Positions 1 to 64,000 of a DNA stretch of 64,000 bases are shown one piece after another. A program made the translations under genes and the position numbers. The notes below the pieces were generated by a model that was not told where the DNA came from, ran no database searches, and was given only the letters and a program-made list of their open reading frames with translations. The stretch is from Candidatus Zhuqueibacterota bacterium (GTDB taxonomy: Bacteria > BS750m-G25), in contig JADHWK010000006.1 of the NCBI GenBank assembly GCA_016783505.1, forward strand, positions 20,276-84,275, read 5' to 3'. How positions within the stretch are numbered: the first letter of the stretch is position 1; each line of letters opens with the position of its first letter.

Positions 1-21
1 AAAAATGGTGCTTCTACGATA

Positions 22-735
22 ATGAATAACGAACTTCTTTTTGTCGCTATGACCGGCTTCGGACTTGGGGGGACGCTGTTGGCCTTCGCTCTGGGGGGTA
101 AGGATTGGATTAAGGCCATCATTGGGGTGAACATCATTTTAGCCAATATCTTTGTCACCAAACAAATGAACCTATTTGGAATTGCTGCCACCGGGGGAAA
201 CATCCTCTACGGATCCATCTTCCTGGCCACCGACCTGCTCTGCGAGCATTATGATAAAAAGGAAGCCCGGGATGGGGTGATGATGGGATTCTTCTTCGCC
301 CTGTTCTTTCTGGTGGTCTCTCAGCTCATTTTGGTGTTTATTCCCAATAAATGGGATACCGTTCAGGAAAGCATGAAGCATATCTTTGGCTTTGTTCCCC
401 GCATCATCTTCGCCTCCCTGGTGGCCTACCTGGTCAGCCAGCTTCACGATGTGTGGATGTATCACAAAATTAAAATTTTCAAACCAGCCAAAAAATGGCT
501 CTGGTTACGTAACAATGGGTCCACCTGGCTCAGTCAATTGATAGACAGTGTGGTTTTCTCCCTTGTTGCTTTTTGGGGCACGATGCCGTTTTCTGTGGTT
601 CTTCAGATCATTTTCACCACCTACGTCCTGAAGATTATCGTCGCCGCCTGCGATACCCCGTTTATTTATTTGAGTTATGCTATTAAAGGGAGAAGAAAAC
701 CATTACTCTTTACAGCAACTAGCCCCGAGAAATGA
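22..735 (+). CDS. yhhQ: YhhQ-family queuosine precursor transporter
   Basis: A 237-residue integral membrane protein with about six hydrophobic segments. The segment TDLLCEHYDKKEARDGVMMGF matches the signature region of the YhhQ/DUF165 family, which imports queuosine precursors (preQ0/preQ1 or related bases) across the inner membrane. Length is close to the E. coli protein. The ATG at 22 is chosen because an upstream ATG at 5 runs into a stop after five codons. The 3' end overlaps the next gene by four bases (ATGA), so the two are probably cotranscribed. The exact substrate is inferred from the family; no queuosine genes are seen in the window. Confidence 0.82.
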   Translation: MNNELLFVAMTGFGLGGTLLAFALGGKDWIKAIIGVNIILANIFVTKQMNLFGIAATGGNILYGSIFLATDLLCEHYDKKEARDGVMMGFFFALFFLVVSQLILVFIPNKWDTVQESMKHIFGFVPRIIFASLVAYLVSQLHDVWMYHKIKIFKPAKKWLWLRNNGSTWLSQLIDSVVFSLVAFWGTMPFSVVLQIIFTTYVLKIIVAACDTPFIYLSYAIKGRRKPLLFTATSPEK

Positions 736-1601
736 TCTCTACGATTTTAATAAGCCTTCGTCCCAATCAGTGGACGAAGAATCTTTTCCTCTTCGCCGGC
801 ATCGTTTTTTCCCGTCAGTTGACGAATATGGAGGCCTTAACCAAGGTCCTGGGGGGCTTTATCGCTTTCTGTCTCCTTTCCAGTGCCAACTATCTGATCA
901 ACGATGTGCTGGACATAGAGGAGGACAGGCAGCATCCGGTCAAGTCCCGGAGGCCTATTCCCAGCGGGGCGTTATCGGTCAGGCTGGCGGTGGCCGTTGC
1001 CCTGGGGATGATGGCCGGGGGGTTGCTGCTATCTTTCCTCCTTAATCCCGTGTTCGGACTGGTTGCCCTGGGTTATCTGGTGTTGACCGTGGCCTATTCC
1101 TTAGCCCTGAAAAATGTGGTGCTGGTGGACATCCTGACGGTGGCAGTGGGGTATGTGCTGCGGGCCATCGGGGGGGCGGCGGTGATCGGGGTGGAAATCT
1201 CCTCCTGGCTTCTGATCTGCACCATCCTACTTTCCCTGTTTTTGGTATTGGGCAAGCGGAGGGGGGATCTGGTTTTGGCGGTTTCTAATCCCAGCGGAAA
1301 TCGGAGAACCTTGCAAAAATATGACCTGACCCTGTTGGATCAGATGATCACCATCACCGGCGCAGCGGCTATTCTGTCCTATGCCCTGTATACCATGTCG
1401 GCACGTACGGTTGGCGAGTTTCATACCGAGAACCTGCGGTATACCTTAATCTTCGTCGTCTACGGCATCTTCCGTTATCTTTACCTGCTTCGGAAAGGGG
1501 AGGGGCGGGCGCCGGAAGAAATTCTAATCACAGACAAACCCCTGCTTATAAATTTGATCCTATGGGCTGGGTGTGTGGGTTTAGTTATTTACAGTTACTA
1601 A
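732..1601 (+). CDS. UbiA-like decaprenyl-phosphate phosphoribosyltransferase
   Basis: A 289-residue polytopic protein of the UbiA superfamily. It starts with LRPNQWTKNLFLFAG and has the first Asp-rich motif NDVLDIEEDRQHPVKSRRPIPSG near residues 58-80, then a KRRGDL segment near 175. This pattern is typical of the branch that moves 5-phosphoribose from PRPP to a polyprenyl phosphate (Rv3806c-like), rather than quinone prenyltransferases. In mycobacteria the product leads to arabinan precursors; in other bacteria the role is less certain. Translation is coupled to the upstream transporter by a 4-bp overlap. The family call is firm, the substrate is inferred. Confidence 0.8.
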   Translation: MISTILISLRPNQWTKNLFLFAGIVFSRQLTNMEALTKVLGGFIAFCLLSSANYLINDVLDIEEDRQHPVKSRRPIPSGALSVRLAVAVALGMMAGGLLLSFLLNPVFGLVALGYLVLTVAYSLALKNVVLVDILTVAVGYVLRAIGGAAVIGVEISSWLLICTILLSLFLVLGKRRGDLVLAVSNPSGNRRTLQKYDLTLLDQMITITGAAAILSYALYTMSARTVGEFHTENLRYTLIFVVYGIFRYLYLLRKGEGRAPEEILITDKPLLINLILWAGCVGLVIYSY

Positions 1602-1672
1602 GAACGATCCGGCATCTTACGGATGTCTTTTTATCGCCCCGTATAATTTTCAAGCAATCATAAGCTGCCTTA

Positions 1673-1693
1673 AACACGGTCACAGACCGTGTT
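1673..1693. repeat. REP-like hairpin, variant of the 58-63 kb family
   Basis: AACACGGTC-ACA-GACCGTGTT is a perfect 9-bp stem with an ACA loop. It has the same architecture as GACACCGTC-ACA-GACGGTGTC, found three times around the RAYT/restriction region at 58.4-63.2 kb. It lies in the gap between the UbiA-like gene and the DUF362 gene. Confidence 0.6.
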
Positions 1694-1745
1694 AGATACC
1701 TTTCTGACATTTTATAGTTATGCGATTTATTAAATCTCCATCTTT

Positions 1746-2831
1746 ATGATGAACTCCAAAGTAGCCGTATTGAAAACTTCGCCCGAGTCGGTAATTGAAG
1801 ATTATGGAAAGCTGATGCGGCTGGCGGAATACGAAAAATACCTACCTAAGGATAAAAACACCGCCTTAAAGATAAACATCTCCTGGCATACCTTCTACCC
1901 TGCCTGTTCGTCCGCTCCCTGGCAGCTGGACGGTGTTATCAAAACCCTTCTAGAAGACGGTTATCCCCGGGAAAAACTGTACGGCTGCCATAATAAGACG
2001 GTGGTGGTGAGTGCTAAGAGAGGGGAAATCAATAACAAACAGAAACAGGTTGTAGTTGATAAATACGGGCTGAAGAACGTTCACCTCTACGAAAATGAAG
2101 AATGGGTGACCTATGAGCCTAAGGGGGATATGCTGGTGTTGCCGGAGATCTACCCCGATGGAATCCGTATCCCCAGACGTCTGATCGGGGACAATGTTAT
2201 CCATCTGCCCACCATGAAGACACATGTGTTTACCACCATTACTGGAGCCATGAAGAATGCCTTCGGGGGGCTGTTGCACGACAAGCGGCACCACACCCAT
2301 TCGGTCATTCACGAAACGTTGGTGGACCTGCTGACCATTCAACGGGAAATACACCCGGGGATCTTCGCAGTGATGGACGGGGCATTCGCCGGGGACGGAC
2401 CCGGTCCCCGGTGCATGGTGCCCCATGTCAAAGGTTACATTTTGGCTTCCAGGGATCAGGTGGCCATTGATGCCGTAGCCGCAAAAATGATGGGGATTGA
2501 CCCATTGTCCCTGAAATTCATCCGGTTAGCCCACCAGCGGGGATTGGGCTGCGGGGATCCGGCTGAGATTGAGATCGTGGGGGACGACATTGAAGGTATT
2601 AACTGGGGTTTCTCAAGGAACGGAAACACCCTCGCCTCCTGGGGTCAAAAGCTAATCTACTGGGGCCCTTTGAAGCCTCTGGAAAAATTCCTATTAGGGA
2701 CGGCTATTGCCCCCTGGTCCTATTTAGCCTCCTTTCTCTATCATGACGTCTATTGGTATCCCTTCGTCGGCAGGAAGAGGGTGAAGGAAAGTTTGGAGAC
2801 GGAATGGGGGCGATTGTTCGAGCGGTACTGA
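1746..2831 (+). CDS. DUF362 domain protein
   Basis: A 361-residue soluble protein. The core (KINISWHTFYPA, HLPTMKTHVFTTITGAMKNAFGGLLHDKRH, VMDGAFAGDGPGPR, ASRDQVAIDAVAAKMMGIDP) is the DUF362 pattern, a family often fused to ferredoxin domains and of unknown biochemical function. No cysteine cluster for iron-sulfur binding is present here, so this is the ferredoxin-less form. The C-terminal 80 residues (WGQKLIYWGPLKPLEKFLLGT...) are hydrophobic and may touch the membrane. Start at the first of two tandem ATGs; either is possible. It stands alone between two hairpin-containing gaps. Confidence 0.75.
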   Translation: MMNSKVAVLKTSPESVIEDYGKLMRLAEYEKYLPKDKNTALKINISWHTFYPACSSAPWQLDGVIKTLLEDGYPREKLYGCHNKTVVVSAKRGEINNKQKQVVVDKYGLKNVHLYENEEWVTYEPKGDMLVLPEIYPDGIRIPRRLIGDNVIHLPTMKTHVFTTITGAMKNAFGGLLHDKRHHTHSVIHETLVDLLTIQREIHPGIFAVMDGAFAGDGPGPRCMVPHVKGYILASRDQVAIDAVAAKMMGIDPLSLKFIRLAHQRGLGCGDPAEIEIVGDDIEGINWGFSRNGNTLASWGQKLIYWGPLKPLEKFLLGTAIAPWSYLASFLYHDVYWYPFVGRKRVKESLETEWGRLFERY

Positions 2832-2880
2832 CTTCGGGTGATTAATTCTAAATTCAACATTGACCGAAGGTTCGCTGTAG

Positions 2881-3001
2881 TGAAAAAACACTGAATTGTT
2901 GATTGTTAATTGCCAATTGTTAAAACCTAGGTTCCAGCATCAATCAGCAATCATCAATGAGCAATCCTTTCAATGTCATTCGGTGTTTTCTGAATCTGGG
3001 T
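2881..3001. repeat. Dispersed imperfect palindrome, family A copy 1
   Basis: Contains ACACTGAATTGTTGATTG, TTAATTG, CAGCATCAATCAGCAATCA and closes with CGGTGTTTTCTGAATCTGGG. Left words (TTGATTG, TAATTG) and right words (CAATCA, CAATTA) are reverse complements, so the element can fold into a long imperfect hairpin. Near-identical copies lie at 15562, 31938 and 56106, each directly after a plus-strand gene and before another plus-strand gene. Confidence 0.8.
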
Positions 3002-3041
3002 TAATTTTAGGGGATTGAACTTCTAAAATCTGGGAGGTAGC

Positions 3042-3806
3042 ATGAAAAAAATCTTTTTGGTTCTAGTATTGTTACTTGTCTTTGGTTCCTGGGCCTTTCC
3101 CCAGGGCATGAAGACCGCCGAGATCAAAGGGTTGATTGACTCCCCCACAGCCGGCTCCTTGAAGAGGGCCCAGTATGATTTTGAGGTGAGGCTCTTCCCC
3201 GGGGGTGGGGCCTTGGCCGGTTTTTCCATCGGGCTTTTCGACCGGCTAATGATGGGCATCTTCTACGGGGGGGAAAGCATCATTGCCGATTCGGCCATCA
3301 ACTGGAACGCCCAACCGGGGGTGATCTTCAAATACCGGCTGTTTGAGGAGACGATGAAGTTCCCCGCCCTTTCTATCGGCTACTCCTCGCAGGGCTACGG
3401 GGCCTACAATGATTCCACCAAGCGGTATGCCATCAAGGCCAAAGGGTTCTTCGTGGTGGCCGGGAGAAACTTTAAGGTGGACGGACTGGGTTTTTTGGGC
3501 GTGCACGGAGGGATCAACTACAATCCCCAGGAAAAGATGACGGGGGGGGATCGGCCTGACCTCTACGTAGGCCTGGATAAATCCATCAACGAGGAAATCT
3601 CCGTGGTCGCCGAATACGACTTCGCCTGGAATGATTTGAAAGATTCCTCATTTAAAATCAATACCACAGGCTATCTCAACGCCGGCTTGAGGTGGACCTT
3701 TGCCTCCCGGATCAGCATCGAACTGGATTTTAAGAACATCCTCAAAAAGAACGAGGCTCCGGGGGTCAGTCGGGAGATTAAAATCAATTATTTGGAGTCA
3801 TTTTAA
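3042..3806 (+). CDS. Outer-membrane beta-barrel protein, YjbH-like
   Basis: A 254-residue protein with a clear signal peptide (MKKIFLVLVLLLVFGSWAFPQ). The rest alternates aromatic and small residues in short beta-strand-like stretches (FEVRLFPGGGALAGFSIGLFDRLMMGIFYGG) and ends in an aromatic residue (LESF), as barrel proteins often do. The opening resembles YjbH/DUF940-type barrels. A GGGAGG ribosome-binding site sits 7 nt before the ATG. No catalytic motif is seen; a structural or transport role in the outer membrane is inferred. Confidence 0.65.
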   Translation: MKKIFLVLVLLLVFGSWAFPQGMKTAEIKGLIDSPTAGSLKRAQYDFEVRLFPGGGALAGFSIGLFDRLMMGIFYGGESIIADSAINWNAQPGVIFKYRLFEETMKFPALSIGYSSQGYGAYNDSTKRYAIKAKGFFVVAGRNFKVDGLGFLGVHGGINYNPQEKMTGGDRPDLYVGLDKSINEEISVVAEYDFAWNDLKDSSFKINTTGYLNAGLRWTFASRISIELDFKNILKKNEAPGVSREIKINYLESF

Positions 3807-3875
3807 CCACCCGGGGCAGCTTCAGGCATTGGTCAACATGGGAATCGTAGGGGAGGCCTGGAAACAAAAGTTGAA

Positions 3876-3897
3876 GTGCTAACAAATTTGTTAGCAC
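3876..3897. promoter_or_regulatory. Perfect 22-bp palindrome, possible operator
   Basis: GTGCTAACAAATTTGTTAGCAC is a perfect inverted repeat with no spacer, 25 nt before the lipoprotein gene at 3922, and followed by a further half-site-like ATGTTAGTA. No T-run follows, so an intrinsic terminator is unlikely. Perfect symmetry near a start codon suggests a dimeric regulator's site. It is not the CIRCE element. Confidence 0.45.
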
Positions 3898-3921
3898 CAA
3901 AATGTTAGTAAAAAAGGGGTA

Positions 3922-4410
3922 ATGAAAATGATATTTAGGGCAAGAAAGGAATTAATTCTCATTCCTATTGCGGTAGCGGTGTTCTTAGCGATAGGCTGCT
4001 ACACCCTTATCCGCCATCCCGACTTGAAGGATCAGGCCGATGATCAAGGGCCCACTCATATCCATTACGGCAATGTCTGCACCGATTGTCATGGGAGCTA
4101 TCATGACTTTTACCCCTATCCCGCCTTTCGTTCCGATTATTCCTACTATCGCTGGCGGGGCTATTACGATTATCCCTGGTGGTGGGATTGGTATTATTAT
4201 CCTAGCTACGATGGGGATGAACTACTCCTGAAGCCTAAGGAAAGGCGCTTCTTCGGCCGTCGGCGGGGGCTGGATGATCAGGGTCGTTATTCCAGTCCTT
4301 CGCGGCGAAGGGAAAGCGGTGGCCGGGGTGAGGGGGTTAAGAGGAGCAGCCCCCCGAGGAAGGAGAATAAACAGGAGAGGCCCAAGAAAAAGCGCCGAGG
4401 CCTGGAATAA
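3922..4410 (+). CDS. Small lipoprotein with a single CxxCH motif
   Basis: A 162-residue protein with an N-terminal hydrophobic segment ending in a lipobox-like LAIGC (Cys at about residue 26). Soon after comes NVCTDCHGS, a CxxCH motif that binds c-type haem in secreted proteins. The middle is extremely rich in Tyr and Trp (YYRWRGYYDYPWWWDWYYYP) and the last 70 residues are strongly basic and low in complexity (RRRESGGRGEG, PKKKRRGLE). One haem site in such an unusual frame could also be a fortuitous or metal-binding motif. A perfect palindrome lies upstream. I do not recognise the full-length family. Confidence 0.6.
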   Translation: MKMIFRARKELILIPIAVAVFLAIGCYTLIRHPDLKDQADDQGPTHIHYGNVCTDCHGSYHDFYPYPAFRSDYSYYRWRGYYDYPWWWDWYYYPSYDGDELLLKPKERRFFGRRRGLDDQGRYSSPSRRRESGGRGEGVKRSSPPRKENKQERPKKKRRGLE

Positions 4411-4507
4411 CAAAGATGAACTTAGCCCCCTCGGGGCAATCGGTCAGGCGCCCGACTGACTGGAATAATGGCCTACAGCGACGTTAAAATAGCAAAAAAA
4501 AGATGAA

Positions 4508-5773
4508 ATGACACGAATTTCTTCAATCTGCGGTTTTGGGTTTTTCTTGTTGTCTGCGCTGATTATAAAAATCCCATCGGCTTGGTGCCAGGAGGAGATG
4601 GTCATCTTGACCCGGTCCTTTGGCGTCGGGGCTAGGGCCATGGGGATGGGAGGGGCCTACGTGGGGGTATGTGACGATTTTACCGCTACTCAATTCAACC
4701 CGGCCGGGCTGGCTCAGATTCGGAGAATCGAAATCCAGACCGGTCTTTCCCATCTTTTCGCCCACCATGAGGGCGCCTATTATGGTACTACAAAAAAGGA
4801 TATGACGGGCTATACCCGAATAAATACTATAGGAGTTGTCTTTCCCTATCCGGTCTACCGGGGAAGCCTGGTTTTTGCGGCTGGATATAATCGGGCAATC
4901 AGCTTTGACGGTTCGGCCACCTTTACGGGATATAATCCGGTGCAAGTTGCGAAGGTGGATGCCCTTGAGCTTGAGAACGGGGGATTGGGGCCCATCACCT
5001 TAGCCAGTGCGGTGGACTTTTTAAAAGACCTCTCCTTAGGATTTTCCTTAGACATCTGGATGGGAAAGGACGAATATAGCTGGCAGGTTGAGAAACATAT
5101 TTTAGACAGTTTCGGGAACGTATATATAGATTCCACTCTTAACGATAATATCAGCACGAAATTCACTGGCATTACCCTTAAATTCGGTTGTCTCTATCGG
5201 ATGGGGTCAACCCTTCGGGTGGGCGCAGTAATCTCACCCCCGATCACACTTACTGCTGAAGAGACATGGAATATGTCTGATGAGGTGAGGGATGTGGATA
5301 CGACGGTATTTTCCTCGTGGTCTGGGGATTACACCTACAAAATTCGACGGCCCTTTTCCTTTGCCGCAGGGCTATCCCTTTCCTTCGCCTTTCTGCTCCT
5401 TACCGCCGATTGGAGCTACACTGATTGGCGGCAGATGAAATATACCTACCCGGCTGAATTTCTGAGGAAAAACCCGGGCTTTCGGAATGGGTATCGGGCC
5501 ACCACCCGGACACGTATTGGGTTGGAATTTCCGGTTCCCCGTACGGGCTTAAGGCTGCGGGGTGGATACGGGGTTGATCCGCTGGCTTATCAATGTCATC
5601 AAATTAAAAAAGATAGGCACTATTTTTCGTTGGGGGCGGGTATCACTTTCACGGGAAAGGTGGCGGTTGACCTCGCCTTTGTCCGGGAAGAATGGGAAAT
5701 GGCTACTACAGGTTACATTGTTGAGGACATACGTCACGATAAAATCTTCTTTACTGCTACCTTTCGGATATAA
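4508..5773 (+). CDS. OmpP1/FadL-type outer-membrane transporter
   Basis: A 421-residue protein with a signal peptide (ending about SAWCQ). The N-terminal GVGARAMGMGGAYVGVCDDFTATQFNPAGLAQI is the hallmark of the OmpP1/FadL/TodX and PorV superfamily. Length and the long series of amphipathic strands ending with FTATFRI fit a FadL-like barrel of about 14 strands that passes hydrophobic compounds across the outer membrane. It follows the CxxCH lipoprotein by about 95 bp. The substrate cannot be told. Confidence 0.75.
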   Translation: MTRISSICGFGFFLLSALIIKIPSAWCQEEMVILTRSFGVGARAMGMGGAYVGVCDDFTATQFNPAGLAQIRRIEIQTGLSHLFAHHEGAYYGTTKKDMTGYTRINTIGVVFPYPVYRGSLVFAAGYNRAISFDGSATFTGYNPVQVAKVDALELENGGLGPITLASAVDFLKDLSLGFSLDIWMGKDEYSWQVEKHILDSFGNVYIDSTLNDNISTKFTGITLKFGCLYRMGSTLRVGAVISPPITLTAEETWNMSDEVRDVDTTVFSSWSGDYTYKIRRPFSFAAGLSLSFAFLLLTADWSYTDWRQMKYTYPAEFLRKNPGFRNGYRATTRTRIGLEFPVPRTGLRLRGGYGVDPLAYQCHQIKKDRHYFSLGAGITFTGKVAVDLAFVREEWEMATTGYIVEDIRHDKIFFTATFRI

Positions 5774-5918
5774 GTTGCGGGGTTAATCCGTAAGGATTTT
5801 ATAGGGCCTTAAAATGGTAACAGTATTTTGGTCAGTTTTTATAAAATAACTGTTGCTGTTCCATCCCGTAGCAGTTTTAAAACACCCATAGCAGAGATAG
5901 GAAATGGGGTGAAAAACC

Positions 5919-7889
5919 ATGGTTGTCAAAGAAAAAGGATTGAAGGGAGTGAACGAGGAACTTTTGGCCCTCCAGGAAATATCCACCTCCATCCAGGAGA
6001 CATTGGAACTAAATGATGTATTGCAGAAGGTCGCCGATGGTATTGTCAGGATTCTGGGATTTAATGTCTCGGTCATTTTATTGAAAGATAGGGAAGGGGA
6101 CCTTGGTCGGGTCGTCGCCCTGTCATCTGAGGCTGGCCTGGTTAAGAAGATCGAACGAATCCTGGAATGCAGATTCACCGATATTCAATTTCCCGCCGCA
6201 AGGGACTACAGTGAAAGTGTTCAGAAAGTGCTGGATGGACAAGTTGTGGTGAGTGAAAGCCTTCATGAACTGGCCAGACCGACGTTGAGCAAAACGGTCT
6301 GTTTGGCTCTACAAAGAGCGGGAGACGTCAAAACATTTATCGTGGTTCCTCTATCCGCTAAGGGAGAAATTATTGGGGCCATTTTAGCTTCTTCACCAAG
6401 GGTGGGAATATCGGAAAAGGAACGGGGATCATTAATTTCTTTTGCCAACCAGGCGGCCCTCGCTGTCGAGAACAGCCGGTTGTTCCAGGAAACCCGAAGG
6501 AGCCTGTCCGACCTCTCTATCCTGAACAAGGTCAGCCAGGCCATCAGTTCCACCCTTAACCTCGGGGAGATATGCGATCTTGTGGTCAAGACGGTGGCTT
6601 CAGCCATGGTGGCCAAGATCTGCACCATCCGGTTTGTGGAGGGGGATGAGCTGACGGTAGGGACCGCCTTCGGATACAGCGATGAGGAGGCCCGGGGCCA
6701 TCGGATACCCATAGACGAGCGATTGGCCGAGATTGTGCGGGATAAGCGGTCTTTCGTAGTTGAGGACTTATGGGCGGATGCCGGGCTTCCCAAAAGCCGG
6801 TGGCAGCGCATGAAGAAGGAGGGGGTACGTTCCTTCCTGGGGGTTCCCATAATTTCCCTGGGGAAGACCACCGCCATTTTAAGCGTCTACAAGGAAGTCC
6901 CCCATGCCTTTGGTAAGGGGGATATCAGGCTTCTTTCCACCATTGCCAATCAGGTGGCGGTGGCCCTGGAGAACGCCCGGCTGTATCAGGAAGTGATGGA
7001 TTCAGAAAAGAAATACGAAACCCTGGTAGAGCAGTCCAATGATGCTATTTATATTCTGCAAGAAGGAAAGTTTGTCTACATTAATCCCACATTTGAGGAG
7101 CTTTTGGGTTATAGTCTGACAGAGACTTCCGCTGTCGGGTTCGATTTTATGAAACTGGTGGCCCCGAAGAGTCAGGATTTGATCAAAGCGAGGATGGAAA
7201 AAAGCGCCAGGGGGAAAACTGTTCCCCTGCGGTACGAGTTCAAGGGGTTGACAAAAGATGGCCGCGAAATAGATTTCGATGTCAGCATTACCCATATTGA
7301 TTACCAGGACAAACCGGCGACCCAGGGAATATTGCGGGATATTACAGAGAGAAAGAAAATGGAGCAGAGACTGGTGGAATCGGAGAAAAAGTACCGGGCT
7401 TTAGTGGAGAACGTGCCCAATGTCATCTATCGGGATGAGCCGGACGGGAGGACGTTCTACATGAGTCCCTATATTGAAAAGATGATTGGCTACCGGCCCG
7501 AGGACTTCTACGGCGATCAGGAGCTGTGGTGGAAGGTGATCCATCCGGATGACCAGGCCGGGGTCCGGGGAAAATTAGATCGGATGCTAAAGACCGGGGA
7601 GGAGTTCCGCTGGGAATACCGGATGCGCCATAGAAACAGGAAGGACATCATCTGGACCTACGATAGAGCCGTTGCGGTAAGGGATGAAAAGGGCAATATT
7701 CTCTATTTTGAGGGGATATTGCAGGATATTACTGACAGAAAAATAGCAGAAGAGGAATTGAAAAGACTGAACGAGGAGTTGACCAAAAAAATTGATGCCC
7801 TGGAAACGTTTAAAAAGGTCACCGTGGACCGGGAGCTGAAGATGATTGAACTGAAGAAAAGAATAAAGGAATTAGAGGGGGGGGGTTAA
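5919..7889 (+). CDS. GAF-GAF-PAS-PAS sensory protein without kinase domain
   Basis: A 656-residue soluble protein. Approximate order: GAF 25-170 (VLQKVADGIVRILGFNVSVILL), GAF 185-345 (ending FANQ/IANQVAVALENARLYQE), PAS 355-475 (YETLVEQSNDAIYILQEGKFVYINPTFEELLGY...ITERKKMEQ), PAS 480-605 (YRALVENVPNVIYRDEPDGRTFYMSP...ILQDITDRKIAEEE), then a coiled coil 605-655. There is no HisKA or ATPase domain, and none in the bases before the next gene, so it is a receiver of signals with no output of its own. It ends 17 bp before the kinase-type gene that follows and probably works with it. Confidence 0.8.
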   Translation: MVVKEKGLKGVNEELLALQEISTSIQETLELNDVLQKVADGIVRILGFNVSVILLKDREGDLGRVVALSSEAGLVKKIERILECRFTDIQFPAARDYSESVQKVLDGQVVVSESLHELARPTLSKTVCLALQRAGDVKTFIVVPLSAKGEIIGAILASSPRVGISEKERGSLISFANQAALAVENSRLFQETRRSLSDLSILNKVSQAISSTLNLGEICDLVVKTVASAMVAKICTIRFVEGDELTVGTAFGYSDEEARGHRIPIDERLAEIVRDKRSFVVEDLWADAGLPKSRWQRMKKEGVRSFLGVPIISLGKTTAILSVYKEVPHAFGKGDIRLLSTIANQVAVALENARLYQEVMDSEKKYETLVEQSNDAIYILQEGKFVYINPTFEELLGYSLTETSAVGFDFMKLVAPKSQDLIKARMEKSARGKTVPLRYEFKGLTKDGREIDFDVSITHIDYQDKPATQGILRDITERKKMEQRLVESEKKYRALVENVPNVIYRDEPDGRTFYMSPYIEKMIGYRPEDFYGDQELWWKVIHPDDQAGVRGKLDRMLKTGEEFRWEYRMRHRNRKDIIWTYDRAVAVRDEKGNILYFEGILQDITDRKIAEEELKRLNEELTKKIDALETFKKVTVDRELKMIELKKRIKELEGGG

Positions 7890-7906
7890 TCGGTGGGGAA
7901 GAGAGG

Positions 7907-8431
7907 ATGAAAAGGAACATTTTATTCCTCGCTGCGACTGTTCTCATCATTATCGTATTGGTGGCGGTGGGCCGTAAGGTCTATAAAGATACAGAGAAGG
8001 CGGTGGTCAGGCAGTTCAACCAGCAGCAGATGCTGATGGCCAGTCAGGCGGCGCAGGGGATAGAAGATTATTTTAATGGGGTAAAAGAAGAATTGCTGTT
8101 GTTATCAAAAATGACCACCATCCAATACCTTGAGCCGCAATCTTATTTTGAGGAAATGGATAGGGTTCGGAGGTCCTTTATGCCTTCTTAATAAATTGAC
8201 GGCACCTTGCTTTACCATCCAGAACATCCCGAGATGGTGGGAAACAGCATTTTTCAGAGGGATGAGAGTTGCTACCAGTGCCACCAGTCATTTGATCTGC
8301 AAGAAGAGATGGTCAAAGGAGGGGCAGGAATGGGGATTTATCCGGTGCAAATCGGTCAAAAGAAACCGATCGCTTTTTCGCCCGTCCGGATTGAAAACTA
8401 ACTATGGTCCATCGCCGTCGGAGCCCCCTAC
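7907..8431 (+). pseudogene. Nonsense-interrupted periplasmic haem-c sensor half of a histidine kinase
   Basis: One reading frame runs from ATG 7907 straight into the kinase gene at 8432, broken only by TAA TAA at 8189-8194 and TAA at 8399-8401. Translated through, it gives a membrane anchor (ILFLAATVLIIIVLVAVG), a helix, then IDGTLLYHPEHPEMVGNSIF, DESCYQCHQSFD and LWSIAVGAPYLEI, the pattern of a Cache-type periplasmic sensor joined to a second membrane segment. CYQCH is a c-type haem motif, so the ancestral protein was probably a haem-c redox or gas sensor. A few residues also seem missing before IDGT. Either the sensor half is dead, or the assembly contains errors. Confidence 0.7.
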
Positions 8432-10654
8432 TTGGAGATTACTCATCTGGTGAGGAAAAGCTCAAGAGGGATCTTCGGACTCATGGGGGGTATTATGGCG
8501 ATTATTATTGGAGGGGCTGTTTTGGTTTTGTGGATAAATGCCAAAAGAACAAAAGATATGGAACATACTAATCATCTGGAGACGGAAACTAAACTAAAGG
8601 GGGAGATCGAAAGTTCGGAGAAGCAATATCGGGAGCTGGTGGAGCGGGCCAACGATGGGGTCTGGATGCTGGATAAGAACCACGTGACCCTGTTTGCCAA
8701 CCGGCGCATGTCCGAGATCACCGGTTATGATGAGCTGGTGGGGAGGCCCGCCTTCCTTTTCTTTAACGAAGAGAGCCAAAAGAAAATAGCCGAAGAGAAC
8801 AAGAAGAGACTCCGGGGGGAAAGTTCCCGTTACGAGGTGGGGATTACCACCCGGGATGGAAAGCAGATCCCGGTTATGATCAGCGGTTCGCCCCGATTTG
8901 ACGATAAGGGAAACTTCCTGGGTACCTTTGGGATTGTTACCGACATCTCTGAACGAAAGAAGATTGAAGAGGAGCTTAAGCGGATCAACGAGGAGTTGAA
9001 AAAGGGCGAAGCGGCCACCCTAAACGTTCTGTCAGACATTCATGAGACGAACCAGCAGCTTCGTGAGGCCACCAGGCAGTTGGAGGCATTTAGCCGCATC
9101 TCCAGCGAGATTATTCAGGAGCGGGAGCCGGCGAAGATATGTGCTATTACCGCCCAGGCTATTCAGGAATATTCTAATTATGGCCGGGTTTCCATATCCC
9201 TGTTAGAGGAGGACGGCAGCGCTAGACACATCACCCAGGCCGGTTATACCGAGGAAGAGAAGGGCCGATTGAAGCAGAAACTGGCCCTGATAAAAAGGCT
9301 GGGCCAGGGCCTTTTCGAAAATAAATCGTATAGGGTCGGTGGGTGTTGTTTTCTTCCCCGGGGGAAGAAAGAGGCTATCAAGGGGGAGCGGGGATGGCAT
9401 CCCGACGATCTTTTGCTCATTCCCCTCACCGGTCGTGAAGGGGTGATGATAGGGTTCATCCTGGTGGATGACCCTAAGAATGGCCGCCTTCCTGCGGTGG
9501 ATACCTTACGACCGCTGGTGCTGTTTGCCAATCAGGCGGCTATGGCTATTGAGGATGCCCGGCTGGATCGGGAGATCCGGGAGACCCGGGACTACTTGGA
9601 GAACTTAGTGGACTCATCGGTGGATGCTATCCTCACCACCGACCGTAAGGGACGTATCACCTTTGCCAGCCGGGGAGCCTCGGCCATCTTCGGCTATGAT
9701 CCCGAAGAGGCCCTGGGCCGGCCGGTGGCGGAGTTTTACGACAAAGGGATAGAAGAAGCGGTGAAAATTGACCACATTTTGAGAAGAAAAGGCAAAATTA
9801 AGGACTACGAGATTGAGATAGTCTCCAAGGACGGCCGCCACGTTCCCTGCAGCCTGTCGGCTGCCATCCTTCGGAATGGGGGGGGAAGGCCTATCGGAAC
9901 GGTGGGCGTCATTAAGGATTTTACCGAGAGGAAAATGCTGGAGCGGGAACTCCTCCATGCCGAGAAATTGGCTTCCTTAGGCCGACTCACGGCTGGGGTG
10001 ATGCACGAGATCCTGAACCCCCTGAACATTATTTCTGGTAATGTGCAACTACTTCAGCGAAAGAAAGACTTTGACATCACCCCCCGGATCAAGAAAGCGC
10101 TGGATATTATAGAAGCTCAGGTGGGCCGGATCGTCAAAATTACCGATGGATTGCTTCGTTTTTCCCGCCAGAAGATACCCGGGCGAAAGCCTATCCATAT
10201 CGGTCAACTTATCGAAAAAACCCTGTCCTTGGTGGAGCATGAAACCAGGCTGGAGAACATCACCATTGTCAAACAATTCGACCCCCACACCCCAATAATC
10301 CAGGGTGATACCGATCAACTCTCACAGGTGGTGATGAACCTTATTAACAACGCCCGGGACGCCATGCCCGAAGGGGGGACGATGACGATTACTACAAAGG
10401 GTGTTGAGGATGAGCGGGGTAGTTGGGTTCAGGTTGAATTTATGGACACCGGGGTGGGGATAGCCCCGGAAAACCTTTCCAAGATCTTCGATCCTTTCTA
10501 CACCTCAAAAGAAGTGGGGAAGGGCACCGGGCTGGGGCTTTCGGTGTCATTGGGCATCATCGAAGGCCATGGGGGGACCATTTCGGTCCAGAGCAAGGTG
10601 GGAAAAGGAACCACCTTCAGCGTTAAGCTGCCCGTAATGAGGGAGGAAAGTTAA
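8432..10654 (+). CDS. PAS-GAF-PAS histidine kinase, remnant of a larger sensor kinase
   Basis: A 740-residue open frame with a TTG start; ATG at 8483 is an alternative and neither has a good ribosome-binding site, as expected if this is the 3' part of a broken gene. Order: membrane segment 14-35, PAS 65-180, GAF 225-385, PAS 395-510, HisKA with H-box MHEILNPLNII near 520-580, and HATPase_c with N-box NLINNARDAMPEGG, DTGVGI, FDPFYTSK and GTGLGLS. All kinase boxes are intact, so the cytoplasmic half could still be active if translated. No response regulator lies beside it. Confidence 0.82.
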   Translation: MEITHLVRKSSRGIFGLMGGIMAIIIGGAVLVLWINAKRTKDMEHTNHLETETKLKGEIESSEKQYRELVERANDGVWMLDKNHVTLFANRRMSEITGYDELVGRPAFLFFNEESQKKIAEENKKRLRGESSRYEVGITTRDGKQIPVMISGSPRFDDKGNFLGTFGIVTDISERKKIEEELKRINEELKKGEAATLNVLSDIHETNQQLREATRQLEAFSRISSEIIQEREPAKICAITAQAIQEYSNYGRVSISLLEEDGSARHITQAGYTEEEKGRLKQKLALIKRLGQGLFENKSYRVGGCCFLPRGKKEAIKGERGWHPDDLLLIPLTGREGVMIGFILVDDPKNGRLPAVDTLRPLVLFANQAAMAIEDARLDREIRETRDYLENLVDSSVDAILTTDRKGRITFASRGASAIFGYDPEEALGRPVAEFYDKGIEEAVKIDHILRRKGKIKDYEIEIVSKDGRHVPCSLSAAILRNGGGRPIGTVGVIKDFTERKMLERELLHAEKLASLGRLTAGVMHEILNPLNIISGNVQLLQRKKDFDITPRIKKALDIIEAQVGRIVKITDGLLRFSRQKIPGRKPIHIGQLIEKTLSLVEHETRLENITIVKQFDPHTPIIQGDTDQLSQVVMNLINNARDAMPEGGTMTITTKGVEDERGSWVQVEFMDTGVGIAPENLSKIFDPFYTSKEVGKGTGLGLSVSLGIIEGHGGTISVQSKVGKGTTFSVKLPVMREES

Positions 10655-10669
10655 AAATTGAGAATTATT

Positions 10670-11137
10670 ATGGCTAATATGAACATCAAAAAGCTAACCC
10701 ACGTTCTATCTAAAAAGAACGAAGTCCTATTTGCTTTTCTCTTTGGCTCCCAGGCTAAAGCAAGGCCCCGGCCTGGGTCCGATGTAGACATCGCCGTATA
10801 TCTGAAAGATGGGTAGGGTCCCGAAGACATAAACAGGATCTGGAGTGACCTGGAGGATGTCTTAAGGTCTGATGTTGATCTGGTCGTTTTAAACCAGGCC
10901 CCCAGCACCGTCGCCTGGACAGCCATTAGGGGTACACCCCTGTTCATCAAAGATTATCGTTTCTTTCTTGAGTTTATGCTTCGGGTTTCCCAGGAGGCGG
11001 AGGATTTTCAGGGGTTTATCCTAGATTGGTTGCGGTGGCGAGAGCGTATAAAGTTGGGGGCTAAAGGTGAGGGGAATCCCCTGACCTATGATCAGAAGGT
11101 AGCTATCATAAATAATGAAGAACAAAAGATATCTTAA
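10670..11137 (+). pseudogene. MntA-like minimal nucleotidyltransferase with one in-frame TAG
   Basis: The frame from ATG 10670 reads LFAFLFGSQAKARPRPGSDVDIAVYLKDG, the GS-x-A-x-SD-x-D signature of MNT-type nucleotidyltransferases, then TAG at 10814-10816, and continues 106 codons (EDINRIWSDLEDVLRSDVDLVVLNQAPSTVAWTAIRGTPLFIKD...) to a stop at 11137. The continuation fits the family, so one nonsense mutation separates the two parts. MntA proteins are usually antitoxins that AMPylate a HEPN toxin (HepT); no HepT gene is adjacent. The 3' end overlaps the next gene by 23 bases. It is missing from the ORF track. Confidence 0.7.
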
Positions 11138-12083
11138 AGAATATCAGGTCGGTGAGCGTTTCACTGGGTTTTTCGTCCTTCGGAAAAAAGAGATGAAATC
11201 CCGCAAGGACGGGGATCCCTACCTGGTTCTGGAGTTTGGGGATCGGTCCGGGAGACTTTCAGGGAATGTCTGGGATGACGCTAAAACCTTGTATCATGAC
11301 CTTAAGGTCGGGGGGGTGGTGAGGCTCAGGGGGATGATCACCACCTTTCGGGATGAACCCCAGGTTTCCGTTGAACGGGTGCGTTCCGCAACCGATAAAG
11401 ATGTATACGATGTGAAGGACCTGCTGCCCGCCCTCGATGATGATGTGGGTGAACTGTTGGGGCAGTTACAGGATGTTGTCAAAACTGTGTCCAATCCTCC
11501 TTTACAAAAGCTGCTTGATCTGTTTTTCAGCAATCAGGATTTTTTAGATAAGTTTAAAACCGCCCCCGGGGGGAAGCTGTGGCACCATGCCTGTCTGGGG
11601 GGGCTGCTGAAACATACCCTGTCGGTGCTCAGGATCTGTGAGGCAGCGGCTCGGGAATATCCCCTCGTAGACAGAGACCTATTGGTGACCGGGGCCCTCC
11701 TGCACGATGTGGGAAAGATATACGAATTTGAATACCGGACCTTTATTGATTATTCCGACCAGGGGCGACTTCATGGGCATATCGTTATCGGCGAGCGGAT
11801 GGTGGCCGATAAGATTGGCCAGATCAATGACTTTCCAGATGAATTAAGGGACCGTTTGCTGCATCTCATGTTAAGTCACCAGGGGAGGCAGGAGTACGGG
11901 TCCCCGGTGGTCCCCAAAATGCTGGAGGCCATCATTCTATACTTCGCTGACGATATGGATGCCAAGGCAGACGGCTTTTCCCGAATTATTAAACAGCAGA
12001 GGGAATCAGGCAAGCGCTGGAGCGACTGGGTGCATCTTCTGGATCGGTTTATTTTTCTGGGGGAAGAGGGGGAGAAAACATAG
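11115..12083 (+). CDS. yhaM: YhaM-like 3'-5' exoribonuclease (OB fold + HD domain)
   Basis: A 322-residue protein with an N-terminal OB fold (residues about 10-95, KSRKDGDPYLVLEFGDRSGRLSGNVWDD) and a C-terminal HD phosphohydrolase domain (LWHHACLGGLLKHTLSVLRICE, TGALLHDVGKIYEFE, GHIVIGERMV, LMLSHQGRQEYGSP). This domain order and length match YhaM, a metal-dependent 3'-5' exoribonuclease acting on short RNAs and some single-stranded DNA. The HD residues are intact. It begins inside the broken MNT gene. Substrate in this organism is inferred from the family. Confidence 0.82.
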   Translation: MKNKRYLKEYQVGERFTGFFVLRKKEMKSRKDGDPYLVLEFGDRSGRLSGNVWDDAKTLYHDLKVGGVVRLRGMITTFRDEPQVSVERVRSATDKDVYDVKDLLPALDDDVGELLGQLQDVVKTVSNPPLQKLLDLFFSNQDFLDKFKTAPGGKLWHHACLGGLLKHTLSVLRICEAAAREYPLVDRDLLVTGALLHDVGKIYEFEYRTFIDYSDQGRLHGHIVIGERMVADKIGQINDFPDELRDRLLHLMLSHQGRQEYGSPVVPKMLEAIILYFADDMDAKADGFSRIIKQQRESGKRWSDWVHLLDRFIFLGEEGEKT

Positions 12084-12137
12084 GATTAAGGAAATTATGT
12101 AAATGTGAAAGAGTTTTCAAAAGGGGGGGCGTATGAA

Positions 12138-12365
12138 ATGACTACTAAAGAGAAAACAAGGATAAAACGCTGCAAGCGTTGCAACGAAGTTTTGGATCGT
12201 ATTTGGTTTAATACTCTGATGACAGAGGAATGGTCCTGGAACGGGGAAGGTTATAATGAGTGCACCGCATGGCATAGTCTCCTTACCGATCCGGAACAGC
12301 CTGTTCAGTGTCCATACTGTGACCAAGTGGTCGGTACAGGCCTTGATTTCGGTTTTGGGCTATAA
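12138..12365 (+). CDS. Small zinc-ribbon-like protein, unknown function
   Basis: 75 residues beginning MTTKEKTRIKRC. Two cysteine pairs, CKRC near the start and CPYC near residue 60, could bind one zinc ion. Rich in Trp and acidic residues between them. The ATG at 12138 is preferred over the track's GTG at 12105 because an A/G-rich AAGGGGGGG lies 7 nt upstream. I do not recognise the family. It sits between yhaM and a RAYT transposase. Confidence 0.5.
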   Translation: MTTKEKTRIKRCKRCNEVLDRIWFNTLMTEEWSWNGEGYNECTAWHSLLTDPEQPVQCPYCDQVVGTGLDFGFGL

Positions 12366-12401
12366 GGATTAAATGAAAATAAAGAGAAAGAGGCGTGAAA
12401 A

Positions 12402-12971
12402 TTGAAATATGATCCAAACAAACACCACCGCCGTTCAATTCGATTAAAAGAATATGATTACTCGCAGGCCGGGGTATATTTTATCACAATATGCACAAAA
12501 AACCGGGAATGTTTGTTTGGCAGGGTGGTGAATGGATTGATGGAATTATCGCCGTTCGGTGTAATTGCACACCAATTTTGGTTTGAAATACCAAAACATT
12601 TTGACAATGTCGAATTGGATGAATTTAACGCCATGCCTAATCATATACACGGGATAATTGAAATTACATCCGACAATCAAATCGCATACAACGTAGGGGC
12701 AATTCGTGAATTGCCCCTACCAAAATTGCCCATACATGTTCAACGGCGAAAAATGTTGATTCCGAGAATCGTCGGATATTACAAAATGAATACCGCAAAA
12801 CGCATAAATCAAATGCGCAACACCCCAGGTATACCCGTATGGCAGCGCAATTATTATGAACACATTATCCGCAATGAAGATGATTTAAACAAGATCAGGA
12901 GATATATAATAAACAATCCCATTAAATGGGAATCGGACAGGGAGAATCCTAAGAAAATAAAACAGGGATAA
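12402..12971 (+). CDS. REP-associated tyrosine transposase (RAYT, IS200-like Y1)
   Basis: A 189-residue Y1-type transposase. It begins HHRRSIRLKEYDYSQAGVYFITICTKNRECLFG, has the HUH motif as MPNHIHGI, and ends VWQRNYYEHIIRNEDDLNKIRRYIINNPIKW, all standard for RAYTs. These single-copy enzymes nick single-stranded DNA at REP hairpins. The coding sequence itself contains a 28-bp palindrome (12693-12720), read as the linker VGAIRELPLPK; a second copy of that palindrome sits at the PorV-like gene start at 16.8 kb. No terminal IS ends are seen. A/T-richer than its neighbours. Confidence 0.85.
   Translation: MKYDPNKHHRRSIRLKEYDYSQAGVYFITICTKNRECLFGRVVNGLMELSPFGVIAHQFWFEIPKHFDNVELDEFNAMPNHIHGIIEITSDNQIAYNVGAIRELPLPKLPIHVQRRKMLIPRIVGYYKMNTAKRINQMRNTPGIPVWQRNYYEHIIRNEDDLNKIRRYIINNPIKWESDRENPKKIKQG
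12693..12720. repeat. REP palindrome inside the RAYT coding sequence
   Basis: GTAGGGGCAATTC-GT-GAATTGCCCCTAC is a perfect 13-bp stem with a 2-base centre. It is in frame and adds about nine residues between the HUH motif and the C-terminal half of the transposase. The core recurs at 16798-16817. Confidence 0.85.
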
Positions 12972-13011
12972 CAAAGGCCCAGATCTGGTCCGGGTTTTTT
13001 AAATCTTTGTT

Positions 13012-13794
13012 TCATACCGTCTTTTTGATCCGATTCCAGATCTCATCCATTTCCCCTAAGGTGGCCCTCCGAATGTCCTTTCCGCTCTTCTTCAGTTCAA
13101 CCTCGATGCGTTTAAAGCGGCGGATGAACTTGTCAATGGTCATTCTTAAGGAATCCTCGGCGCTTAAGCCGAGGAAGCGGGATAGGTTGACCAGTGAGAA
13201 TAAAAGATCGCCGAACTCCTCCTCGAGCTTGGCCTGATCTTTCTCCCGGTAGGCCGCTTTGAATTCGGCTAGTTCTTCGTCCAGTTTTTCGATAACCCCT
13301 TTGATATCGTCCCACTCGAACCCCACCCCGGCCGCCTTCTCCTGGACCCGGTGGGCCCGAATTAACGAGGAAAGCTCCCGGGGAACTCCATTCAATACCG
13401 ATTTTTCCTTTTCAGCTTGTTTTATCCTTTCCCACTGATTGATTACCTGGGCGGCATCTTTGGCCTTTGCCGTGCCGAACACGTGGGGGTGACGCCGGAT
13501 TAGCTTTTCGTTGATCAAATAAAGGACATCTTTTATGGTGAAGCGACCGGTCTCCTCGGCTATCCTAGCGTGGAAGACTATATGCAGGAGAAGGTCCCCC
13601 AGTTCCTCCTTCAATTCGTCGTAGCGCTCGTTGTCAATGGACTCCAGTACTTCATAGACCTCCTCCAAAAGATAAGGCCTCAGCGACCTATGGGTCTGCT
13701 CCCGATCCCAGGGGCAGCCCCGTTCGCTTCTTAATTTTTTCATGATCTTCAGTAACCGATCAAATTCTCCGGTAGCCATATCCTTCTTCTCCAT
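13012..13794 (-). CDS. mazG: Nucleoside triphosphate pyrophosphohydrolase MazG
   Basis: A 260-residue protein with two MazG domains. The N-terminal one carries LRSERGCPWDREQTHRSLRPYLLEEVYEVLESID and LKEELGDLLLHIVFHARIAEE with the EExxE/ExxD metal-binding pattern; the second has KLDEELAEFKAAYREKDQAKLEEEFGDLLFSLVNLSRFL. MazG hydrolyses (d)NTPs to NMP and pyrophosphate, cleaning nucleotide pools and modulating ppGpp. Full length and intact. It is the only minus-strand gene between 0 and 23 kb and has its own promoter, placed so close that the transcript is almost leaderless. Confidence 0.92.
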   Translation of the reverse strand: MEKKDMATGEFDRLLKIMKKLRSERGCPWDREQTHRSLRPYLLEEVYEVLESIDNERYDELKEELGDLLLHIVFHARIAEETGRFTIKDVLYLINEKLIRRHPHVFGTAKAKDAAQVINQWERIKQAEKEKSVLNGVPRELSSLIRAHRVQEKAAGVGFEWDDIKGVIEKLDEELAEFKAAYREKDQAKLEEEFGDLLFSLVNLSRFLGLSAEDSLRMTIDKFIRRFKRIEVELKKSGKDIRRATLGEMDEIWNRIKKTV

Positions 13795-13803
13795 TTTTAT
13801 TTT

Positions 13804-13832
13804 AAGATATTAAAAGAAATCCACTTTGTCAA
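13804..13832 (-). promoter_or_regulatory. mazG promoter (TTGACA-17-TATCTT)
   Basis: On the minus strand TTGACA (13832-13827), a 17-nt spacer and TATCTT (13809-13804). The -10 box ends only 9 nt before the mazG ATG, so transcription should start about 3 nt before translation. Confidence 0.65.
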
Positions 13833-13842
13833 TAAAAAAGGG

Positions 13843-13871
13843 TTGTATTTTTGAATAAAATTTATTATTAT
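13843..13871 (+). promoter_or_regulatory. Promoter of the cohesin gene (TTGTAT-17-TATTAT)
   Basis: TTGTAT at 13843-13848, 17-nt spacer, TATTAT at 13866-13871, 39 nt before the TTG start at 13911. Divergent from and back to back with the mazG promoter. Confidence 0.5.
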
Positions 13872-13910
13872 AAGAAATGTAGAAATATAGTTAAATTCAG
13901 GTTCCCTTAA

Positions 13911-15545
13911 TTGACCCTTAACAAACTTTTTCAAACTCTGATAATTTTTATGATGGCGGAGTCCGTCTGGGCCCAGCTTCCCATCCCGCTGCGGATCGTC
14001 AACCGGAACCCTACCGTGGAGGAGGCCTCTTCAGGGGGAAAGCCGGCGGTGCCCGACACTAACTACTTCTTCCCCCATTACAGCGATGACCGCCATCGTT
14101 CCTCCTACGACCAACTGGTGGGGCAGGAGTTCTGGGCTGATGTGATGGTGGATACGGTGATTTCCTCTACCTATAAGGTGGCCTCCTGCAGCGTCAGGGT
14201 GGCCTGGAATTTAGCGGTCATTCGCCTTCAGGAGGTTCGGATCGGTGATATGTGGGGGTTTGGTGTGGATTCTGGCCTCACCTTTCAGGTCAACAGTCAG
14301 ACCGTTTCCCAGGACAGTTTTCTTTTAGACCCTTTGGTTTCCCAGAACTCCCGGGCGGTGGAGGTGGAGTTAACCACCCCATCATCTGTAGGGCCGGACG
14401 GGGAGTCGTCCCTGTTTAAACTCCGATTTCAGGTAGCGGCCCCCGGTGTATCCCCGATTGACATCACCGCTGCTGAAGTAAAAGATCAGTATGGGGTGCC
14501 GTTCACACTGTACTATATAACTTCTTCCGGCAGCAATGGCTGGGCCAAGTTCATTCTGGGCGATTTCGGCGGGGACCATAATGATTGGATTCCGGACTCC
14601 GAAGTGGATTACCGGGATCTTGTCCCCTTAGCCGTCAACTTTGGCCGCTCTATCGGGGATACGGCCCTTACCCTACCGGATGATTCCGTCTTCTGGCGGG
14701 GGAGGCTGGACATCGGACCTACCAGCACCGGTGGGGTTGACGGTATTCCCCAGCAAGACGGCCGCATTGATTTTGAGGATCTGGTCCTTTTCTCCATCAA
14801 TTACGGACGTTCCTATCAGGGGACGTTCGACCAGAAAGGCATTCCCCATCCCAACCCCCAAGTGACCGTGCGCTGGCGAGGCTGGCCGGAGGAGGCCCCG
14901 GGGGATTCCTTCACCTGCGACCTGGTGGTCGAAAATATAGCCTCCTTGAAGGCCTTCCGGGTGGTGCTGGAATATGACTCCCGTGCCTTGGCTTTGGGAT
15001 CGGTGGATGAGGGGCGTTGGTTGAAGGATGAAAGGAGAGTCTTTTTCCATTCTTCTAGAAAAACCGAAGGAGGGGTTGGCATTCTTGACCTTTCGGCAGC
15101 CTTATTAGAGGGTACCGCCTCCGGGGATGGGGAGCTGGTCCGGTTTTGTTTTCATTCCCGACCAGGACAAATTTTTAGTCCACCCCGGGTGGTGTTGGAC
15201 CTCAGGGATGGGATTAATCGAAGGATAAGCTATCGGTGGACATATGGGACCGGGGAAACCCTGGCCGGTGAATTTCGTCTCGGGTCCAATTACCCCAATC
15301 CGTTCAATGCCAACACTGCAATCCCATTTGTCATTGACCAGGAAGGATCGGTGTCTTTGTCGGTAGTAAATTCAAAGGGACAGGTCATTTCCCCTTTGTT
15401 TAACGGTTTGAGGCAGCCCGGGATATACCAGGTCATCTGGGATGCTACCGACGGGGATGGCCTTAAGGTGGCCAGCGGCCCCTATTTTATCCTGCTGGAA
15501 CAGGGTCCCCGGAGGGCGGTCAGAAGGGTACTGATTTTGAGATGA
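13911..15545 (+). CDS. Secreted protein: cohesin, dockerin-like repeats, cohesin, sorting domain
   Basis: 544 residues. Signal peptide to about VWAQ (TTG start; ATG 13950 would shorten it too much). Residues about 75-215 look like a cohesin-type beta-sandwich. Two dockerin-like calcium repeats follow: GDFGGDHNDWIPDSEVDYRDLVPLAVNFGRS and DIGPTSTGGVDGIPQQDGRIDFEDLVLFSINYGRS. A second cohesin-like domain spans about 320-435, and the C-terminus (FRLGSNYPNPFNANTAIPF...) is a type IX/FlgD-like sorting domain. The protein should be secreted and surface-held. Cohesin and dockerin in one chain could allow self-assembly or binding to the neighbour at 15722; that is inference. Confidence 0.72.
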   Translation: MTLNKLFQTLIIFMMAESVWAQLPIPLRIVNRNPTVEEASSGGKPAVPDTNYFFPHYSDDRHRSSYDQLVGQEFWADVMVDTVISSTYKVASCSVRVAWNLAVIRLQEVRIGDMWGFGVDSGLTFQVNSQTVSQDSFLLDPLVSQNSRAVEVELTTPSSVGPDGESSLFKLRFQVAAPGVSPIDITAAEVKDQYGVPFTLYYITSSGSNGWAKFILGDFGGDHNDWIPDSEVDYRDLVPLAVNFGRSIGDTALTLPDDSVFWRGRLDIGPTSTGGVDGIPQQDGRIDFEDLVLFSINYGRSYQGTFDQKGIPHPNPQVTVRWRGWPEEAPGDSFTCDLVVENIASLKAFRVVLEYDSRALALGSVDEGRWLKDERRVFFHSSRKTEGGVGILDLSAALLEGTASGDGELVRFCFHSRPGQIFSPPRVVLDLRDGINRRISYRWTYGTGETLAGEFRLGSNYPNPFNANTAIPFVIDQEGSVSLSVVNSKGQVISPLFNGLRQPGIYQVIWDATDGDGLKVASGPYFILLEQGPRRAVRRVLILR

Positions 15546-15561
15546 ACCTAAATCCGGGAAG

Positions 15562-15702
15562 TGAACACTGAAAAATACTGAATTGTTGATTGTTAATTGT
15601 CAATTGTTAAAACCCAGACTCCAGCATCAATCAGCAATCAGCAATTAGCAATCATTTCAGTATCATTTCCCAAGATCGTTCCGACAGTGTTTTCCGAATC
15701 TG
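15562..15702. repeat. Dispersed imperfect palindrome, family A copy 2
   Basis: The longest copy: AACACTGAAAAATACTGAA and TTGATTGTTAATTGTCAATTG on the left pair with CAATTAGCAATCATTTCAGT and CAGTGTTTTCC on the right, around a centre of AAAACCCAGACTCCAGCATC. It fills almost the whole gap between two cohesin-domain genes. Confidence 0.85.
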
Positions 15703-15721
15703 GTATGAACAGGCAGCGATT

Positions 15722-16795
15722 ATGAGAAGCAGTTCCTTTCTGTTGATTTTTTTGGTGGGCTCGACCCTAAGGGCCCAGCCCGTAGGGGTTCGCTTTGACC
15801 CATCCCGGTTAACTACCAACGTGGCCGTCGGGGACAGCTTTCGCTTGGCGGTAGTCCTGAACAGCACGGCTACTTTTGTGCGGGGGACACATCTGAAGAT
15901 AGAATTCAGTGACACCGTTCTGACCCCCGGAAGGGTTGATCTGGGAACATTATTCACCCAGACCAGTGCCGCATACTTCTTTGATTACCACACTGATACC
16001 CGGGATTCATCCCTGGTCTTGGATGCGGCGGTATTAGGCTACGGCCGATACTTTAACGGTCCCGGGGTCTTATTCTGGATTAGTTTCCATGCATTAGGTG
16101 TCGGAGACATTCAGTTAATTATTACTGAACTGAATTTATTTGATGTGGATGGTGATTCTGTAGAAGCTGAAGGCTTCGCTGGTTATGTAAAAGTGGCCCA
16201 GAGCGATGAGTGGCCCCCGGGACCGGTGACCCATTTTACTGCCACTGCCGGGCGGGACGGACATATTTTCTTAAGCTGGCATAACCCGGACGATTTTGAT
16301 TTTCGTGAGACGATGATCCGGCGAAAGGTGGGGGAATTTCCAAACAGCCATACTGACGGGGACATCGTTTACGCCGGTCCGGCAGAGGGCTTTCACGATA
16401 CCAGGCTGCAGCAGGGGATAACCTTTTACTATCAGGCATATAGTTATGACGATGAGATTCCGCCCAATTATTCTTCAGGGGTTGGGGACACGGCGACCAC
16501 TCAGTTCCTGGGAACCTACGCCGCCCCCAATCCCTTTAATCCGGACCGGGAGACGGTCAAAATTGCCTTTATGTTAGAGGAGGACGCCCGGCTAACCATA
16601 GAGATTTTCGATGCTTTCGGACGCCGAGTTATTACCTTGATAGAGGATGAATTCATATGGGCCCGGGAACAAAACCAGGTGTTTTGGGATGGAGAGAATC
16701 AGAGGGGAGATCAGGTGGCCAACGGCGTGTATATCTATCGGTTAAGAACAAATAGGGGTTACAAAAGAATAGGGAAAATTGGTGTTGTGCGCTAA
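15722..16795 (+). CDS. Secreted cohesin-FN3 protein with FlgD-like C-terminus
   Basis: 357 residues: signal peptide (MRSSSFLLIFLVGSTLRAQ), cohesin-like domain about 20-155 (VRFDPSRLTTNVAVGDSFRLAVVLN...LLIITELNLFD-type strands), fibronectin type III domain about 165-260 (GPVTHFTATAGRDGHIFLSWHNP), and a FlgD/sorting-like end (YAAPNPFNPDRETVKIAFML...GRRVITLIEDEFIWAREQNQVFWDGENQRGDQVANGVYIYRLRT). Likely exported by the same route as the gene before it. Its cohesin could bind the dockerin-like repeats of the upstream protein. It overlaps the PorV-like gene that follows. Confidence 0.7.
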   Translation: MRSSSFLLIFLVGSTLRAQPVGVRFDPSRLTTNVAVGDSFRLAVVLNSTATFVRGTHLKIEFSDTVLTPGRVDLGTLFTQTSAAYFFDYHTDTRDSSLVLDAAVLGYGRYFNGPGVLFWISFHALGVGDIQLIITELNLFDVDGDSVEAEGFAGYVKVAQSDEWPPGPVTHFTATAGRDGHIFLSWHNPDDFDFRETMIRRKVGEFPNSHTDGDIVYAGPAEGFHDTRLQQGITFYYQAYSYDDEIPPNYSSGVGDTATTQFLGTYAAPNPFNPDRETVKIAFMLEEDARLTIEIFDAFGRRVITLIEDEFIWAREQNQVFWDGENQRGDQVANGVYIYRLRTNRGYKRIGKIGVVR

Positions 16796-17732
16796 ATGGG
16801 CAATTCGTAAATTGCCCCTGCGTCTTTTTATCATAGCCTTTGGGGTTGGGGGGTTACAACCGGTTTTTGGTGGAGATAAAGGGGACGGAGGCTATGCCGG
16901 GGGATTTTTGCGGTTCGGGGTGGGGGCCCGAGCCCTGGGAATGGGTAACGCCTTTGTTGCCGTGGCCGATGACCCCACCTCCTGCTACTGGAACCCGGCC
17001 GGGCTAACTCGGGTGGGGGGAATCGGTTTCACCACCTCCACTATCCTGATGTCCCTGGGGAGGAGGCTGGATTACATCGGATTGGTTCGACCCATTACCC
17101 ATCTGCGGGCTATTGGGGTGGGCTTTGTGAACTTTGGCCTAGGGGATATCGAGGGGCGGGATCAGTATGGACTTCCTACCCAAAAGTTCAGCTTTCGGGA
17201 AAGCGCCCTTTTGGTCTCTTATGGATTTATCCTGCGGGAAGGACTGGGGGTTGGTCTTACCGGGAAGCTCTTAAACAGCAGCTTGGCTAATTATCGAGCC
17301 TATGGGGCGGGTGTGGATGTGGGGCTCTTATGGAAACCCATTACCTCGGCGACAGTGGGTGTGGTGGCCCAGGATGTCTACACCTATCTGAAATGGGACA
17401 CACCGGCCAGCCATGGGGAGCGGTTTCCTATCCACTTCAAGGTGGCCTTTTCCAACGCCGTTTTGGACAGCGCCCTTCAATTTTCTATTGCTTATGATAA
17501 AAACATAGAACAGGCTCCGGGCCGCCATCTGGGAATAGAATATTGGTTTCAGAAAACGATTGGGTTTCGCATAGGTAGGGAGGGAAATGATACCGTCTTT
17601 GGCCTGGGAATAATCTACCGTACCTTTCACTTTGATTACGGCTTTCGGCCTGATTCCATGGGTGAGGGCGGGGTGCATGCCCTGGATGTTGGATTCCGTT
17701 TGCCAGGCCGATTGATAAGGCTTTCGCCTTAG
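16782..17732 (+). CDS. PorV/PorQ-like outer-membrane protein
   Basis: About 316 residues. After a signal-like stretch (LRLFIIAFGVGGLQPVFG) comes FLRFGVGARALGMGNAFVAVADDPTSCYWNPAGL, the signature of the PorV/PorQ (UPF0164) family, FadL-like barrels that serve as outer-membrane components or cargo shuttles of type IX secretion. GTG 16782 is chosen because AGGGAA lies 6 nt upstream; TTG 16779 and TTG 16812 are alternatives. It overlaps the upstream cohesin gene by 14 bases, linking sorting-domain cargo to a secretion component. A REP palindrome is embedded in its first codons. Confidence 0.72.
   Translation: MLCAKWAIRKLPLRLFIIAFGVGGLQPVFGGDKGDGGYAGGFLRFGVGARALGMGNAFVAVADDPTSCYWNPAGLTRVGGIGFTTSTILMSLGRRLDYIGLVRPITHLRAIGVGFVNFGLGDIEGRDQYGLPTQKFSFRESALLVSYGFILREGLGVGLTGKLLNSSLANYRAYGAGVDVGLLWKPITSATVGVVAQDVYTYLKWDTPASHGERFPIHFKVAFSNAVLDSALQFSIAYDKNIEQAPGRHLGIEYWFQKTIGFRIGREGNDTVFGLGIIYRTFHFDYGFRPDSMGEGGVHALDVGFRLPGRLIRLSP
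16798..16817. repeat. REP palindrome at the start of the PorV-like gene
   Basis: GGGCAATTCGTAAATTGCCC, near-identical to the core of the 28-bp palindrome inside the RAYT gene at 12693. It overlaps the likely translation start region and could fold over it. Confidence 0.7.
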
Positions 17733-17740
17733 AATTTTTC

Positions 17741-17769
17741 TTGACTATTTCCTTTGAATTTATTACATT
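17741..17769 (+). promoter_or_regulatory. Promoter (TTGACT-17-TACATT)
   Basis: TTGACT at 17741, 17-nt spacer, TACATT at 17764-17769, 24 nt before the DUF3098-like gene. It may also drive the tRNA-Val that overlaps that gene's end. Confidence 0.55.
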
Positions 17770-17793
17770 TCATATTGTAAAAAAGGATGAATC

Positions 17794-18057
17794 ATGGCAA
17801 AAGGAATCCGGGGGGGAAAGCGAAGGGTCATAAAAGAGCAGAAACTGCTCGGTTTCGTGGGACGGGAAAATTATCTCTTTTTTCTGGGGGGTGTTGGGGT
17901 CCTAATCTTGGGGTTTATCTTTCTCTCTATTGGACCTTGGGACAGTTTTTGGTCATTAACGCTGGCCCCCATCCTGTTGATCATCGGTTATATCATTTTG
18001 ATTCCCCTGTCCATTCTCTACAAAAAAAAGAAGGGGGGAGACAATCCGGGCGGTTAG
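17794..18057 (+). CDS. DUF3098-like small membrane protein
   Basis: 87 residues with a basic N-terminus and two membrane helices (YLFFLGGVGVLILGFIFLSI and LAPILLIIGYIILIPLSIL) and a basic tail. Size, GRENY before the first helix and LAPILL-G before the second match the DUF3098 family known in Bacteroidota, function unknown. AAAGGA precedes the ATG. Its last ten bases, including the stop codon TAG, are the first bases of the tRNA-Val gene. Confidence 0.65.
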   Translation: MAKGIRGGKRRVIKEQKLLGFVGRENYLFFLGGVGVLILGFIFLSIGPWDSFWSLTLAPILLIIGYIILIPLSILYKKKKGGDNPGG

Positions 18058-18122
18058 CTCAGTTGGTTTAGAGTGTCTGCCTTACAAGCAGAAAGTCGGC
18101 AGTTCGAATCTGCCACCGCCCA
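18048..18122 (+). tRNA. tRNA-Val (TAC)
   Basis: GGGCGGTTAGCTCAGTTGG... to ...GTTCGAATCTGCCACCGCCCA folds as a cloverleaf: acceptor GGGCGGT/ACCGCCC, D-arm AGCTCAGTTGGTTTAGAGT, anticodon loop CTTACAA with anticodon TAC between TCTGC/GCAGA-type arms, T-arm GGCAGTTCGAATCTGCC. CCA is not encoded. Its 5' end overlaps the 3' end of the upstream coding gene. Confidence 0.92.
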
Positions 18123-18141
18123 CAGAAAGTTAAAATGTTTG

Positions 18142-18170
18142 TTGACAAAGCCGCGAATTTTTCGTAAATT
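18142..18170 (+). promoter_or_regulatory. tRNA-Asp promoter (TTGACA-17-TAAATT)
   Basis: TTGACA at 18142-18147, 17 nt, TAAATT at 18165-18170. It faces the degenerate tRNA-Asp copy at 18203, not the intact gene 350 bp downstream, suggesting it was the original tRNA-Asp promoter before something was inserted. A decayed version of this flank precedes the copy at 18738. Confidence 0.65.
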
Positions 18171-18202
18171 TAAATAGGTTATTTACTGAAAGTTTTTTTT
18201 AG

Positions 18203-18274
18203 GGGGTCGTAGTTCAGTTGGCTAGAACGCCGGTCTGTCATCCCGATGGTTCGGGACGAGTTCGAGTCTCGGTG
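18203..18274 (+). pseudogene. Degenerate tRNA-Asp copy 1
   Basis: GGGGTCGTAGTTCAGTTGGCTAGAACGCCGGTCTGTCA is the 5' half of tRNA-Asp, then the normal 3' anticodon stem and variable loop are replaced by TCCCGATGGTTCGGGA, a small hairpin, before a T-arm (CGAGTTCGAGTCTCG) and an unrelated end. The anticodon stem cannot close. It directly precedes the GIY-YIG gene. Confidence 0.75.
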
Positions 18275-18282
18275 GATGCCTG

Positions 18283-18540
18283 ATGTTTTATGTGTATTTA
18301 TTGCAGAGTGAAAAAGATGGTTCTTTCTACATTGGATATACCTCAAATTTAGAACTCAGAATAAAGGAACACAATAATGGGAAAGGACGTTACACCAACA
18401 AGAAAACACCATGGTCATTGGTTTATGTGGAAAGATTTGCGATAAAAAGCGATGCTTTAAGACGGGAGAGATTTTTAAAAAGGCAGAAAAATAGGGCTTT
18501 TTATGAAAAGTTGATACGGGGTCGTAGTTCAGTTGGCTAG
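18283..18540 (+). CDS. GIY-YIG endonuclease inserted between tRNA-Asp copies
   Basis: 85 residues starting MFYVYLLQSEKDGSFYIGYTSNLELRIKEHNNGKGRYTNKKTPWSLVYVE, the short stand-alone GIY-YIG type (UvrC N-terminal-like, formerly UPF0213). The YVY...YIGYT, catalytic Arg in LELRIKEHN and Glu in VYVE are present. The reading frame ends inside the intact tRNA-Asp: its last residues RGRSSVG are encoded by tRNA bases and the TAG stop is in the D-arm. It begins 8 bases after a degenerate tRNA-Asp. GIY-YIG enzymes cut DNA and often act in homing, so this may be a tRNA-associated mobile gene. Confidence 0.82.
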   Translation: MFYVYLLQSEKDGSFYIGYTSNLELRIKEHNNGKGRYTNKKTPWSLVYVERFAIKSDALRRERFLKRQKNRAFYEKLIRGRSSVG

Positions 18541-18591
18541 AACGCCGGCCTGTCACGCCGGAGGTCGCGAGTTCGAGTCTCGTCGGCCCCG
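18518..18591 (+). tRNA. tRNA-Asp (GTC)
   Basis: Intact cloverleaf: acceptor GGGGTCG/CGGCCCC, anticodon arm CCGGCCTGTCACGCCGG with GTC, T-arm GCGAGTTCGAGTCTCGT, discriminator G. CCA is not encoded. It overlaps the 3' end of the GIY-YIG gene by 23 bases and is the only functional-looking copy among four. Confidence 0.93.
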
Positions 18592-18596
18592 CCCGA

Positions 18597-18647
18597 AATA
18601 GCCTCCTCAAGTTCTTAAGAAAAATAACTTGACCGGAGGCTATTTTT
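18597..18647 (+). terminator. Terminator after tRNA-Asp
   Basis: AATAGCCTCC ... GGAGGCTATTTTTT, a stem of about nine pairs with an inner pairing (CAAGTT/AACTTG) and a six-T run, just after the tRNA. Confidence 0.85.
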
Positions 18648-18737
18648 TGAGACTTCCGACAAATACTAGGTTTGGTTTCTGATGTAAAAAATTCTTGATC
18701 TGGTTAAACAGTTATTTGCCGAAGGTTTTTTTATTGG

Positions 18738-18813
18738 GGGGTCGTAGTTCAGTTGGCTAGAACGCCGGTCTGTCATCCCGATGGTTCGGGACGAGTTCGG
18801 GTCTCGTCGGCCC
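18738..18813 (+). pseudogene. Degenerate tRNA-Asp copy 2
   Basis: Same structure as copy 1 (5' half, then ATCCCGATGGTTCGGGACGAG in place of the anticodon stem and variable loop) but with a better 3' end (GTCTCGTCGGCCCT). Its upstream 40 bases resemble those before copy 1, so the duplication included promoter-side flank. Confidence 0.75.
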
Positions 18814-18922
18814 TCCGAATGCCAAAAGGCTTTCCCTCTTCATCCAACCTATCGAAAAAGTCTACCAAGCTACACACACCACCATCCCCATAGCTACGCC
18901 CCGCTTAAACGGATCAACGTAA

Positions 18923-19300
18923 AACTTCCACGGTCGCATTGAAGATGAACTCTGTACCACCGAAACCTTTACCTATGAAAAAGAACTTCTGGATAAAATA
19001 ATAAGCTATATGCTGTTCTATCACTTCAAACGCCCACACCAAGGCCTCAGCAATAACAACGGGCGTCCCTCTACATTATACCTTTACATCAAAACTAAAC
19101 TACCTAATGCAACACCATCCTTGACATTCCTACCGCCAATCATCTTGGATCGGATCCCAATCAGTCGGGCGCATGACCGATCCACCCAAAACAACTGCTC
19201 CAACAAACACGCCCCACTAATAGTGGGGAGGTCTTATCCATTGAGGTCAATATTACTTAATTTTTTACTTGACTTTCAACAAATTAATTATTATATTTAG
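18923..19300 (+). pseudogene. Integrase-core (rve) transposase remnant
   Basis: The frame NFHGRIEDELCTTETFTYEKELLDKIISYMLFYHFKRPHQGL followed by GRPSTLYLY is the C-terminal end of an IS3/IS481-type DDE transposase. Only this tail is left: an in-frame TAA precedes it, upstream similarity continues in another frame, and no inverted ends are evident. The part after about 19100 is not recognisable. Confidence 0.6.
19269..19297 (+). promoter_or_regulatory. Promoter of the cytidylyltransferase cassette (TTGACT-17-TATATT)
   Basis: TTGACT at 19269-19274, 17-nt spacer, TATATT at 19292-19297. The predicted start point falls in the palindrome that begins at 19303. Confidence 0.75.
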
Positions 19301-19302
19301 GA

Positions 19303-19318
19303 GTATGTACGTACATAC
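19303..19318. promoter_or_regulatory. Palindromic operator candidate GTATGTACGTACATAC
   Basis: A perfect 16-bp palindrome five bases after the -10 box, with AGTATGTA/TACATACT extensions on both sides. A bound protein there would block transcription start. The first gene of the operon begins with a ribbon-helix-helix domain, which could be the binder. Confidence 0.65.
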
Positions 19319-19341
19319 ATACTTCTAAAATTGTAACCTCT

Positions 19342-20262
19342 ATGATCAAGATAACTAAAACAATCAAGATTTCAATACGCCAGGAAGAGTGGATCAAATC
19401 TAAAAAGATTAACTTTTCAGAGTGGGTAAGACAGAAATTAGATGCAGAAATTGATCAACAACTCAAATTGGGAAATAAAGACAGATTCAAGGCTGTTATA
19501 TTAGCTGCTGGCAAAGATACTAACCTTTTTCCGCTCACTGAAGATATACCCAAAGCTCTACTTGATGTCAAGGGAAAAACTATCCTCCAGCGACAGATTG
19601 AAATGCTTAGGATGATCGGGATAAATGATATTGCAGTCGTGCGAGGTTACAAAAAGGATCAGATAAACTTCCCTAATCTGGAGTACTTTGATAATGATGA
19701 TTATGAAAATACAGGAATTTTAGTTTCTTTATTTCTTGCCAGGAAATTTATGGATGGAGATATGGTAGTTTTGTACGGTGACATTCTTTTTGAAATAGGC
19801 ATACTAAAAAGACTAATAGAAACACGATACAACACTACTCTAGTTGTTGATAGAGGTTGGAAAAGGCGCTATCAGGTTAGTCATGAAGAGCATCCTTCTG
19901 CTCCTGAGTTGACTACCCTATCTGACAAAGAGCGGGAGATTGAAATTAGTTCAGTTGGCGTCGGTTTACCTGAAACTAATTCAACATCTGAATTTATCGG
20001 GTTAGCTAAATTATCAACCAGTGCCTGTTCAGTTCTCAAGGATCTTTATGAAAAAGTTTATTGTGTAAATAAGGATAAGAAATTTTACCAGACTGAACAT
20101 ATTAGAAATGCATCCTTCGTCGACTTTATTCAAGAATTGATAAATCGGGGAGAAAAAGTGTCTGCTTTAGAAATTTGGCGGAAATGGATAGATGTAGACA
20201 CGTTTGAAGACTACAGAAATGCATGGAAACTTTTAGACGAAATAACTGGGAGCGAAAAATGA
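19342..20262 (+). CDS. RHH domain fused to a LicC/PntC-like cytidylyltransferase
   Basis: 306 residues. Residues 1-42 (KTIKISIRQEEWIKSKKINFSEWVRQKLDAEID) read as a ribbon-helix-helix DNA-binding fold. From about 50 a nucleotidyltransferase follows: FKAVILAAGKDTNLFPLTEDIPKALLDVKGKTILQRQIEML, NTGILVSLFLAR, VVLYGDILFE, ending RKWIDVDTFEDYRNAW. This resembles CTP-dependent enzymes for phosphocholine (LicC) or 2-aminoethylphosphonate (PntC). The usual Arg of the G-x-G-x-R-L motif is Asn here (DTNLF). First gene of an A/T-rich operon of four; overlaps the next by four bases. An operator-like palindrome lies at its promoter. Confidence 0.75.
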   Translation: MIKITKTIKISIRQEEWIKSKKINFSEWVRQKLDAEIDQQLKLGNKDRFKAVILAAGKDTNLFPLTEDIPKALLDVKGKTILQRQIEMLRMIGINDIAVVRGYKKDQINFPNLEYFDNDDYENTGILVSLFLARKFMDGDMVVLYGDILFEIGILKRLIETRYNTTLVVDRGWKRRYQVSHEEHPSAPELTTLSDKEREIEISSVGVGLPETNSTSEFIGLAKLSTSACSVLKDLYEKVYCVNKDKKFYQTEHIRNASFVDFIQELINRGEKVSALEIWRKWIDVDTFEDYRNAWKLLDEITGSEK

Positions 20263-20687
20263 GAATTGTTTATTCATATTATGTGTTAGATATTGTTCAT
20301 AGAGGGCATTTGTTAATGATGAAAAACGCCAAAGCAATAGCCGGAGTGGATGGTAAGTTAATAGTGGGAATTCTTACCGATGAGGCAGTTTTGGAAAAAA
20401 AGCCAAATAAACCGACACTATCATTTGAGGAAAGAATTGAACTGGCGAGTGCAATAAAATATGTGGATGTTGCAGTCGCACAAGAAACTTATTCACCATT
20501 GCCCAATGTTATGAGAATTAAACCTGATATATTGATGGAAAGTGCAAGTCATGATGAAGAAGAAATTGAAAAGGCAAGGGAATATATGGCGAGTATTAAA
20601 GGCAAAGTTATTGTCATTCCATACTTTCCCTCACAATCATCAACCGAAATAAAAAACATCATAGTTGAAAATAGTAAAAGAGAATAG
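20259..20687 (+). CDS. Cytidylyltransferase of the TagD/PEP-mutase-associated type
   Basis: 142 residues from ATG 20259 (the track's 20223 start is not needed). HRGH replaces the usual HxGH nucleotide-binding motif pattern (VLDIVHRGHLLMMKNAK), then LIVGILTDEAVLEKKPNKPTLSFEERIELASAIKYVDVAVAQETYSPLPNVMRIKPDI and a closing SSTEIK. The LTDEA...P.L.FEER...V..QETY order is like the cytidylyltransferase part fused to PEP mutase in phosphonate pathways, and like glycerol-3-phosphate cytidylyltransferase. It would make a CDP-activated small alcohol or phosphonate. Coupled to the upstream gene by ATGA. Confidence 0.72.
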   Translation: MRIVYSYYVLDIVHRGHLLMMKNAKAIAGVDGKLIVGILTDEAVLEKKPNKPTLSFEERIELASAIKYVDVAVAQETYSPLPNVMRIKPDILMESASHDEEEIEKAREYMASIKGKVIVIPYFPSQSSTEIKNIIVENSKRE

Positions 20688-20720
20688 TACGGGATTACAC
20701 AATATTAACAGGAGTGGAAA

Positions 20721-22022
20721 ATGGCAAATGAATTAACTGAGTCTGTAAACCTGCAGATTAGGCACTGGCAAAAGAAAATGTTCTGGCTGATGTGGATAAC
20801 CTACGCCTCATTTTATCTGGGGCGCGTAAATATCTCAGTAGCTTTGCCTGGAATAATGGACGAGTTTGGCTTAACAAAAACTAATATAGGATGGGTTTTG
20901 AGTAGTCTGTTTGCACTGTATGCAATTGGGCAATTTATCAATGGTCAGCTGGGCGATAGACTAAATTCTAGGAGAATCATTACAATTGGATTGTTATCAT
21001 CGGCGGTTTTAAATGTTATTTTTGGGTTCATCGGTGGCATATTAGGTCTTATGGTTGTTATATGGGGATTGAATGGATATTTCCAATCAATGGGTTGGGG
21101 ACCTACTGTAAAAGCGATGGCAAATTGGTTTCCCCAAAATATAAGAGGTAAAATTTCCGGACGTCTGGGTACCTGCTACATTATTGGAGGAGCGCTTTCA
21201 TGGCTGCTGGCTGGCACGATTATTAGATATTTTAATTGGCGTTTTACCTTCTGGTTACCTTCCTTAGTGATGATACTTATTGCTGTTCATTGGTTTATTC
21301 GTGCAAGAAACGCGCCTGAAGAAATAGGGTTACCAAGTTTAGAAGAGCAAGAAAAAGGTATTGAAAACACACAGGTTCGCAAAGATGAGCATATTGGTTT
21401 TCGTAAAACATTAAAGATCACTCTTTTAAATCCCTATGTTTGGTTTGCGGCCTTTGGATTGTTTGGGTTAAACATTGTGCGTTACGGTTTTATGAGCTGG
21501 GCACCGACTTATATGTTTGAAGAGCAAGGTGCAACAATTTCATTAGCAGCTTATAAGGCAATTGCTTTTCCTATAGCTGGGGGTCTTGGTGCAATATTTG
21601 CCGGCTGGGCATCAGATAAGATGTTTAATAACCGAAGGGCGCCGATTGCTTTTATCATGCTGATTTTATTAGCTGTATTCTGCTACCTATACAGAATAGT
21701 TCCTGGAGAAAACTGGATTGTGAGTTTAATTATATTATTATTGATTGGCTTTTTTACTTTTGGTCCTCATATACTGGTGGTAGCTGCATTACCAGCGGAC
21801 TTAGGTTCACGTAAAGCTGCTTCATCTGTAACCGGTTTCATAGATGCAATGGGATATGTGGGAGCAAGCTTAACTGGTGTTGGAACTGGTTATCTTATAG
21901 ACAAATTTAATTGGGATGCTGCTTTTTACTTCTGGATTTTTGGTGCACTCATGGCTGCAGCTATGATGATTTTTATTTGGAAATTTGAACTAAAAAGAGG
22001 AGAATATGAAAATGAGTATTAG
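20721..22022 (+). CDS. MFS organophosphate:phosphate antiporter (GlpT/UhpT-like)
   Basis: 433 residues, 12 membrane segments. The start WQKKMFWLMWITYASFYLGRVNISVALPGIMDEFGLTK and QSMGWGPTVKAMANWFPQNIRGKISG are typical of the OPA family, which exchanges phosphate for glycerol-3-phosphate, hexose phosphates or phosphoglycerate. Together with two cytidylyltransferases the cargo may be a phosphorylated alcohol or a phosphonate. AGGAGTGG precedes the ATG. A/T-rich like its operon partners. Overlaps the next gene by 17 bases. Confidence 0.8.
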   Translation: MANELTESVNLQIRHWQKKMFWLMWITYASFYLGRVNISVALPGIMDEFGLTKTNIGWVLSSLFALYAIGQFINGQLGDRLNSRRIITIGLLSSAVLNVIFGFIGGILGLMVVIWGLNGYFQSMGWGPTVKAMANWFPQNIRGKISGRLGTCYIIGGALSWLLAGTIIRYFNWRFTFWLPSLVMILIAVHWFIRARNAPEEIGLPSLEEQEKGIENTQVRKDEHIGFRKTLKITLLNPYVWFAAFGLFGLNIVRYGFMSWAPTYMFEEQGATISLAAYKAIAFPIAGGLGAIFAGWASDKMFNNRRAPIAFIMLILLAVFCYLYRIVPGENWIVSLIILLLIGFFTFGPHILVVAALPADLGSRKAASSVTGFIDAMGYVGASLTGVGTGYLIDKFNWDAAFYFWIFGALMAAAMMIFIWKFELKRGEYENEY

Positions 22023-23022
22023 AGTTCATGTTAAAATTATGGTTTCAATTTTTGTTAGTGTCCTTTTATTGGCAAGGGGAATTTTACATGCACAGCAATC
22101 TTCCGGTATGAAGATTTCAGGTTTAGCCTACAACGCCTACTACTACGATTTTTCTAAAGGTTCACAGGATAAAAATGGGTTCGATTTAACCCGATTGTAT
22201 CTTACCTTCAAGAAAGGTCTATCTGAAAATATTGGCATTCGAGTCACTACTGACATAGGCCGTGTTTCCAATGATCAGGAGAAAGGATATTACCGGCTTT
22301 ATCTTAAATATGGATATGTCGAATTGAAGAAACCATCCTGGAAGGTTAAACTCCTGGTAGGCCTGCACTATGTTCCATTGTTGGCATTTCAGGAAAACAT
22401 TTGGGGTTATCGTTCTATAAGCAAAATGCTTACCGATCTTGAACATAAACAGACCTCATCAGACCTGGGACTGAAGCTTCATGGTCAATTTCACAAAGAG
22501 TACGGAGAATATGCTTTCTCCTTTGTGAATGGTGAGGGATACAACCAACCAGAAATGGGCAAACACAAAGGGTTCTATGGACGAATATCCCTTAGACCTT
22601 TCCCCATTAGTATACATGGGCTTCGGTTGACGGGGTTCGCTTCCCACATTCAACATGATCAGGACTCCTCAACCACACTCACTACGGGATTTGCCACCCT
22701 TGAATCCAACCGATTAACTCTTGGTGCTGAGTTCTCAGCGGGCAATGATAAAATAGGCAGCCAGAAGACCAAATTTTTAGGCTATTCTTTCTTCAGTGTT
22801 TTCAAACTTACTTCTAAATGGACTATCATTGGCAGAATGGACTGGTTTGACCCTGACACAAGGACAAAAAAGAATTCCCATCTGAGGAAAATCATAGGGA
22901 TCGGATATTGGATAAGTAAAGATGTAGAATTGGTTTTTGACTACCAAGGGGTTCAATATGACGAAGGAATTTCGTATATAAATTCGGACATCCTTTATAC
23001 TCATCTACATTTTAATTTTTAA
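22006..23022 (+). CDS. Outer-membrane porin-like protein of the phosphate-ester cassette
   Basis: 338 residues with signal peptide (to about ILHAQ) and then beta-strand-rich sequence with many aromatic girdle residues (GFDLTRLYLTFKKGLSENIGIRVTTDIGR, VELVFDYQGVQYDEG, ending YTHLHFNF). It resembles phosphate-selective or general porins of 16 strands. It starts inside the transporter gene, so the operon codes outer-membrane entry, inner-membrane uptake and CTP-dependent activation together. Ligand is inferred only. Confidence 0.65.
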   Translation: MKMSIRVHVKIMVSIFVSVLLLARGILHAQQSSGMKISGLAYNAYYYDFSKGSQDKNGFDLTRLYLTFKKGLSENIGIRVTTDIGRVSNDQEKGYYRLYLKYGYVELKKPSWKVKLLVGLHYVPLLAFQENIWGYRSISKMLTDLEHKQTSSDLGLKLHGQFHKEYGEYAFSFVNGEGYNQPEMGKHKGFYGRISLRPFPISIHGLRLTGFASHIQHDQDSSTTLTTGFATLESNRLTLGAEFSAGNDKIGSQKTKFLGYSFFSVFKLTSKWTIIGRMDWFDPDTRTKKNSHLRKIIGIGYWISKDVELVFDYQGVQYDEGISYINSDILYTHLHFNF

Positions 23023-23218
23023 AGCCAGTGGGTATATTGAAGGCGAGCGAATCAGGACAAGTAATTTTATTGAATATGTAAGTATGTATATGTTTGCCGA
23101 TACACGCTACTTATATTGATAATTAACATGAAGTTAGTAGCAACTAAAATTCTTGCACTGAAAATGTATATTTTATAATAACGTGTTGGGGAAAAATAGG
23201 GTAATAAAAAGTTGATAC

Positions 23219-23296
23219 GGGTTCGTAGTTCAGTTGGTTAGGACACCGGCCTGTCATCCTGATGGTTCGGGACGGGATCGAGTCTCGTCGGCCCCG
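23219..23296 (+). pseudogene. Degenerate tRNA-Asp copy 3 at the far edge of the island
   Basis: GTTCGTAGTTCAGTTGG..CCGGCCTGTCATCCTGATGGTTCGGGACGGGATCGAGTCTCGTCGGCCCCG. It carries the same hairpin replacement as the other copies but ends with a full acceptor strand. The 30 bases before it (GAAAAATAGGG...AAAAGTTGATACGGG) match the last codons of the GIY-YIG gene before the intact tRNA-Asp, so the whole nuclease-tRNA junction was duplicated here. Confidence 0.75.
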
Positions 23297-23300
23297 CTTG

Positions 23301-23348
23301 CCCCCACTAATGATTATTTCCTTAGCAAAAGTGGGGGTTTTCTTTTTT
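23301..23348. terminator. Bidirectional terminator
   Basis: CCCCCACT ... AGTGGGGG followed by TTTTCTTTTTT, eight GC-rich pairs. It ends the island side on the plus strand and the convergent nhaC gene lies directly after it. Confidence 0.75.
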
Positions 23349-23349
23349 A

Positions 23350-25011
23350 TCAAACCTTTTTCCCAAAAATCCTCAAAATCACCACCAACAATAAAATTCC
23401 AAAAATCAAAGAAATCACCGGGGATATTCCAAATCCCGCTGGTAAGTAGCCGAACAAAACACCGACCCCGGCGGTGGTCAGCGCATAGGGTATCTGGGTG
23501 CGTACATGGTCAATATGGTCGGCTCCGGAGGCCATTGAGGACATGATGGTGGTGTCGGAAATGGGGGAGCAGTGATCCCCGAAGCAGGAGCCGGCGAGCA
23601 CGGCGGCGATGGTGCCCATCAGAATGGAAAATCCCACCCTGGGGTCTATGGCTGCATCTATTGGGACCCGGTGGGCGATGGGGATGATGATGGGCATCAG
23701 GATGGCCATGGTGCCCCAGGAGGTCCCGGTGGCAAACCCGATGAAGGCGGCTATCAGAAAGGCTATCATCGGGATAAAATGGGGCGAGAGCAGCCCTTTA
23801 GTTACCCCAATTACGTAATTGGCGGTGCCCAGGTCTGCGCACACCTTTCCGATGGACCAGGCCAACACTAGTATAATCATGGCGATTATCATTGACCGCA
23901 CCCCTACCATAAAGGCTTCCACCGTCTGTCCCAGGGTCAAGATCCGCTGGGAAAGGGCCAATATGCCCGCCAACGCCGCCCCGGAGAAGGAGGCCCACAT
24001 GAGTACCCGGAAGGAGTCGGCTTCACCGATAATCTGATATAAGGGGACCCCCTGGGCCCCGCTTCCCAGGGTCCGCCATCCGTCCCACCAGAGGCCGAGG
24101 ACGGTGACCAGGATGACGGTGAGGATGGGCAGTAGGGCGTTGCGGGCCCGGGGGGGGACAGTATCGGGGGGCATACCTTGGGTCAGTTCTTTATCCGATA
24201 GGGGAACAGCCCCGTCCGCCAGCACCTTTCCTTCCTTCCTGCTTCTCCGTTCCGCACGCGCCATTGGGCCGTAGTCACGGCCCATCAAAGCCAACAGCAC
24301 GATGAAGATCAGGGTGAGCAGGCTGTAAAAGCGATAAGGGATGGTCTGGATGAAGGTCAGATAAATGTTTCGCTGGATGTCCAGGTTTACGAAAGCGTCC
24401 CTGATTAAGCCCATCTCAAACCCGATCCAGGTGGAGATTAAGGCCACGGAGGCCACCGGGGCGGCGGTGGAGTCAACGATGTAGGAGAGCTTCTCCCGGG
24501 ATATGCGCAAGCGGTCAGTGAAGGGTCGCATGGTGTTGCCCACGATCAAGGTGTTGGCGTAATCGTCGAAGAAGATCAAAACGCCCATGGCCCATGTGGC
24601 TAGCTGCCCCGTGCGTGGGGTGTGGGCAAATGTGGATATTCGGTCAACTATGCCCTTTGCTCCCCCGGATCGGGTAATGATCCCCACCATCCCCCCGAGG
24701 ATGAGGCTGAACATGATAATGGAGGCGTGATCCCGGTCGGCTAATGCCGGTATCAAATAGGAATCCAGGGTGCGCATAAGTCCGATGATGGGGTTCCAAT
24801 GGGCTATAAACCAGGCCCCCAGCCAGACCCCGCAGAACAGGGAGAGGATGACCTGGCGGGACAGGAGGGCTAAGAGGATGGCTAAGATGGGGGGAAGAAG
24901 GCTCAAAAAACCGTAACCATCCGGAGGAGATGAGGCGGCATTCTCGGCCCAGGACGAACCGGGAATCAGACTCAATGCTATAATGGAGAAGAAAAAAACA
25001 GTTCGAGCCAT
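23350..25011 (-). CDS. nhaC: NhaC-family Na+/H+ antiporter
   Basis: About 553 residues from the internal Met MARTVFFFSIIALSLIPGSSWAEN (the track's start at 25068 would run through a repeat). A cleavable-looking N-terminal segment is followed by some 12 membrane helices with family motifs: SLILGGMVGIITRSGGAKGIV, FFDDYANTLIVGNTMRP, AFIGFATGTSWGTMAILMPI, SCFGDHCSPISDTTIMSS. These match the NhaC branch that exports sodium for protons. Full length. It is convergent with the tRNA-Asp island. Confidence 0.85.
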   Translation of the reverse strand: MARTVFFFSIIALSLIPGSSWAENAASSPPDGYGFLSLLPPILAILLALLSRQVILSLFCGVWLGAWFIAHWNPIIGLMRTLDSYLIPALADRDHASIIMFSLILGGMVGIITRSGGAKGIVDRISTFAHTPRTGQLATWAMGVLIFFDDYANTLIVGNTMRPFTDRLRISREKLSYIVDSTAAPVASVALISTWIGFEMGLIRDAFVNLDIQRNIYLTFIQTIPYRFYSLLTLIFIVLLALMGRDYGPMARAERRSRKEGKVLADGAVPLSDKELTQGMPPDTVPPRARNALLPILTVILVTVLGLWWDGWRTLGSGAQGVPLYQIIGEADSFRVLMWASFSGAALAGILALSQRILTLGQTVEAFMVGVRSMIIAMIILVLAWSIGKVCADLGTANYVIGVTKGLLSPHFIPMIAFLIAAFIGFATGTSWGTMAILMPIIIPIAHRVPIDAAIDPRVGFSILMGTIAAVLAGSCFGDHCSPISDTTIMSSMASGADHIDHVRTQIPYALTTAGVGVLFGYLPAGFGISPVISLIFGILLLVVILRIFGKKV

Positions 25012-25027
25012 GGGATATTCTCTACAC

Positions 25028-25100
25028 GGAATAATGGAAGATTGGAAGACTGGAAGATTGGGATCCATCCATCCATTCTTCCATCATTCCAACATTCCAA
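25028..25100. repeat. Word-palindrome of family B
   Basis: GGAATAATGGAAGATTGGAAGACTGGAAGATTGGGATCC and CATCCATTCTTCCATCATTCCAACATTCCAATTG pair imperfectly: short words GGAAGATTGGAA on the left, TTCCAACATTCC on the right. Lies just upstream of nhaC. Confidence 0.55.
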
Positions 25101-25541
25101 TTGTGAGCGAAGCGAACTTTATTCTATTTTTGTAAAATTACACATTCTACCTGAAAAAGTAAAGAGAAAAATGAAGTTTTTAATTGATTTTAAGGATTAG
25201 ATTTTATATATTATAAAGAAATGGGGATAAAAAGGCTGTAAATCAGTCGGGCGGGCCTGTTGCAGAACTATTGTAATTGATAATTTAGGGGTTATTTTAA
25301 AACCGCTCTAAAGAGCGGTTCTGGTTAACTAATTGTTAAACAAAACGTTAACCAGTCCGCATTTGTCCGCCTAGGGTAGGAGGCTACGCTTAATCTTATC
25401 CCGATAGTTCGGGATAGGTTCTGGACATTAGCAACTTTTACTAGCTGTGCCACAGGCCCGGGCGCCTGACCGAAGGCTTCCCTATAAAATCGCTGAAGGT
25501 TCGGATTTCGGAGACGGGGAGGGTTATCCATTTATCCAATT
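25101..25541. other. Intergenic region with small hairpins, no gene seen
   Basis: 441 bp between divergent nhaC and the GH2-like gene. It holds AACCGCTCT-AAA-GAGCGGTT (25302-25321) and ATCCCGATAGTTCGGGAT (about 25398), the latter nearly identical to the hairpin inside the degenerate tRNA-Asp copies, and a word-repeat ATCCATTTATCCAATTATGCAATTATCCATTTA that runs into the next start codon. No convincing open frame. Confidence 0.5.
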
Positions 25542-28160
25542 ATGCAATTATCCATTTACTTGAAGGTTCACATATTGGGATTACGCTTCTTGTTCGCCCG
25601 TCTTTTGATCTTATGTTCCCTGCTGCTGGCCGGTGTTTCGGGCTTCTTCCCCCAGGCCGCCCTGGGGATAGTGTTCTATGAGCGCCCCCCGGGGGACGAT
25701 GGCCGTAACTTATGGGGAGAACCCCATATGGAAGGTAAGGCTGTCCAAATCTTTCCCCTGAACGGAAGATGGAGATGGCAGCGGGGGGAAGATGGGGGGA
25801 GCGTTTCCGTTCCCGGCTGTTATCTGGGGGAAGATGGGATCATCTTCCATAGGTATTTCGATCTCCCCTCTCAATGGCAAGATCGTCACCTCAAGCTGGT
25901 GGCCTTGGGTATTAACTATCGCTGCTCGATCAGCCTGAACGGGGTTTATCTGGCTGCTCACGAGGGGGGGTATGTCTCCTTTTCCGTAGACTTGGCCCCG
26001 GAATTCCTTAATTTCGGGGGGACCAACGAGATCGAGATTAAGGTAGATAATGAGCTTGACCCCAGGTATACCATCCCCCCGAGGTCCCAGATTTGGGGTT
26101 GGCGAAACTACGGCGGGATCTTCCGGGACATCTATCTTCTTTCAACCCCCCGGACTTTCGTAGACGGGGCTCGGCTGCGGTCCACCCTTGAAGAAGACCT
26201 TCGAAGGGGGACTCTGGGGGTAGAAATTCGCTTTAAGAGCTTCACCACAACGCCGCCCGGGGTATCCCCTCCCCCGGGGTCACGTTTTTCCTATGTTCTG
26301 GAGATTCGTCGGGGGGAGGGGGGGAGGCTGGTAGCCCGCACCCCGAAAAGGCCCTTGGAGTTTGGGAGTAAGCAGGTGCTCAGAAAAAAAGAGGAGATTG
26401 AGATAAAAAATCCCGATCTCTGGAATCCCGGGGATCCCAGGCTTTATCGATTGGAAATTTTTCTTTTTCAGGAAAAGGAGCTGGTTGATCGCTACCGTAT
26501 CCATTTCGGTATGAAGGACCTAAGGATCGTTGACGGGGATTTCGTGCTGAATGGTGACTGGTTGGTCCTGCGCGGCCTTCTTTATCATGAGGAAGCCCCG
26601 GGGATGGGGAGCGCCCTGTCCTTCGACCGAATGGAGAAAGATGTAATAACATTGAAGGAAACCGGGGCGAATATGGTTCGGTTAGCTTATCCCCCCCACC
26701 CGGTTTTCCTCGATTACTGCGACCGATATGGTCTCCTTGTGCTGGAGGAAATTCCCCTCCGACAATTTCCACCATCCCTGTTAGCGGCTGAGGCGATCAA
26801 ATCCCTGGCAAGGCGTTATTTGAAGGGGATGATCCTCCGGGATCGGCATCACCCTTCGGTGTTGGGCTGGGGGTTGGCCGCGGGGTTGGCTTCCCCGGAT
26901 GAAAGAAGTCGGGAATTTCTGGAGGCTCTGGTCCCCCTGGCCCGGGAACTGGATGACCGGCCCCTGTTTTACGGGGCTTTATGGCACTCCGGTGATGTGT
27001 GCGGGGAGGTATTGGATTTTGCGGTGTTGGAGCTTCCCTCCGGGGATGTCGAGGATATGCTGAGCCAAAGGATGACGCGATTTCCCAGCTCCCCGGTGGT
27101 GGTCAGTCTGCTGTGCCGGACCCTGTATCGGGAACCCCTGGCCCTGCTGGCAGATACCCGCTTTCGGGGCGGGCAACTGGGAAAGTTATGGGGTAGGATT
27201 AATCAGATTAGGGGGGTTGATGGGGAACTGGTGGCGGCTCTGAAAGATTGGTATGGGGATCAACCCCTGCTGGTCCCCCCCGGGGGAGACCCCTTTCTTC
27301 AGCCGGCGGGATTGATTACCCCAGAGGGGACAAAGAAAGCACTCTTTGGGACGGTTCAAGATCTCTTCTCCAGCCACCCTGGATCAGTACTCCCGGATCA
27401 ACACCCGCTAGAGGAATTTCCCGCCGCCTTCCCCGTAGGGGGACTTCTGTTGGTTGTCCTGTTTATACTCGGCTATCGAAAAAGCACGCACTTCCGGGGA
27501 AATCTCAAAAGGACCTTTGCCCATTCCCACGGATTTTTTGTTGACGTAAAGGGGAAACGCTATCTGAGGTTGGCTCCCAGCCTTTTTCTGGGACTGTTGA
27601 TCTGCGGGGCCCAGGCCATCACCCTATCGGGGCTTTTCTACCGATTCAGGGAGAGTCAGCCCCTAAATTATGCGCTGGTTCATTTGATTGGAAACGGTTC
27701 CCTATCCTCAAAGATCTTTCGTCTTATATGGAAACCACCGTCCTCCATACTGGCTATCTTTCTGGTAAGCGCAGTTTTTTTTCTATTACTGGCCTTAGTC
27801 TTAAGGTTAGCGGCCTTTACCTTTAAGGCCGGGCTGAGGTTCAAACAGGCGGTCACCTTTTCCATCTGGTCAGGGGCCAGCTTTCTGTTTTTGATACCCG
27901 TCACCATTCTGTTCTATCGATTAATCTCCATTTCTTCCTTATTCTGGCCTTCTGTAGGATTAGTCCTTTTGCTTATCCTCTGGTTTGTTCTTCGTTTCCA
28001 GAAGGGGCTGCGGGTGATCTTCGGTTGGTCATGGCTGCGGGTATGGGTCTTAAGCGGAGTGGTCGTCCTCATCCTGGGGTTTGCCCTCGGGCTTTATCTT
28101 GGGGAAACACGGGCCACCCTCGATTATTGGGGTTACTTCTTAGGGGAAATCGTGCGCTGA
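25542..28160 (+). CDS. GH2-like pseudoenzyme fused to a multi-pass membrane domain
   Basis: 872 residues. A signal segment (about 12-45) is followed by the three GH2 modules: jelly-roll (LNGRWRWQRGEDGGSVSVPGCYLGEDGIIFHRYFDLP...SQIWGWRNYGGIFRDIYL), Ig-like, and a barrel-like domain (RGLLYHEEAPGMG, ETGANMVRLAYPPHPVFLDYCDRYGLLVLEEIPL). Where active GH2 enzymes have W-S-L-G-N-E after HPS, this reads HPSVLGWGLAAG: the acid/base Glu and its Asn (positions 447-448) are Ala and Gly. From about 630 there are six or seven membrane helices, Yip1-like. So it is probably a carbohydrate-binding or scaffolding membrane protein, not a glycosidase. Confidence 0.7.
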   Translation: MQLSIYLKVHILGLRFLFARLLILCSLLLAGVSGFFPQAALGIVFYERPPGDDGRNLWGEPHMEGKAVQIFPLNGRWRWQRGEDGGSVSVPGCYLGEDGIIFHRYFDLPSQWQDRHLKLVALGINYRCSISLNGVYLAAHEGGYVSFSVDLAPEFLNFGGTNEIEIKVDNELDPRYTIPPRSQIWGWRNYGGIFRDIYLLSTPRTFVDGARLRSTLEEDLRRGTLGVEIRFKSFTTTPPGVSPPPGSRFSYVLEIRRGEGGRLVARTPKRPLEFGSKQVLRKKEEIEIKNPDLWNPGDPRLYRLEIFLFQEKELVDRYRIHFGMKDLRIVDGDFVLNGDWLVLRGLLYHEEAPGMGSALSFDRMEKDVITLKETGANMVRLAYPPHPVFLDYCDRYGLLVLEEIPLRQFPPSLLAAEAIKSLARRYLKGMILRDRHHPSVLGWGLAAGLASPDERSREFLEALVPLARELDDRPLFYGALWHSGDVCGEVLDFAVLELPSGDVEDMLSQRMTRFPSSPVVVSLLCRTLYREPLALLADTRFRGGQLGKLWGRINQIRGVDGELVAALKDWYGDQPLLVPPGGDPFLQPAGLITPEGTKKALFGTVQDLFSSHPGSVLPDQHPLEEFPAAFPVGGLLLVVLFILGYRKSTHFRGNLKRTFAHSHGFFVDVKGKRYLRLAPSLFLGLLICGAQAITLSGLFYRFRESQPLNYALVHLIGNGSLSSKIFRLIWKPPSSILAIFLVSAVFFLLLALVLRLAAFTFKAGLRFKQAVTFSIWSGASFLFLIPVTILFYRLISISSLFWPSVGLVLLLILWFVLRFQKGLRVIFGWSWLRVWVLSGVVVLILGFALGLYLGETRATLDYWGYFLGEIVR

Positions 28161-28178
28161 TTAAGTGTTAAATTTGTA

Positions 28179-28206
28179 TTGATTTTCATGAAAAATGTAT
28201 TATCTT
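28179..28206 (+). promoter_or_regulatory. Possible smc promoter (TTGATT-16-TATCTT)
   Basis: TTGATT at 28179, 16-nt spacer, TATCTT at 28201-28206, 110 bp before the smc start. The long leader holds nothing obvious. Confidence 0.35.
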
Positions 28207-28315
28207 TAGAATAGTGGGTATTGTCTCTTTAGAGTCTTATGGATAAATTAGTAATGATTCCAGCATTTCCTGATCCCGAGAAAGATTGTAGATAGGATTA
28301 ATATGGTGAACTTAT

Positions 28316-31300
28316 ATGTATTTATCCAAGGTTGAATTGCGGGGTTTCAAATCGTTTGCCCAGAAGACGAAGATCACCTTCAGCGATGGTCTGACGGGCT
28401 TTGTGGGGCCAAACGGGTGTGGGAAGACCAACATTGTGGATGCCATCCGCTGGGTTTTGGGGGAGCAAAAGGCAGGACTTCTGCGAAGCAACCGGATGGA
28501 AAACGTCATCTTTGATGGTACCAGTACCCGCAGACCCCTGGGGATGGCGGAGGTGTCCCTGACCATCGAAAACACCCGCAACATCCTGCCCATCGAATAC
28601 GGTGAGGTGGAGATCATCCGCAGGCTGTTCCGTTCCGGGGAGAGCCAGTACCTGTTGAACCGTTCTCCCTGCCGCCTGAAGGACATCGTGGACCTGTTTA
28701 TGGATACCGGTATGGGTTCTGATGCCTATTCTATCATCGAACTTAAGATGGTGGAAGACATCCTTAAACCCGAGGGGTCAGAAAGACGGCGACTGATTGA
28801 GGAGGCGGCCGGGGTGACCAAATACAAAGAGCGACGCCGGGCCGCCCAGCGGAAGCTGATCACAACGGAACAGGACCTGGTGAGGGTGGGTGATATTATT
28901 TCTGAGGTAAAGAGGAATGTAATCTCCCTTAAGCGTCAGGCGGGCCGGGCGGAAAGGGTCCAGAAACTTAAGGAGGAACTAAAGGCCTCTGAGATCCGGC
29001 TGGCCCAGATTGAATTTGCCAGGCTAACCGGGGAGGGAGGGTGTCTGAAAGACCGGATAGTTAGGTTTCAAGATGAGGAGCTTTCCCTGGCGGCCCGAAT
29101 ATCCCGGGCCCAGGAGGGACTGGAGAAATGGAGGACTGATGGGTCGGCATTGGAAGCCCAAGGGGCCGATCACCAAGCCACCTGGGATCAGATCTCCAGA
29201 CAGATCCATCATTTTCAAAATGAAATGCTCATATCCCAGGAGAGGATACGCGCCCTTAAGGAAAATAGCCAGCGGCTAAGAGACGAGAGGGAAAGACTGA
29301 AGAAACGGGTTGAGGAGCAGGGCCGGAAAGTGACCGAGCTGGGGGAAAAGATCATCGGGCTGGACCGTGAATTGACCGATTTAGAGACACTGCGATCTCC
29401 CCGGCAGGATGGATTGATGCGCTTAGGTAGGGAGTTGGGGGATCTGCGGAACCAGGCTCAGGGGGCACGGGAAAGAAATTTAGATCTCCTGAGACAGGCT
29501 TTCCTGAAGGAGGGTGAGCGGGTTAAGCTCCAGTCCAGAGTTGAGAATATCGAACATCTGATCGCCAGGCTAAAGGCTGAGGGAAGCGATCTCGAAGGGG
29601 TAATTGCCGCCAAAGAAAATGAACTTGAGGGGTTGAGGCACACCTTGGTGGAGCTTCTGGGGAGGCAAGAAAGCTTGGCTGCTGAGATGAGGAAGGTCAG
29701 CGGGGATTTGAAAGTGGAGGAAGAAAAACAGATAGCTTTTGGGGAAAGACATCGTGCTCTTCAGCAGAAGGTGGGAATTGCCAGGGCGAAGATTGATTTT
29801 CTGAACCGCTTGGTTGGTGAGAAGGGGGACCCGTCGGGAGCGGCATTTTTGCTAAAGCGGAGACTTTCCGGCATCCAGGGGAGGGTGGGTGACCTGATCG
29901 AAGTCCCCCCCAACTACCGTCGGGCCGTAGAAGCGGCCCTGGGTCCGGCCGCCTGGTTCTTAGTGGTGAGGACCATCACCGACGCCCTCAAATGCATCGC
30001 CCTCCTAAAGAAGGAGCAAAAGCCCGGGGTCACCTTCATCGTTCTTGATAAATTTGCTACTTTCAAATGGAAAGCCCCGGGGGTGGTCTCCACCAAATCC
30101 CACTCCGGGGTTCACGGATGGGGAAAGGATCTGGTTAGCTGCCTTTCTCAATACCGGTCGGTGGTGGAGTTTCTGCTGGGGGACGTGCTGGTGGTGGCGG
30201 ATCTTTCTATGGTGCACCAGTTCCAAAAGAGGAAGGGGGGGGATGGGGTGCGGTGGGTAACGATGGACGGCGAGGTTATCCAGGCTGCCGGGGGCATCAT
30301 CGGCTGGGGGGGAGCTTCCCCGGCCACCCTATGGGACCGCAAACAACAGTCCCAAGAGCTGGGACGGCAGATTCAGACGGATACGGCAGAACTGAACATA
30401 TTGGAAGGGAAAATAGAAAAACATAAGGCTAAGCAGGAGGGTTTGCGCGCCCGTGAAAAAGAATTGAAGGATCAGCTTGAGGTTCTGGGTACCGATCGCT
30501 CCGATGCGGGGTTAAAACAGTCCACCTACCGATTAGAAATGGACAGGGCCCGGGAGGCACTGAAGTCCAACCGGGAAGAGGGGCATAAGTTACACCAGGA
30601 ATTGAAACAGGTTCGTTCGGAACTTTCCCGTACAGACGGGGAACTGGGGGAGATCAGACAGCAACGGGAGGACCTTGAAACCCGCAGTGCCGGGCTTTTT
30701 CTGATCCTGGAGGAGAAGGAGGCCGACCAGAAAAGGGCCGCCTCTGACCTGCAGGAGTTGGATCTCCAATTGATCAGAAAGAAGGGCGAACGGGAGAACT
30801 TCATCGCTGAACAGGAACGGCGGAACGAGATCGTCCGGGAGGCCGAGAGCATCCTTCTGGATGTGCGGGGCCGGGAAAAGGCATCGGCCTCGGAAGAAGA
30901 GACGTTGCTAAAGGATGTAACCGAGAGGGAACTAAAGCTGGCCGAGCTCTCACGAAAGCTGGGCCTGGTGGAGGAGAAGAAGGCCAGGGTGGCGGACCGG
31001 CTGGGGCGGATGAAAGACCGCATAGCAGAAAGAGAGAGGGGCATTGCCGCCCAGAAGGAGAAACGGACCGAGATCCGGGAGCGTATTCATGGGCTTGAGC
31101 TTGAGCTGTCCGGGATCAAGGGTAAAGCCGAAGCTTTGAGGGATCGAATACGGAGGGAGTTTCAGGTGGACCTGGAGACCCTTAAAGCCCCGGCTGAGGG
31201 GGAGGCACCGGATTCTGTCCCTGAGATTACCCGGAAGATTGATCAACTGCGGCAGAGATTGGATCGGGCAGGGCCGGTCAATCTGTTAGCCCTGGAGGAG

Positions 31301-31858
31301 TATAAGAAGGCCAAAAAACGCCTGGATTTTCTGATTCCCCAGCGGCAGGATCTGCTGGAAGCCAAGGCTACCCTGCGGGAGACCATTGTCCATTTAGACA
31401 AAACGGCCCGTAAGCGGTTCAAAGATACCTTAGATAAGATCCATAAGAACTTTCAGGCCATTTTCGCTGATTTGTTTGACGGGGGGGAAGTGGAATTGCA
31501 CCTGGGGGATGGAGACCCCTTAGAGGCGCAAATTGAGATCGCCGCCAGGCCCAAAGGCAAGCGCTTGAAGGCCCTTAATTTGCTCTCTGGTGGCGAGAAG
31601 GCCCTGACTGCCACCGCCCTGCTGTTTGCCATCTATATGGTTAAACCCAGCCCATTCTGCATATTAGACGAGGTGGATGCCCCCCTGGATGACGCCAACA
31701 TTGACCGCTTTTTGGGCTTGTTGCGCCGCTTTTATCCCACCACTCAGTTTATCCTGGTGACCCACAACAAGAAGACCATGGAGGCCGCTGACAGCCTCTA
31801 CGGGGTGACCATGGAGGAGGAGGGGGTGTCAAAGGTAGTGTCGGTGAAATTTGAATGA
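28316..31858 (+). CDS. smc: Chromosome segregation protein SMC
   Basis: 1180 residues, the usual bacterial SMC length. N-terminal head MYLSKVELRGFKSFAQKTKITF...GFVGPNGCGKTNIVDAIRWVLGEQ (Walker A), coiled coil about 165-495, hinge about 495-650 (SGIQGRVGDLIEVPPNYRRAVEAALG), returning coiled coil to about 1000, then C-terminal head with signature LNLLSGGEKALTATALLFA and Walker B FCILDEVDAPLDD. With ScpA/B, SMC organises and helps segregate the chromosome. scpA and scpB are not in the window. Ribosome-binding site before the ATG is weak. Confidence 0.96.
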   Translation: MYLSKVELRGFKSFAQKTKITFSDGLTGFVGPNGCGKTNIVDAIRWVLGEQKAGLLRSNRMENVIFDGTSTRRPLGMAEVSLTIENTRNILPIEYGEVEIIRRLFRSGESQYLLNRSPCRLKDIVDLFMDTGMGSDAYSIIELKMVEDILKPEGSERRRLIEEAAGVTKYKERRRAAQRKLITTEQDLVRVGDIISEVKRNVISLKRQAGRAERVQKLKEELKASEIRLAQIEFARLTGEGGCLKDRIVRFQDEELSLAARISRAQEGLEKWRTDGSALEAQGADHQATWDQISRQIHHFQNEMLISQERIRALKENSQRLRDERERLKKRVEEQGRKVTELGEKIIGLDRELTDLETLRSPRQDGLMRLGRELGDLRNQAQGARERNLDLLRQAFLKEGERVKLQSRVENIEHLIARLKAEGSDLEGVIAAKENELEGLRHTLVELLGRQESLAAEMRKVSGDLKVEEEKQIAFGERHRALQQKVGIARAKIDFLNRLVGEKGDPSGAAFLLKRRLSGIQGRVGDLIEVPPNYRRAVEAALGPAAWFLVVRTITDALKCIALLKKEQKPGVTFIVLDKFATFKWKAPGVVSTKSHSGVHGWGKDLVSCLSQYRSVVEFLLGDVLVVADLSMVHQFQKRKGGDGVRWVTMDGEVIQAAGGIIGWGGASPATLWDRKQQSQELGRQIQTDTAELNILEGKIEKHKAKQEGLRAREKELKDQLEVLGTDRSDAGLKQSTYRLEMDRAREALKSNREEGHKLHQELKQVRSELSRTDGELGEIRQQREDLETRSAGLFLILEEKEADQKRAASDLQELDLQLIRKKGERENFIAEQERRNEIVREAESILLDVRGREKASASEEETLLKDVTERELKLAELSRKLGLVEEKKARVADRLGRMKDRIAERERGIAAQKEKRTEIRERIHGLELELSGIKGKAEALRDRIRREFQVDLETLKAPAEGEAPDSVPEITRKIDQLRQRLDRAGPVNLLALEEYKKAKKRLDFLIPQRQDLLEAKATLRETIVHLDKTARKRFKDTLDKIHKNFQAIFADLFDGGEVELHLGDGDPLEAQIEIAARPKGKRLKALNLLSGGEKALTATALLFAIYMVKPSPFCILDEVDAPLDDANIDRFLGLLRRFYPTTQFILVTHNKKTMEAADSLYGVTMEEEGVSKVVSVKFE

Positions 31859-31937
31859 TTTTAAATCAGAAATGTTCAACCTAAATCCAAAAATTGTCTA
31901 CGGTTTGTCCCCAGATCGTTCCGATAGGGGATATTAA

Positions 31938-32015
31938 AAAACCACTGAATTGTTGATTGTTAATTGCTAATTGTTAAAACCCAGACTCCAGCATCAATCA
32001 GCAATCATTTCAGCG
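31938..32015. repeat. Dispersed imperfect palindrome, family A copy 3 (shortened)
   Basis: ACCACTGAATTGTTGATTGTTAATTGCTAATTGTTAAAACCCAGACTCCAGCATCAATCAGCAATCATTTCAG. The right arm lacks the repeated CAATTAG unit, so this copy is shorter. Directly after smc. Confidence 0.8.
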
Positions 32016-32055
32016 TAATTAAACGTCTCGGAAATTCCAAGAAAGAGCTTTAAAG

Positions 32056-32175
32056 CAGATCAGAATATCAGAAAATCAGTAGGAAGAAGACCAGATTATC
32101 AGGGTATCAGACTTTATCCTGATGTTCTGATCTACTGATATCCTTCCGACTGATATTCTGATCACCTGATACACT
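32056..32175. repeat. Word-palindrome of family C
   Basis: Left half made of ATCAGAATATCAG, AAATCAGTAGGAAG, CAGATTATCAGGGTATCAG; right half of CCTGATGTTCTGATC, TACTGATATCCTTCC, GACTGATATTCTGATCACCTGATA. The halves pair over about 50 bases, including AGGAAG/CTTCC. Same building plan as families A and B but with different words. Confidence 0.65.
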
Positions 32176-32265
32176 TATTTCCATTATTTCAGTTGCCCCG
32201 TAGAGGCTAAGTTCGTGTTTTGCTAATCTGGGTTAAATGCCGTTTAAAATTTAGGGGGGAAAGTG

Positions 32266-33663
32266 ATGAGATTATTATCAAAAATTTGGGGTGCGGTTTT
32301 TCCTTTATTGGTGTGTTTGTCCCCGGTCTCAGGGAGGCCCGCACTCGGGGATCACCGTTTCGAAGTGGATTATGCCCAGTTCCGGATGGGGGGGGAATAT
32401 GTCTGCTTAGAGGTCTACTACTCTATTTTTCGGGAAGGGCTGAAGTTTGTCCAGGATAAGGAGGGGAATTACCGGGCCAACTTTAACATCACCGCCCAGA
32501 TATACCGGGGGGATTCCCTGCTGGTGGAGGAGAGCTGGGATAACGTAAATTACGCCAAAGACTTGGACGAGATCGGCCCCGGCCAGAGACTGCCCAATAT
32601 CTCTAAATTTCGTATCAAAGCTGGCAATTACCGGTTAAGGGTGACTGTCACCGACCTCCATTCTGGGATAAGTGCCTCTCAGGAAGAAGGGGTGACCATC
32701 GTTCCCTTTGACCCGGATCATTTGGCCATCAGCGACCTCGAGCTTTCCACTACTATCCAGAAGGACACCTCCCAAAGCAAATTTTGCAAGAATAATTTCC
32801 GGGTCATTCCCAATCCGGGCCGGCTGTATGGAACCGATTTCACGCTGGTATATTATTATGCCGAGATATACAATCTGGACTACAAGGGGTCCGGGGATTC
32901 TTGTTTTTCGGTGACCTATCGGGTGTTGGACAGTAATCTGAAGGAGGTCAAAACCTACCCGGCGAAGGTGAGGAAAAAGGCGGGCTCCTCGGCGGTTGAA
33001 GTAGGGGCTTTGCCCATTGCTGTGTTGGCCTCGGGCAGCTTTTTTCTCGATATTGGGGTAACCGACATCAGCACTGGGGAGACGGCTTCAGTCCGAAAGA
33101 AATTCTTCGTTTACCGGCAGGCCGATTTTGCCGGGGCCGGACTTAAGGAGGAAAATATCTATGCCCAGATGGGGGAGGACCAGATAGCCGAACAGTTTGA
33201 TCGGATCAGATACATCATCGGCAGGGACGGAAAAAAGATGTTTGGGGATCTGCCCCTGAATGGAAAGAGACAATTTCTTTACCAGTTCTGGTGTTCCCGG
33301 GATCCGGATCCCACCACCCCCATCAACGAGTACCAGGTCGAATTCCAACGTCGGTTCGACCAAGCCAACACCAAGTTTTCCGGCCTCAGGGAGGGGTGGC
33401 GCTCCGACCGGGGACGGGTGCTCATCGTATACGGGAACCCCGACTTCATTGAACACCACACCGCCGAACCTGGGGTGAGGGATTATGAGATCTGGCAGTA
33501 TGACTCCTTAGAGGGGGGGGTGGTCTTCGTTTTCGCCGATCGGTCGGGTTTTGGGGATTATGAGCTGATCCATTCCACCAAAAAGGATGAACTCCACAAC
33601 TACAACTGGCCGAGTCTCATCCAGGTGGAGCGGTCCCCAATGGGCCCAGCCATTTCCAGATAA
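32266..33663 (+). CDS. GWxTD domain-containing secreted protein
   Basis: 465 residues from ATG 32266 (GTG 32263 precedes it; GGGGGGAAAG is the ribosome-binding site). Signal peptide to about SGRPALG. The middle is beta-rich, and the C-terminal 120 residues contain FLYQFWCSRDPDPTTPINEYQVEFQRRFDQANTKFSGLREGWRSDRGRVLIVYGNPDFIEHH, the GWxTD region (here GWRSDRG). These proteins occur in Acidobacteriota and FCB-type phyla; function is unknown, export is likely. Followed by a promoter for the next operon. Confidence 0.82.
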   Translation: MRLLSKIWGAVFPLLVCLSPVSGRPALGDHRFEVDYAQFRMGGEYVCLEVYYSIFREGLKFVQDKEGNYRANFNITAQIYRGDSLLVEESWDNVNYAKDLDEIGPGQRLPNISKFRIKAGNYRLRVTVTDLHSGISASQEEGVTIVPFDPDHLAISDLELSTTIQKDTSQSKFCKNNFRVIPNPGRLYGTDFTLVYYYAEIYNLDYKGSGDSCFSVTYRVLDSNLKEVKTYPAKVRKKAGSSAVEVGALPIAVLASGSFFLDIGVTDISTGETASVRKKFFVYRQADFAGAGLKEENIYAQMGEDQIAEQFDRIRYIIGRDGKKMFGDLPLNGKRQFLYQFWCSRDPDPTTPINEYQVEFQRRFDQANTKFSGLREGWRSDRGRVLIVYGNPDFIEHHTAEPGVRDYEIWQYDSLEGGVVFVFADRSGFGDYELIHSTKKDELHNYNWPSLIQVERSPMGPAISR

Positions 33664-33692
33664 AAGGCCTCAAAAATTTTTTGAAAAAATGC

Positions 33693-33721
33693 TTGCGAAT
33701 TAAACTTTTATTTATTATATT
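33693..33721 (+). promoter_or_regulatory. Promoter (TTGCGA-17-TATATT)
   Basis: TTGCGA at 33693-33698, 17-nt spacer, TATATT at 33716-33721, about 70 bp before the small secreted protein gene. Confidence 0.6.
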
Positions 33722-33789
33722 ACTTTTGAGAATCTAGAAAAACCATACATTTGTCTAAAAAGAAGTACAGTAAAAAAGGGAGGGGGATC

Positions 33790-34113
33790 ATGGGAAAAAG
33801 GTATTTTATCCCCATAATAGTTACCTTGCTGGTAACAGCCTTTTGGGCGGGGAACGTTTTCGGTCAAGAAGAGGCAGAACCCACCGTTGATGTGGAAAGC
33901 ATGACTGAGGCAATTACAGATTCAATAAGCGAGGTTTTTGCCGATTCCTTAATCTACTATCGGGAATTATTCAAGAGAAGTTATTCGGATTCCATGGCTC
34001 AGCTTGAAGGCCGCTTAAGGGCTTTTTACCTCGATTCATTGGATTTTTATCGTAAATCTTTGGACGAAGCCAGGATGACTATCCAAAAGGCTAAGGAAAG
34101 GGAAAATAGATGA
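33790..34113 (+). CDS. N-terminal part of a frameshifted secreted TPR protein
   Basis: 107 residues from ATG 33790, chosen because AGGGAGGGGG sits just before it (the track's 33751 start lacks this). Signal peptide MGKRYFIPIIVTLLVTAFWAGNVFGQ, then an acidic linker and a helical, coiled-coil-like region rich in Tyr/Ser/Glu to KAKERENR and TGA. Removing the single T at 34111 joins it in frame to ETLVNNYYNYINMLFDTEDEKVYP..., giving a natural full-length protein of about 510 residues with the next open frame. Confidence 0.55.
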   Translation: MGKRYFIPIIVTLLVTAFWAGNVFGQEEAEPTVDVESMTEAITDSISEVFADSLIYYRELFKRSYSDSMAQLEGRLRAFYLDSLDFYRKSLDEARMTIQKAKERENR

Positions 34114-34147
34114 AACCCTGGTTAATAATTACTATAATTATATAAAT

Positions 34148-35326
34148 ATGTTATTTGACACTGAGGATGAAAAGGTCTATCCGGTCACTATAGGGGAGGC
34201 AAATCTCTTTTTGAATCTATTCCCGCAAACAAAGCCAGCCCCCGACATCTTATTCCGATTGGCTTCTTCCTATGAAGAACGGAAGGGGGGCGGGTTGCTT
34301 GGTGGGGGAAAAGAGGTGAAAAACGCGGTGGTTTTATATCTTAAATTCTTATACTTTTATCCCGGCTCAATACGGGAGAGGGATGCCCAGAATAGATTAA
34401 AGAAGCTGGTAATCGGAAAGAAGGACTTTGAGAAGACCGAGCAGGATATATTGGCCCTTATACGGAAAGAACTATCAGAAAAGGATAAATATCTGCAATA
34501 TGTTGATTATCTGGAGGACCTGGCGAGGCTAAACGATGATGATATTAAGGAACTGGCACTGACTGAGTGCAATAACTACCTGAATGCTTTCAAGGAGGCT
34601 GAGAAGGATGATCAGGTTATCGTAATTATGGGGGACCTACTTTCGCAACTAAAGAGATATGAGCAGGCCGTATCAGCTTATCAAAAGATCGAATATTTAT
34701 ATCCTGAGAGTTATTATTATGCCCGTGCTCTGTATAATATTGGCAAACTTTATGCGTTCCAGTTGAAAAAGAGGGATGAGGCCTCAAATATCCTTCAGGA
34801 ATTAGTTATTAAATACCCGAAAGATACATATTCTGGCTTCGCCCAATACCTTATAGCCGAGCTGGCTGAAAAAAAGAAGAAGGGGGAAAGGCAAGCGATA
34901 GCTGAATATCAAAAGATGGTTGAGAATTACCCCCAGCATCTGAAAACCCCCGACGCTTTGCTGGCTATGGGAAGGATCTATTCGGTAAAGCTGAAGCAGT
35001 ATCAGGAAGCCATAAAGTCCTATGAAAAAATCGCCTTCCAATATCCGCAGAGCGGGATGGGTGGTCAGGCATTGGCCCTGGCGGGGGAGGTTTATGAGAA
35101 GAAATTGAAGAGATATAACGAAGCCGCCGAGAAATATATTCAGATTGCCGACCTTTTTCCCCAGGACTCCCTGGTATTACCAAAACTAATGGAAGCAGCA
35201 GGGCTTTATGAAAGCAAAGTAAAGGAGAGAACCAAAGCGATTAATACCTATCAGAGGGTGATATCGAATTTTCCAGGGACTAAAGAGGCAGAAGGAGCGA
35301 GGAAAAAGATAGAAAAACTAAAATAA
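34148..35326 (+). CDS. TPR-repeat protein, C-terminal part of the split gene
   Basis: 392 residues of tandem helical pairs of TPR/Sel1-like type: ...QVIVIMGDLLSQLKRYEQAVSAYQKIEYLYPESYYYARALYNIGKLYAFQLKKRDEASNILQELVIKYPKDT..., at least six units, typical of periplasmic TPR scaffolds (YbgF/BamD-like). It lacks a signal peptide, and no good ribosome-binding site precedes ATG 34148, which fits its being the downstream part of the frame starting at 33790; sense codons in this frame extend back to 34112. Partner unknown. Confidence 0.7.
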   Translation: MLFDTEDEKVYPVTIGEANLFLNLFPQTKPAPDILFRLASSYEERKGGGLLGGGKEVKNAVVLYLKFLYFYPGSIRERDAQNRLKKLVIGKKDFEKTEQDILALIRKELSEKDKYLQYVDYLEDLARLNDDDIKELALTECNNYLNAFKEAEKDDQVIVIMGDLLSQLKRYEQAVSAYQKIEYLYPESYYYARALYNIGKLYAFQLKKRDEASNILQELVIKYPKDTYSGFAQYLIAELAEKKKKGERQAIAEYQKMVENYPQHLKTPDALLAMGRIYSVKLKQYQEAIKSYEKIAFQYPQSGMGGQALALAGEVYEKKLKRYNEAAEKYIQIADLFPQDSLVLPKLMEAAGLYESKVKERTKAINTYQRVISNFPGTKEAEGARKKIEKLK

Positions 35327-35381
35327 TAGCCGAAGGCCAAAGCAATTAAAACCGTAAGATCGAATCATTAACCCAGAGAAT

Positions 35382-35409
35382 TCCGTCTTTTTTGACGGAT
35401 TTTCTTTTA
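35382..35409 (+). terminator. Terminator after the TPR gene
   Basis: TCCGTC-TTTTTT-GACGGA followed by TTTTCTTTTA. The next promoter starts at its last base. Confidence 0.7.
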
Positions 35410-35438
35410 TTGACATTATGGGCAATAATTCTTAAATT
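35410..35438 (+). promoter_or_regulatory. Promoter of the C25 peptidase (TTGACA-17-TAAATT)
   Basis: TTGACA at 35410-35415, 17-nt spacer, TAAATT at 35433-35438, 40 bp before the gene. Confidence 0.7.
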
Positions 35439-35477
35439 AAAAAATAAATTGATAACAAAATTCATTTGGAGAGATAA

Positions 35478-38400
35478 ATGAAAAGGGCGATATTATTTTT
35501 ACAGATCCTTAGCTTTTCCTTCGTCCTTGGCTTGGCACTCTTAGTCCTTCGGGTCAATGCTGAATCCCGATGGGTCTCCCTGAACACCATCCCCGGTGAC
35601 CGCACTGAAATTTCCGTTCTATCATCGGATGACTTCCGTACGGTCATCCGAGTGACGGTGCCCGGGATGTCGGTTGCGGATTTTAGCAGGAACGGTGAGA
35701 CCTTTCAGGTTCTAACGATTCCCGATGCGGGGACCTCAACGGATGAGGGGAAACCCCAGCTTCCCTTAATCCGAAGGCTGGTGGCCGTACCCCCGGATAG
35801 GGGGATTCACCTGAAGATCCTGAAAGAAGAACATCACCTGCTTTCCGGGTATCGGGTGGTCCCCTATCAAAAACCGCCCCTGAGGGGGGAATCACAAGTG
35901 GAAGGCTGGGTTATTGACGAGACCTTTTATTCAAAAGATGATTACTTACCGGAAAGTCCGGTCAGACTGGAGGAGCCCGTCATTCTGCGTGATTTCCGGG
36001 CCGTGCCCTTAGTGATAGAGCCCGTAAGCTACAATCCGGTCAGGGGAGAGCTAATGGTCACCACCCAAATCGTGGTCGAGTTAAGCTACGCTGGCGCTGG
36101 GACGGGGAATGTGAAAACCCGGCCCTACGGCCCCCGGTCCCGGGCCTTTGACGGGATCTATCGGCGGACTTTATTAAATTATGACCAGGTCGCTTCCACC
36201 ACCGAACTGGGGGATGAGGGGCGGATGCTGATCATAACCCACGATAATTTTTACGATAATGTTATCCCCTTGGCCGAATGGAAACACCGCAAGGGTATCC
36301 CCACTACGGTGGTGGCCTTATCAGAGATCGGAGCCAACCCCTCCCCGGATGAGATCAAAGATTTCATCTCCGATGCCTACTTCAACTGGGGAGTTTCCCC
36401 TGAATATGTACTGTTCGTCGGGGATGTTCAATATATCCCCTGGTGGGTGGGGGTGCACGGCTCCCGTACCGACCACCGCTACGCCACCTTGGAGGGCGAC
36501 GACTTCCTGGCCGATGTCATCCTGGGCCGGTTTTCGGTGCAGACCCCAGCGGAGGCCGACACGGTGGTGCAGAAATCCATCGCCTACGAAAGGGATCCCT
36601 ATTTAGATGAAACGAACTGGTATACCAGCGCCATGGTCATCGCCTCAGCCGACAACCTTGATCCTGAAAACGGTCAATTGGCGGCCAACCTCTTTATAAA
36701 TCATGGGTTTACCACCGTAGATGAGCTGCAGGAGATCCAAGGTACCGCAACCTTCTCCGCGGTGGAAAACGGGTTAAACCAGGGCCGGAGCTGGGTTTTC
36801 TATATCGGCCACGGATCACCCAATGGTTGGACCAGCGTCCATCCTAACTTCACTACCGGTGACATTGATTCGCTGACCCACGGGCACAAAATCCCGGCTA
36901 TCATCTCCATCGCCTGTTCCAATGCCGATTTAGACCGGCCCGGGGATGTCTTCGGCGAGGTGTGGATGAAAGGCCGCGTTTCCGGGGGGGCGGCCAACTT
37001 CCTCGGGTTCACTGAACTGGTGTCATTCTACACCTCCGATTCGCTGGGCCGGGGGGTCCTTTACGGCTATTTCGACGAGAACATCCATACCTTCGGGGGA
37101 GCCACCGACTACGGTAGGCTGTTCATGTATCAATATTTCGGTAGTACAGGTCAGGAGACCATGGAGCAGTGCATCGTCCTGGGGGATCCAGAGCAGAACG
37201 TGTGGTCGGGGTTACCCGTTCTGCTTACCGTGATCCGACCGGAAATGGCTCGGATTGGCTGTTCTGAGTATGAAGTAGGCGTCTTTATAGAGGGCAACCC
37301 GGTTGAGGGGGCCCTTGTCTGTGTTTTGAATGATGAGCTGTATGCGTCAGGATACACGGAGGAGGACGGCGGGATCACCCTCATATTAGACCCGCCCCCC
37401 CAGACCCCGGGAGAAGACCTCTTTTTAACAGTCACTGCCCATAATGCCCTTCCTTACATAGACACTGTTCAGGTGGGTGGCTGGTATGGTGTTCTGACCG
37501 GGGCGGTCACCGACGCTGCCACCGGGGATTCCCTGGCCGAAGCCGTGGTTACTGTTGGGGAGATTGGGTTGGTAGACACCACCGGTGAGGACGGCCTTTT
37601 TCTGTTTGAGGAGGTTCCCGAATGGAACTATACGGTTACGGTGACCCGGGAGGGTTATCTGGATTGGTATCAGGAGGGGGTGGTGGTGGATTCCGGCCAG
37701 ACCACGGTGCTTGATGCGGGACTGCTCCATCCCGAATTTGTGGTGGATGTGGATTCTTCGGGGATCCATATTACCCTGCTTCCTGGGGGGGAGACCAATG
37801 TAGTTTTCAATATTCTGAATCCGGGGAACGGCCCCTTAGAGTATGGAATCGGTCTGGAATATCCCGGTTGGACCGACTCTGTTAATCTTGATCAGCCCTT
37901 GTTTTCCTATGATCTGGGGATGCTAACCGGGGACGAAAGGCTTTTGGGGGTGGAGTTTGATTCAAGTTTCTTCTACGTCTCCGGGGCCAACAATTCTGCT
38001 CAGCCCAATTACATCTATGTTTTTGATCGGGATGGTAATTTGGTGAGGGCTTTTGAGCAGCCCGGCGGGTCTGCGGGATGGGGTTTCCGGGATTTGGCCT
38101 GGGATGGGCAGTTTTTATACGGGAGTTTCGGTCCCGAGATTACCGTCTTTGATCCGGTGGGCAATTATGTAGGTGGGATACCGGGTCCGATTCAGCCCAG
38201 CCGGGCTATTGCTTATGATCCGGGGACGGATCATTTCTGGGTGGCCGGGGTGAACACGGGTCTTTATGAGATTGACCGGCAGGGGGATGTGATCAGTAGC
38301 TATCCTTGTAGCCTGCGGGTCTACGGGCTGGCCTGGCGGGGGGATGACTTAGAGGGGGCCAATCTTCACCTGTTCTCCCGGGAGGGGACCGATCAGGTCT

Positions 38401-39065
38401 CCACGGTGAGCAAGTTTAATCCTTCTCGGGGAGAGTTAATTCCTTTGGGTAGCTTGCCCTTTATGGATGGGGATCGAGCCATGGGGGCGGCCCTTACTGG
38501 GGATTGGATTCCGGCTAAGTGGGTATTATTGGGGTTGATTAACGGTCCTACGGTCAGGCTGGAGGGTTACATCGTCGGGGATAACCTGATCTGGGTGCGG
38601 CCCTCACCCCGGGAGGGGACGGTAGCCGGGGGGGAGGCCCAGTCGGTCATCGTCCACTTAAACACTGTGGGACTTGAGGAGGGGACATACACCGGTGAAA
38701 TCCACATTCAGCACTCGGCGGTCGGGGAGGAAGGGGTCATTCCGGTTACCTTGACGGTTCAGGCCCTCTCGGTGTCTGAAAGGGAATCGTTTAAATTACC
38801 GACTGATTATGAATTATTCCAGAACTATCCCAATCCCTTCAATCCCTCCACTACCATACAGTATGGTCTGCCCGAACCCGGTAGGGTAACCCTAAAAGTT
38901 TACAACATATCTGGTCAGGAGGTAGCCACCTTGGCTGATGAACATCAACCTGCCGGTTACCACCAGATAAGTTGGGATGCAACCGGTCATTCGTCAGGTA
39001 TCTATTTTTACCAAATTCAAGCGGGGGAGTTTCAGAAGGTGAGAAAGATTATTTTTTTGAAGTGA
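35478..39065 (+). CDS. Gingipain-family (C25) peptidase with sorting domain
   Basis: 1195 residues. Signal peptide to about NAES; propeptide-like region to about 230; caspase-like C25 catalytic domain about 245-580 with His445 in YIGHGSPNGW and Cys480 in ISIACSNADLD. Then an Ig-like/carboxypeptidase-regulatory domain (GVLTGAVTDAATGDSLAEAVVTVGEIG...), an NHL-like propeller stretch around 810-1000, a second beta-sandwich, and a type IX sorting domain (ELFQNYPNPFNPSTTIQYGLPEPGRVTLKVYNISGQEVATLADEH...IFLK). Likely secreted by type IX secretion and held at the surface; cleavage specificity cannot be read. AGGAGA-like site before ATG. Confidence 0.85.
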   Translation: MKRAILFLQILSFSFVLGLALLVLRVNAESRWVSLNTIPGDRTEISVLSSDDFRTVIRVTVPGMSVADFSRNGETFQVLTIPDAGTSTDEGKPQLPLIRRLVAVPPDRGIHLKILKEEHHLLSGYRVVPYQKPPLRGESQVEGWVIDETFYSKDDYLPESPVRLEEPVILRDFRAVPLVIEPVSYNPVRGELMVTTQIVVELSYAGAGTGNVKTRPYGPRSRAFDGIYRRTLLNYDQVASTTELGDEGRMLIITHDNFYDNVIPLAEWKHRKGIPTTVVALSEIGANPSPDEIKDFISDAYFNWGVSPEYVLFVGDVQYIPWWVGVHGSRTDHRYATLEGDDFLADVILGRFSVQTPAEADTVVQKSIAYERDPYLDETNWYTSAMVIASADNLDPENGQLAANLFINHGFTTVDELQEIQGTATFSAVENGLNQGRSWVFYIGHGSPNGWTSVHPNFTTGDIDSLTHGHKIPAIISIACSNADLDRPGDVFGEVWMKGRVSGGAANFLGFTELVSFYTSDSLGRGVLYGYFDENIHTFGGATDYGRLFMYQYFGSTGQETMEQCIVLGDPEQNVWSGLPVLLTVIRPEMARIGCSEYEVGVFIEGNPVEGALVCVLNDELYASGYTEEDGGITLILDPPPQTPGEDLFLTVTAHNALPYIDTVQVGGWYGVLTGAVTDAATGDSLAEAVVTVGEIGLVDTTGEDGLFLFEEVPEWNYTVTVTREGYLDWYQEGVVVDSGQTTVLDAGLLHPEFVVDVDSSGIHITLLPGGETNVVFNILNPGNGPLEYGIGLEYPGWTDSVNLDQPLFSYDLGMLTGDERLLGVEFDSSFFYVSGANNSAQPNYIYVFDRDGNLVRAFEQPGGSAGWGFRDLAWDGQFLYGSFGPEITVFDPVGNYVGGIPGPIQPSRAIAYDPGTDHFWVAGVNTGLYEIDRQGDVISSYPCSLRVYGLAWRGDDLEGANLHLFSREGTDQVSTVSKFNPSRGELIPLGSLPFMDGDRAMGAALTGDWIPAKWVLLGLINGPTVRLEGYIVGDNLIWVRPSPREGTVAGGEAQSVIVHLNTVGLEEGTYTGEIHIQHSAVGEEGVIPVTLTVQALSVSERESFKLPTDYELFQNYPNPFNPSTTIQYGLPEPGRVTLKVYNISGQEVATLADEHQPAGYHQISWDATGHSSGIYFYQIQAGEFQKVRKIIFLK

Positions 39066-39085
39066 AATTTAAACCCTTCTCATTT

Positions 39086-39128
39086 AAAAGGCCTATTCAT
39101 TCATCTTGAGTAGGTCTTTTGTTTTTTT
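39086..39128 (+). terminator. Terminator, 3' cassette copy 1
   Basis: AAAAGGCCTA ... TAGGTCTTTTGTTTTTTT. Nearly identical to the terminator at 41664, as is the preceding coding end. Confidence 0.8.
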
Positions 39129-39138
39129 GATTTTCTTC

Positions 39139-39167
39139 TTGATTCTATCTCCACAATTCACTATATT
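39139..39167 (+). promoter_or_regulatory. Promoter (TTGATT-17-TATATT)
   Basis: TTGATT at 39139-39144, 17-nt spacer, TATATT at 39162-39167. It leaves a leader of about 250 nt before the LVIVD gene (39168-39423), in which I see no other feature. Confidence 0.5.
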
Positions 39168-39423
39168 TGCTCTGCAGGCCTTTCCATTCGGAGCCTCCTC
39201 TGAACTGGTTAGCCCCTTAAAGATACCCCTGTTAAGCTACTAATCTTGGTAGGGCTATTGTTGGTTTGCCAACTGAAGTAGTCTATCCGGCTAAGGATTT
39301 CAGGGGTTTATTAGTTGTCTTGTTATTCTGAAAAGGAAATAACTACTTTCATTAAGGGAGGAGACTAAAATAAAGATGTTAGACCCGCCATACAAAATTC
39401 AACGAACAAATGAGGAGATCATT

Positions 39424-41643
39424 ATGTTTTTGAAATATTGTAAAATCTTATTAGAGACAGTAATGATTGCAATCTTATTTTGCAGTCTTGCTTTTGGCCA
39501 GAATAACAGACCAGCAAATGTGCCCCCAGAACAGCTCCCATCAAGGGATATTCGCCACCATGTAAATTACATACCGCAGGAGACTTTTCAAGCCTTCAGC
39601 GATAGTAATACTACACTAATAGGATGGTGGGCAAGAGATCCCTGTTATGCCGTGGATGTATTGGGTAACATTGCCTATTTTGGTAATGGGGGCTATCTTG
39701 AAGTTGTAGATATATACGATCCGGCAAATCCCGATGAATTAGGAAAGATATTAACTCCGTCAGAAGTTAGAGGCGTTGCCGTCAGCGGCAGTTACGCCTA
39801 TGTGGCCAATGGGTGGTATGGGTTACGCATCATTGACGTCTCCACCCCTTCCTCTCCGCAAGAAGTGGGCTTCTTTGATACGGGGGACCTTGCTTTTGGC
39901 GTTGCAGTCAGCGGCAGTTACGCCTATGTGGCCGATAGGAGTGATGGTTTACGCATCATTGACGTCTCCACCCCTTCCTCTCCGCAAGAGGTGGGCTTCT
40001 TTGATACGGGGGACCTTGCTTTTGGCGTTGCAGTCAGCGGCAGTTACGCCTATGTGGCCGATTGGGATGATGGTTTACGCATCATTGACGTTTCCACCCC
40101 TTCTTCTCCGCAAGAAGTGGGCTTCTTTGATACGGGTGGCGAAGCTTTAGGTGTTGCCGTCAGCGGCAGTTACGCCTATGTGGCCGATTGGGATGATGGT
40201 TTACGCATCATTGACGTTTCCACCCCTTCTTCTCCGCAAGAAGTGGGCTTCTTTGATATGGGTGGCTTGGCTTTAGGCGTTGCCGTCAGCGGCAGTTACG
40301 CCTATGTGGCCGATGGGGCGGATGGTTTACGCATCATTGACGTCTCCACTCCCTCCTCTCCGCAAGAAGTGGGCTTCTTTGATATGGGTGGCTTGGCTTT
40401 AGGCGTTGCCGTCAGCGGCAGTTACGCCTATGTGGCCGATGGTTTACGCATCATTGACGTCTCCACCCCCTCCTCTCCGCAAGAAGTGGGCTTCTTTGAT
40501 ACGGGTAGCTGGGCTCAAGACGTTGCCGTCAGCGGCAGTTACGCCTATGTGGCCTATGGGTTGGATGGTTTACGCATCATTGACGTCTCCACCCCCTCCT
40601 CTCCGCAAGAAGTGGGCTTCTTTGATACGAGTAATAATGCTCGGGGCGTTGCCGTCAGCGGCAGTTACGCCTATGTGGCCGATGGGAATGCTGGTTTACG
40701 CATCATTGACGTCTCCACCCCTTCCTCTCCGCAAGAAGTGGGGTTCTTTTTTATGGGGCACAGGGCTTTGGGCGTTGCCGTCAGCGGCAGTTACGCCTAT
40801 GTGGTCGGGGATGGTTTACGCATCATAGACGTCTCCACCCCTTCCTCTCCGCAAGAAGTGGGCTTCTTTGATACGGGTAGCTGGGCTTTAGGCGTTGCCG
40901 TCAGCGGCAGTTACGCCTATGTGGCCGATGGGGGGAATGGGTTACGCATCATAGACGTCTCCACCCCTTCCTCTCCGCAAGAAGTGGGCTTCTTTGATAC
41001 GGGTGGCGAAGCTTTAGGCGTTGCCGTCAGCGGCAGTTACGCCTATGTGGCCGATGGGTCTGCTGGTTTACGCATCATTGACGTCTCCACTCCCTCCTCT
41101 CCGCAAGAAGTGGGCTTCTTTGATACGAGTAGCTATGCTCGTGGCGTTGCCGTCAGCGGCAGTTACGCCTATGTGGCCGATTACTCTGATGGTTTACGCA
41201 TCATTGACGTCTCCACCCCTTCCTCTCCGCAAGAAGTGGGCTTCTTTGATACGGGTGGCGAAGCTTTAGGCGTTGCCGTCAGCGGCAGTTACGTCTATGT
41301 GGCCGATGGGTTGTATGGTATGTATATTATACAGAACGATCTACTATTAGTTATTAATGAAGAGTCCAGCTATTCCCCAGGGAATTTCTTATTAGCTCAA
41401 AATTATCCCAATCCATTTAATCCAATAACAACCTTTAAATACGGCCTTCCAAAAGAGTCAAATGTAACCCTGAAGATATTTAACATCCTCGGAAGAAAAG
41501 TGACCACCTTGGCTGATGAACATAAACCTCCCGGTTACCACCAGATAAGTTGGGATGCAACCGGTCATTCGTCAGGTATCTATTTTTATCAAATTCAAGC
41601 GGGTGAGTTTCAGAAGGTGAGAAAGATGATTTTTTTTAAGTGA
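39424..41643 (+). CDS. Secreted LVIVD-repeat propeller protein with sorting domain
   Basis: 739 residues from ATG 39424 (GAGGAGATC before it; the track's 39376 is less likely). Signal peptide to LAFGQ. About thirteen repeats of 42 residues, GVAVSGSYAYVAD-xxx-GLRIIDVSTPSSPQEVGFFDTG-xx-A-x, the LVIVD pattern thought to form beta-propellers. Repeats 6 and 9 are two to three residues shorter. Between copies only the turn after YVAD and the turn after FFDTG differ. The C-terminus (FLLAQNYPNPFNPITTFKYGLPKESNVTLKIFNILGRKVTTLADEH...) is a sorting domain. Presumably a surface binding protein. Confidence 0.85.
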   Translation: MFLKYCKILLETVMIAILFCSLAFGQNNRPANVPPEQLPSRDIRHHVNYIPQETFQAFSDSNTTLIGWWARDPCYAVDVLGNIAYFGNGGYLEVVDIYDPANPDELGKILTPSEVRGVAVSGSYAYVANGWYGLRIIDVSTPSSPQEVGFFDTGDLAFGVAVSGSYAYVADRSDGLRIIDVSTPSSPQEVGFFDTGDLAFGVAVSGSYAYVADWDDGLRIIDVSTPSSPQEVGFFDTGGEALGVAVSGSYAYVADWDDGLRIIDVSTPSSPQEVGFFDMGGLALGVAVSGSYAYVADGADGLRIIDVSTPSSPQEVGFFDMGGLALGVAVSGSYAYVADGLRIIDVSTPSSPQEVGFFDTGSWAQDVAVSGSYAYVAYGLDGLRIIDVSTPSSPQEVGFFDTSNNARGVAVSGSYAYVADGNAGLRIIDVSTPSSPQEVGFFFMGHRALGVAVSGSYAYVVGDGLRIIDVSTPSSPQEVGFFDTGSWALGVAVSGSYAYVADGGNGLRIIDVSTPSSPQEVGFFDTGGEALGVAVSGSYAYVADGSAGLRIIDVSTPSSPQEVGFFDTSSYARGVAVSGSYAYVADYSDGLRIIDVSTPSSPQEVGFFDTGGEALGVAVSGSYVYVADGLYGMYIIQNDLLLVINEESSYSPGNFLLAQNYPNPFNPITTFKYGLPKESNVTLKIFNILGRKVTTLADEHKPPGYHQISWDATGHSSGIYFYQIQAGEFQKVRKMIFFK
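39771..41310 (+). repeat. 126-bp tandem repeat array, about 13 units
   Basis: Unit: GTTGCCGTCAGCGGCAGTTACGCCTATGTGGCCGAT, variable 6-12 bases, GGTTTACGCATCATTGACGTCTCCACCCC, TCCTCTCCGCAAGAAGTGGGCTTCTTTGATACG, variable 6-9 bases. Fixed parts are almost identical even at silent positions, which points to recent homogenisation. It also keeps a second frame open, producing spurious ORFs. Confidence 0.92.
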
Positions 41644-41663
41644 GATTTAAACCCTTTTCATTT

Positions 41664-41706
41664 AAAAGGCCTATTCATTCATCTTGAGTAGGCTTTTTGT
41701 TTTTTT
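41664..41706 (+). terminator. Terminator, 3' cassette copy 2
   Basis: AAAAGGCCTA ... TAGGCTTTTTGTTTTTTTG, a copy of the one at 39086. Confidence 0.8.
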
Positions 41707-41716
41707 GAATTTATAC

Positions 41717-41744
41717 TTGATTTTTAAAGATTAATTGCTATATT
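41717..41744 (+). promoter_or_regulatory. Promoter (TTGATT-16-TATATT)
   Basis: TTGATT at 41717-41722, 16-nt spacer, TATATT at 41739-41744, about 80 bp before the beta-helix gene. Same position relative to the terminator as at 39139. Confidence 0.55.
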
Positions 41745-41824
41745 AAATGATGTAATCCTAATTTACTGGAATCCAAACCTTCCTGAGTGTTATATTCCTA
41801 CCTGTATTATGTAAGGAGACTAAA

Positions 41825-43423
41825 ACGAGAAAATTATTTAAAAGCTTTTACTTCGGATTGTTTATGGTCGCCATAGCAAATGCAACCATCATCAATGTCC
41901 CGGGAGATCAACCGACAATTCAGGCTGGGATCAATATTGCAGTGAATGGTGACACTATTCTTGTCCAACCTGGCAGCTATGTAGAAAACATCAATTTTAA
42001 CGGAAAAAATATTGTTGTAGGATCATTGTTTCTAACAACAGGCGACACTGCCTACATCTCACAGACCGTGATTGATGGAGACTCCAGCGGAAGTGTTGTA
42101 ACGTTTGAGAATAGTGAGGATACGACGGCGGTGTTAAGGGGGTTTACGATTACAAACGGTTCGTATGGTTCTGGTGGTGGGATTTACTGCTTGAATTCCA
42201 GTCCAAGATTGGTGAATGTGACAATGATAGGTAATTCTGCTGATGAATATGGTGGCGGTATTTTCTGTAGTGATGAATCCAGCCCAAGTTTGGAGAATGT
42301 TACGATAAGTGGGAATACGGCTGATGATGGTGGTGGGATTTACTGTTATGAATCCAGCCCGAGTTTAATAAATGTGACGGTGAGTGGAAACACATCCTCT
42401 TCTTACGGCGGCGGGATTTGCTGCATTGTTAATTCCAATCTGAGTTTTGTGAACGTGACAATAACAAATAATTATGCTTATTCTGGGGGAGGGATTTGGT
42501 GTGTTGAATCCAGCCCGAGTTTGGAGAATGTGACCATAATAGTAAATTCTGCTATAAATGGTGGCGGGATTTTCTGTGATGTCAACTCCAGCCCGAGTTT
42601 GGATAATGTTACGATAAGTGGGAATACGGCTGTTTATTCTGGCGGCGGGATTTACTGTCGGAATAATTCTATCCCAAGTTTGTCGAATGTAACCATAAGC
42701 GAGAATACGGCTCATATTGGTGGTGGGATTTACTGTCATGATAATTCCAACCCGACTTTGATAAATACCGTCCTCTGGAACGATTTGTCGCAGGAGATTT
42801 ATTTCTGCCAATATGGAGACTCAAGTTCCATTACAATCGCCTATTCCGATGTGCAGGGTGGGCAAGATAGTATTGTAACCAACGACAATGGCACTGTGAA
42901 CTGGCTGGAAGGGAATATTGATACCGATCCGCTGTTTGTTGATGCTACAAGTGGTGATTTTCACCATCAAGAAGGTTCCCCCTGTATAGATGCAGGAATA
43001 CCAGACACTTCTGGGTTAAATCTACCACTTTGGGATTTAGATGGTAATCAGCGTATCTGGGATGGTGATGGAGACGGTTCAGCGATTATTGATATGGGTG
43101 CTTATGAATATGGTTCTCCGTCAGTTGTCGGGATAGATGATAATGCTATGGTTGAACTAATAAGCTTTAATCTTTACCAAAATTACCCCAATCCCTTCAA
43201 CCATATGAGCACAATCAAATACGGGTTTCCCAAAGAGTCAAAGGTAACCTTGAAGATCTTTGACATCCTAGGGCGGGAAGTGACTACTTTGGTCAATGAA
43301 CATCAGACTGCCGGTTATTATCAGGTAAGTTGGGATGCATCCGGTTATTCGTCTGGTATCTATTTTTATCAAATTCAAGCTGGTGAGTTTCGGAAGGTGA
43401 GGAAGATGGTTTTGTTGAAATAA
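41825..43423 (+). CDS. Secreted parallel beta-helix protein with sorting domain, apparent ACG start
   Basis: About 532 residues. GTAAGGAGAC followed six bases later by ACG gives TRKLFKSFYFGLFMVAIANATIINVPGD, a perfect signal peptide and strong ribosome-binding site with only the start codon odd; the track's TTG at 41858 truncates the signal. Residues about 30-65 are a DUF1565-type opening (PTIQAGINIAVNGDTILVQPGSYVENI), followed by about ten repeats of SSPSLENVTISGNTA..GGGIYC, a right-handed beta-helix, and a sorting domain (LYQNYPNPFNHMSTIKYGFPKESKVTLKIFDILGREV...). Likely surface-exposed; carbohydrate binding or lyase activity is possible but no catalytic site is evident. Confidence 0.75.
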   Translation, partial: TRKLFKSFYFGLFMVAIANATIINVPGDQPTIQAGINIAVNGDTILVQPGSYVENINFNGKNIVVGSLFLTTGDTAYISQTVIDGDSSGSVVTFENSEDTTAVLRGFTITNGSYGSGGGIYCLNSSPRLVNVTMIGNSADEYGGGIFCSDESSPSLENVTISGNTADDGGGIYCYESSPSLINVTVSGNTSSSYGGGICCIVNSNLSFVNVTITNNYAYSGGGIWCVESSPSLENVTIIVNSAINGGGIFCDVNSSPSLDNVTISGNTAVYSGGGIYCRNNSIPSLSNVTISENTAHIGGGIYCHDNSNPTLINTVLWNDLSQEIYFCQYGDSSSITIAYSDVQGGQDSIVTNDNGTVNWLEGNIDTDPLFVDATSGDFHHQEGSPCIDAGIPDTSGLNLPLWDLDGNQRIWDGDGDGSAIIDMGAYEYGSPSVVGIDDNAMVELISFNLYQNYPNPFNHMSTIKYGFPKESKVTLKIFDILGREVTTLVNEHQTAGYYQVSWDASGYSSGIYFYQIQAGEFRKVRKMVLLK

Positions 43424-43443
43424 GGCCAAATAACCAAACCAAG

Positions 43444-43582
43444 TGTAGCCGCACCCCGAAACTTCGGGGTGCGTAATTATCATTCAGTCGGGCTCCAGCC
43501 GATCAGTCTGGCGCCTGATTGTTGGCAGGCATAAAGTCATGCCTGCGGCAGGCAGGCGCCTATGGCGTGACCTGCGGCTACA
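43444..43582. repeat. MITE-like element with 10-bp terminal inverted repeats
   Basis: TGTAGCCGCA at 43444-43453 and TGCGGCTACA at 43573-43582 bound 139 bp that hold a strong hairpin (GCACCCCGAA-AC-TTCGGGGTGC) and a GC-rich imperfect palindrome (GCATGCCTGCGGCAGGCAGGC). No open frame. Confidence 0.6.
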
Positions 43583-43593
43583 TTCAAAAAAAG

Positions 43594-43622
43594 AGCCCAT
43601 CAAATGATGGGGCTTTTTATTT
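43594..43622 (+). terminator. Terminator of the beta-helix gene
   Basis: AGCCCATC-AAAT-GATGGGGCT with one bulged G and a TTTTTATTT tail. Confidence 0.65.
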
Positions 43623-43656
43623 CTGCCTGTCCCCTAAAACTGGGAATAAGTTTTGT

Positions 43657-43681
43657 TGCTTCAAGGTTGCACCTTGAAGCA
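43657..43681. repeat. Isolated hairpin
   Basis: TGCTTCAAGG-TTGCA-CCTTGAAGCA, a perfect 10-bp stem without T-run, in the gap between convergent genes. The rest of 43424-43747 holds no gene. Confidence 0.5.
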
Positions 43682-43747
43682 TTACTTAGGGAATAGAAGG
43701 AAGTATAAATTTTAGATACAAAAAAAGGCCATTTAAGATGGTCTTTT

Positions 43748-44707
43748 TTATAGGTGCTGTGCATATTCAAAAGCATCTGGTCGGGCGAAATCTGGTTGGT
43801 AATGACTTTGACTTTCCGGGGCCTGAATCCAGCCGTAACGGAATCCCAGGTTCTCGAATTCCTCCAACACTTCATCATACTCTTCCCGGTATAAACACCG
43901 GCCCAATTCAGGATGCCCAAACACTTCCGGGATGGGGAAATATTGGGACATTAAAGAAACATGAACCGAAGGGGACAACTCATCGGCAATAAACCTTAAA
44001 CATTCTTTGCTATTTTCAACCTACCCCGGCAGGATCAAATGTCTGATAATCAGGCCGGATTCAATATCCCCGTTATCATCCAGTCTGATATACGATCCTT
44101 TCTGGCGAAACATCTCCTTGAGGGCTCTCATTGCTACTTCGGGATAATCAGGCGTGGAGGAATAGCGTTCCGCCAACTTTTTATCTATGTACTTGAAATC
44201 CGGAAGGTACACGTCCACTATATTTTGCAGGGACTGAAGTGTTTCCCATTTATCATAAGAATTGGTGTTCATGATGTAAATTGGTTTCCTGCCCCTGCTC
44301 TCCAAGGCGCGGATGATGGCTTTCATCTGGGGGATGTGGTGTGAAGGTGAGACGAAGCCCACACATTTGGGGCCTTGATCAAGGGTTCTTTCTATCCTAT
44401 CCAGAATGACCACCAGCTCCAGGCGGTGTTCCGGATTGTTTAGGCGATTCCGGCTGATCTGATAATTCTGGCAGAAGATGCATTGCATGTTGCAGTGGGT
44501 AAAGAATACATTGCAGATTCCATTGGAACCGGTTATGACGGGTTCTTCCCCTTGATGAGTGCATATGGCAGCTACCCCAAACTCCATACCACACTGGCAA
44601 AATCCTAATTTTTCAGTATTGCGTTTGGCGTGGCAATTTCGGGGACAACAGGTGCAATCTAAAAGTTCCTCAAAAATTGCAACTATATTTTCCCCGCTCA
44701 GTTCCAT
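43748..44707 (-). pseudogene. Radical SAM protein (PflA-like) with one in-frame TAG
   Basis: Two open frames in the same phase are separated by TAG at 44023-44021. Read through, the protein of about 320 residues has CTCCPRNCHAKRNTEKLGFCQCG, CNMQCIFCQNYQISR (the CxxxCxxC iron-sulfur motif in the form CNMQCIFC), DVYLPDFKYID, LIIRHLILPG-stop-VENSKECLRFIADELSPSVHVSLMSQYFP. This is the pyruvate formate-lyase-activating-like family often of unknown substrate. In-frame codons before the Met also encode a zinc-ribbon-like CLCGECGTKL, so the start may have been lost too. Decayed gene or assembly error. Confidence 0.75.
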
Positions 44708-44828
44708 GATTCTGTTAAGTTTGGTGCCGCATTCCCCACATAGACATTTCTGTTACATCAACAGCTCGAAAATTTGAACATCTATTTCTAAATGTTATCC
44801 TGGGGGCCACATTACGCCTAACGAGGGA

Positions 44829-46271
44829 TTATTTTGTCTCGGCTTGGTGAAATTTGGCGCCATAATACTTGTAAAAGGATCGAAAGGCGTCCTTCAGCAC
44901 CGGCCAGCGAACGGTCTCGCGCAGGATTTCCCGGTAAAATTTGTGAGCCGATACGCTGTTGAACAGGGCATTCTGCATTATTTGATTTTGATGGGCGAAA
45001 TGGATAAAAAAATCCAAAAGGCCGTAATTGGTGCTTAAGATGGCAAACCGCCGCATGAAATGCCCATAGGGTAAGTCATGAATGATCTCGTGGCAGGTTT
45101 CCTCAAAGAGCTTAAACGCCTGGCGCGAGATCCCTTCATGCATCATCACCTGGGCGGCATGAATGCCGCTTTGAAACGCCGAATTGATCCCCTTTCCTTT
45201 AAACGGCCGCACCAAACCGGCCGCATCCCCAATCATTACATAGCGGTGTCCATAATAGTTCTTAGCGATGGAAATGGGGAATTTGCCTTTAAAATAGAAA
45301 AGCGAGTTGTGATCGTAGCTATCATTCGAAGGCAGAATCTGACGCACGGGAGAGTAGCGCAAAAAGGTGTCCATCCAATGGGTATTGATGTCCTTGCCGG
45401 CGATATTGATAGTGATGTGATTGTATTTCGGGGTGATGGCGCCGAACTCGATCCGACGGTAGGAAGGAAGAAAGGCAAAAATCTTGTTTCCGATCTGCGC
45501 CATATAATCCATCCCGGGATGGATTTTGGTCACAATGGAATACAAAAATTCCGGCGAACGGTAATCGGTGGCGCGTTCAAACATCTGGATGGACCCGTCA
45601 TCGAGGCCGAAGGCACCCACCACTACATCGCAGCGGAGATAGTCGGTTTCCGAATAGAGAATGACCCGATCCGGGTGCAGTTCCAGATCAGTTACCCTGC
45701 TTTGGCGCACATCTACACCCCACTGCAGGGCCTGATCCAACAAATAACTGTCAAAAGTAATGCGGCGGACAGCAAAAGAGGGTTCCGATTCATCCTGCAA
45801 TTCAATGTGGCGGTTGTCGGAATACAGGATATAACCGGTAATCTCCCGCTGGACAAGATGGTCGGGAAACGGCACCTGCAACTGATCTTCCAGTAAGGAA
45901 CGGATCGGAGGGGACAGCACCCCTACGCATTGGTTGTAATGGGGCACACCGGAGTAGGTTTTACCCTCGTAGATCACGGTTTGCACGCGAATGCCGCGTT
46001 CCCGGGCCAACCTTTTCAACGTAATGGCACAAGCCATCCCGCCAGGCCCACCGCCGACTATGCCCACTATGGATCCATCCTGCAAACGTTCCATTCCCCA
46101 TTTCGCCCGCACCTTGGAAACATCCGTATCCGGCAGAGATACAGGCCGGATGTTCTGGGCAGGGAATTTCTCCCTGAAGCTTTTCAGAGTCTTGCGAACC
46201 ATGAACAACTGAAAGACGGGATTAATAAATTTCGAAAAGATTTTTTGATACCATTGGCGACCAGTGAACAT
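44829..46271 (-). CDS. FAD-dependent oxidoreductase, geranylgeranyl-reductase-like
   Basis: About 480 residues from ATG 46271 (GTG 46280 lies in older decayed sequence). An N-terminal extension of about 65 residues, with a hydrophobic segment, precedes the FAD-binding VGIVGGGPGGMACAITLKRL. Then YNQCVGVLSPPIRSLLEDQL, the NADPH/FAD-type middle, and GDAAGLVRPFKGKGINSAFQSG. This is the pattern of the geranylgeranyl reductase/FixC family that saturates prenyl chains. Given a UbiA-like enzyme and prenol kinase fusion in the window, a prenyl-lipid substrate is reasonable but unproven. Confidence 0.72.
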   Translation of the reverse strand: MFTGRQWYQKIFSKFINPVFQLFMVRKTLKSFREKFPAQNIRPVSLPDTDVSKVRAKWGMERLQDGSIVGIVGGGPGGMACAITLKRLARERGIRVQTVIYEGKTYSGVPHYNQCVGVLSPPIRSLLEDQLQVPFPDHLVQREITGYILYSDNRHIELQDESEPSFAVRRITFDSYLLDQALQWGVDVRQSRVTDLELHPDRVILYSETDYLRCDVVVGAFGLDDGSIQMFERATDYRSPEFLYSIVTKIHPGMDYMAQIGNKIFAFLPSYRRIEFGAITPKYNHITINIAGKDINTHWMDTFLRYSPVRQILPSNDSYDHNSLFYFKGKFPISIAKNYYGHRYVMIGDAAGLVRPFKGKGINSAFQSGIHAAQVMMHEGISRQAFKLFEETCHEIIHDLPYGHFMRRFAILSTNYGLLDFFIHFAHQNQIMQNALFNSVSAHKFYREILRETVRWPVLKDAFRSFYKYYGAKFHQAETK

Positions 46272-46275
46272 GTTC

Positions 46276-46461
46276 CACACCGGGTGATTCGAGCCGAATA
46301 CCGTTCAGCCGCAACAGGCGAACCAGATTTTCGGAGATGACGCCCGCGCAGAGGTTGCATCCGGGCGGTCCAGTAAGCAAAAAGTCCTTGGCATCAAAGA
46401 TGGAGAGTTGGATGTAATGGAGTCCGGTTCGGCGACGGATTAGTATCCTGGTTTCCTTACA
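46276..46461 (-). pseudogene. Fragment of a second FAD oxidoreductase
   Basis: On the minus strand, in a different frame from the gene after it, the bases read RTGLHYIQLSIFDAKDFLLTGPPGCNLCAGVISENLVRLLRLNGIRLESPGV. The piece DAKDF..GPPGCNLCAGVISE is like the N-terminal part of a related geranylgeranyl-reductase-type protein. Both ends are missing. Probably the remains of a tandem duplicate. Confidence 0.5.
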
Positions 46462-46604
46462 ACTGTATCTGCGGGAGGAACTACCCGGTCTTTTTCATGA
46501 ATATAGCGAATTATCTATATACTGTCAAGGGAAAAGTTGATTAATCCAAATCAAACCTATGGATTTTTTGAACTGTTGGTCGGTCAAACTAGTCCGTTTT
46601 GTTA

Positions 46605-46633
46605 TTGACTTTATGGGAAAAATTCCGTATTTT
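46605..46633 (+). promoter_or_regulatory. Promoter of the MoxR operon (TTGACT-17-TATTTT)
   Basis: TTGACT at 46605-46610, 17-nt spacer, TATTTT at 46628-46633, 36 bp before the gene. Confidence 0.6.
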
Positions 46634-46669
46634 TTGAAAAGTTAAAATTTAAATTTAGGATGTTTGGGA

Positions 46670-47677
46670 ATGATGGGAACTGAGAATAGCAAAAGGGACG
46701 ATTTAAAGGCAGCCCGGGAGCTGAAGGAGGCCCGGGATGTCATAGATAGGGAGATCGAGAAGGTCATTGTGGGCCAGAAGAAGGTGATCGAGGAGCTGCT
46801 CATCTCCCTTCTCTCCCGGGGACACTGCCTTATCATCGGGGTCCCTGGCCTGGCTAAGACCCTGCTAATCAGCACCCTGGCTCAAATGCTGGAGCTTAAG
46901 TTTTGCCGCATCCAGTTCACACCGGATCTGATGCCCTCGGACATTTCGGGGACCGAGATCATCGAGGAGGACATGACCACCGGCAAGAAATCCTTCCGTT
47001 TTGTCAAAGGGCCGGTGTTTGCCAATATAGTGCTGGCTGATGAGATCAACCGCACCCCCCCAAAGACCCAGGCGGCCCTGCTGCAGGCGATGCAGGAGCA
47101 CGAAGTTAGCTACGGGGGTGTGACACATAAACTGGAGGAGCCCTTCTTTGTCCTGGCCACCCAGAATCCCATCGAACAGGAGGGGACCTACCCCCTTCCT
47201 GAGGCCCAACTGGATCGTTTTATGTTTAACCTGTGGATGGATTACCCCTCCCACGACGAGGAGATGGAGATCGTGCGCACCACTACCAGTGGGTATACAG
47301 GCTCGGTGGAGGTGGTTTTGAACGCTGATAGTATCATAAAGCTGCAGGATCTGGTGCGGCGGGTGCCGGTGGCCGACAATGTGATTGACTTCGCGGTGGA
47401 ACTGGTCAGGCGCACCCGACCCAACTTTGACGGGTCCCCCCAGTTCGTCTGGGACTGGGTAAGTTGGGGAGCGGGACCCCGGGCCTCCCAATATCTCATC
47501 CTGGGGGCCAAGACCCGCTGCATCTTAGACGGCCGCTACACCCCAGACATAGACGACGTGCGAAGGGTGGCCCTGCCCGTCCTCCGGCACCGGATCGTGA
47601 CCAACTTTAACGCCGAAGCCGACGGGGTGGGGACATCGGAAATCATCGAGAAACTTTTGAAAGAGGGAAAAACTTGA
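46670..47677 (+). CDS. MoxR-family AAA+ ATPase
   Basis: About 335 residues from ATG 46670 (TTG 46664 in the track). Walker A GVPGLAKT, Walker B VLADEINR, sensor region TQNPIEQEGTYPLPEAQLDRFMF, and a C-terminal lid domain: canonical MoxR. These ATPases act as chaperones for protein complexes, often with DUF58 and von Willebrand A-domain partners. A DUF58 gene follows, but a DUF433 gene separates them. Complete. Confidence 0.9.
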   Translation: MMGTENSKRDDLKAARELKEARDVIDREIEKVIVGQKKVIEELLISLLSRGHCLIIGVPGLAKTLLISTLAQMLELKFCRIQFTPDLMPSDISGTEIIEEDMTTGKKSFRFVKGPVFANIVLADEINRTPPKTQAALLQAMQEHEVSYGGVTHKLEEPFFVLATQNPIEQEGTYPLPEAQLDRFMFNLWMDYPSHDEEMEIVRTTTSGYTGSVEVVLNADSIIKLQDLVRRVPVADNVIDFAVELVRRTRPNFDGSPQFVWDWVSWGAGPRASQYLILGAKTRCILDGRYTPDIDDVRRVALPVLRHRIVTNFNAEADGVGTSEIIEKLLKEGKT

Positions 47678-47720
47678 TTTCAGGAAGAAAAGTCGGGAAC
47701 TTTGAAAAAGGAGAACGATT

Positions 47721-47951
47721 ATGATTAGGGGTTTAATTACCGTTGATCCAAAGGTTTGTCACGGCAAACCCTGTATACGAGGAACCAGAATCATGGTTAG
47801 CAATATTTTAAGTCAGCTTGCGGGTGGCTATGGTTTTGACCAGATCAAGGAGGGGTATCCAGAACTGACAGATGAACATATAAAAGCAGCCATAGAATAT
47901 GCTGCCCATTTAGTTGAAGATGAGGACATCTTTTTAGTGCCTGCTGAATAA
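47721..47951 (+). CDS. DUF433 protein, antitoxin-like, within the MoxR-DUF58 operon
   Basis: 76 residues: ITVDPKVCHGKPCIRGTRIMVSNILSQLAGGYGFDQIKEGYPELTDEHIKAAIEYAAHLVEDE, the standard DUF433 winged-helix pattern. Family members are usually antitoxins paired with a downstream PIN-like (DUF5615) toxin. No such toxin is here; the last base of the stop is the first base of the DUF58 start, so it is translationally linked to DUF58 instead. AAAGGAG precedes the ATG. Confidence 0.85.
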   Translation: MIRGLITVDPKVCHGKPCIRGTRIMVSNILSQLAGGYGFDQIKEGYPELTDEHIKAAIEYAAHLVEDEDIFLVPAE

Positions 47952-48844
47952 TGGAAGCCTACCGCAAATACCTAAGCCCCCAGGTGGTCTCCCGTCTGGC
48001 CCGGATGGATCTTAGGGCCCGGTTGGTGGTGGAGGGATTTTTAACCGGACTGCACAAGAGCCCCTATCATGGGTTCTCGGTGGAGTTTGCCGAACACCGA
48101 CCCTACGGCCCGGGCGACCCCATCCGCTTCATAGACTGGAAGGTATGGGGACGGACGGACCGATACTACATTAAGGAATACGTGGAGGAGACCAACCTCA
48201 AGGCATATCTGCTGATGGACATTAGTGCCTCCATGGGATATTCTTCAAACGGCCTGTCCAAATTGGAATATGGGACCTATCTGGCCGCGGCCTTATCCTA
48301 CCTGATGCTATCCCAGCAGGATGCGGTGGGGCTGTTGGTCTTCGATGAGGTTATCCGCAAATACCTACCCCCCAAGTCGGTGATGGGCTATCTGCACCCC
48401 CTGCTGACCGAACTGGACGGGCTGAAGCCCGGTCGGGGGACGGATGTGAGCCGGGTCCTGCACCATCTGGCCGAACGGATCAAGCGGCGGGGGCTGATTA
48501 TTTTGATCTCTGACCTTTTCGATGACCCCGAAAGGGTGATGACTGGGCTCAAGCATTTTCGGCATAAGAAACATGAGGTTATCGTATTTCACGTTCTGAA
48601 TCCCCAGGAACGGGGATTTGATTTTAAGCGGGATGGGGTGTTCGTGGACCTGGAAACCGGGGAGCGGCTTACCGTCCAGCCCTGGCATATCAAGCGGGCT
48701 TATCGGGAACTTATGGGCACCTTTGCCGATTGGTATAAAAGGGAGTGCCGCCAACACCGGATTGATTACGTATTACTGGATACCGCTACCGATTACGATG
48801 TGGCTTTGGTCCAATATTTGACCAAGAGAAAGCGGATTATGTAA
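47951..48844 (+). CDS. DUF58 protein with von Willebrand A-like fold
   Basis: 297 residues. GFSVEFAEHRPYGPGDPIRFIDWKVWGRTDRYYIKEYVEETN is the DUF58 core and LLMDISASMGYSS is a MIDAS-like metal site. A C-terminal vWA-like Rossmann fold follows (RGLIILISDLFDDPERVMTGLKHFRHKKHEVIVFHVL). DUF58 proteins are partners of MoxR ATPases, with roles in assembling envelope complexes in Bacteroidota (BatA/B-type operons). No bat genes follow. Confidence 0.88.
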   Translation: MEAYRKYLSPQVVSRLARMDLRARLVVEGFLTGLHKSPYHGFSVEFAEHRPYGPGDPIRFIDWKVWGRTDRYYIKEYVEETNLKAYLLMDISASMGYSSNGLSKLEYGTYLAAALSYLMLSQQDAVGLLVFDEVIRKYLPPKSVMGYLHPLLTELDGLKPGRGTDVSRVLHHLAERIKRRGLIILISDLFDDPERVMTGLKHFRHKKHEVIVFHVLNPQERGFDFKRDGVFVDLETGERLTVQPWHIKRAYRELMGTFADWYKRECRQHRIDYVLLDTATDYDVALVQYLTKRKRIM

Positions 48845-49308
48845 CCCCCACTTTCAGACAACAAATTGGGCTCATCTTGAATTTTTATGAGTACCACTAA
48901 AACCCGGAAAGAGGGATAAATTTTAGTTATTTGGCCGATATCGTGCCTCAGCCTCTTCTGTGTCATTCCTGAATGTTTTCATCAGGAATCCAGGTTTTTT
49001 GGGGAGGGTTTCTTTTAGGAAAACCAGTAAGAGTGGATTCCCGCTAGAGGATTGCCCTGCCAGGCATGGCGGGAATGACAAAAAAAGAAACAGCTAAGGG
49101 AAAAAAATCATATTGATGCATTTTTTTCCAGCAAAGAAACAGTAACAAATTTTTGTTAAATAGACAAATTATTGTTTGTATCCGCACTAACCTGTGAAGA
49201 GCCCGGCGGGTAATTAATCGTAATACGAAGACGCAACTAACAAACAAGACTAGTCCGGCATTTGCCGGACAAACGAAAAGGGAATGACGTAACCTATTTT
49301 TAGGGAGG
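48845..49308. other. Intergenic region, no gene seen
   Basis: 464 bp. Contains ATTCCCGC...GCGGGAAT (about 49037-49076), a hairpin repeat of the sort seen across many genomes, GAATGTTTTCATCAGGAATCC, and TAGTCCGGCATTTGCCGGACAAA. No promoter of the window's usual type was recognised. The ribosome-binding site of the next gene, AGGGAGG, is at its end. Confidence 0.5.
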
Positions 49309-49314
49309 ATGAAG

Positions 49315-51714
49315 ATGAAAAAGTTCTTATCAATCATTCTGGGGTTGCTGGTCATGTCTTCTATTGCCGGGGCCCAGCTACTCGTGCCCACCCAATCGGT
49401 GGCCACCACCGACGATGCCTTATCTACCGCCGTAAATCCGGCTGGGCTGGGGGTCAACCGTAAAGCCCAGGGATATCTACTGGGGACTTATAACGGCGAT
49501 TTCGGCCGGAACAGCAGTTTATTCCTGTCCGCTGACGGCTTAGGCTTCGGGGCCGGGTGGTTGGAGGAAGGGGGTTCCCATTATCAGCACTACATCCTGG
49601 CCCTGGGGAGCTATTCCGGTAGTGGATTTTACCTGGGGGGGAGCTATGAATGGTTCGGGACGGTGGATCGTTCCGGGATATTCAACCTGGGGGCACTGTA
49701 CCGCCCCTTTCCCTCCCTGTCGTTGGGGCTTGCCGCCCGTCAAATCAACAAACCGGATGGGATTTATCCCCAGTATGACATCGGAATTGCCCTGCGATCT
49801 TTCGGCAATCGGCTGACGCTGGCTCTGGACGCCAGCCTGAACAAAATGGGCGATAACGCCTACGGAGACAGCCTGAACCCTACCCTTCTGGTCAACTTAG
49901 AGATGGTTGACGGGATCGTCTTTAGGGGTCATTACTCTGAAGACGGCTACGGGGTAGGACTGGGTATTAACTTTAGCTCTGCAGGACTGGGGGGATACAG
50001 CTCTTTTTCCGACGGTTCCCATCAGGGGGGCGTATCCTACGCCCGCTTTTCCGCCGAGAGGTATCGCACCGTATTCAAAAAGCGGCCCGCCCAATTCATT
50101 GAGCTAAAACTGTCGGGTCCCATCTTTGTGGGAAAACCGGGTTTTTCCCTGTTCGGTCCCAAGGGTTGGACGATGAAATCCCTGATTAATCGAATCAAAC
50201 AGCTTAAGGAGGACGAAGCCGTTTCCGGGATGATTCTGAAGCTGGGGCCCGTTGGGGTGGGGTGGGGTAAGATGCAGGAGATCCGGGACGCCCTGACCGG
50301 TTTTCGGGAAGGGGGCAAGCAAATCATCTGCTTCATGGAAATGGGGGGGAACGGCCAGTATTATCTGGCCTCGGTCTGCGATAAGATTTATATGGAACCC
50401 TCAGGCTATCTTAATTTTAACGGCCTGCGGGTTGAAGTAACCTTCCTGAAGGGAACCCTGGATAAGCTGGGAATTAAGGCCGAGCTGGAGCACATCGGCC
50501 GCTACAAATCCGCCTCTGACATGCTCACCCGTGACTCCATGTCTGTGGCCCATCGGGAGGTGATGAACTCTATTCTTGATGACCTCTTCGACCAGTTCAC
50601 TACCCAGATCGCCGAGAGTCGCCATTTCACTAACGAAGAATTGGTGGAGAAAATCGATCGGGGCCCCTATACTGCTAAGGAGGCCTACGAGGCCGGACTG
50701 GTGGATTCCTTAGTCTATGAAGACCAACTGGAGGATTTGGCCAAACGGGTAGGCGGGGAGAAAGTCAAGGTTGTGAAGGCCAAAAAGTATTTTAAGCGCA
50801 AGGACTACGTCCATGATTGGGTTGATCCCACCCGGGATAAGATCGCCATTGTTTACGCTACCGGACTCATCGTCCCCGGTAAAAGTGAGACCGACCCCTT
50901 CACGGGCAGTAAGACCATGGGCTCGGAGACCATCGCAAAGGCCATCAGAAACGCCCGGGAGAACGAGGGGGTGAAGGCCATCGTCTTCCGTATTGATTCG
51001 GGTGGGGGTTCCGGGCTGGCCTCCGATATCATCTGGCATGAGGTTAAATTAACCACCGAGGGGGAGAAGAAAAAACCCTTCATCGTCTCCATGGCCGACG
51101 TGGCCGGGTCGGGAGGTTACTATATCGCCTGTGCCGCCGATACTATCGTGGCCGAACCGGGCACCATCACCGGTTCCATCGGGGTTATCTCGGGTAAGTT
51201 TGACATCAGTGGGCTGGAGCGCAAGATCGGCTTTCACACCGACATTATCAAACGTGGTGAACACGCCGATATTTACTCCAGTTCCAGGGGCTTTACCGAG
51301 GAGGAGCGGGAGAAGGTTCGCAAGCAGATACGGGAATTCTACGAGGATTTTATCGCCAAGGTGGCCGAGGGTAGGGACACAAACGCCGTTTATATAGATT
51401 CGATCGGCATGGGCCGCATCTGGACGGGTAGACAAGGTGTAGGTATCGGTCTGGTGGATACCCTGGGGGGATTGGATCTAGCGGTAGAGATCGCTAAGGC
51501 GGCGGCAGGGATCCCCGCAGAAAAGGGGGTGGACCTTGAGATCTATCCCAGGTTGAAGAAATTCGGGATTGAGCTGAAAATCGGTTCGATGCTAGTCAGG
51601 GGCTTTACCCTTTCACCCGAGGAACGACTGGCCTTAAGAATTGAAGAGCTGAGGAAACTCTACGCTTCAGGCCAGCCCCTGCTGATCATGCCTTACAATA
51701 TAAAAATTGAATAA
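49315..51714 (+). CDS. sppA: Outer-membrane barrel-like domain fused to SppA peptidase
   Basis: 799 residues from ATG 49315, correctly spaced from AGGGAGG (ATG 49309 would abut it). Signal peptide to about AGAQ. Residues about 20-245 resemble a PorV/FadL-type barrel (SVATTDDALSTAVNPAGLGVNRKAQGYLLGTYNG...SSAGLGGYSSFSDGSHQGG). From about 260 come two ClpP-fold domains of the long SppA type: the lysine in RYKSASDML (about K398) and the serine in DVAGSGGYYIACAAD (about S599) form the Ser/Lys dyad. SppA degrades signal peptides and membrane remnants. A barrel-linked form would sit at the outer membrane or periplasm. Intact. Confidence 0.82.
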   Translation: MKKFLSIILGLLVMSSIAGAQLLVPTQSVATTDDALSTAVNPAGLGVNRKAQGYLLGTYNGDFGRNSSLFLSADGLGFGAGWLEEGGSHYQHYILALGSYSGSGFYLGGSYEWFGTVDRSGIFNLGALYRPFPSLSLGLAARQINKPDGIYPQYDIGIALRSFGNRLTLALDASLNKMGDNAYGDSLNPTLLVNLEMVDGIVFRGHYSEDGYGVGLGINFSSAGLGGYSSFSDGSHQGGVSYARFSAERYRTVFKKRPAQFIELKLSGPIFVGKPGFSLFGPKGWTMKSLINRIKQLKEDEAVSGMILKLGPVGVGWGKMQEIRDALTGFREGGKQIICFMEMGGNGQYYLASVCDKIYMEPSGYLNFNGLRVEVTFLKGTLDKLGIKAELEHIGRYKSASDMLTRDSMSVAHREVMNSILDDLFDQFTTQIAESRHFTNEELVEKIDRGPYTAKEAYEAGLVDSLVYEDQLEDLAKRVGGEKVKVVKAKKYFKRKDYVHDWVDPTRDKIAIVYATGLIVPGKSETDPFTGSKTMGSETIAKAIRNARENEGVKAIVFRIDSGGGSGLASDIIWHEVKLTTEGEKKKPFIVSMADVAGSGGYYIACAADTIVAEPGTITGSIGVISGKFDISGLERKIGFHTDIIKRGEHADIYSSSRGFTEEEREKVRKQIREFYEDFIAKVAEGRDTNAVYIDSIGMGRIWTGRQGVGIGLVDTLGGLDLAVEIAKAAAGIPAEKGVDLEIYPRLKKFGIELKIGSMLVRGFTLSPEERLALRIEELRKLYASGQPLLIMPYNIKIE

Positions 51715-52257
51715 CTAGACTTTGGCAAAAATCACTTTTTAGTGGATCAGGATAAAAACCGTTGAAACGGTTAAGAATGACGTTTTGGGTTTCGTTTAAC
51801 CCCCAGTTAAAACTGGGGGTTATTTATTACTAATTTGGACACAGTAGCCCCCGAATTAATTCGGGGGTTAACGATTTCTTAACAACTTAACAACAGAAAT
51901 AACCGATTTATCGGTTTTGTTTACTGCACAGTATAAAATTTACCAAAGTTTGGTGAATAATACTATATTCGAACTACCCGGGCAATATCCATATTCCCTT
52001 CAATAAAATCAAAAAGCCCGAAATTAACCAAACATTCGGGGATTTTTGATAGTCAGTAATAAAAAAAGATGTTGCTTTTTAGAGAAATTTTTTTTATTAT
52101 ACATCGAATATGATAATCTTTAACTTTGGCTCTATTTAGATTTCCCCCTCTTTATTAAAGGGGGGAATAAGGGGGGATTTCAATGGGGCACTTTGAGAAA
52201 GGTCAAAAGATTCAGAAATAGGATTTAGTGTTGAACTGTTGCGGGATTGGATAGACT
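51715..52257. other. Hairpin-rich intergenic region
   Basis: 543 bp without a gene. Holds the composite REP unit (51754-51821), CCCCCGAATTAATTCGGGGG (51848-51867), AACCGATTTATCGGTT followed by TTG (51901-51916), AGCCCGAA...TTCGGGGATTTTT (about 52015-52048, terminator-like), and CCCCCTCTTTATTAAAGGGGGGAATAAGGGGGGATTT (52144-52180). The first unit reappears inverted after the next gene. Confidence 0.6.
51754..51821 (+). repeat. Composite REP unit, left copy
   Basis: AAACCGTTGAAACGGTTAAGAATGACGTTTT then CCCCCAGTTAAAACTGGGGG. Two palindromes with a fixed linker. The reverse complement of the unit is at 53786-53856, so the prenol kinase gene is enclosed by an inverted pair. Confidence 0.75.
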
Positions 52258-53748
52258 ATGGAAAAGATTCCTCTTTCAGACTGGATTGCTTTTGGGGGGT
52301 TACTTTCAGGCCTTTTCGTTTTTGTGGGGGCGGCGGAGAAGATCCGGTCCCGGCTGGGCTGGCCGGGCGAGGTGACCAGGAAGTTAGTGCACGTGCTGGT
52401 AGGGGTGCTGGTGTTCTCTACCCCCTTCTTTATCCAATCGCCTATACCCCTCTATATTCTGGCCATCATCTTCATCGTAGTGAACTTCACTACCACAAAA
52501 TTTGGACTGCTGAAAGGAATGCACGACACCGAACGGGTGACCTATGGAACTACATATTACCCCATAGCTTTCCTGTTTTTGGTCCTCTTCTTCTGGAAAG
52601 ACTACAAGGTCGTCCTGATGGCGGCCATGCTCATTCTGGCCCTGGGGGATGCAGCGGCCACTTTAGTGGGAAAAAATATTAGGGGAGCGCACATCTATTA
52701 TTTCAGCAAAGCGAAAAAATCTGTCGAAGGGTCATCCACCCTGTTTCTCCTTACCGTAATAATCACTTTGTTGTGCCTTCATTATTTGGGATATATAGAT
52801 GGTCTAAAGATTCATTTTCCGGAGGCCCTGTGGATAGCGGTGTTGACGGCCATCGGGGCTGTGGTGATTGAGGCCCTCTCCGGATACGGATTGGACAATC
52901 TGTTCACCCCCTTAGGTGCTGCCTTCATAACCCATTTCATGATCGTCCACGGACCGGTGACCAACCTGTACTTCACCCTGGGGATGATCTTTGCCCTGGT
53001 CGTGGTTATCATCTCCATTAGGGCTAAATTCCTGGAGCTGGGGGGGGCAGCGGCTACCTTTCTTTTGGGATGGGCTATTTTCGGGATCGGGGGCTGGTCC
53101 TGGGCGTTACCCATCCTGGTCTTCTTCTTCCTATCCAGCATTATCTCCAAACTGGGAAAAAACAAGAAAAAGGAATACGAAGGGCTGTTCGCCAAGTCCA
53201 GCCGCAGGGACCTGGGCCAGGTACTGGCCAACGGGGGGGCGGCGGGGTTACTGATGCTCGGGTGGAATTTTTTTTCTAACGATCTATTCTATCTTCTGTA
53301 TCTGGGCACGCTGGCGGCGGTAACGGCCGATACTTGGGGCACCGAAGTGGGCCTCTGGATCGGGGGTCAGCCGCGGTCGATCCTTTCCTTCAAACAGTTA
53401 CCCAAAGGGGCCTCCGGCGGCATAACCCTACGGGGAACCCTGGGGGCTGCCGTGGGGGCGGGCCTCATCGCCCTGACCGGCTATGGGCTGCGACCGGACC
53501 TGATCGGGATTCGGATAGGGACCTTTATCGCCCTCAGCGGTCTTTTAGCCAGCTTAGTGGACAGCGTCTTAGGGATTACCATTCAGGCCCAGTATGAATG
53601 CCCAGTCTGTCAAAAACTAACGGAGCGGGCCAGGCACTGCGGGGATCGGGTCACTGAGCTGAAATCGGGCTTCCCCTGGATTGATAATGATATGGTCAAC
53701 TGGGGCTGTGCTCTGTCGGGAATTTTTCTCATGTGGCTGTTGGTGTAA
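52258..53748 (+). CDS. Phytol/dolichol kinase-like domain fused to DUF92 (VTE6-like)
   Basis: 496 residues, about 12 membrane helices. N-terminal half (about 1-230): RKLVHVLVGVLVF, GMHDTERVTYGTTYYPIAF, LALGDAAATLVGKNIRG, KSVEGSSTLF, the CTP-dependent phytol/dolichol kinase family (VTE5-like). C-terminal half (about 240-496): LELGGAAATFLLGWAIFGIGGWSWALPILVFFFLSSIISKLG, TLAAVTADTWGTEVGLWIG, PKGASGGITLRGTLGA, DSVLGITIQAQYECPVC, the DUF92/VTE6 family, reported to phosphorylate phytyl phosphate. Thus one protein could convert a prenol to its diphosphate in two steps. A prenol-salvage role is inference; the fusion is directly seen. Confidence 0.78.
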   Translation: MEKIPLSDWIAFGGLLSGLFVFVGAAEKIRSRLGWPGEVTRKLVHVLVGVLVFSTPFFIQSPIPLYILAIIFIVVNFTTTKFGLLKGMHDTERVTYGTTYYPIAFLFLVLFFWKDYKVVLMAAMLILALGDAAATLVGKNIRGAHIYYFSKAKKSVEGSSTLFLLTVIITLLCLHYLGYIDGLKIHFPEALWIAVLTAIGAVVIEALSGYGLDNLFTPLGAAFITHFMIVHGPVTNLYFTLGMIFALVVVIISIRAKFLELGGAAATFLLGWAIFGIGGWSWALPILVFFFLSSIISKLGKNKKKEYEGLFAKSSRRDLGQVLANGGAAGLLMLGWNFFSNDLFYLLYLGTLAAVTADTWGTEVGLWIGGQPRSILSFKQLPKGASGGITLRGTLGAAVGAGLIALTGYGLRPDLIGIRIGTFIALSGLLASLVDSVLGITIQAQYECPVCQKLTERARHCGDRVTELKSGFPWIDNDMVNWGCALSGIFLMWLLV

Positions 53749-53785
53749 CTATAAGGAATGAAAAACCGCTGACGAATTAATGATA

Positions 53786-53856
53786 GCCCCCAGTTTTAAC
53801 TGGGGGTAAGTAAGTCCGAAGTTTAAAACGTCATTTTTAACCGTTTCAACGGTTTA
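53786..53856 (-). repeat. Composite REP unit, right copy (inverted)
   Basis: CCCCCAGTTTTAACTGGGGG ... AAAACGTCATTTTTAACCGTTTCAACGGTTT, the reverse complement of 51754-51821 apart from the middle linker. Confidence 0.75.
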
Positions 53857-53917
53857 TTATATTAATCCATTCAAAAAAACATTTTTGCTAAGGTTTAGTA
53901 TTTATGAAGGAGCAGCC

Positions 53918-56107
53918 ATGAAAAGCACAATCTGTAAGGTATTTATCCTGTCCCTCGTTTTTTACCTGGCCGGTTGTTATGAAAAGCAAAGGATATGGGT
54001 CCTGGAAGGGCCGGAAAGCCCCCCCAAAATTTTAAGCCACGATCTTTCCCTTGAAATTGACCCTACCAATCATACCTTGAAGGCTACCGACCAATTTCAG
54101 ACCCAGGGATCCAAGGGGGGCCAGTTCTTCTTTTTTCTGAACAAAAACCTGTCCATTGAAAGCTTAGCCCTTGAGGGGACAGGGGTGATCTTTGAGACCG
54201 CGGACACCTTTAACGTAAGAGACTATGAAAAAGTGGTGGACGAGGGGGTAATAGAGGCCTACGGGCGCGCCAGGCTGATTACTTTCCCCCTTCCCCAGAG
54301 TGGGGACAGTTCCTTTTCGGTAACGGTTGCCTATCGAGGGATTATCTACGACACCCTGGGGGTAGCCCGGTTCTCCAGGGGGGAGGTGGCCGATCAGACC
54401 ACCGGTTTAATCGGGGATGAGGGGGTCTACCTGAGCCCCGACGGATTCTGGTATCCTAAGGTCCCGGAGTCCTTCTCTACTTTTAAGGTGACCTCCCTCA
54501 CCCCGGTGGATTTTGAGACCGTCACCCAGGGAAAGCGAATCCTTCACCAGCTTCAAGGGGACAAGCTCAGGACCGTCTGGGAAGCGGTCCATCCCTCCGA
54601 TGGCCTTTACTTCATCGCCGGTCGCTATGAAGTGACCCGGGAGGATCATAACGGGGTGATGGTCTACGCTTTCTTCTTCCCCGAAGAACGGGAGCTGGTT
54701 CCCCAGTACATCGGTGCCGTTAAACGGTATCTGGATATGTACAGCCGGATGTTGGGTCCCTATCCCTACGCCAAGTTTGCGGTGGTGGAGAACTTCTTTC
54801 CTACCGGCTATGGCATGCCCTCCTACACGTTGCTGGGAAGAGCGGTCATCCGATTGCCGTTTATTGTTTACACCTCCCTGGGGCATGAAGTGCTTCACAA
54901 CTGGTGGGGCAATTCGGTGTTTGTGAACTATGCCACCGGAAACTGGTGTGAGGGGCTGACCACTTACTTAGCCGATTATTACTATAAAGAACAGCAAAGC
55001 CCCGAGGCGGCTGAGGGATACCGGAAGGGGCTACTCAAGGATTATTATAGCTATGTTAATCCTGACAACGACTTTCCCCTGATCCAGTTCAGGGAGCGTA
55101 CCACCCCGGCCACCCGGGCGGTGGGCTACGGGAAGGCGGCCATGGTGTTCCACATGATGAGGAAGATGATCGGGGATCAAAATTTTTTCCTTGCCTTAAA
55201 GAATATCGTCCGGGAAAAGAGCTGGCAGAAGGCCTCGTGGGCGGACTTTCAAAGGGTTTTTGAAGAGCAGGCCGGCGAGGACTTTTCCTGGTTTTTCCGC
55301 CAGTGGGTAACCGAGGGGGGAGCCCCAACACTTGTTCTTAAGAAGGTAGATTACGTTCAGTTGGGGGGAGTCAATCAGTTTAATATCCACCTGACCCAGG
55401 AAGGGAAGTTTTACCGGCTGCTGGTGCCCATTCGTTTGACCACCGAGAGCGGGTCGGTGGATACGGCGGTCTGGCATGACGGTGGGGTGAAGGTGATCAC
55501 CCTGGAAACAAAAGGGAAACCCATCTCACTGGAGATTGATCCCGACTTCGATATCTTCCGGCGGCTGGACCGGGGTGAAATCGCCCCCACCTTAAGTTTG
55601 GTGCTGGGGGATAAAAACCAACTGATTATCTTACCAACAGGAACGACCGAAGAGAAAAAGCAAGCCTACGCCGGGATCGCCGGGCGGCTGGGACGTACGG
55701 GAGAAGCGGTAGTAGTGCCCGACACCGGGGTCACCGAAGATCAATTGCGGGGAAATTCCTTTCTCCTGCTGGGGGGGCCCGGGGAAAACAGGGTGGTGGA
55801 TGCGTTGGGACCTCCAAGTTACGATTTTGCTTTGACCGTAAAAGGGTATTCTTTAGTCGGACGGGAATATAAAGACGGGGATTTCAGCGTAATGGTGGCC
55901 CGCTACAACCCCTGGAACCCTGATAAGGGGGTGGTGATCTACGCCGGTTTAAGCCCGGCGGGGATTTCTGCCGCCGGCGGCAAACTGATCCACTACGGGA
56001 AATATAGCTATTTGGCCTTTGACGGTGGGAAAAATGTGGCCAAGGGGATCTGGAGGGTGACTGAAAGTCCTCTGGTTTACAGATTTAAACCTGGGTCCGA
56101 AAATTAA
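53918..56107 (+). CDS. M1-like metallopeptidase lipoprotein
   Basis: 729 residues from ATG 53918, with GAAGGAG spaced 6 nt before. Lipobox FYLAGC at about 20-25. N-terminal beta-saddle domain, then catalytic region with GHEVLHNWWGN (zinc His323 and His327, Glu324) and NWCEGLTTYLADYY (zinc Glu345). Spacing between HExxH and the Glu is 17, one less than usual. The exopeptidase GAMEN motif is replaced by YGMPSYTLLG, so it is an M1-like relative that may not be an aminopeptidase. The C-terminal 150 residues form an extra domain that I cannot name. Anchored in a membrane facing the periplasm. Confidence 0.82.
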   Translation: MKSTICKVFILSLVFYLAGCYEKQRIWVLEGPESPPKILSHDLSLEIDPTNHTLKATDQFQTQGSKGGQFFFFLNKNLSIESLALEGTGVIFETADTFNVRDYEKVVDEGVIEAYGRARLITFPLPQSGDSSFSVTVAYRGIIYDTLGVARFSRGEVADQTTGLIGDEGVYLSPDGFWYPKVPESFSTFKVTSLTPVDFETVTQGKRILHQLQGDKLRTVWEAVHPSDGLYFIAGRYEVTREDHNGVMVYAFFFPEERELVPQYIGAVKRYLDMYSRMLGPYPYAKFAVVENFFPTGYGMPSYTLLGRAVIRLPFIVYTSLGHEVLHNWWGNSVFVNYATGNWCEGLTTYLADYYYKEQQSPEAAEGYRKGLLKDYYSYVNPDNDFPLIQFRERTTPATRAVGYGKAAMVFHMMRKMIGDQNFFLALKNIVREKSWQKASWADFQRVFEEQAGEDFSWFFRQWVTEGGAPTLVLKKVDYVQLGGVNQFNIHLTQEGKFYRLLVPIRLTTESGSVDTAVWHDGGVKVITLETKGKPISLEIDPDFDIFRRLDRGEIAPTLSLVLGDKNQLIILPTGTTEEKKQAYAGIAGRLGRTGEAVVVPDTGVTEDQLRGNSFLLLGGPGENRVVDALGPPSYDFALTVKGYSLVGREYKDGDFSVMVARYNPWNPDKGVVIYAGLSPAGISAAGGKLIHYGKYSYLAFDGGKNVAKGIWRVTESPLVYRFKPGSEN

Positions 56108-56216
56108 ACACTGAAAATCACTGAATTGTTGATTGCTAATTGTTAAAACCGAGGCTCCTGCAGCAATCAGCAATTAGCAATCATTTCACTATCGTTTAGT
56201 GTTTTCCGAATCTAGA
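56106..56216. repeat. Dispersed imperfect palindrome, family A copy 4
   Basis: AACACTGAAAATCACTGAATTGTTGATTGCTAATTGTTAAAACCGAGGCTCCTGCAGCAATCAGCAATTAGCAATCATTTCACTATCGTTTAGTGTTTTCCGAATCTAG. It begins at the last bases of the peptidase stop codon and ends 55 bp before the OPT gene. Confidence 0.85.
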
Positions 56217-56271
56217 TTTAACGACCTTTGCTTCAGTATTTACTCTGGTTTACAAATTCGAAGGAGACGCT

Positions 56272-58296
56272 ATGGAGACGGAAAAGCCTATTCAGCTTCC
56301 CAAGAATGCCTTTACTGAACTGAAGCCCGGGGAGACCTATACCCCCATCATTACCGCTGAAAGAGGGGTGGCCGAGCTTACCCTCCGTTCGGTGGTTTTT
56401 GGACTGCTGATGGCGGTGCTGTTCTCGGGGGCGGCCGCCTACATTGCCCTCAAGCTGGGCCAGGGGATCGAAACTGCTATTCCCATTGCCATCCTGGCGG
56501 TGGGCTACTCGGCGATGTTGGCCCGCAAAAGCACCCTGATCGAGAATGTCAATATCCTGGCCATCGGGGCCACCTCGGGGATCATCGTGGGGGGATCGGT
56601 GTTCGTCATGCCCGCCATTTACATACTCGGAGTAGAACATCTATCCAGTTTCTTCCAAATTTGCCTGGTGCCCCTGTTCGGGGCTGTTCTCGGAGCCCTG
56701 TTCTTGATCCCTTTTCGGCGTTACTTCGTCGCTGACCAGCATGGTAAACTCCCCTTTCCCGAGGCCACCGCTACCACCGAGGTATTGGTGACCGGGGAGA
56801 GGGGGGGCAAACAAGCCAAGGTGCTGGTCTATGCCATGGCTATCGGGGGCCTTTTTGACTTTATCGGACCCTCCATGCATGCCTGGGCCGAGAATTTCAC
56901 CACCTCCCTCATCGGTGCCCTCTCCACTTTGACCCACAAAATAAAAGCCGTCTTCTCGCTGAACACCTCAGCGGCCATCTGCGGGCTGGGTTACCTCATT
57001 GGGGTCCGCTACGCCGCTATCATCCTGGCCGGGTCCATGATGTCCTGGTTTGTGCTGGTCCCCCTGTTCGCCCACCTGGGAGGCTTTATCCAGGGACCCA
57101 TTTCCCCTGACCTACAGCCTTTATCGAAGATGAGCGCCGAAGATATTTTCTACAACTACGCCCGCTACGTAGGCATCGGTGGCATTTTCGCCGCCGGTCT
57201 TATTTCGATCCTAAAAATGTCATCGGTGATCGTCAAGGCCCTCCGCCAGGCGTTCGGTGAGATCTTCCGGTCCCGTGGGAAAGAAAGTGGGGAACCCGCT
57301 GAGCTCACTCGCACCGACCGGGACATAAGGATGGCCACCGTGTTCGGGTGGATTTTGGGGGTGTCGTTTTTACTCTGGATCTATTTTCGCTTCGTGGTGC
57401 TGGTGGGCCAGACCAACCCTACGGCCCTCTCCTTGGTCTCGATCCTGATAACCTTGGTGATCGCCTTCCTGTTTGCCTCGGTCTCGGCGTGGGCGGTGGC
57501 CATGATCAGCGTTACCCCCATCTCGGGGATGACGTTGATGACGCTCATAATCTCGGCGGTCCTTCTGTCCCAGCTCGGCCTGGGAGGTCCCGGGGGGATG
57601 CTGGCTACCCTCCTCATCGGTGGGGTGGTGTGCACGGCTCTCTCCATGACGGCCACCCTGGTGACCGAATTTAAGATCGGTTACTGGCTGGGGGCCACCC
57701 CCCGCACTATCCAGTGGTCAAACATCCTCGCAGCAGTGGTATCCTCAGTTACGGTGACGGCGGTGATTATCCTTCTGGCCAAGGTGTATGGGTTTTCTCC
57801 CAGTGCTGTCCATCCCCAGCCGATGCCCGCCCCCCAGGCCAATGCCATGGCGGCCGTCCTCTCCAGCCTCATGGGGGGAGGTCAGGCCCCCTGGTTCCTC
57901 TACGGGCTGGGGGTGGTGTTCGCCGTTATCGTGGAGATGGTGGGGGTTTCGGGGCTGGCCTTCGCCCTGGGAATGTACCTTCCCATCGAGCTCAACTCGC
58001 CCATCCTGATGGGGGCCATCGTCGCCTGGCTGGTCAAGAAATCATCCTCAGAAGAGGGGACCTCAAAGGCCCGCCATGATAAGGGGCTCCTGATCGCCTC
58101 GGGGCTGATCGCCGGCGGGGCCATTATCGGGGTAGTATCGGCCCTCCTCAAATTTATCGAGGATAAATACCGGTTGGTCATCGTTCCCGACCTGGCCAAT
58201 ACCGGCCCCTGGGGCAACTGGCTGGGACTGGCGATGTTCTTAGGGCTCTGCGTCTATATCTACTGGGATTCCTGCCGGGCGAAGGGAAATAATTGA
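56272..58296 (+). CDS. OPT-family oligopeptide/metal-chelate transporter
   Basis: 674 residues, about 15 membrane segments. The N-terminus FTELKPGETYTPIITAERGVAELTLRSVVFGLLMAVLFSGAAAYIALKLGQGIETAIPIAIL and LPFPEATATTEVLVTGERGGKQAKVL are typical of prokaryotic OPT transporters, which take up oligopeptides or metal complexes. GAAGGAG precedes the ATG. The peptidase upstream could supply peptides, but a link is only suggested by proximity. Confidence 0.88.
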   Translation: METEKPIQLPKNAFTELKPGETYTPIITAERGVAELTLRSVVFGLLMAVLFSGAAAYIALKLGQGIETAIPIAILAVGYSAMLARKSTLIENVNILAIGATSGIIVGGSVFVMPAIYILGVEHLSSFFQICLVPLFGAVLGALFLIPFRRYFVADQHGKLPFPEATATTEVLVTGERGGKQAKVLVYAMAIGGLFDFIGPSMHAWAENFTTSLIGALSTLTHKIKAVFSLNTSAAICGLGYLIGVRYAAIILAGSMMSWFVLVPLFAHLGGFIQGPISPDLQPLSKMSAEDIFYNYARYVGIGGIFAAGLISILKMSSVIVKALRQAFGEIFRSRGKESGEPAELTRTDRDIRMATVFGWILGVSFLLWIYFRFVVLVGQTNPTALSLVSILITLVIAFLFASVSAWAVAMISVTPISGMTLMTLIISAVLLSQLGLGGPGGMLATLLIGGVVCTALSMTATLVTEFKIGYWLGATPRTIQWSNILAAVVSSVTVTAVIILLAKVYGFSPSAVHPQPMPAPQANAMAAVLSSLMGGGQAPWFLYGLGVVFAVIVEMVGVSGLAFALGMYLPIELNSPILMGAIVAWLVKKSSSEEGTSKARHDKGLLIASGLIAGGAIIGVVSALLKFIEDKYRLVIVPDLANTGPWGNWLGLAMFLGLCVYIYWDSCRAKGNN

Positions 58297-58330
58297 CGGT
58301 GTCTAATCTCAAAAAACGGGGATTTGATCT

Positions 58331-58490
58331 AACAGAGTTTGTAACCCTGTTTAGTATACCATTTTTCTAAACTTTTGATATTTCATCGGAAATTTGGGGT
58401 AAAAATGATTTTTTTGAAAGACACCGTCACAGACGGTGTCTGATTTGTTTTGTTAATATCCGATCAAACAGGGTTTGTAACCCTGTTTTG
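58331..58490. repeat. REP hairpins upstream of the second RAYT
   Basis: Type b: AACAGAGTT-TGT-AACCCTGTTT (58331) and AAACAGGGTT-TGT-AACCCTGTTT (58467). Type a: GACACCGTC-ACA-GACGGTGTC (58420-58440). Both have 9-10-bp stems and a 3-base loop. The order a then b, about 45 bases apart, repeats downstream of the RAYT. Confidence 0.88.
58350..58443 (+). repeat. Direct repeat, left copy, about 94 bp
   Basis: TTTAGTATACC-TTTTTCTAAACTTTTGATATTTCATCGGAAATTTGGGGTAAAAATGATTTTTTTGAAAGACACCGTCACAGACGGTGTCTGAT. The right copy at 63064-63149 matches with a few gaps and substitutions. The pair brackets the RAYT, restriction and HEPN genes. Confidence 0.75.
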
Positions 58491-58528
58491 AAATTACTTT
58501 TCAAAAGTGAATTTATGGGGAAAAGGTT

Positions 58529-59113
58529 ATGAGAAGACATTGGTTTAAGGAAGATCAATATCCGTATTTCATCACTAACACCATTGTGGATTGGATAAAT
58601 GTGTTTTATTACAAAAACACTATAAATATCATTATTGACAGTTTTCATCATTTTCAAAGGGAAAGGGAAGTTGACTTTATTGCCTTTGGTATCATGCCCT
58701 CACATCTTCACTACATTCCTTTTCCTCGGAATCCTGACTATACTATTAGCCACATGCAGAGGGACTTCAAGAAGTTTACTTCAAAACGGATAGTGGAGTC
58801 TCTTCAAAATTCGGAATTAATTTTGTCACCATTTTTCCAGAGACTTTCGCCAAAATTGGAGGAAAGGGTGTCAATTCTTTTGACATTTGAGAGGGCAGGG
58901 AAGATCGCTAATCAGAATTTTAAAGTCTGGTTTTCCGATGACAAACCGGAGGTGATCCTGACGGAGCAATTTCTGCGTCAGAAGATCGAGTATATTCACA
59001 ATAACCCTGTACAAAAAGGAATTGTCATACATCCCTGGGAATATCCATATTCCAGTGCCAGAAATTATTTCCTGGATGATGAATCGTTTTTCAAGGTTCT
59101 GAAGGATTGGTGA
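58529..59113 (+). CDS. REP-associated tyrosine transposase, second type
   Basis: 194 residues: MRRHWFKEDQYPYFITNTIVDWINVF, HUH motif as IMPSHLHYIPF, HMQRDFKKFTSKRI, and the C-terminal QKIEYIHNNPVQKGIVIHPWEYPYSSARNYF. This differs from the RAYT at 12402 and belongs to the larger-core subgroup. It is flanked on both sides by a-b REP doublets, the normal arrangement of a resident RAYT with its hairpins. GGGGAAAAGG precedes the ATG. Confidence 0.88.
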   Translation: MRRHWFKEDQYPYFITNTIVDWINVFYYKNTINIIIDSFHHFQREREVDFIAFGIMPSHLHYIPFPRNPDYTISHMQRDFKKFTSKRIVESLQNSELILSPFFQRLSPKLEERVSILLTFERAGKIANQNFKVWFSDDKPEVILTEQFLRQKIEYIHNNPVQKGIVIHPWEYPYSSARNYFLDDESFFKVLKDW

Positions 59114-59122
59114 GTTGTTTAA

Positions 59123-59198
59123 GACACCGTCACAGACGGTGTCTAATCGAATAATGATACTGAAAAATACAGATCAAACAGGGTTTGTAACCCTGTTT
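59123..59198. repeat. REP doublet downstream of the second RAYT
   Basis: Type a GACACCGTCACAGACGGTGTC and type b AAACAGGGTTTGTAACCCTGTTT, the latter preceded by GATCA as in the upstream copy. The rest of the gap to 59376 shows no gene I can support; the 90-residue ORF on the track reads through the repeats. Confidence 0.85.
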
Positions 59199-59376
59199 GA
59201 AAAAAACCGATGTTTTGAATTTACGGGAAATAAAAACAACTTGCTTTTCGAAAAGAAAATTATTAACTTGCAAAGGATCTTTAACAGAGGTGTTATAGAA
59301 CAGAGTATCAAGAAATTTATACCTATGATGACCAGTATGATCGGATCGAATGGTTGGCGAATATCGAGCCATAATA

Positions 59377-62253
59377 ATGAGAACTGAAGCAAAAACTAAG
59401 ATTGCTTTTTTCGTCAACAAATTCAAAAACGACTATTCCTACTACAAGTCAGCCCGATATGACGAAGCCAAGACCAGGGCCGAGTTCATCGAGCCCTTCT
59501 GGGAAGTGCTGGGCTGGGATGTCCGAAATTTAAAAGGAGTGATCCACTCCCAGAGGGATGTCATCATTGAAGATAGAACCAAAGTAAGGAAATCGCTGAA
59601 GAGGCCCGACTACGGCTTCCGGATTGAAGGGAAGACCAAATTCTTCCTCGAAGCCAAAAAGCCCGCCATTGACTTGACCGACCCCGAGCCCGTGTTCCAG
59701 GCCAAGCGCTACGCCTGGTCCACCAACGAGGTCAACTTTGCCGTCCTTACCGATTTTGAGGAGTTCCGCCTCTTCGACTGCACCTCCAGGCCCCTCATCA
59801 ATAGTCCTGGCAGGGGTCTTATCAAAACGTTCGATTTGAAATACACCGATTACCTGGAAAAATTCGATTTGATCTGGGAAACCTTCTCCAAGGGGGCTGT
59901 CGCCGGGGGGAGTTTTGAAAGGTTACTTCCAAAGGACAGGCGATTTTTGAAAGAGCGGAAGTCGGTTGACAAGGCTTTTCTCGAGGACCTGAGCGGCTGG
60001 CGGGAGGCGTTGGCCAGGAACATCGCCATCCGCAACCGGCGGCTGTCGGTCTACGAGCTGAACGAAGCTGTCCAGCGGCTTCTGGACCGCCTCATCTTCA
60101 TCCGGGTGTGTGAGGATCGGAATATCGAGACCGAGGAGGTGCTGAGGGGGATTCTGAATAAATGGACGGCTGAAAAAGAGGCCCCCCTCTTCTGTTATCT
60201 GGTGGACAAGTTCCAAAAGTCCCTTAACCCCCAATACAACGGTCTCCTCTTTGACCACCATTTTCTGGAGGACCTGGAGATTGACAACCGGGTTTTGAAG
60301 GAGATCATCGAAAACCTATACTACCCCAAATCCCCCTACCAGTTCGATGTCCTGGGGGTGGAGCTTTTGGGCAGTATTTATGAGCGTTTTCTTGGCAAGA
60401 CCCTTAGGCTGACGCCCCAGCATCACGTCAAGGTTGAAGAGAAACCCGAGGTGCGGAAGGCGGGAGGGGTCTACTACACCCCGAAGTACATCGTTGACTA
60501 CATCGTGGACAATACGGTGGGGAAGTTGATTGAGGGCAAGACCCCTAAAGAAATCCGCAAGCTTAAGTTTCTGGACCCAGCCTGCGGCTCCGGTTCCTTT
60601 CTCCTGGGCGCCTTCCAAAAGCTCATAGACTACCACGTCGAATATTACAAAAACCATCCCCGACAGATCAAAAAGGGGTATCCCTATCCTGAATGCTATC
60701 AGCAGGATGGCAAGTGGAAGCTGTCCGTTCATAAGAAGGCGGAGATTCTGGTCAATAACATCTACGGGGTGGACATTGACCGGCAGGCCGTTGAAGTGAC
60801 CATCATGAGCCTTTACCTAAAGGTGCTGGAGGATGAGGCCTATTCCAGCCTGTTCAAGCAGGCCCTGCTCCCGGAGATGACGGGCAACATCAAGTGCGGC
60901 AATTCCCTCATCGGGACGGACGTCTTTTCCCAGGGAACCCTGTTCGATGAGGACGAGGAGCGACGCATCAACGCCTTCGACTGGGAGGATGGGATACACG
61001 GGTTCGGGGATATTATGGAAAAGGGAGGGTTTGACTGTGTGATCGGGAATCCGCCGTATGTTGTTCTTTCAAAAGAGGGATTTGATGAAAGGGTTATTAA
61101 ATATTTAGGACAACAATTTAAGGAAGTTACCTATCAACTTGATTCATACTTGCTATTTATGGTGCAAGCAGTCCGCCTTTCGAAAAGTCTGATTGGTTAT
61201 ATCGTGCCGAACGCCTACTTAGGCAACCTAAAAATAGTCGAATTTCGGAAGTGGTTGCTTCGAAACACTTCTATCAAACAGGTAGTGATGTTACCTCCGG
61301 ATGTTTTCGAGGGCGCTGTGGTCGACACGACAATTATAGTCTTTTCAACGAAAGTTAGTTCTATAAATGAGATCGAGGTCTTTAAATGTGTAAATGGAAT
61401 GACAAAACATCTATATTCCCTTCTGCAGAATGATTTTCTTCGCACGCCTGAAGCAAAAATCAATATCCATATCGAACCACGAATTCAGAAAATTATTGAT
61501 AAAATCCTTAAGCTAACAGAACCATTGCGCAGTTATCTTGAAATAAACCGAGGCGTCCATGCCTACAGGACGGATGGCTATGGCAAGTCCAAGTTTTCCA
61601 AAGGATTTCAAACTCAACGTGATTACGACGAAAGAAGTTATCATTCAAGCATAAAAAAAGACAAAACATATAAAATCGAAGTTAGGGGGAAGAACATTTT
61701 CCGTTATTATCACACAGACATGTGTGAGTACATAAGCTATGGCGATTGGTTAGCAGAGCCAAGAGATATTCGTTTCTTTAATCAACCACGTATATACGTT
61801 AGAAAGATTGTCGGGGAGACGCTTTACGCTGCTTTCAGTGATAGTGAAAACATTCCAGATCAGTCTGTGTATATTGGCATCTTGCGAGATACCACAACAC
61901 TCAGATTAGAGTTCTTTTTAGGAATCATCAACTCAAAGTTAATGGTGTTTTTATTCCGTTATATGAATAATGAATTTGATACTTTATTTCCTCAAATTAA
62001 AGTAACTGAGTTTAAACAGCTTCCAATCCGCACCATTGATTTTTCCAATCCCAAAGAGGTGAAGATGAACGATAAGCTGGTTTCTCTGGTGGATAGAATG
62101 TTGGATTTGAACAAACGGAAAAATGCCCTCAAGAGCGAAACCGAGCGCACCCGCCTGCAACGGCAGATTGATGCGACGGACAGGAAGATTGATGATCTTG
62201 TGTATCAATTATATGATTTGACAGAGAAAGATATTAAAATTATAAGAAATTAA
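59377..62253 (+). CDS. Type IIG restriction-modification enzyme (Eco57I-like)
   Basis: 958 residues from ATG 59377; ATG 59350 is possible. Residues about 30-110 are a PD-(D/E)xK nuclease domain (RPDYGFRIEGKTKFFLEAKKP). A helical linker follows, then an N6-adenine methyltransferase with motif I FLDPACGSGSF and motif IV VIGNPPYV, and a C-terminal target-recognition domain (about 680-930, TaqI-like) ending in a coiled coil. Nuclease and methylase in one chain is the type IIG plan. The C-terminal third is A/T-richer than the first two thirds, suggesting an exchanged specificity domain. It lies within the direct-repeat-bound island and is followed at 26 bp by a HEPN-motif gene. Confidence 0.88.
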   Translation: MRTEAKTKIAFFVNKFKNDYSYYKSARYDEAKTRAEFIEPFWEVLGWDVRNLKGVIHSQRDVIIEDRTKVRKSLKRPDYGFRIEGKTKFFLEAKKPAIDLTDPEPVFQAKRYAWSTNEVNFAVLTDFEEFRLFDCTSRPLINSPGRGLIKTFDLKYTDYLEKFDLIWETFSKGAVAGGSFERLLPKDRRFLKERKSVDKAFLEDLSGWREALARNIAIRNRRLSVYELNEAVQRLLDRLIFIRVCEDRNIETEEVLRGILNKWTAEKEAPLFCYLVDKFQKSLNPQYNGLLFDHHFLEDLEIDNRVLKEIIENLYYPKSPYQFDVLGVELLGSIYERFLGKTLRLTPQHHVKVEEKPEVRKAGGVYYTPKYIVDYIVDNTVGKLIEGKTPKEIRKLKFLDPACGSGSFLLGAFQKLIDYHVEYYKNHPRQIKKGYPYPECYQQDGKWKLSVHKKAEILVNNIYGVDIDRQAVEVTIMSLYLKVLEDEAYSSLFKQALLPEMTGNIKCGNSLIGTDVFSQGTLFDEDEERRINAFDWEDGIHGFGDIMEKGGFDCVIGNPPYVVLSKEGFDERVIKYLGQQFKEVTYQLDSYLLFMVQAVRLSKSLIGYIVPNAYLGNLKIVEFRKWLLRNTSIKQVVMLPPDVFEGAVVDTTIIVFSTKVSSINEIEVFKCVNGMTKHLYSLLQNDFLRTPEAKINIHIEPRIQKIIDKILKLTEPLRSYLEINRGVHAYRTDGYGKSKFSKGFQTQRDYDERSYHSSIKKDKTYKIEVRGKNIFRYYHTDMCEYISYGDWLAEPRDIRFFNQPRIYVRKIVGETLYAAFSDSENIPDQSVYIGILRDTTTLRLEFFLGIINSKLMVFLFRYMNNEFDTLFPQIKVTEFKQLPIRTIDFSNPKEVKMNDKLVSLVDRMLDLNKRKNALKSETERTRLQRQIDATDRKIDDLVYQLYDLTEKDIKIIRN

Positions 62254-62279
62254 AACCTAGCTAGTTAAGTAATATAACC

Positions 62280-63050
62280 ATGTTTGAAGACTACATAAAA
62301 GAACAAAGAGACCTTTTGGATTTTTTAAGGAATGAATATAGTAAATTTCCTGCTCTCCAGTTGCCAGATTTTAAGACAAATGGATCAAGGATTAAAAATA
62401 ATACTAACAAGTGGTGGGAAGAAATAAAGAATTGTGCTGAAGAAATTAGGTATTCTTTTGCATTTATGAATGCATATAATCAATTGTCAAAAAAATATCA
62501 CGAAAATTTAGAATCAAGTAATTTTGAGAGAGGCTACGAAATATTACTTTTTGAACAACCATTTTGGATTCGAAATCTTTTAGATAGATTATACTCTTTT
62601 AGAGAAAAAATAGCCCATTTAATTTTTTATCTATTTGACAAAAGACTAACGATAAAGAAGAAAAAAAATAATAGTAAATATGAGCGGCGCGATATAAGTT
62701 TTCATAATATTCAAGAATCTGTCAGTGTTGTGAAAAGTGGAATGGAATGGCTCAATTCAAATGATATAAATAAAGTAAAACAAATATTATCCGTATTAAA
62801 ATCTGAACAAATTGAAAATCTGCTTAGAATTCGTCATGCTTTTGTACACAGGTCTAAACCTGCAATTAATTCAACTAGTTCTGGAATTATAATAGAAAGT
62901 GGCGAATGGATAGATGATAATAAATTTTTGCTTAATATTGAAGAAGAAAGCGATATCAAGTATAATCATATTAAGGATGAAATATTAAAGATTTGGACCA
63001 TTATGAAAAAGGAAGTTAATGAGATTTCAAAATTAGATTTTTTCCAATAA
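62280..63050 (+). CDS. HEPN-motif protein next to the restriction gene
   Basis: 256 residues, very A/T-rich and mostly helical. The segment ENLLRIRHAFVHRSKP contains R-x4-H (RHAFVH), the catalytic motif of HEPN ribonucleases, within a long C-terminal helix bundle; the overall look is like Cthe_2314-type HEPN proteins. Such proteins are toxins or abortive-infection effectors. The gene has no clear ribosome-binding site and follows the restriction enzyme closely, so the two may be co-expressed. Family assignment is tentative. Confidence 0.55.
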   Translation: MFEDYIKEQRDLLDFLRNEYSKFPALQLPDFKTNGSRIKNNTNKWWEEIKNCAEEIRYSFAFMNAYNQLSKKYHENLESSNFERGYEILLFEQPFWIRNLLDRLYSFREKIAHLIFYLFDKRLTIKKKKNNSKYERRDISFHNIQESVSVVKSGMEWLNSNDINKVKQILSVLKSEQIENLLRIRHAFVHRSKPAINSTSSGIIIESGEWIDDNKFLLNIEEESDIKYNHIKDEILKIWTIMKKEVNEISKLDFFQ

Positions 63051-63063
63051 AAATATATATCAA

Positions 63064-63149
63064 TTTAGTATTTTCCCAAATTTGATATTTTATCAGAGTT
63101 TTGGGGTAATAAAGATTTTTAAAAGACACCGTTACAAACGGTGTCTGAT
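63064..63149 (+). repeat. Direct repeat, right copy, with type a REP hairpin
   Basis: TTTAGTATTTTCCCAAATTTGATATTTTATCAGAGTTTTGGGGTAATAAAGATTTTTAAAAGACACCGTTACAAACGGTGTCTGAT. Matches 58350-58443. The hairpin GACACCGTT-ACA-AACGGTGTC keeps its pairing by a compensatory change (C-G to T-A) relative to the other copies. Confidence 0.75.
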
Positions 63150-63184
63150 CATTGAATATAAGTAACTTTTAATTTAACACCTTA

Positions 63185-63643
63185 ATGATGAATCACAACA
63201 AAATGTTGCAAAATATGTTTTCCCTGATGGGAAATATTCTGGAGTTTCAGAAAGAGAGCCCCTTTAAGTTTCAGGCTTACAAAAGGGCGACTAAGGTTAT
63301 CAAGGGGCTGAGGGAGGATATCGCCGCTCTGGACCGGAGGGGAGAATTGGAGAAACTACCCAGCATCGGGCCCGCCATCGCTAAGAAGATTCATGAATTT
63401 CTGAACACAGGCATGATGAGCAAGTTTGAGGAGATTAAAGATTCAGTATCCGAAGACATGGTGGAACTTTTATCCCTTCCGGAACTGGACGGAAGGACCC
63501 TTTTTCTTCTCAATAAAAAGGCCCCGGTAAAGACCAAATCCGTCCTTAAAAAGTTATTGGATGAGGGGGTTTTTGATCATGTCCCCGGGGTAAAGCCCGA
63601 GAAGATCCAGAGGCTTAAGGATAGGAATAAATTCCTATCCTAA
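63185..63643 (+). CDS. Stand-alone PolX/Pol-beta N-terminal-like HhH protein
   Basis: 152 residues. MGNILEFQKESPFKFQAYKRATKVIKGLREDIAAL and LEKLPSIGPAIAKKIHEFLNTGMMSKFEEIKD are the 8-kDa N-terminal domain and first helix-hairpin-helix of family X DNA polymerases, which bind gapped or nicked DNA. The polymerase palm and PHP nuclease domains are absent; instead about 55 further residues continue in a second HhH-like stretch (FDHVPGVKPEKIQRL). It is thus a DNA-binding module on its own. Its last codons and stop lie in a perfect hairpin. Lies just outside the direct repeat. Confidence 0.7.
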   Translation: MMNHNKMLQNMFSLMGNILEFQKESPFKFQAYKRATKVIKGLREDIAALDRRGELEKLPSIGPAIAKKIHEFLNTGMMSKFEEIKDSVSEDMVELLSLPELDGRTLFLLNKKAPVKTKSVLKKLLDEGVFDHVPGVKPEKIQRLKDRNKFLS

Positions 63644-63672
63644 TCGAAAAAGAAATCCCGATAAATCGGGAT
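63618..63672. terminator. Hairpin over the stop codon plus a second hairpin
   Basis: AGGATAGGAAT-AA-ATTCCTATCCT (63618-63641) has a perfect 11-bp stem that covers the last codons and part of the TAA. ATCCCGAT-AA-ATCGGGAT (63655-63672) follows, then AATCCAATTTATTGGATT near 63690. No strong T-run, so termination is uncertain; they could stabilise the mRNA end. Confidence 0.5.
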
Positions 63673-63744
63673 GGATTTCCCCAAGATCCAATCCAATTTA
63701 TTGGATTTACAAATAACTCTTCGGATAGTAATTGATTGCTATCT

Positions 63745-64000
63745 ATGAATGAGAGACAAAAACGGGAAGTAGCTGCAACCCTTGATGCGACACCGGAACT
63801 ATTGCCTTTTATCCCCGAACTCCTGGCTGATCTATGGGCGTTGGGCGGCTCACCTGAGTTAGTAGTGGAGTTGCTTCGTCCCCTTGGTCTCCCATCAAGG
63901 TCAACTCGGGTGTTGGACTTGGGCTGCGGGAAAGGCGCAGTAGCAATCACTTTGGCTCGGGAATTTGGCTTCCAAGCCCTGGGGGTTGATTTCTTTGAGC
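63745..64000 (+). CDS. Class I SAM-dependent methyltransferase, cut by the window end
   Basis: The first 85 residues of an open frame from ATG 63745, not in the ORF track. MNERQKREVAATLDATPELLPFIPELLADLWALGGSPELVVELLRPLGL leads into VLDLGCGKGAVAITLAREFGFQALGVDFFE, the SAM-binding motif I of class I methyltransferases. The substrate cannot be told from this part. Start lacks a clear ribosome-binding site. Confidence 0.75.
   Translation, partial: MNERQKREVAATLDATPELLPFIPELLADLWALGGSPELVVELLRPLGLPSRSTRVLDLGCGKGAVAITLAREFGFQALGVDFFE

Follow-up and report, generated by a model that had tools for sequence, protein, structure and literature searches.

A predicted PorV/FadL-type barrel fused to the long form of signal peptide peptidase A in Candidatus Zhuqueibacterota and other bacterial lineages

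The window, a 64,000-nt stretch of one contig from a Candidatus Zhuqueibacterota bacterium, contained an open reading frame for 799 residues (49315..51714), which was read from the sequence and supported by its fused homologues. The frame and all features of the gene described here lie on the forward (+) strand. It encoded a single uninterrupted protein composed of a signal peptide, a barrel region of ~225 residues (residues 21–246) and a complete long signal peptide peptidase A (SppA) with tandem S49 domains. The ATG at 49315 was preferred over an upstream ATG at 49309 because a GGAGG ribosome-binding site (49304..49308) is located 6 nt before the former and directly touches the latter. Residues 1–20 (49315..49374) were predicted to form a cleavable Sec signal peptide, cut between SIAGA and QLL according to an AxA motif read from the sequence. 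An N-terminal hatch with an NPAGL helix (residues 21–51; 49375..49467) was predicted by AlphaFold2 (helices 35–38 and 42–47) and by conservation; residues 28–45 read SVATTDDALSTAVNPAGL, exactly the opening quoted in the original prediction, which had taken the gene for a fusion of a PorV/FadL-like barrel with SppA. A 14-stranded β-barrel was predicted at residues 52–246 (49468..50052) from AlphaFold2, Foldseek, hhalign and amphipathic alternation, and was linked to the SppA part by a short segment (residues 247–259; 50053..50091) delimited by the AlphaFold2 secondary structure.

The neighbouring genes encoded a MoxR ATPase, a DUF58 protein, a DUF92 protein and an M1 peptidase, and indicated no pathway. 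The DUF92 membrane protein (52258-53748) had an extra N-terminal membrane half of ~240 residues, for which there was no Pfam match. Upstream of the fusion gene lay a 43-bp element (49037-49079) with inverted ends, ATTCCCGC...GCGGGAATGAC. Its exact pattern occurred once in the window, with none expected by chance, and it may be a REP-like element.

Residues ~287–750 matched the NCBIfam model SppA_67K (TIGR00705) with 335.4 bits, above the cut-off of 311.45. Pfam Peptidase_S49 (PF01343) matched this half twice, in a first domain that carried the catalytic lysine (50308..50742, contig coordinates C5:70583-71017; E 1.8e-29) and a second that carried the nucleophile (51064..51510, C5:71339-71785; E 5.8e-45). 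The predicted general base, Lys398 (50506..50508), is located in the motif GRYKSA, aligned to GTYKSA of E. coli SppA, and the predicted nucleophile, Ser599 (51109..51111), in the motif AGSGGYY, aligned to AASGGY. Both residues, in the motifs GxYKSA and AGSGGYY, were invariant in all 72 verified fused ORFs; two of these, L187 and L234, looked degenerate by score, yet retained the lysine and the serine. The C-terminal part of the protein belongs to the long SppA of family S49, and the Ser/Lys dyad that the original prediction had placed there was recovered.

In E. coli, SppA forms a tetramer that is anchored in the inner membrane by one N-terminal helix and breaks down signal peptides after their release into the periplasm (PMC9360617). 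This enzyme (protease IV, PDB code 3bez) was also the closest solved structure found by Foldseek (E 4.5e-44, TM 0.86 of target). The window protein shares with it the tandem S49 domains, the Ser-Lys pair distributed across both domains and the fold, but has a barrel in place of the helix. The hydropathy maximum over 19 residues after the signal peptide, within the extension, was 0.94, whereas most unfused SppAs began with a helix of 2.3–3.5. No membrane helix was predicted by hydropathy behind the signal peptide in the N-terminal extension, which differs in this from the usual inner-membrane-anchored long SppA. The missing helix is not decisive for membership of the family, because some unfused long SppAs, for example actinobacterial ones, also lack it.

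No Pfam or NCBIfam model matched residues 21–258 over its cut-off. Searches of Pfam, NCBIfam and PDB sequences with the barrel region gave nothing over threshold; the PDB sequence matches were those of chance, and the best Pfam match, TraF_2, stayed under threshold (E 0.009, in three members). The barrel assignment therefore had to rest on structural and profile evidence. The AlphaFold2 model of the whole protein, built from 26 sequences (pLDDT 84.4, pTM 0.75), consisted of two short hatch helices and 14 strands at residues 52–246, followed by SppA. The model of the isolated barrel region, built from 9 sequences (pLDDT 87.8, pTM 0.83), again contained 14 strands. When the barrel model was compared with the PDB by Foldseek, the top match was chain F of 8gl6, a PorV-containing complex of the type IX secretion system (T9SS), with an E value of 3.2e-6 and a TM-score of 0.64. 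In a sequence search, PorV was the molecule that the 8gl entries had in common with chain F of 6h3i, so that chain F of 8gl6 is very probably PorV. KdgM, OmpG and classical porins came next, and FadL and TodX were also present. The TM-scores of the barrel to known structures were moderate (0.64–0.66), probably because its strands and loops are short.

The strand-wise alternation of hydrophobicity summed to 32.6, against 16.6 ± 3.3 in 5000 shuffles (shuffle maximum 30.5), and is that of a membrane barrel. Closure between strands 1 and 14 is suggested by the matches to closed barrels. Residues Asn41 and Pro42 were aligned in 70 of the 72 fused ORFs, with a gap in the other two, and the conserved residues of the extension also included Gly108, Gly126, Arg130, Ser136, Gly138, Gly157, Arg161, Arg166 and Thr168. 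By prediction, the region possesses the N-terminal hatch and exactly the 14 transmembrane strands of the FadL-type superfamily, in agreement with the barrel originally proposed; neither a strand number too low for a barrel nor a soluble β-sandwich, the outcomes named beforehand as counting against it, appeared in the AlphaFold2 prediction. The lack of a curated family match would fit a soluble or surface β-domain that left the whole protein in the periplasm, but this is highly improbable in view of the 14 amphipathic strands, the best 50 listed PDB matches, all of which were membrane barrels, and the profile kinship with PorV.

That kinship was detected by hhalign, in which a profile of 14 fused N-termini aligned with nine PorV-type proteins of the host genome at 98.3% (E 2e-14, 187 columns). 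The value was still 95.6% when the hatch was removed, and the controls failed to reproduce it (≤0.3% for column shuffles and 4–5% for the reversed sequence). The profile of the fused N-termini also detected the host genome's own PorV, encoded next to PorU, at E 2e-7. The cut-off of the PorV/PorQ family NF033709 (90 bits) was not reached, and the N-terminal part had no NCBIfam match. On this profile evidence the barrel region is related to the PorV family, though it lies outside the curated PorV/PorQ family, and the PorV-like character ascribed to it at the outset was upheld. The host genome itself had an expanded PorV/PorQ family of 11 members over cut-off, several of which may be specialised shuttles.

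PorV and PorP are 14-stranded barrels of the FadL family (PMC9143113). The window barrel shares with PorV/PorQ (NF033709; 6h3i, 8gl6) the NPAGL hatch motif, the strand number and the profile kinship. It is shorter (~225 residues as against ~310–370), falls below the family cut-off and carries an enzyme. The FadL/TodX proteins (PF03349) likewise have 14 strands and an N-terminal hatch (TM ≤0.66 of query), but the window barrel is much shorter, without a Pfam match and without a known ligand. A barrel followed by a periplasmic domain is also the general plan of OmpA-type proteins, in which an N-terminal 8-stranded barrel precedes a peptidoglycan-binding domain; the window protein has 14 strands and a protease instead. 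The FadL-type topology with its hatch, and a linker short enough to hold both halves together, might point to a working channel, in which SppA would digest peptides and the barrel would pass the products, or FadL-like hydrophobic ligands, across the outer membrane. We consider this unlikely, as the loops of this minimal barrel are short, a ligand site is not known in it and the conserved residues of the extension look structural.

The distribution of the architecture was surveyed in 386 genomes, 94 of which were matched by the barrel profile at E ≤ 1e-8. Barrel matches in frames of at least 700 aa were fetched, and nearly all were fusions. Across all sources, 72 fused ORFs were verified (71 besides the window gene), with no stop between the halves; the other checked matches comprised one truncated frame and two without an SppA domain. 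In the latter two, L217 (G096:C4) and L218 (G298:C249), the barrel profile matched frames of ~760 aa in which no SppA domain was detected. The fusion was present in 62 of the survey genomes, belonging to 45 families, and a scan of named genomes found it in Zixibacteria, Poribacteria, TA06 and a Myxococcales MAG. The Bacteroidota SppAs that were fetched were unfused. In Myxococcota, 117 of 146 genomes contained the barrel domain, mostly in frames of 790–950 aa, the length of the fusion. The SppA features were checked there in G027, G203, L070 (identical to G416 by exact match), L244 and L245, and the assignment to Myxococcota rests on the identity of G416 with the named Myxococcales MAG.

The host assembly was fragmented and 60% complete, which might suggest an assembly chimera or a misread ORF, but this explanation is refuted by the 72 separately found fused ORFs without a stop between their halves, and its probability is negligible. 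On a tree built from the SppA half of the proteins, the fused label required 7 changes, compared with 50 in shuffles, which represented strong clustering. Few gains and losses of the fusion along the SppA tree are indicated, although deep support was poor; a single clean origin was not demonstrated, the separating deep branches having SH-aLRT values of 39–57. The barrel–SppA architecture is widespread and not a local oddity, and the fusion is real and old. An unfused long SppA was also present in at least 32 of the 62 genomes with the fusion; the fused form thus often supplements the ordinary one instead of replacing it. In the host assembly, incomplete as it was, one SppA was found.

The original prediction had suggested that a barrel might link SppA to the processing of exported proteins, and had named co-occurrence of the extension with type IX secretion as a point to survey. 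A PorU-like protein (E ≤ 1e-60) was encoded in 55 of the 62 fused genomes and in 41 of the 324 others, and at the curated PorU cut-off the counts were 42/62 and 19/324, both comparisons ignoring shared ancestry. Among the matches listed, 14 of the 50 genomes with only ordinary long SppA had a PorU-like protein, as against the same 55 of 62 with the fusion (odds ratio 20, p 3e-11; shared ancestry ignored). At the family level, 41 of the 45 fused families contained one. The host possessed a T9SS set, with PorU adjoining PorV on contig C51, SprA on contig C3 and 80 cargo tails over cut-off. A link to type IX secretion was thus supported in part. The association was strong but not obligate: PorU was not found in seven of the fused survey genomes, there was no PorU match in the myxococcal genome G027, and the PorU search of the Myxococcales MAG gave only a partial C25-like match. 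Since the architecture occurs in Myxococcota, with G027 lacking a PorU match, it is not dependent on T9SS. A tight dependence was rejected from the seven fused genomes without PorU and the near-universal barrel domain of Myxococcota. What Myxococcota and the T9SS lineages have in common may be some other requirement of the envelope.

These data bear on the possibility that the protein is a dedicated T9SS accessory, whose PorV-like barrel would dock next to the SprA translocon in the manner of PorV, while its SppA part cleared stalled cargo or cleaved peptides at the periplasmic mouth. The PorV kinship of the barrel in hhalign and Foldseek, the co-occurrence with PorU and the T9SS set of the host argue for such a role, as does the deletion of sppA in Flavobacterium columnare, which abolished gliding and increased vesicle output 3.8-fold (PMC13236525). 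In four Poribacteria, moreover, PorV/PorQ-like and T9SS-tail genes adjoined the fused gene. This linkage was seen only there: a conserved neighbourhood was looked for among the fused loci and was common only to Poribacteria, and the surroundings of the window gene were not a T9SS cluster. Together with the unfused SppAs of Bacteroidota, the Myxococcota and the seven genomes without PorU, and co-occurrence counts that ignore shared ancestry, this makes a dedicated accessory rather improbable.

The poribacterial cluster (L042:216-6978, also in L043, L052 and L038) consisted of the barrel–SppA gene followed by genes for a protein isoaspartate methyltransferase (PCMT), a PorV/PorQ-like barrel, a T9SS-tail protein and a Ycf48-like propeller. 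Poribacteria also encoded PorU-like proteins that were very large (about 2000 aa) and fell under the family cut-off. The window contained a run of type IX cargo genes at 35478-43420, composed of a gingipain-like C25 peptidase with a propeptide and a sorting tail (35478-39062) and two more sorting-tail proteins (39343-41640 and 41762-43420), the second of which also had Chlam_PMP repeats. Weak T9SS tails were present in two proteins (13911-15542 and 15611-16792) whose genes were directly followed by an overlapping barrel gene of the PorV/PorQ family (16773-17729), an arrangement that looks like a cargo–shuttle pair. A FadL/TodX-type barrel protein of 426 aa was encoded at 4493-5770.

The most probable reading, to which we assign a probability of roughly 0.7, is that the protein is a signal peptide peptidase A whose inner-membrane helix has been exchanged for an outer-membrane barrel anchor, and which faces the periplasm and degrades peptides or failed products there. 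After export by Sec and removal of the signal peptide, BAM would insert residues ~52–246, which would form a barrel of the PorV/FadL type with 14 strands and with the N-terminal hatch closing it. The outer-membrane placement of SppA originally envisaged is supported through this predicted barrel, the location itself being a prediction. With an even number of strands, the barrel would begin and end in the periplasm, and the tandem-S49 domain would consequently be held below the outer membrane on a linker of ~13 residues. If the tetramer of E. coli SppA is kept, a single chamber would be fixed to the inner leaflet by four barrels. Peptides or unfolded segments that gather at the outer membrane would be broken down at the Ser-Lys sites, for example signal peptides after their release, lipoproteins or outer-membrane proteins that have failed, and stalled secretion intermediates. 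This substrate class is a guess, because an enzyme at the outer membrane would be far from the site of signal-peptide release. The ordinary anchored SppA, where present, would cover the job at the inner membrane. A more specific version of the anchor-exchange reading, which we put forward tentatively and with the odds against it, is a proteolytic quality-control chamber that a widespread class of tethered SppA would form on the periplasmic side of the outer membrane, apart from the SppA at the inner membrane of the same cell, and that in T9SS bacteria would attend the translocon through the PorV-like barrel.

Both halves of the protein are known individually; a description of their combination was not found in the open-access literature, to which the search was confined. 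Such proteins are very probably present in sequence databases under the plain annotation SppA. The barrel region is a domain to annotate, unnamed in current family libraries, and the fusion would represent a case of membrane-anchor exchange. It is also a candidate for outer-membrane quality control, including in T9SS lineages, where sppA loss has a gliding phenotype (PMC13236525). If the anchor-exchange reading is true, many diderm lineages, including most sampled Myxococcota, would carry a chamber with Ser-Lys protease sites at their outer membrane, in many cases together with an SppA copy at the inner membrane. Part of the clean-up of the bacterial envelope may then take place at the outer membrane and not at the inner one.
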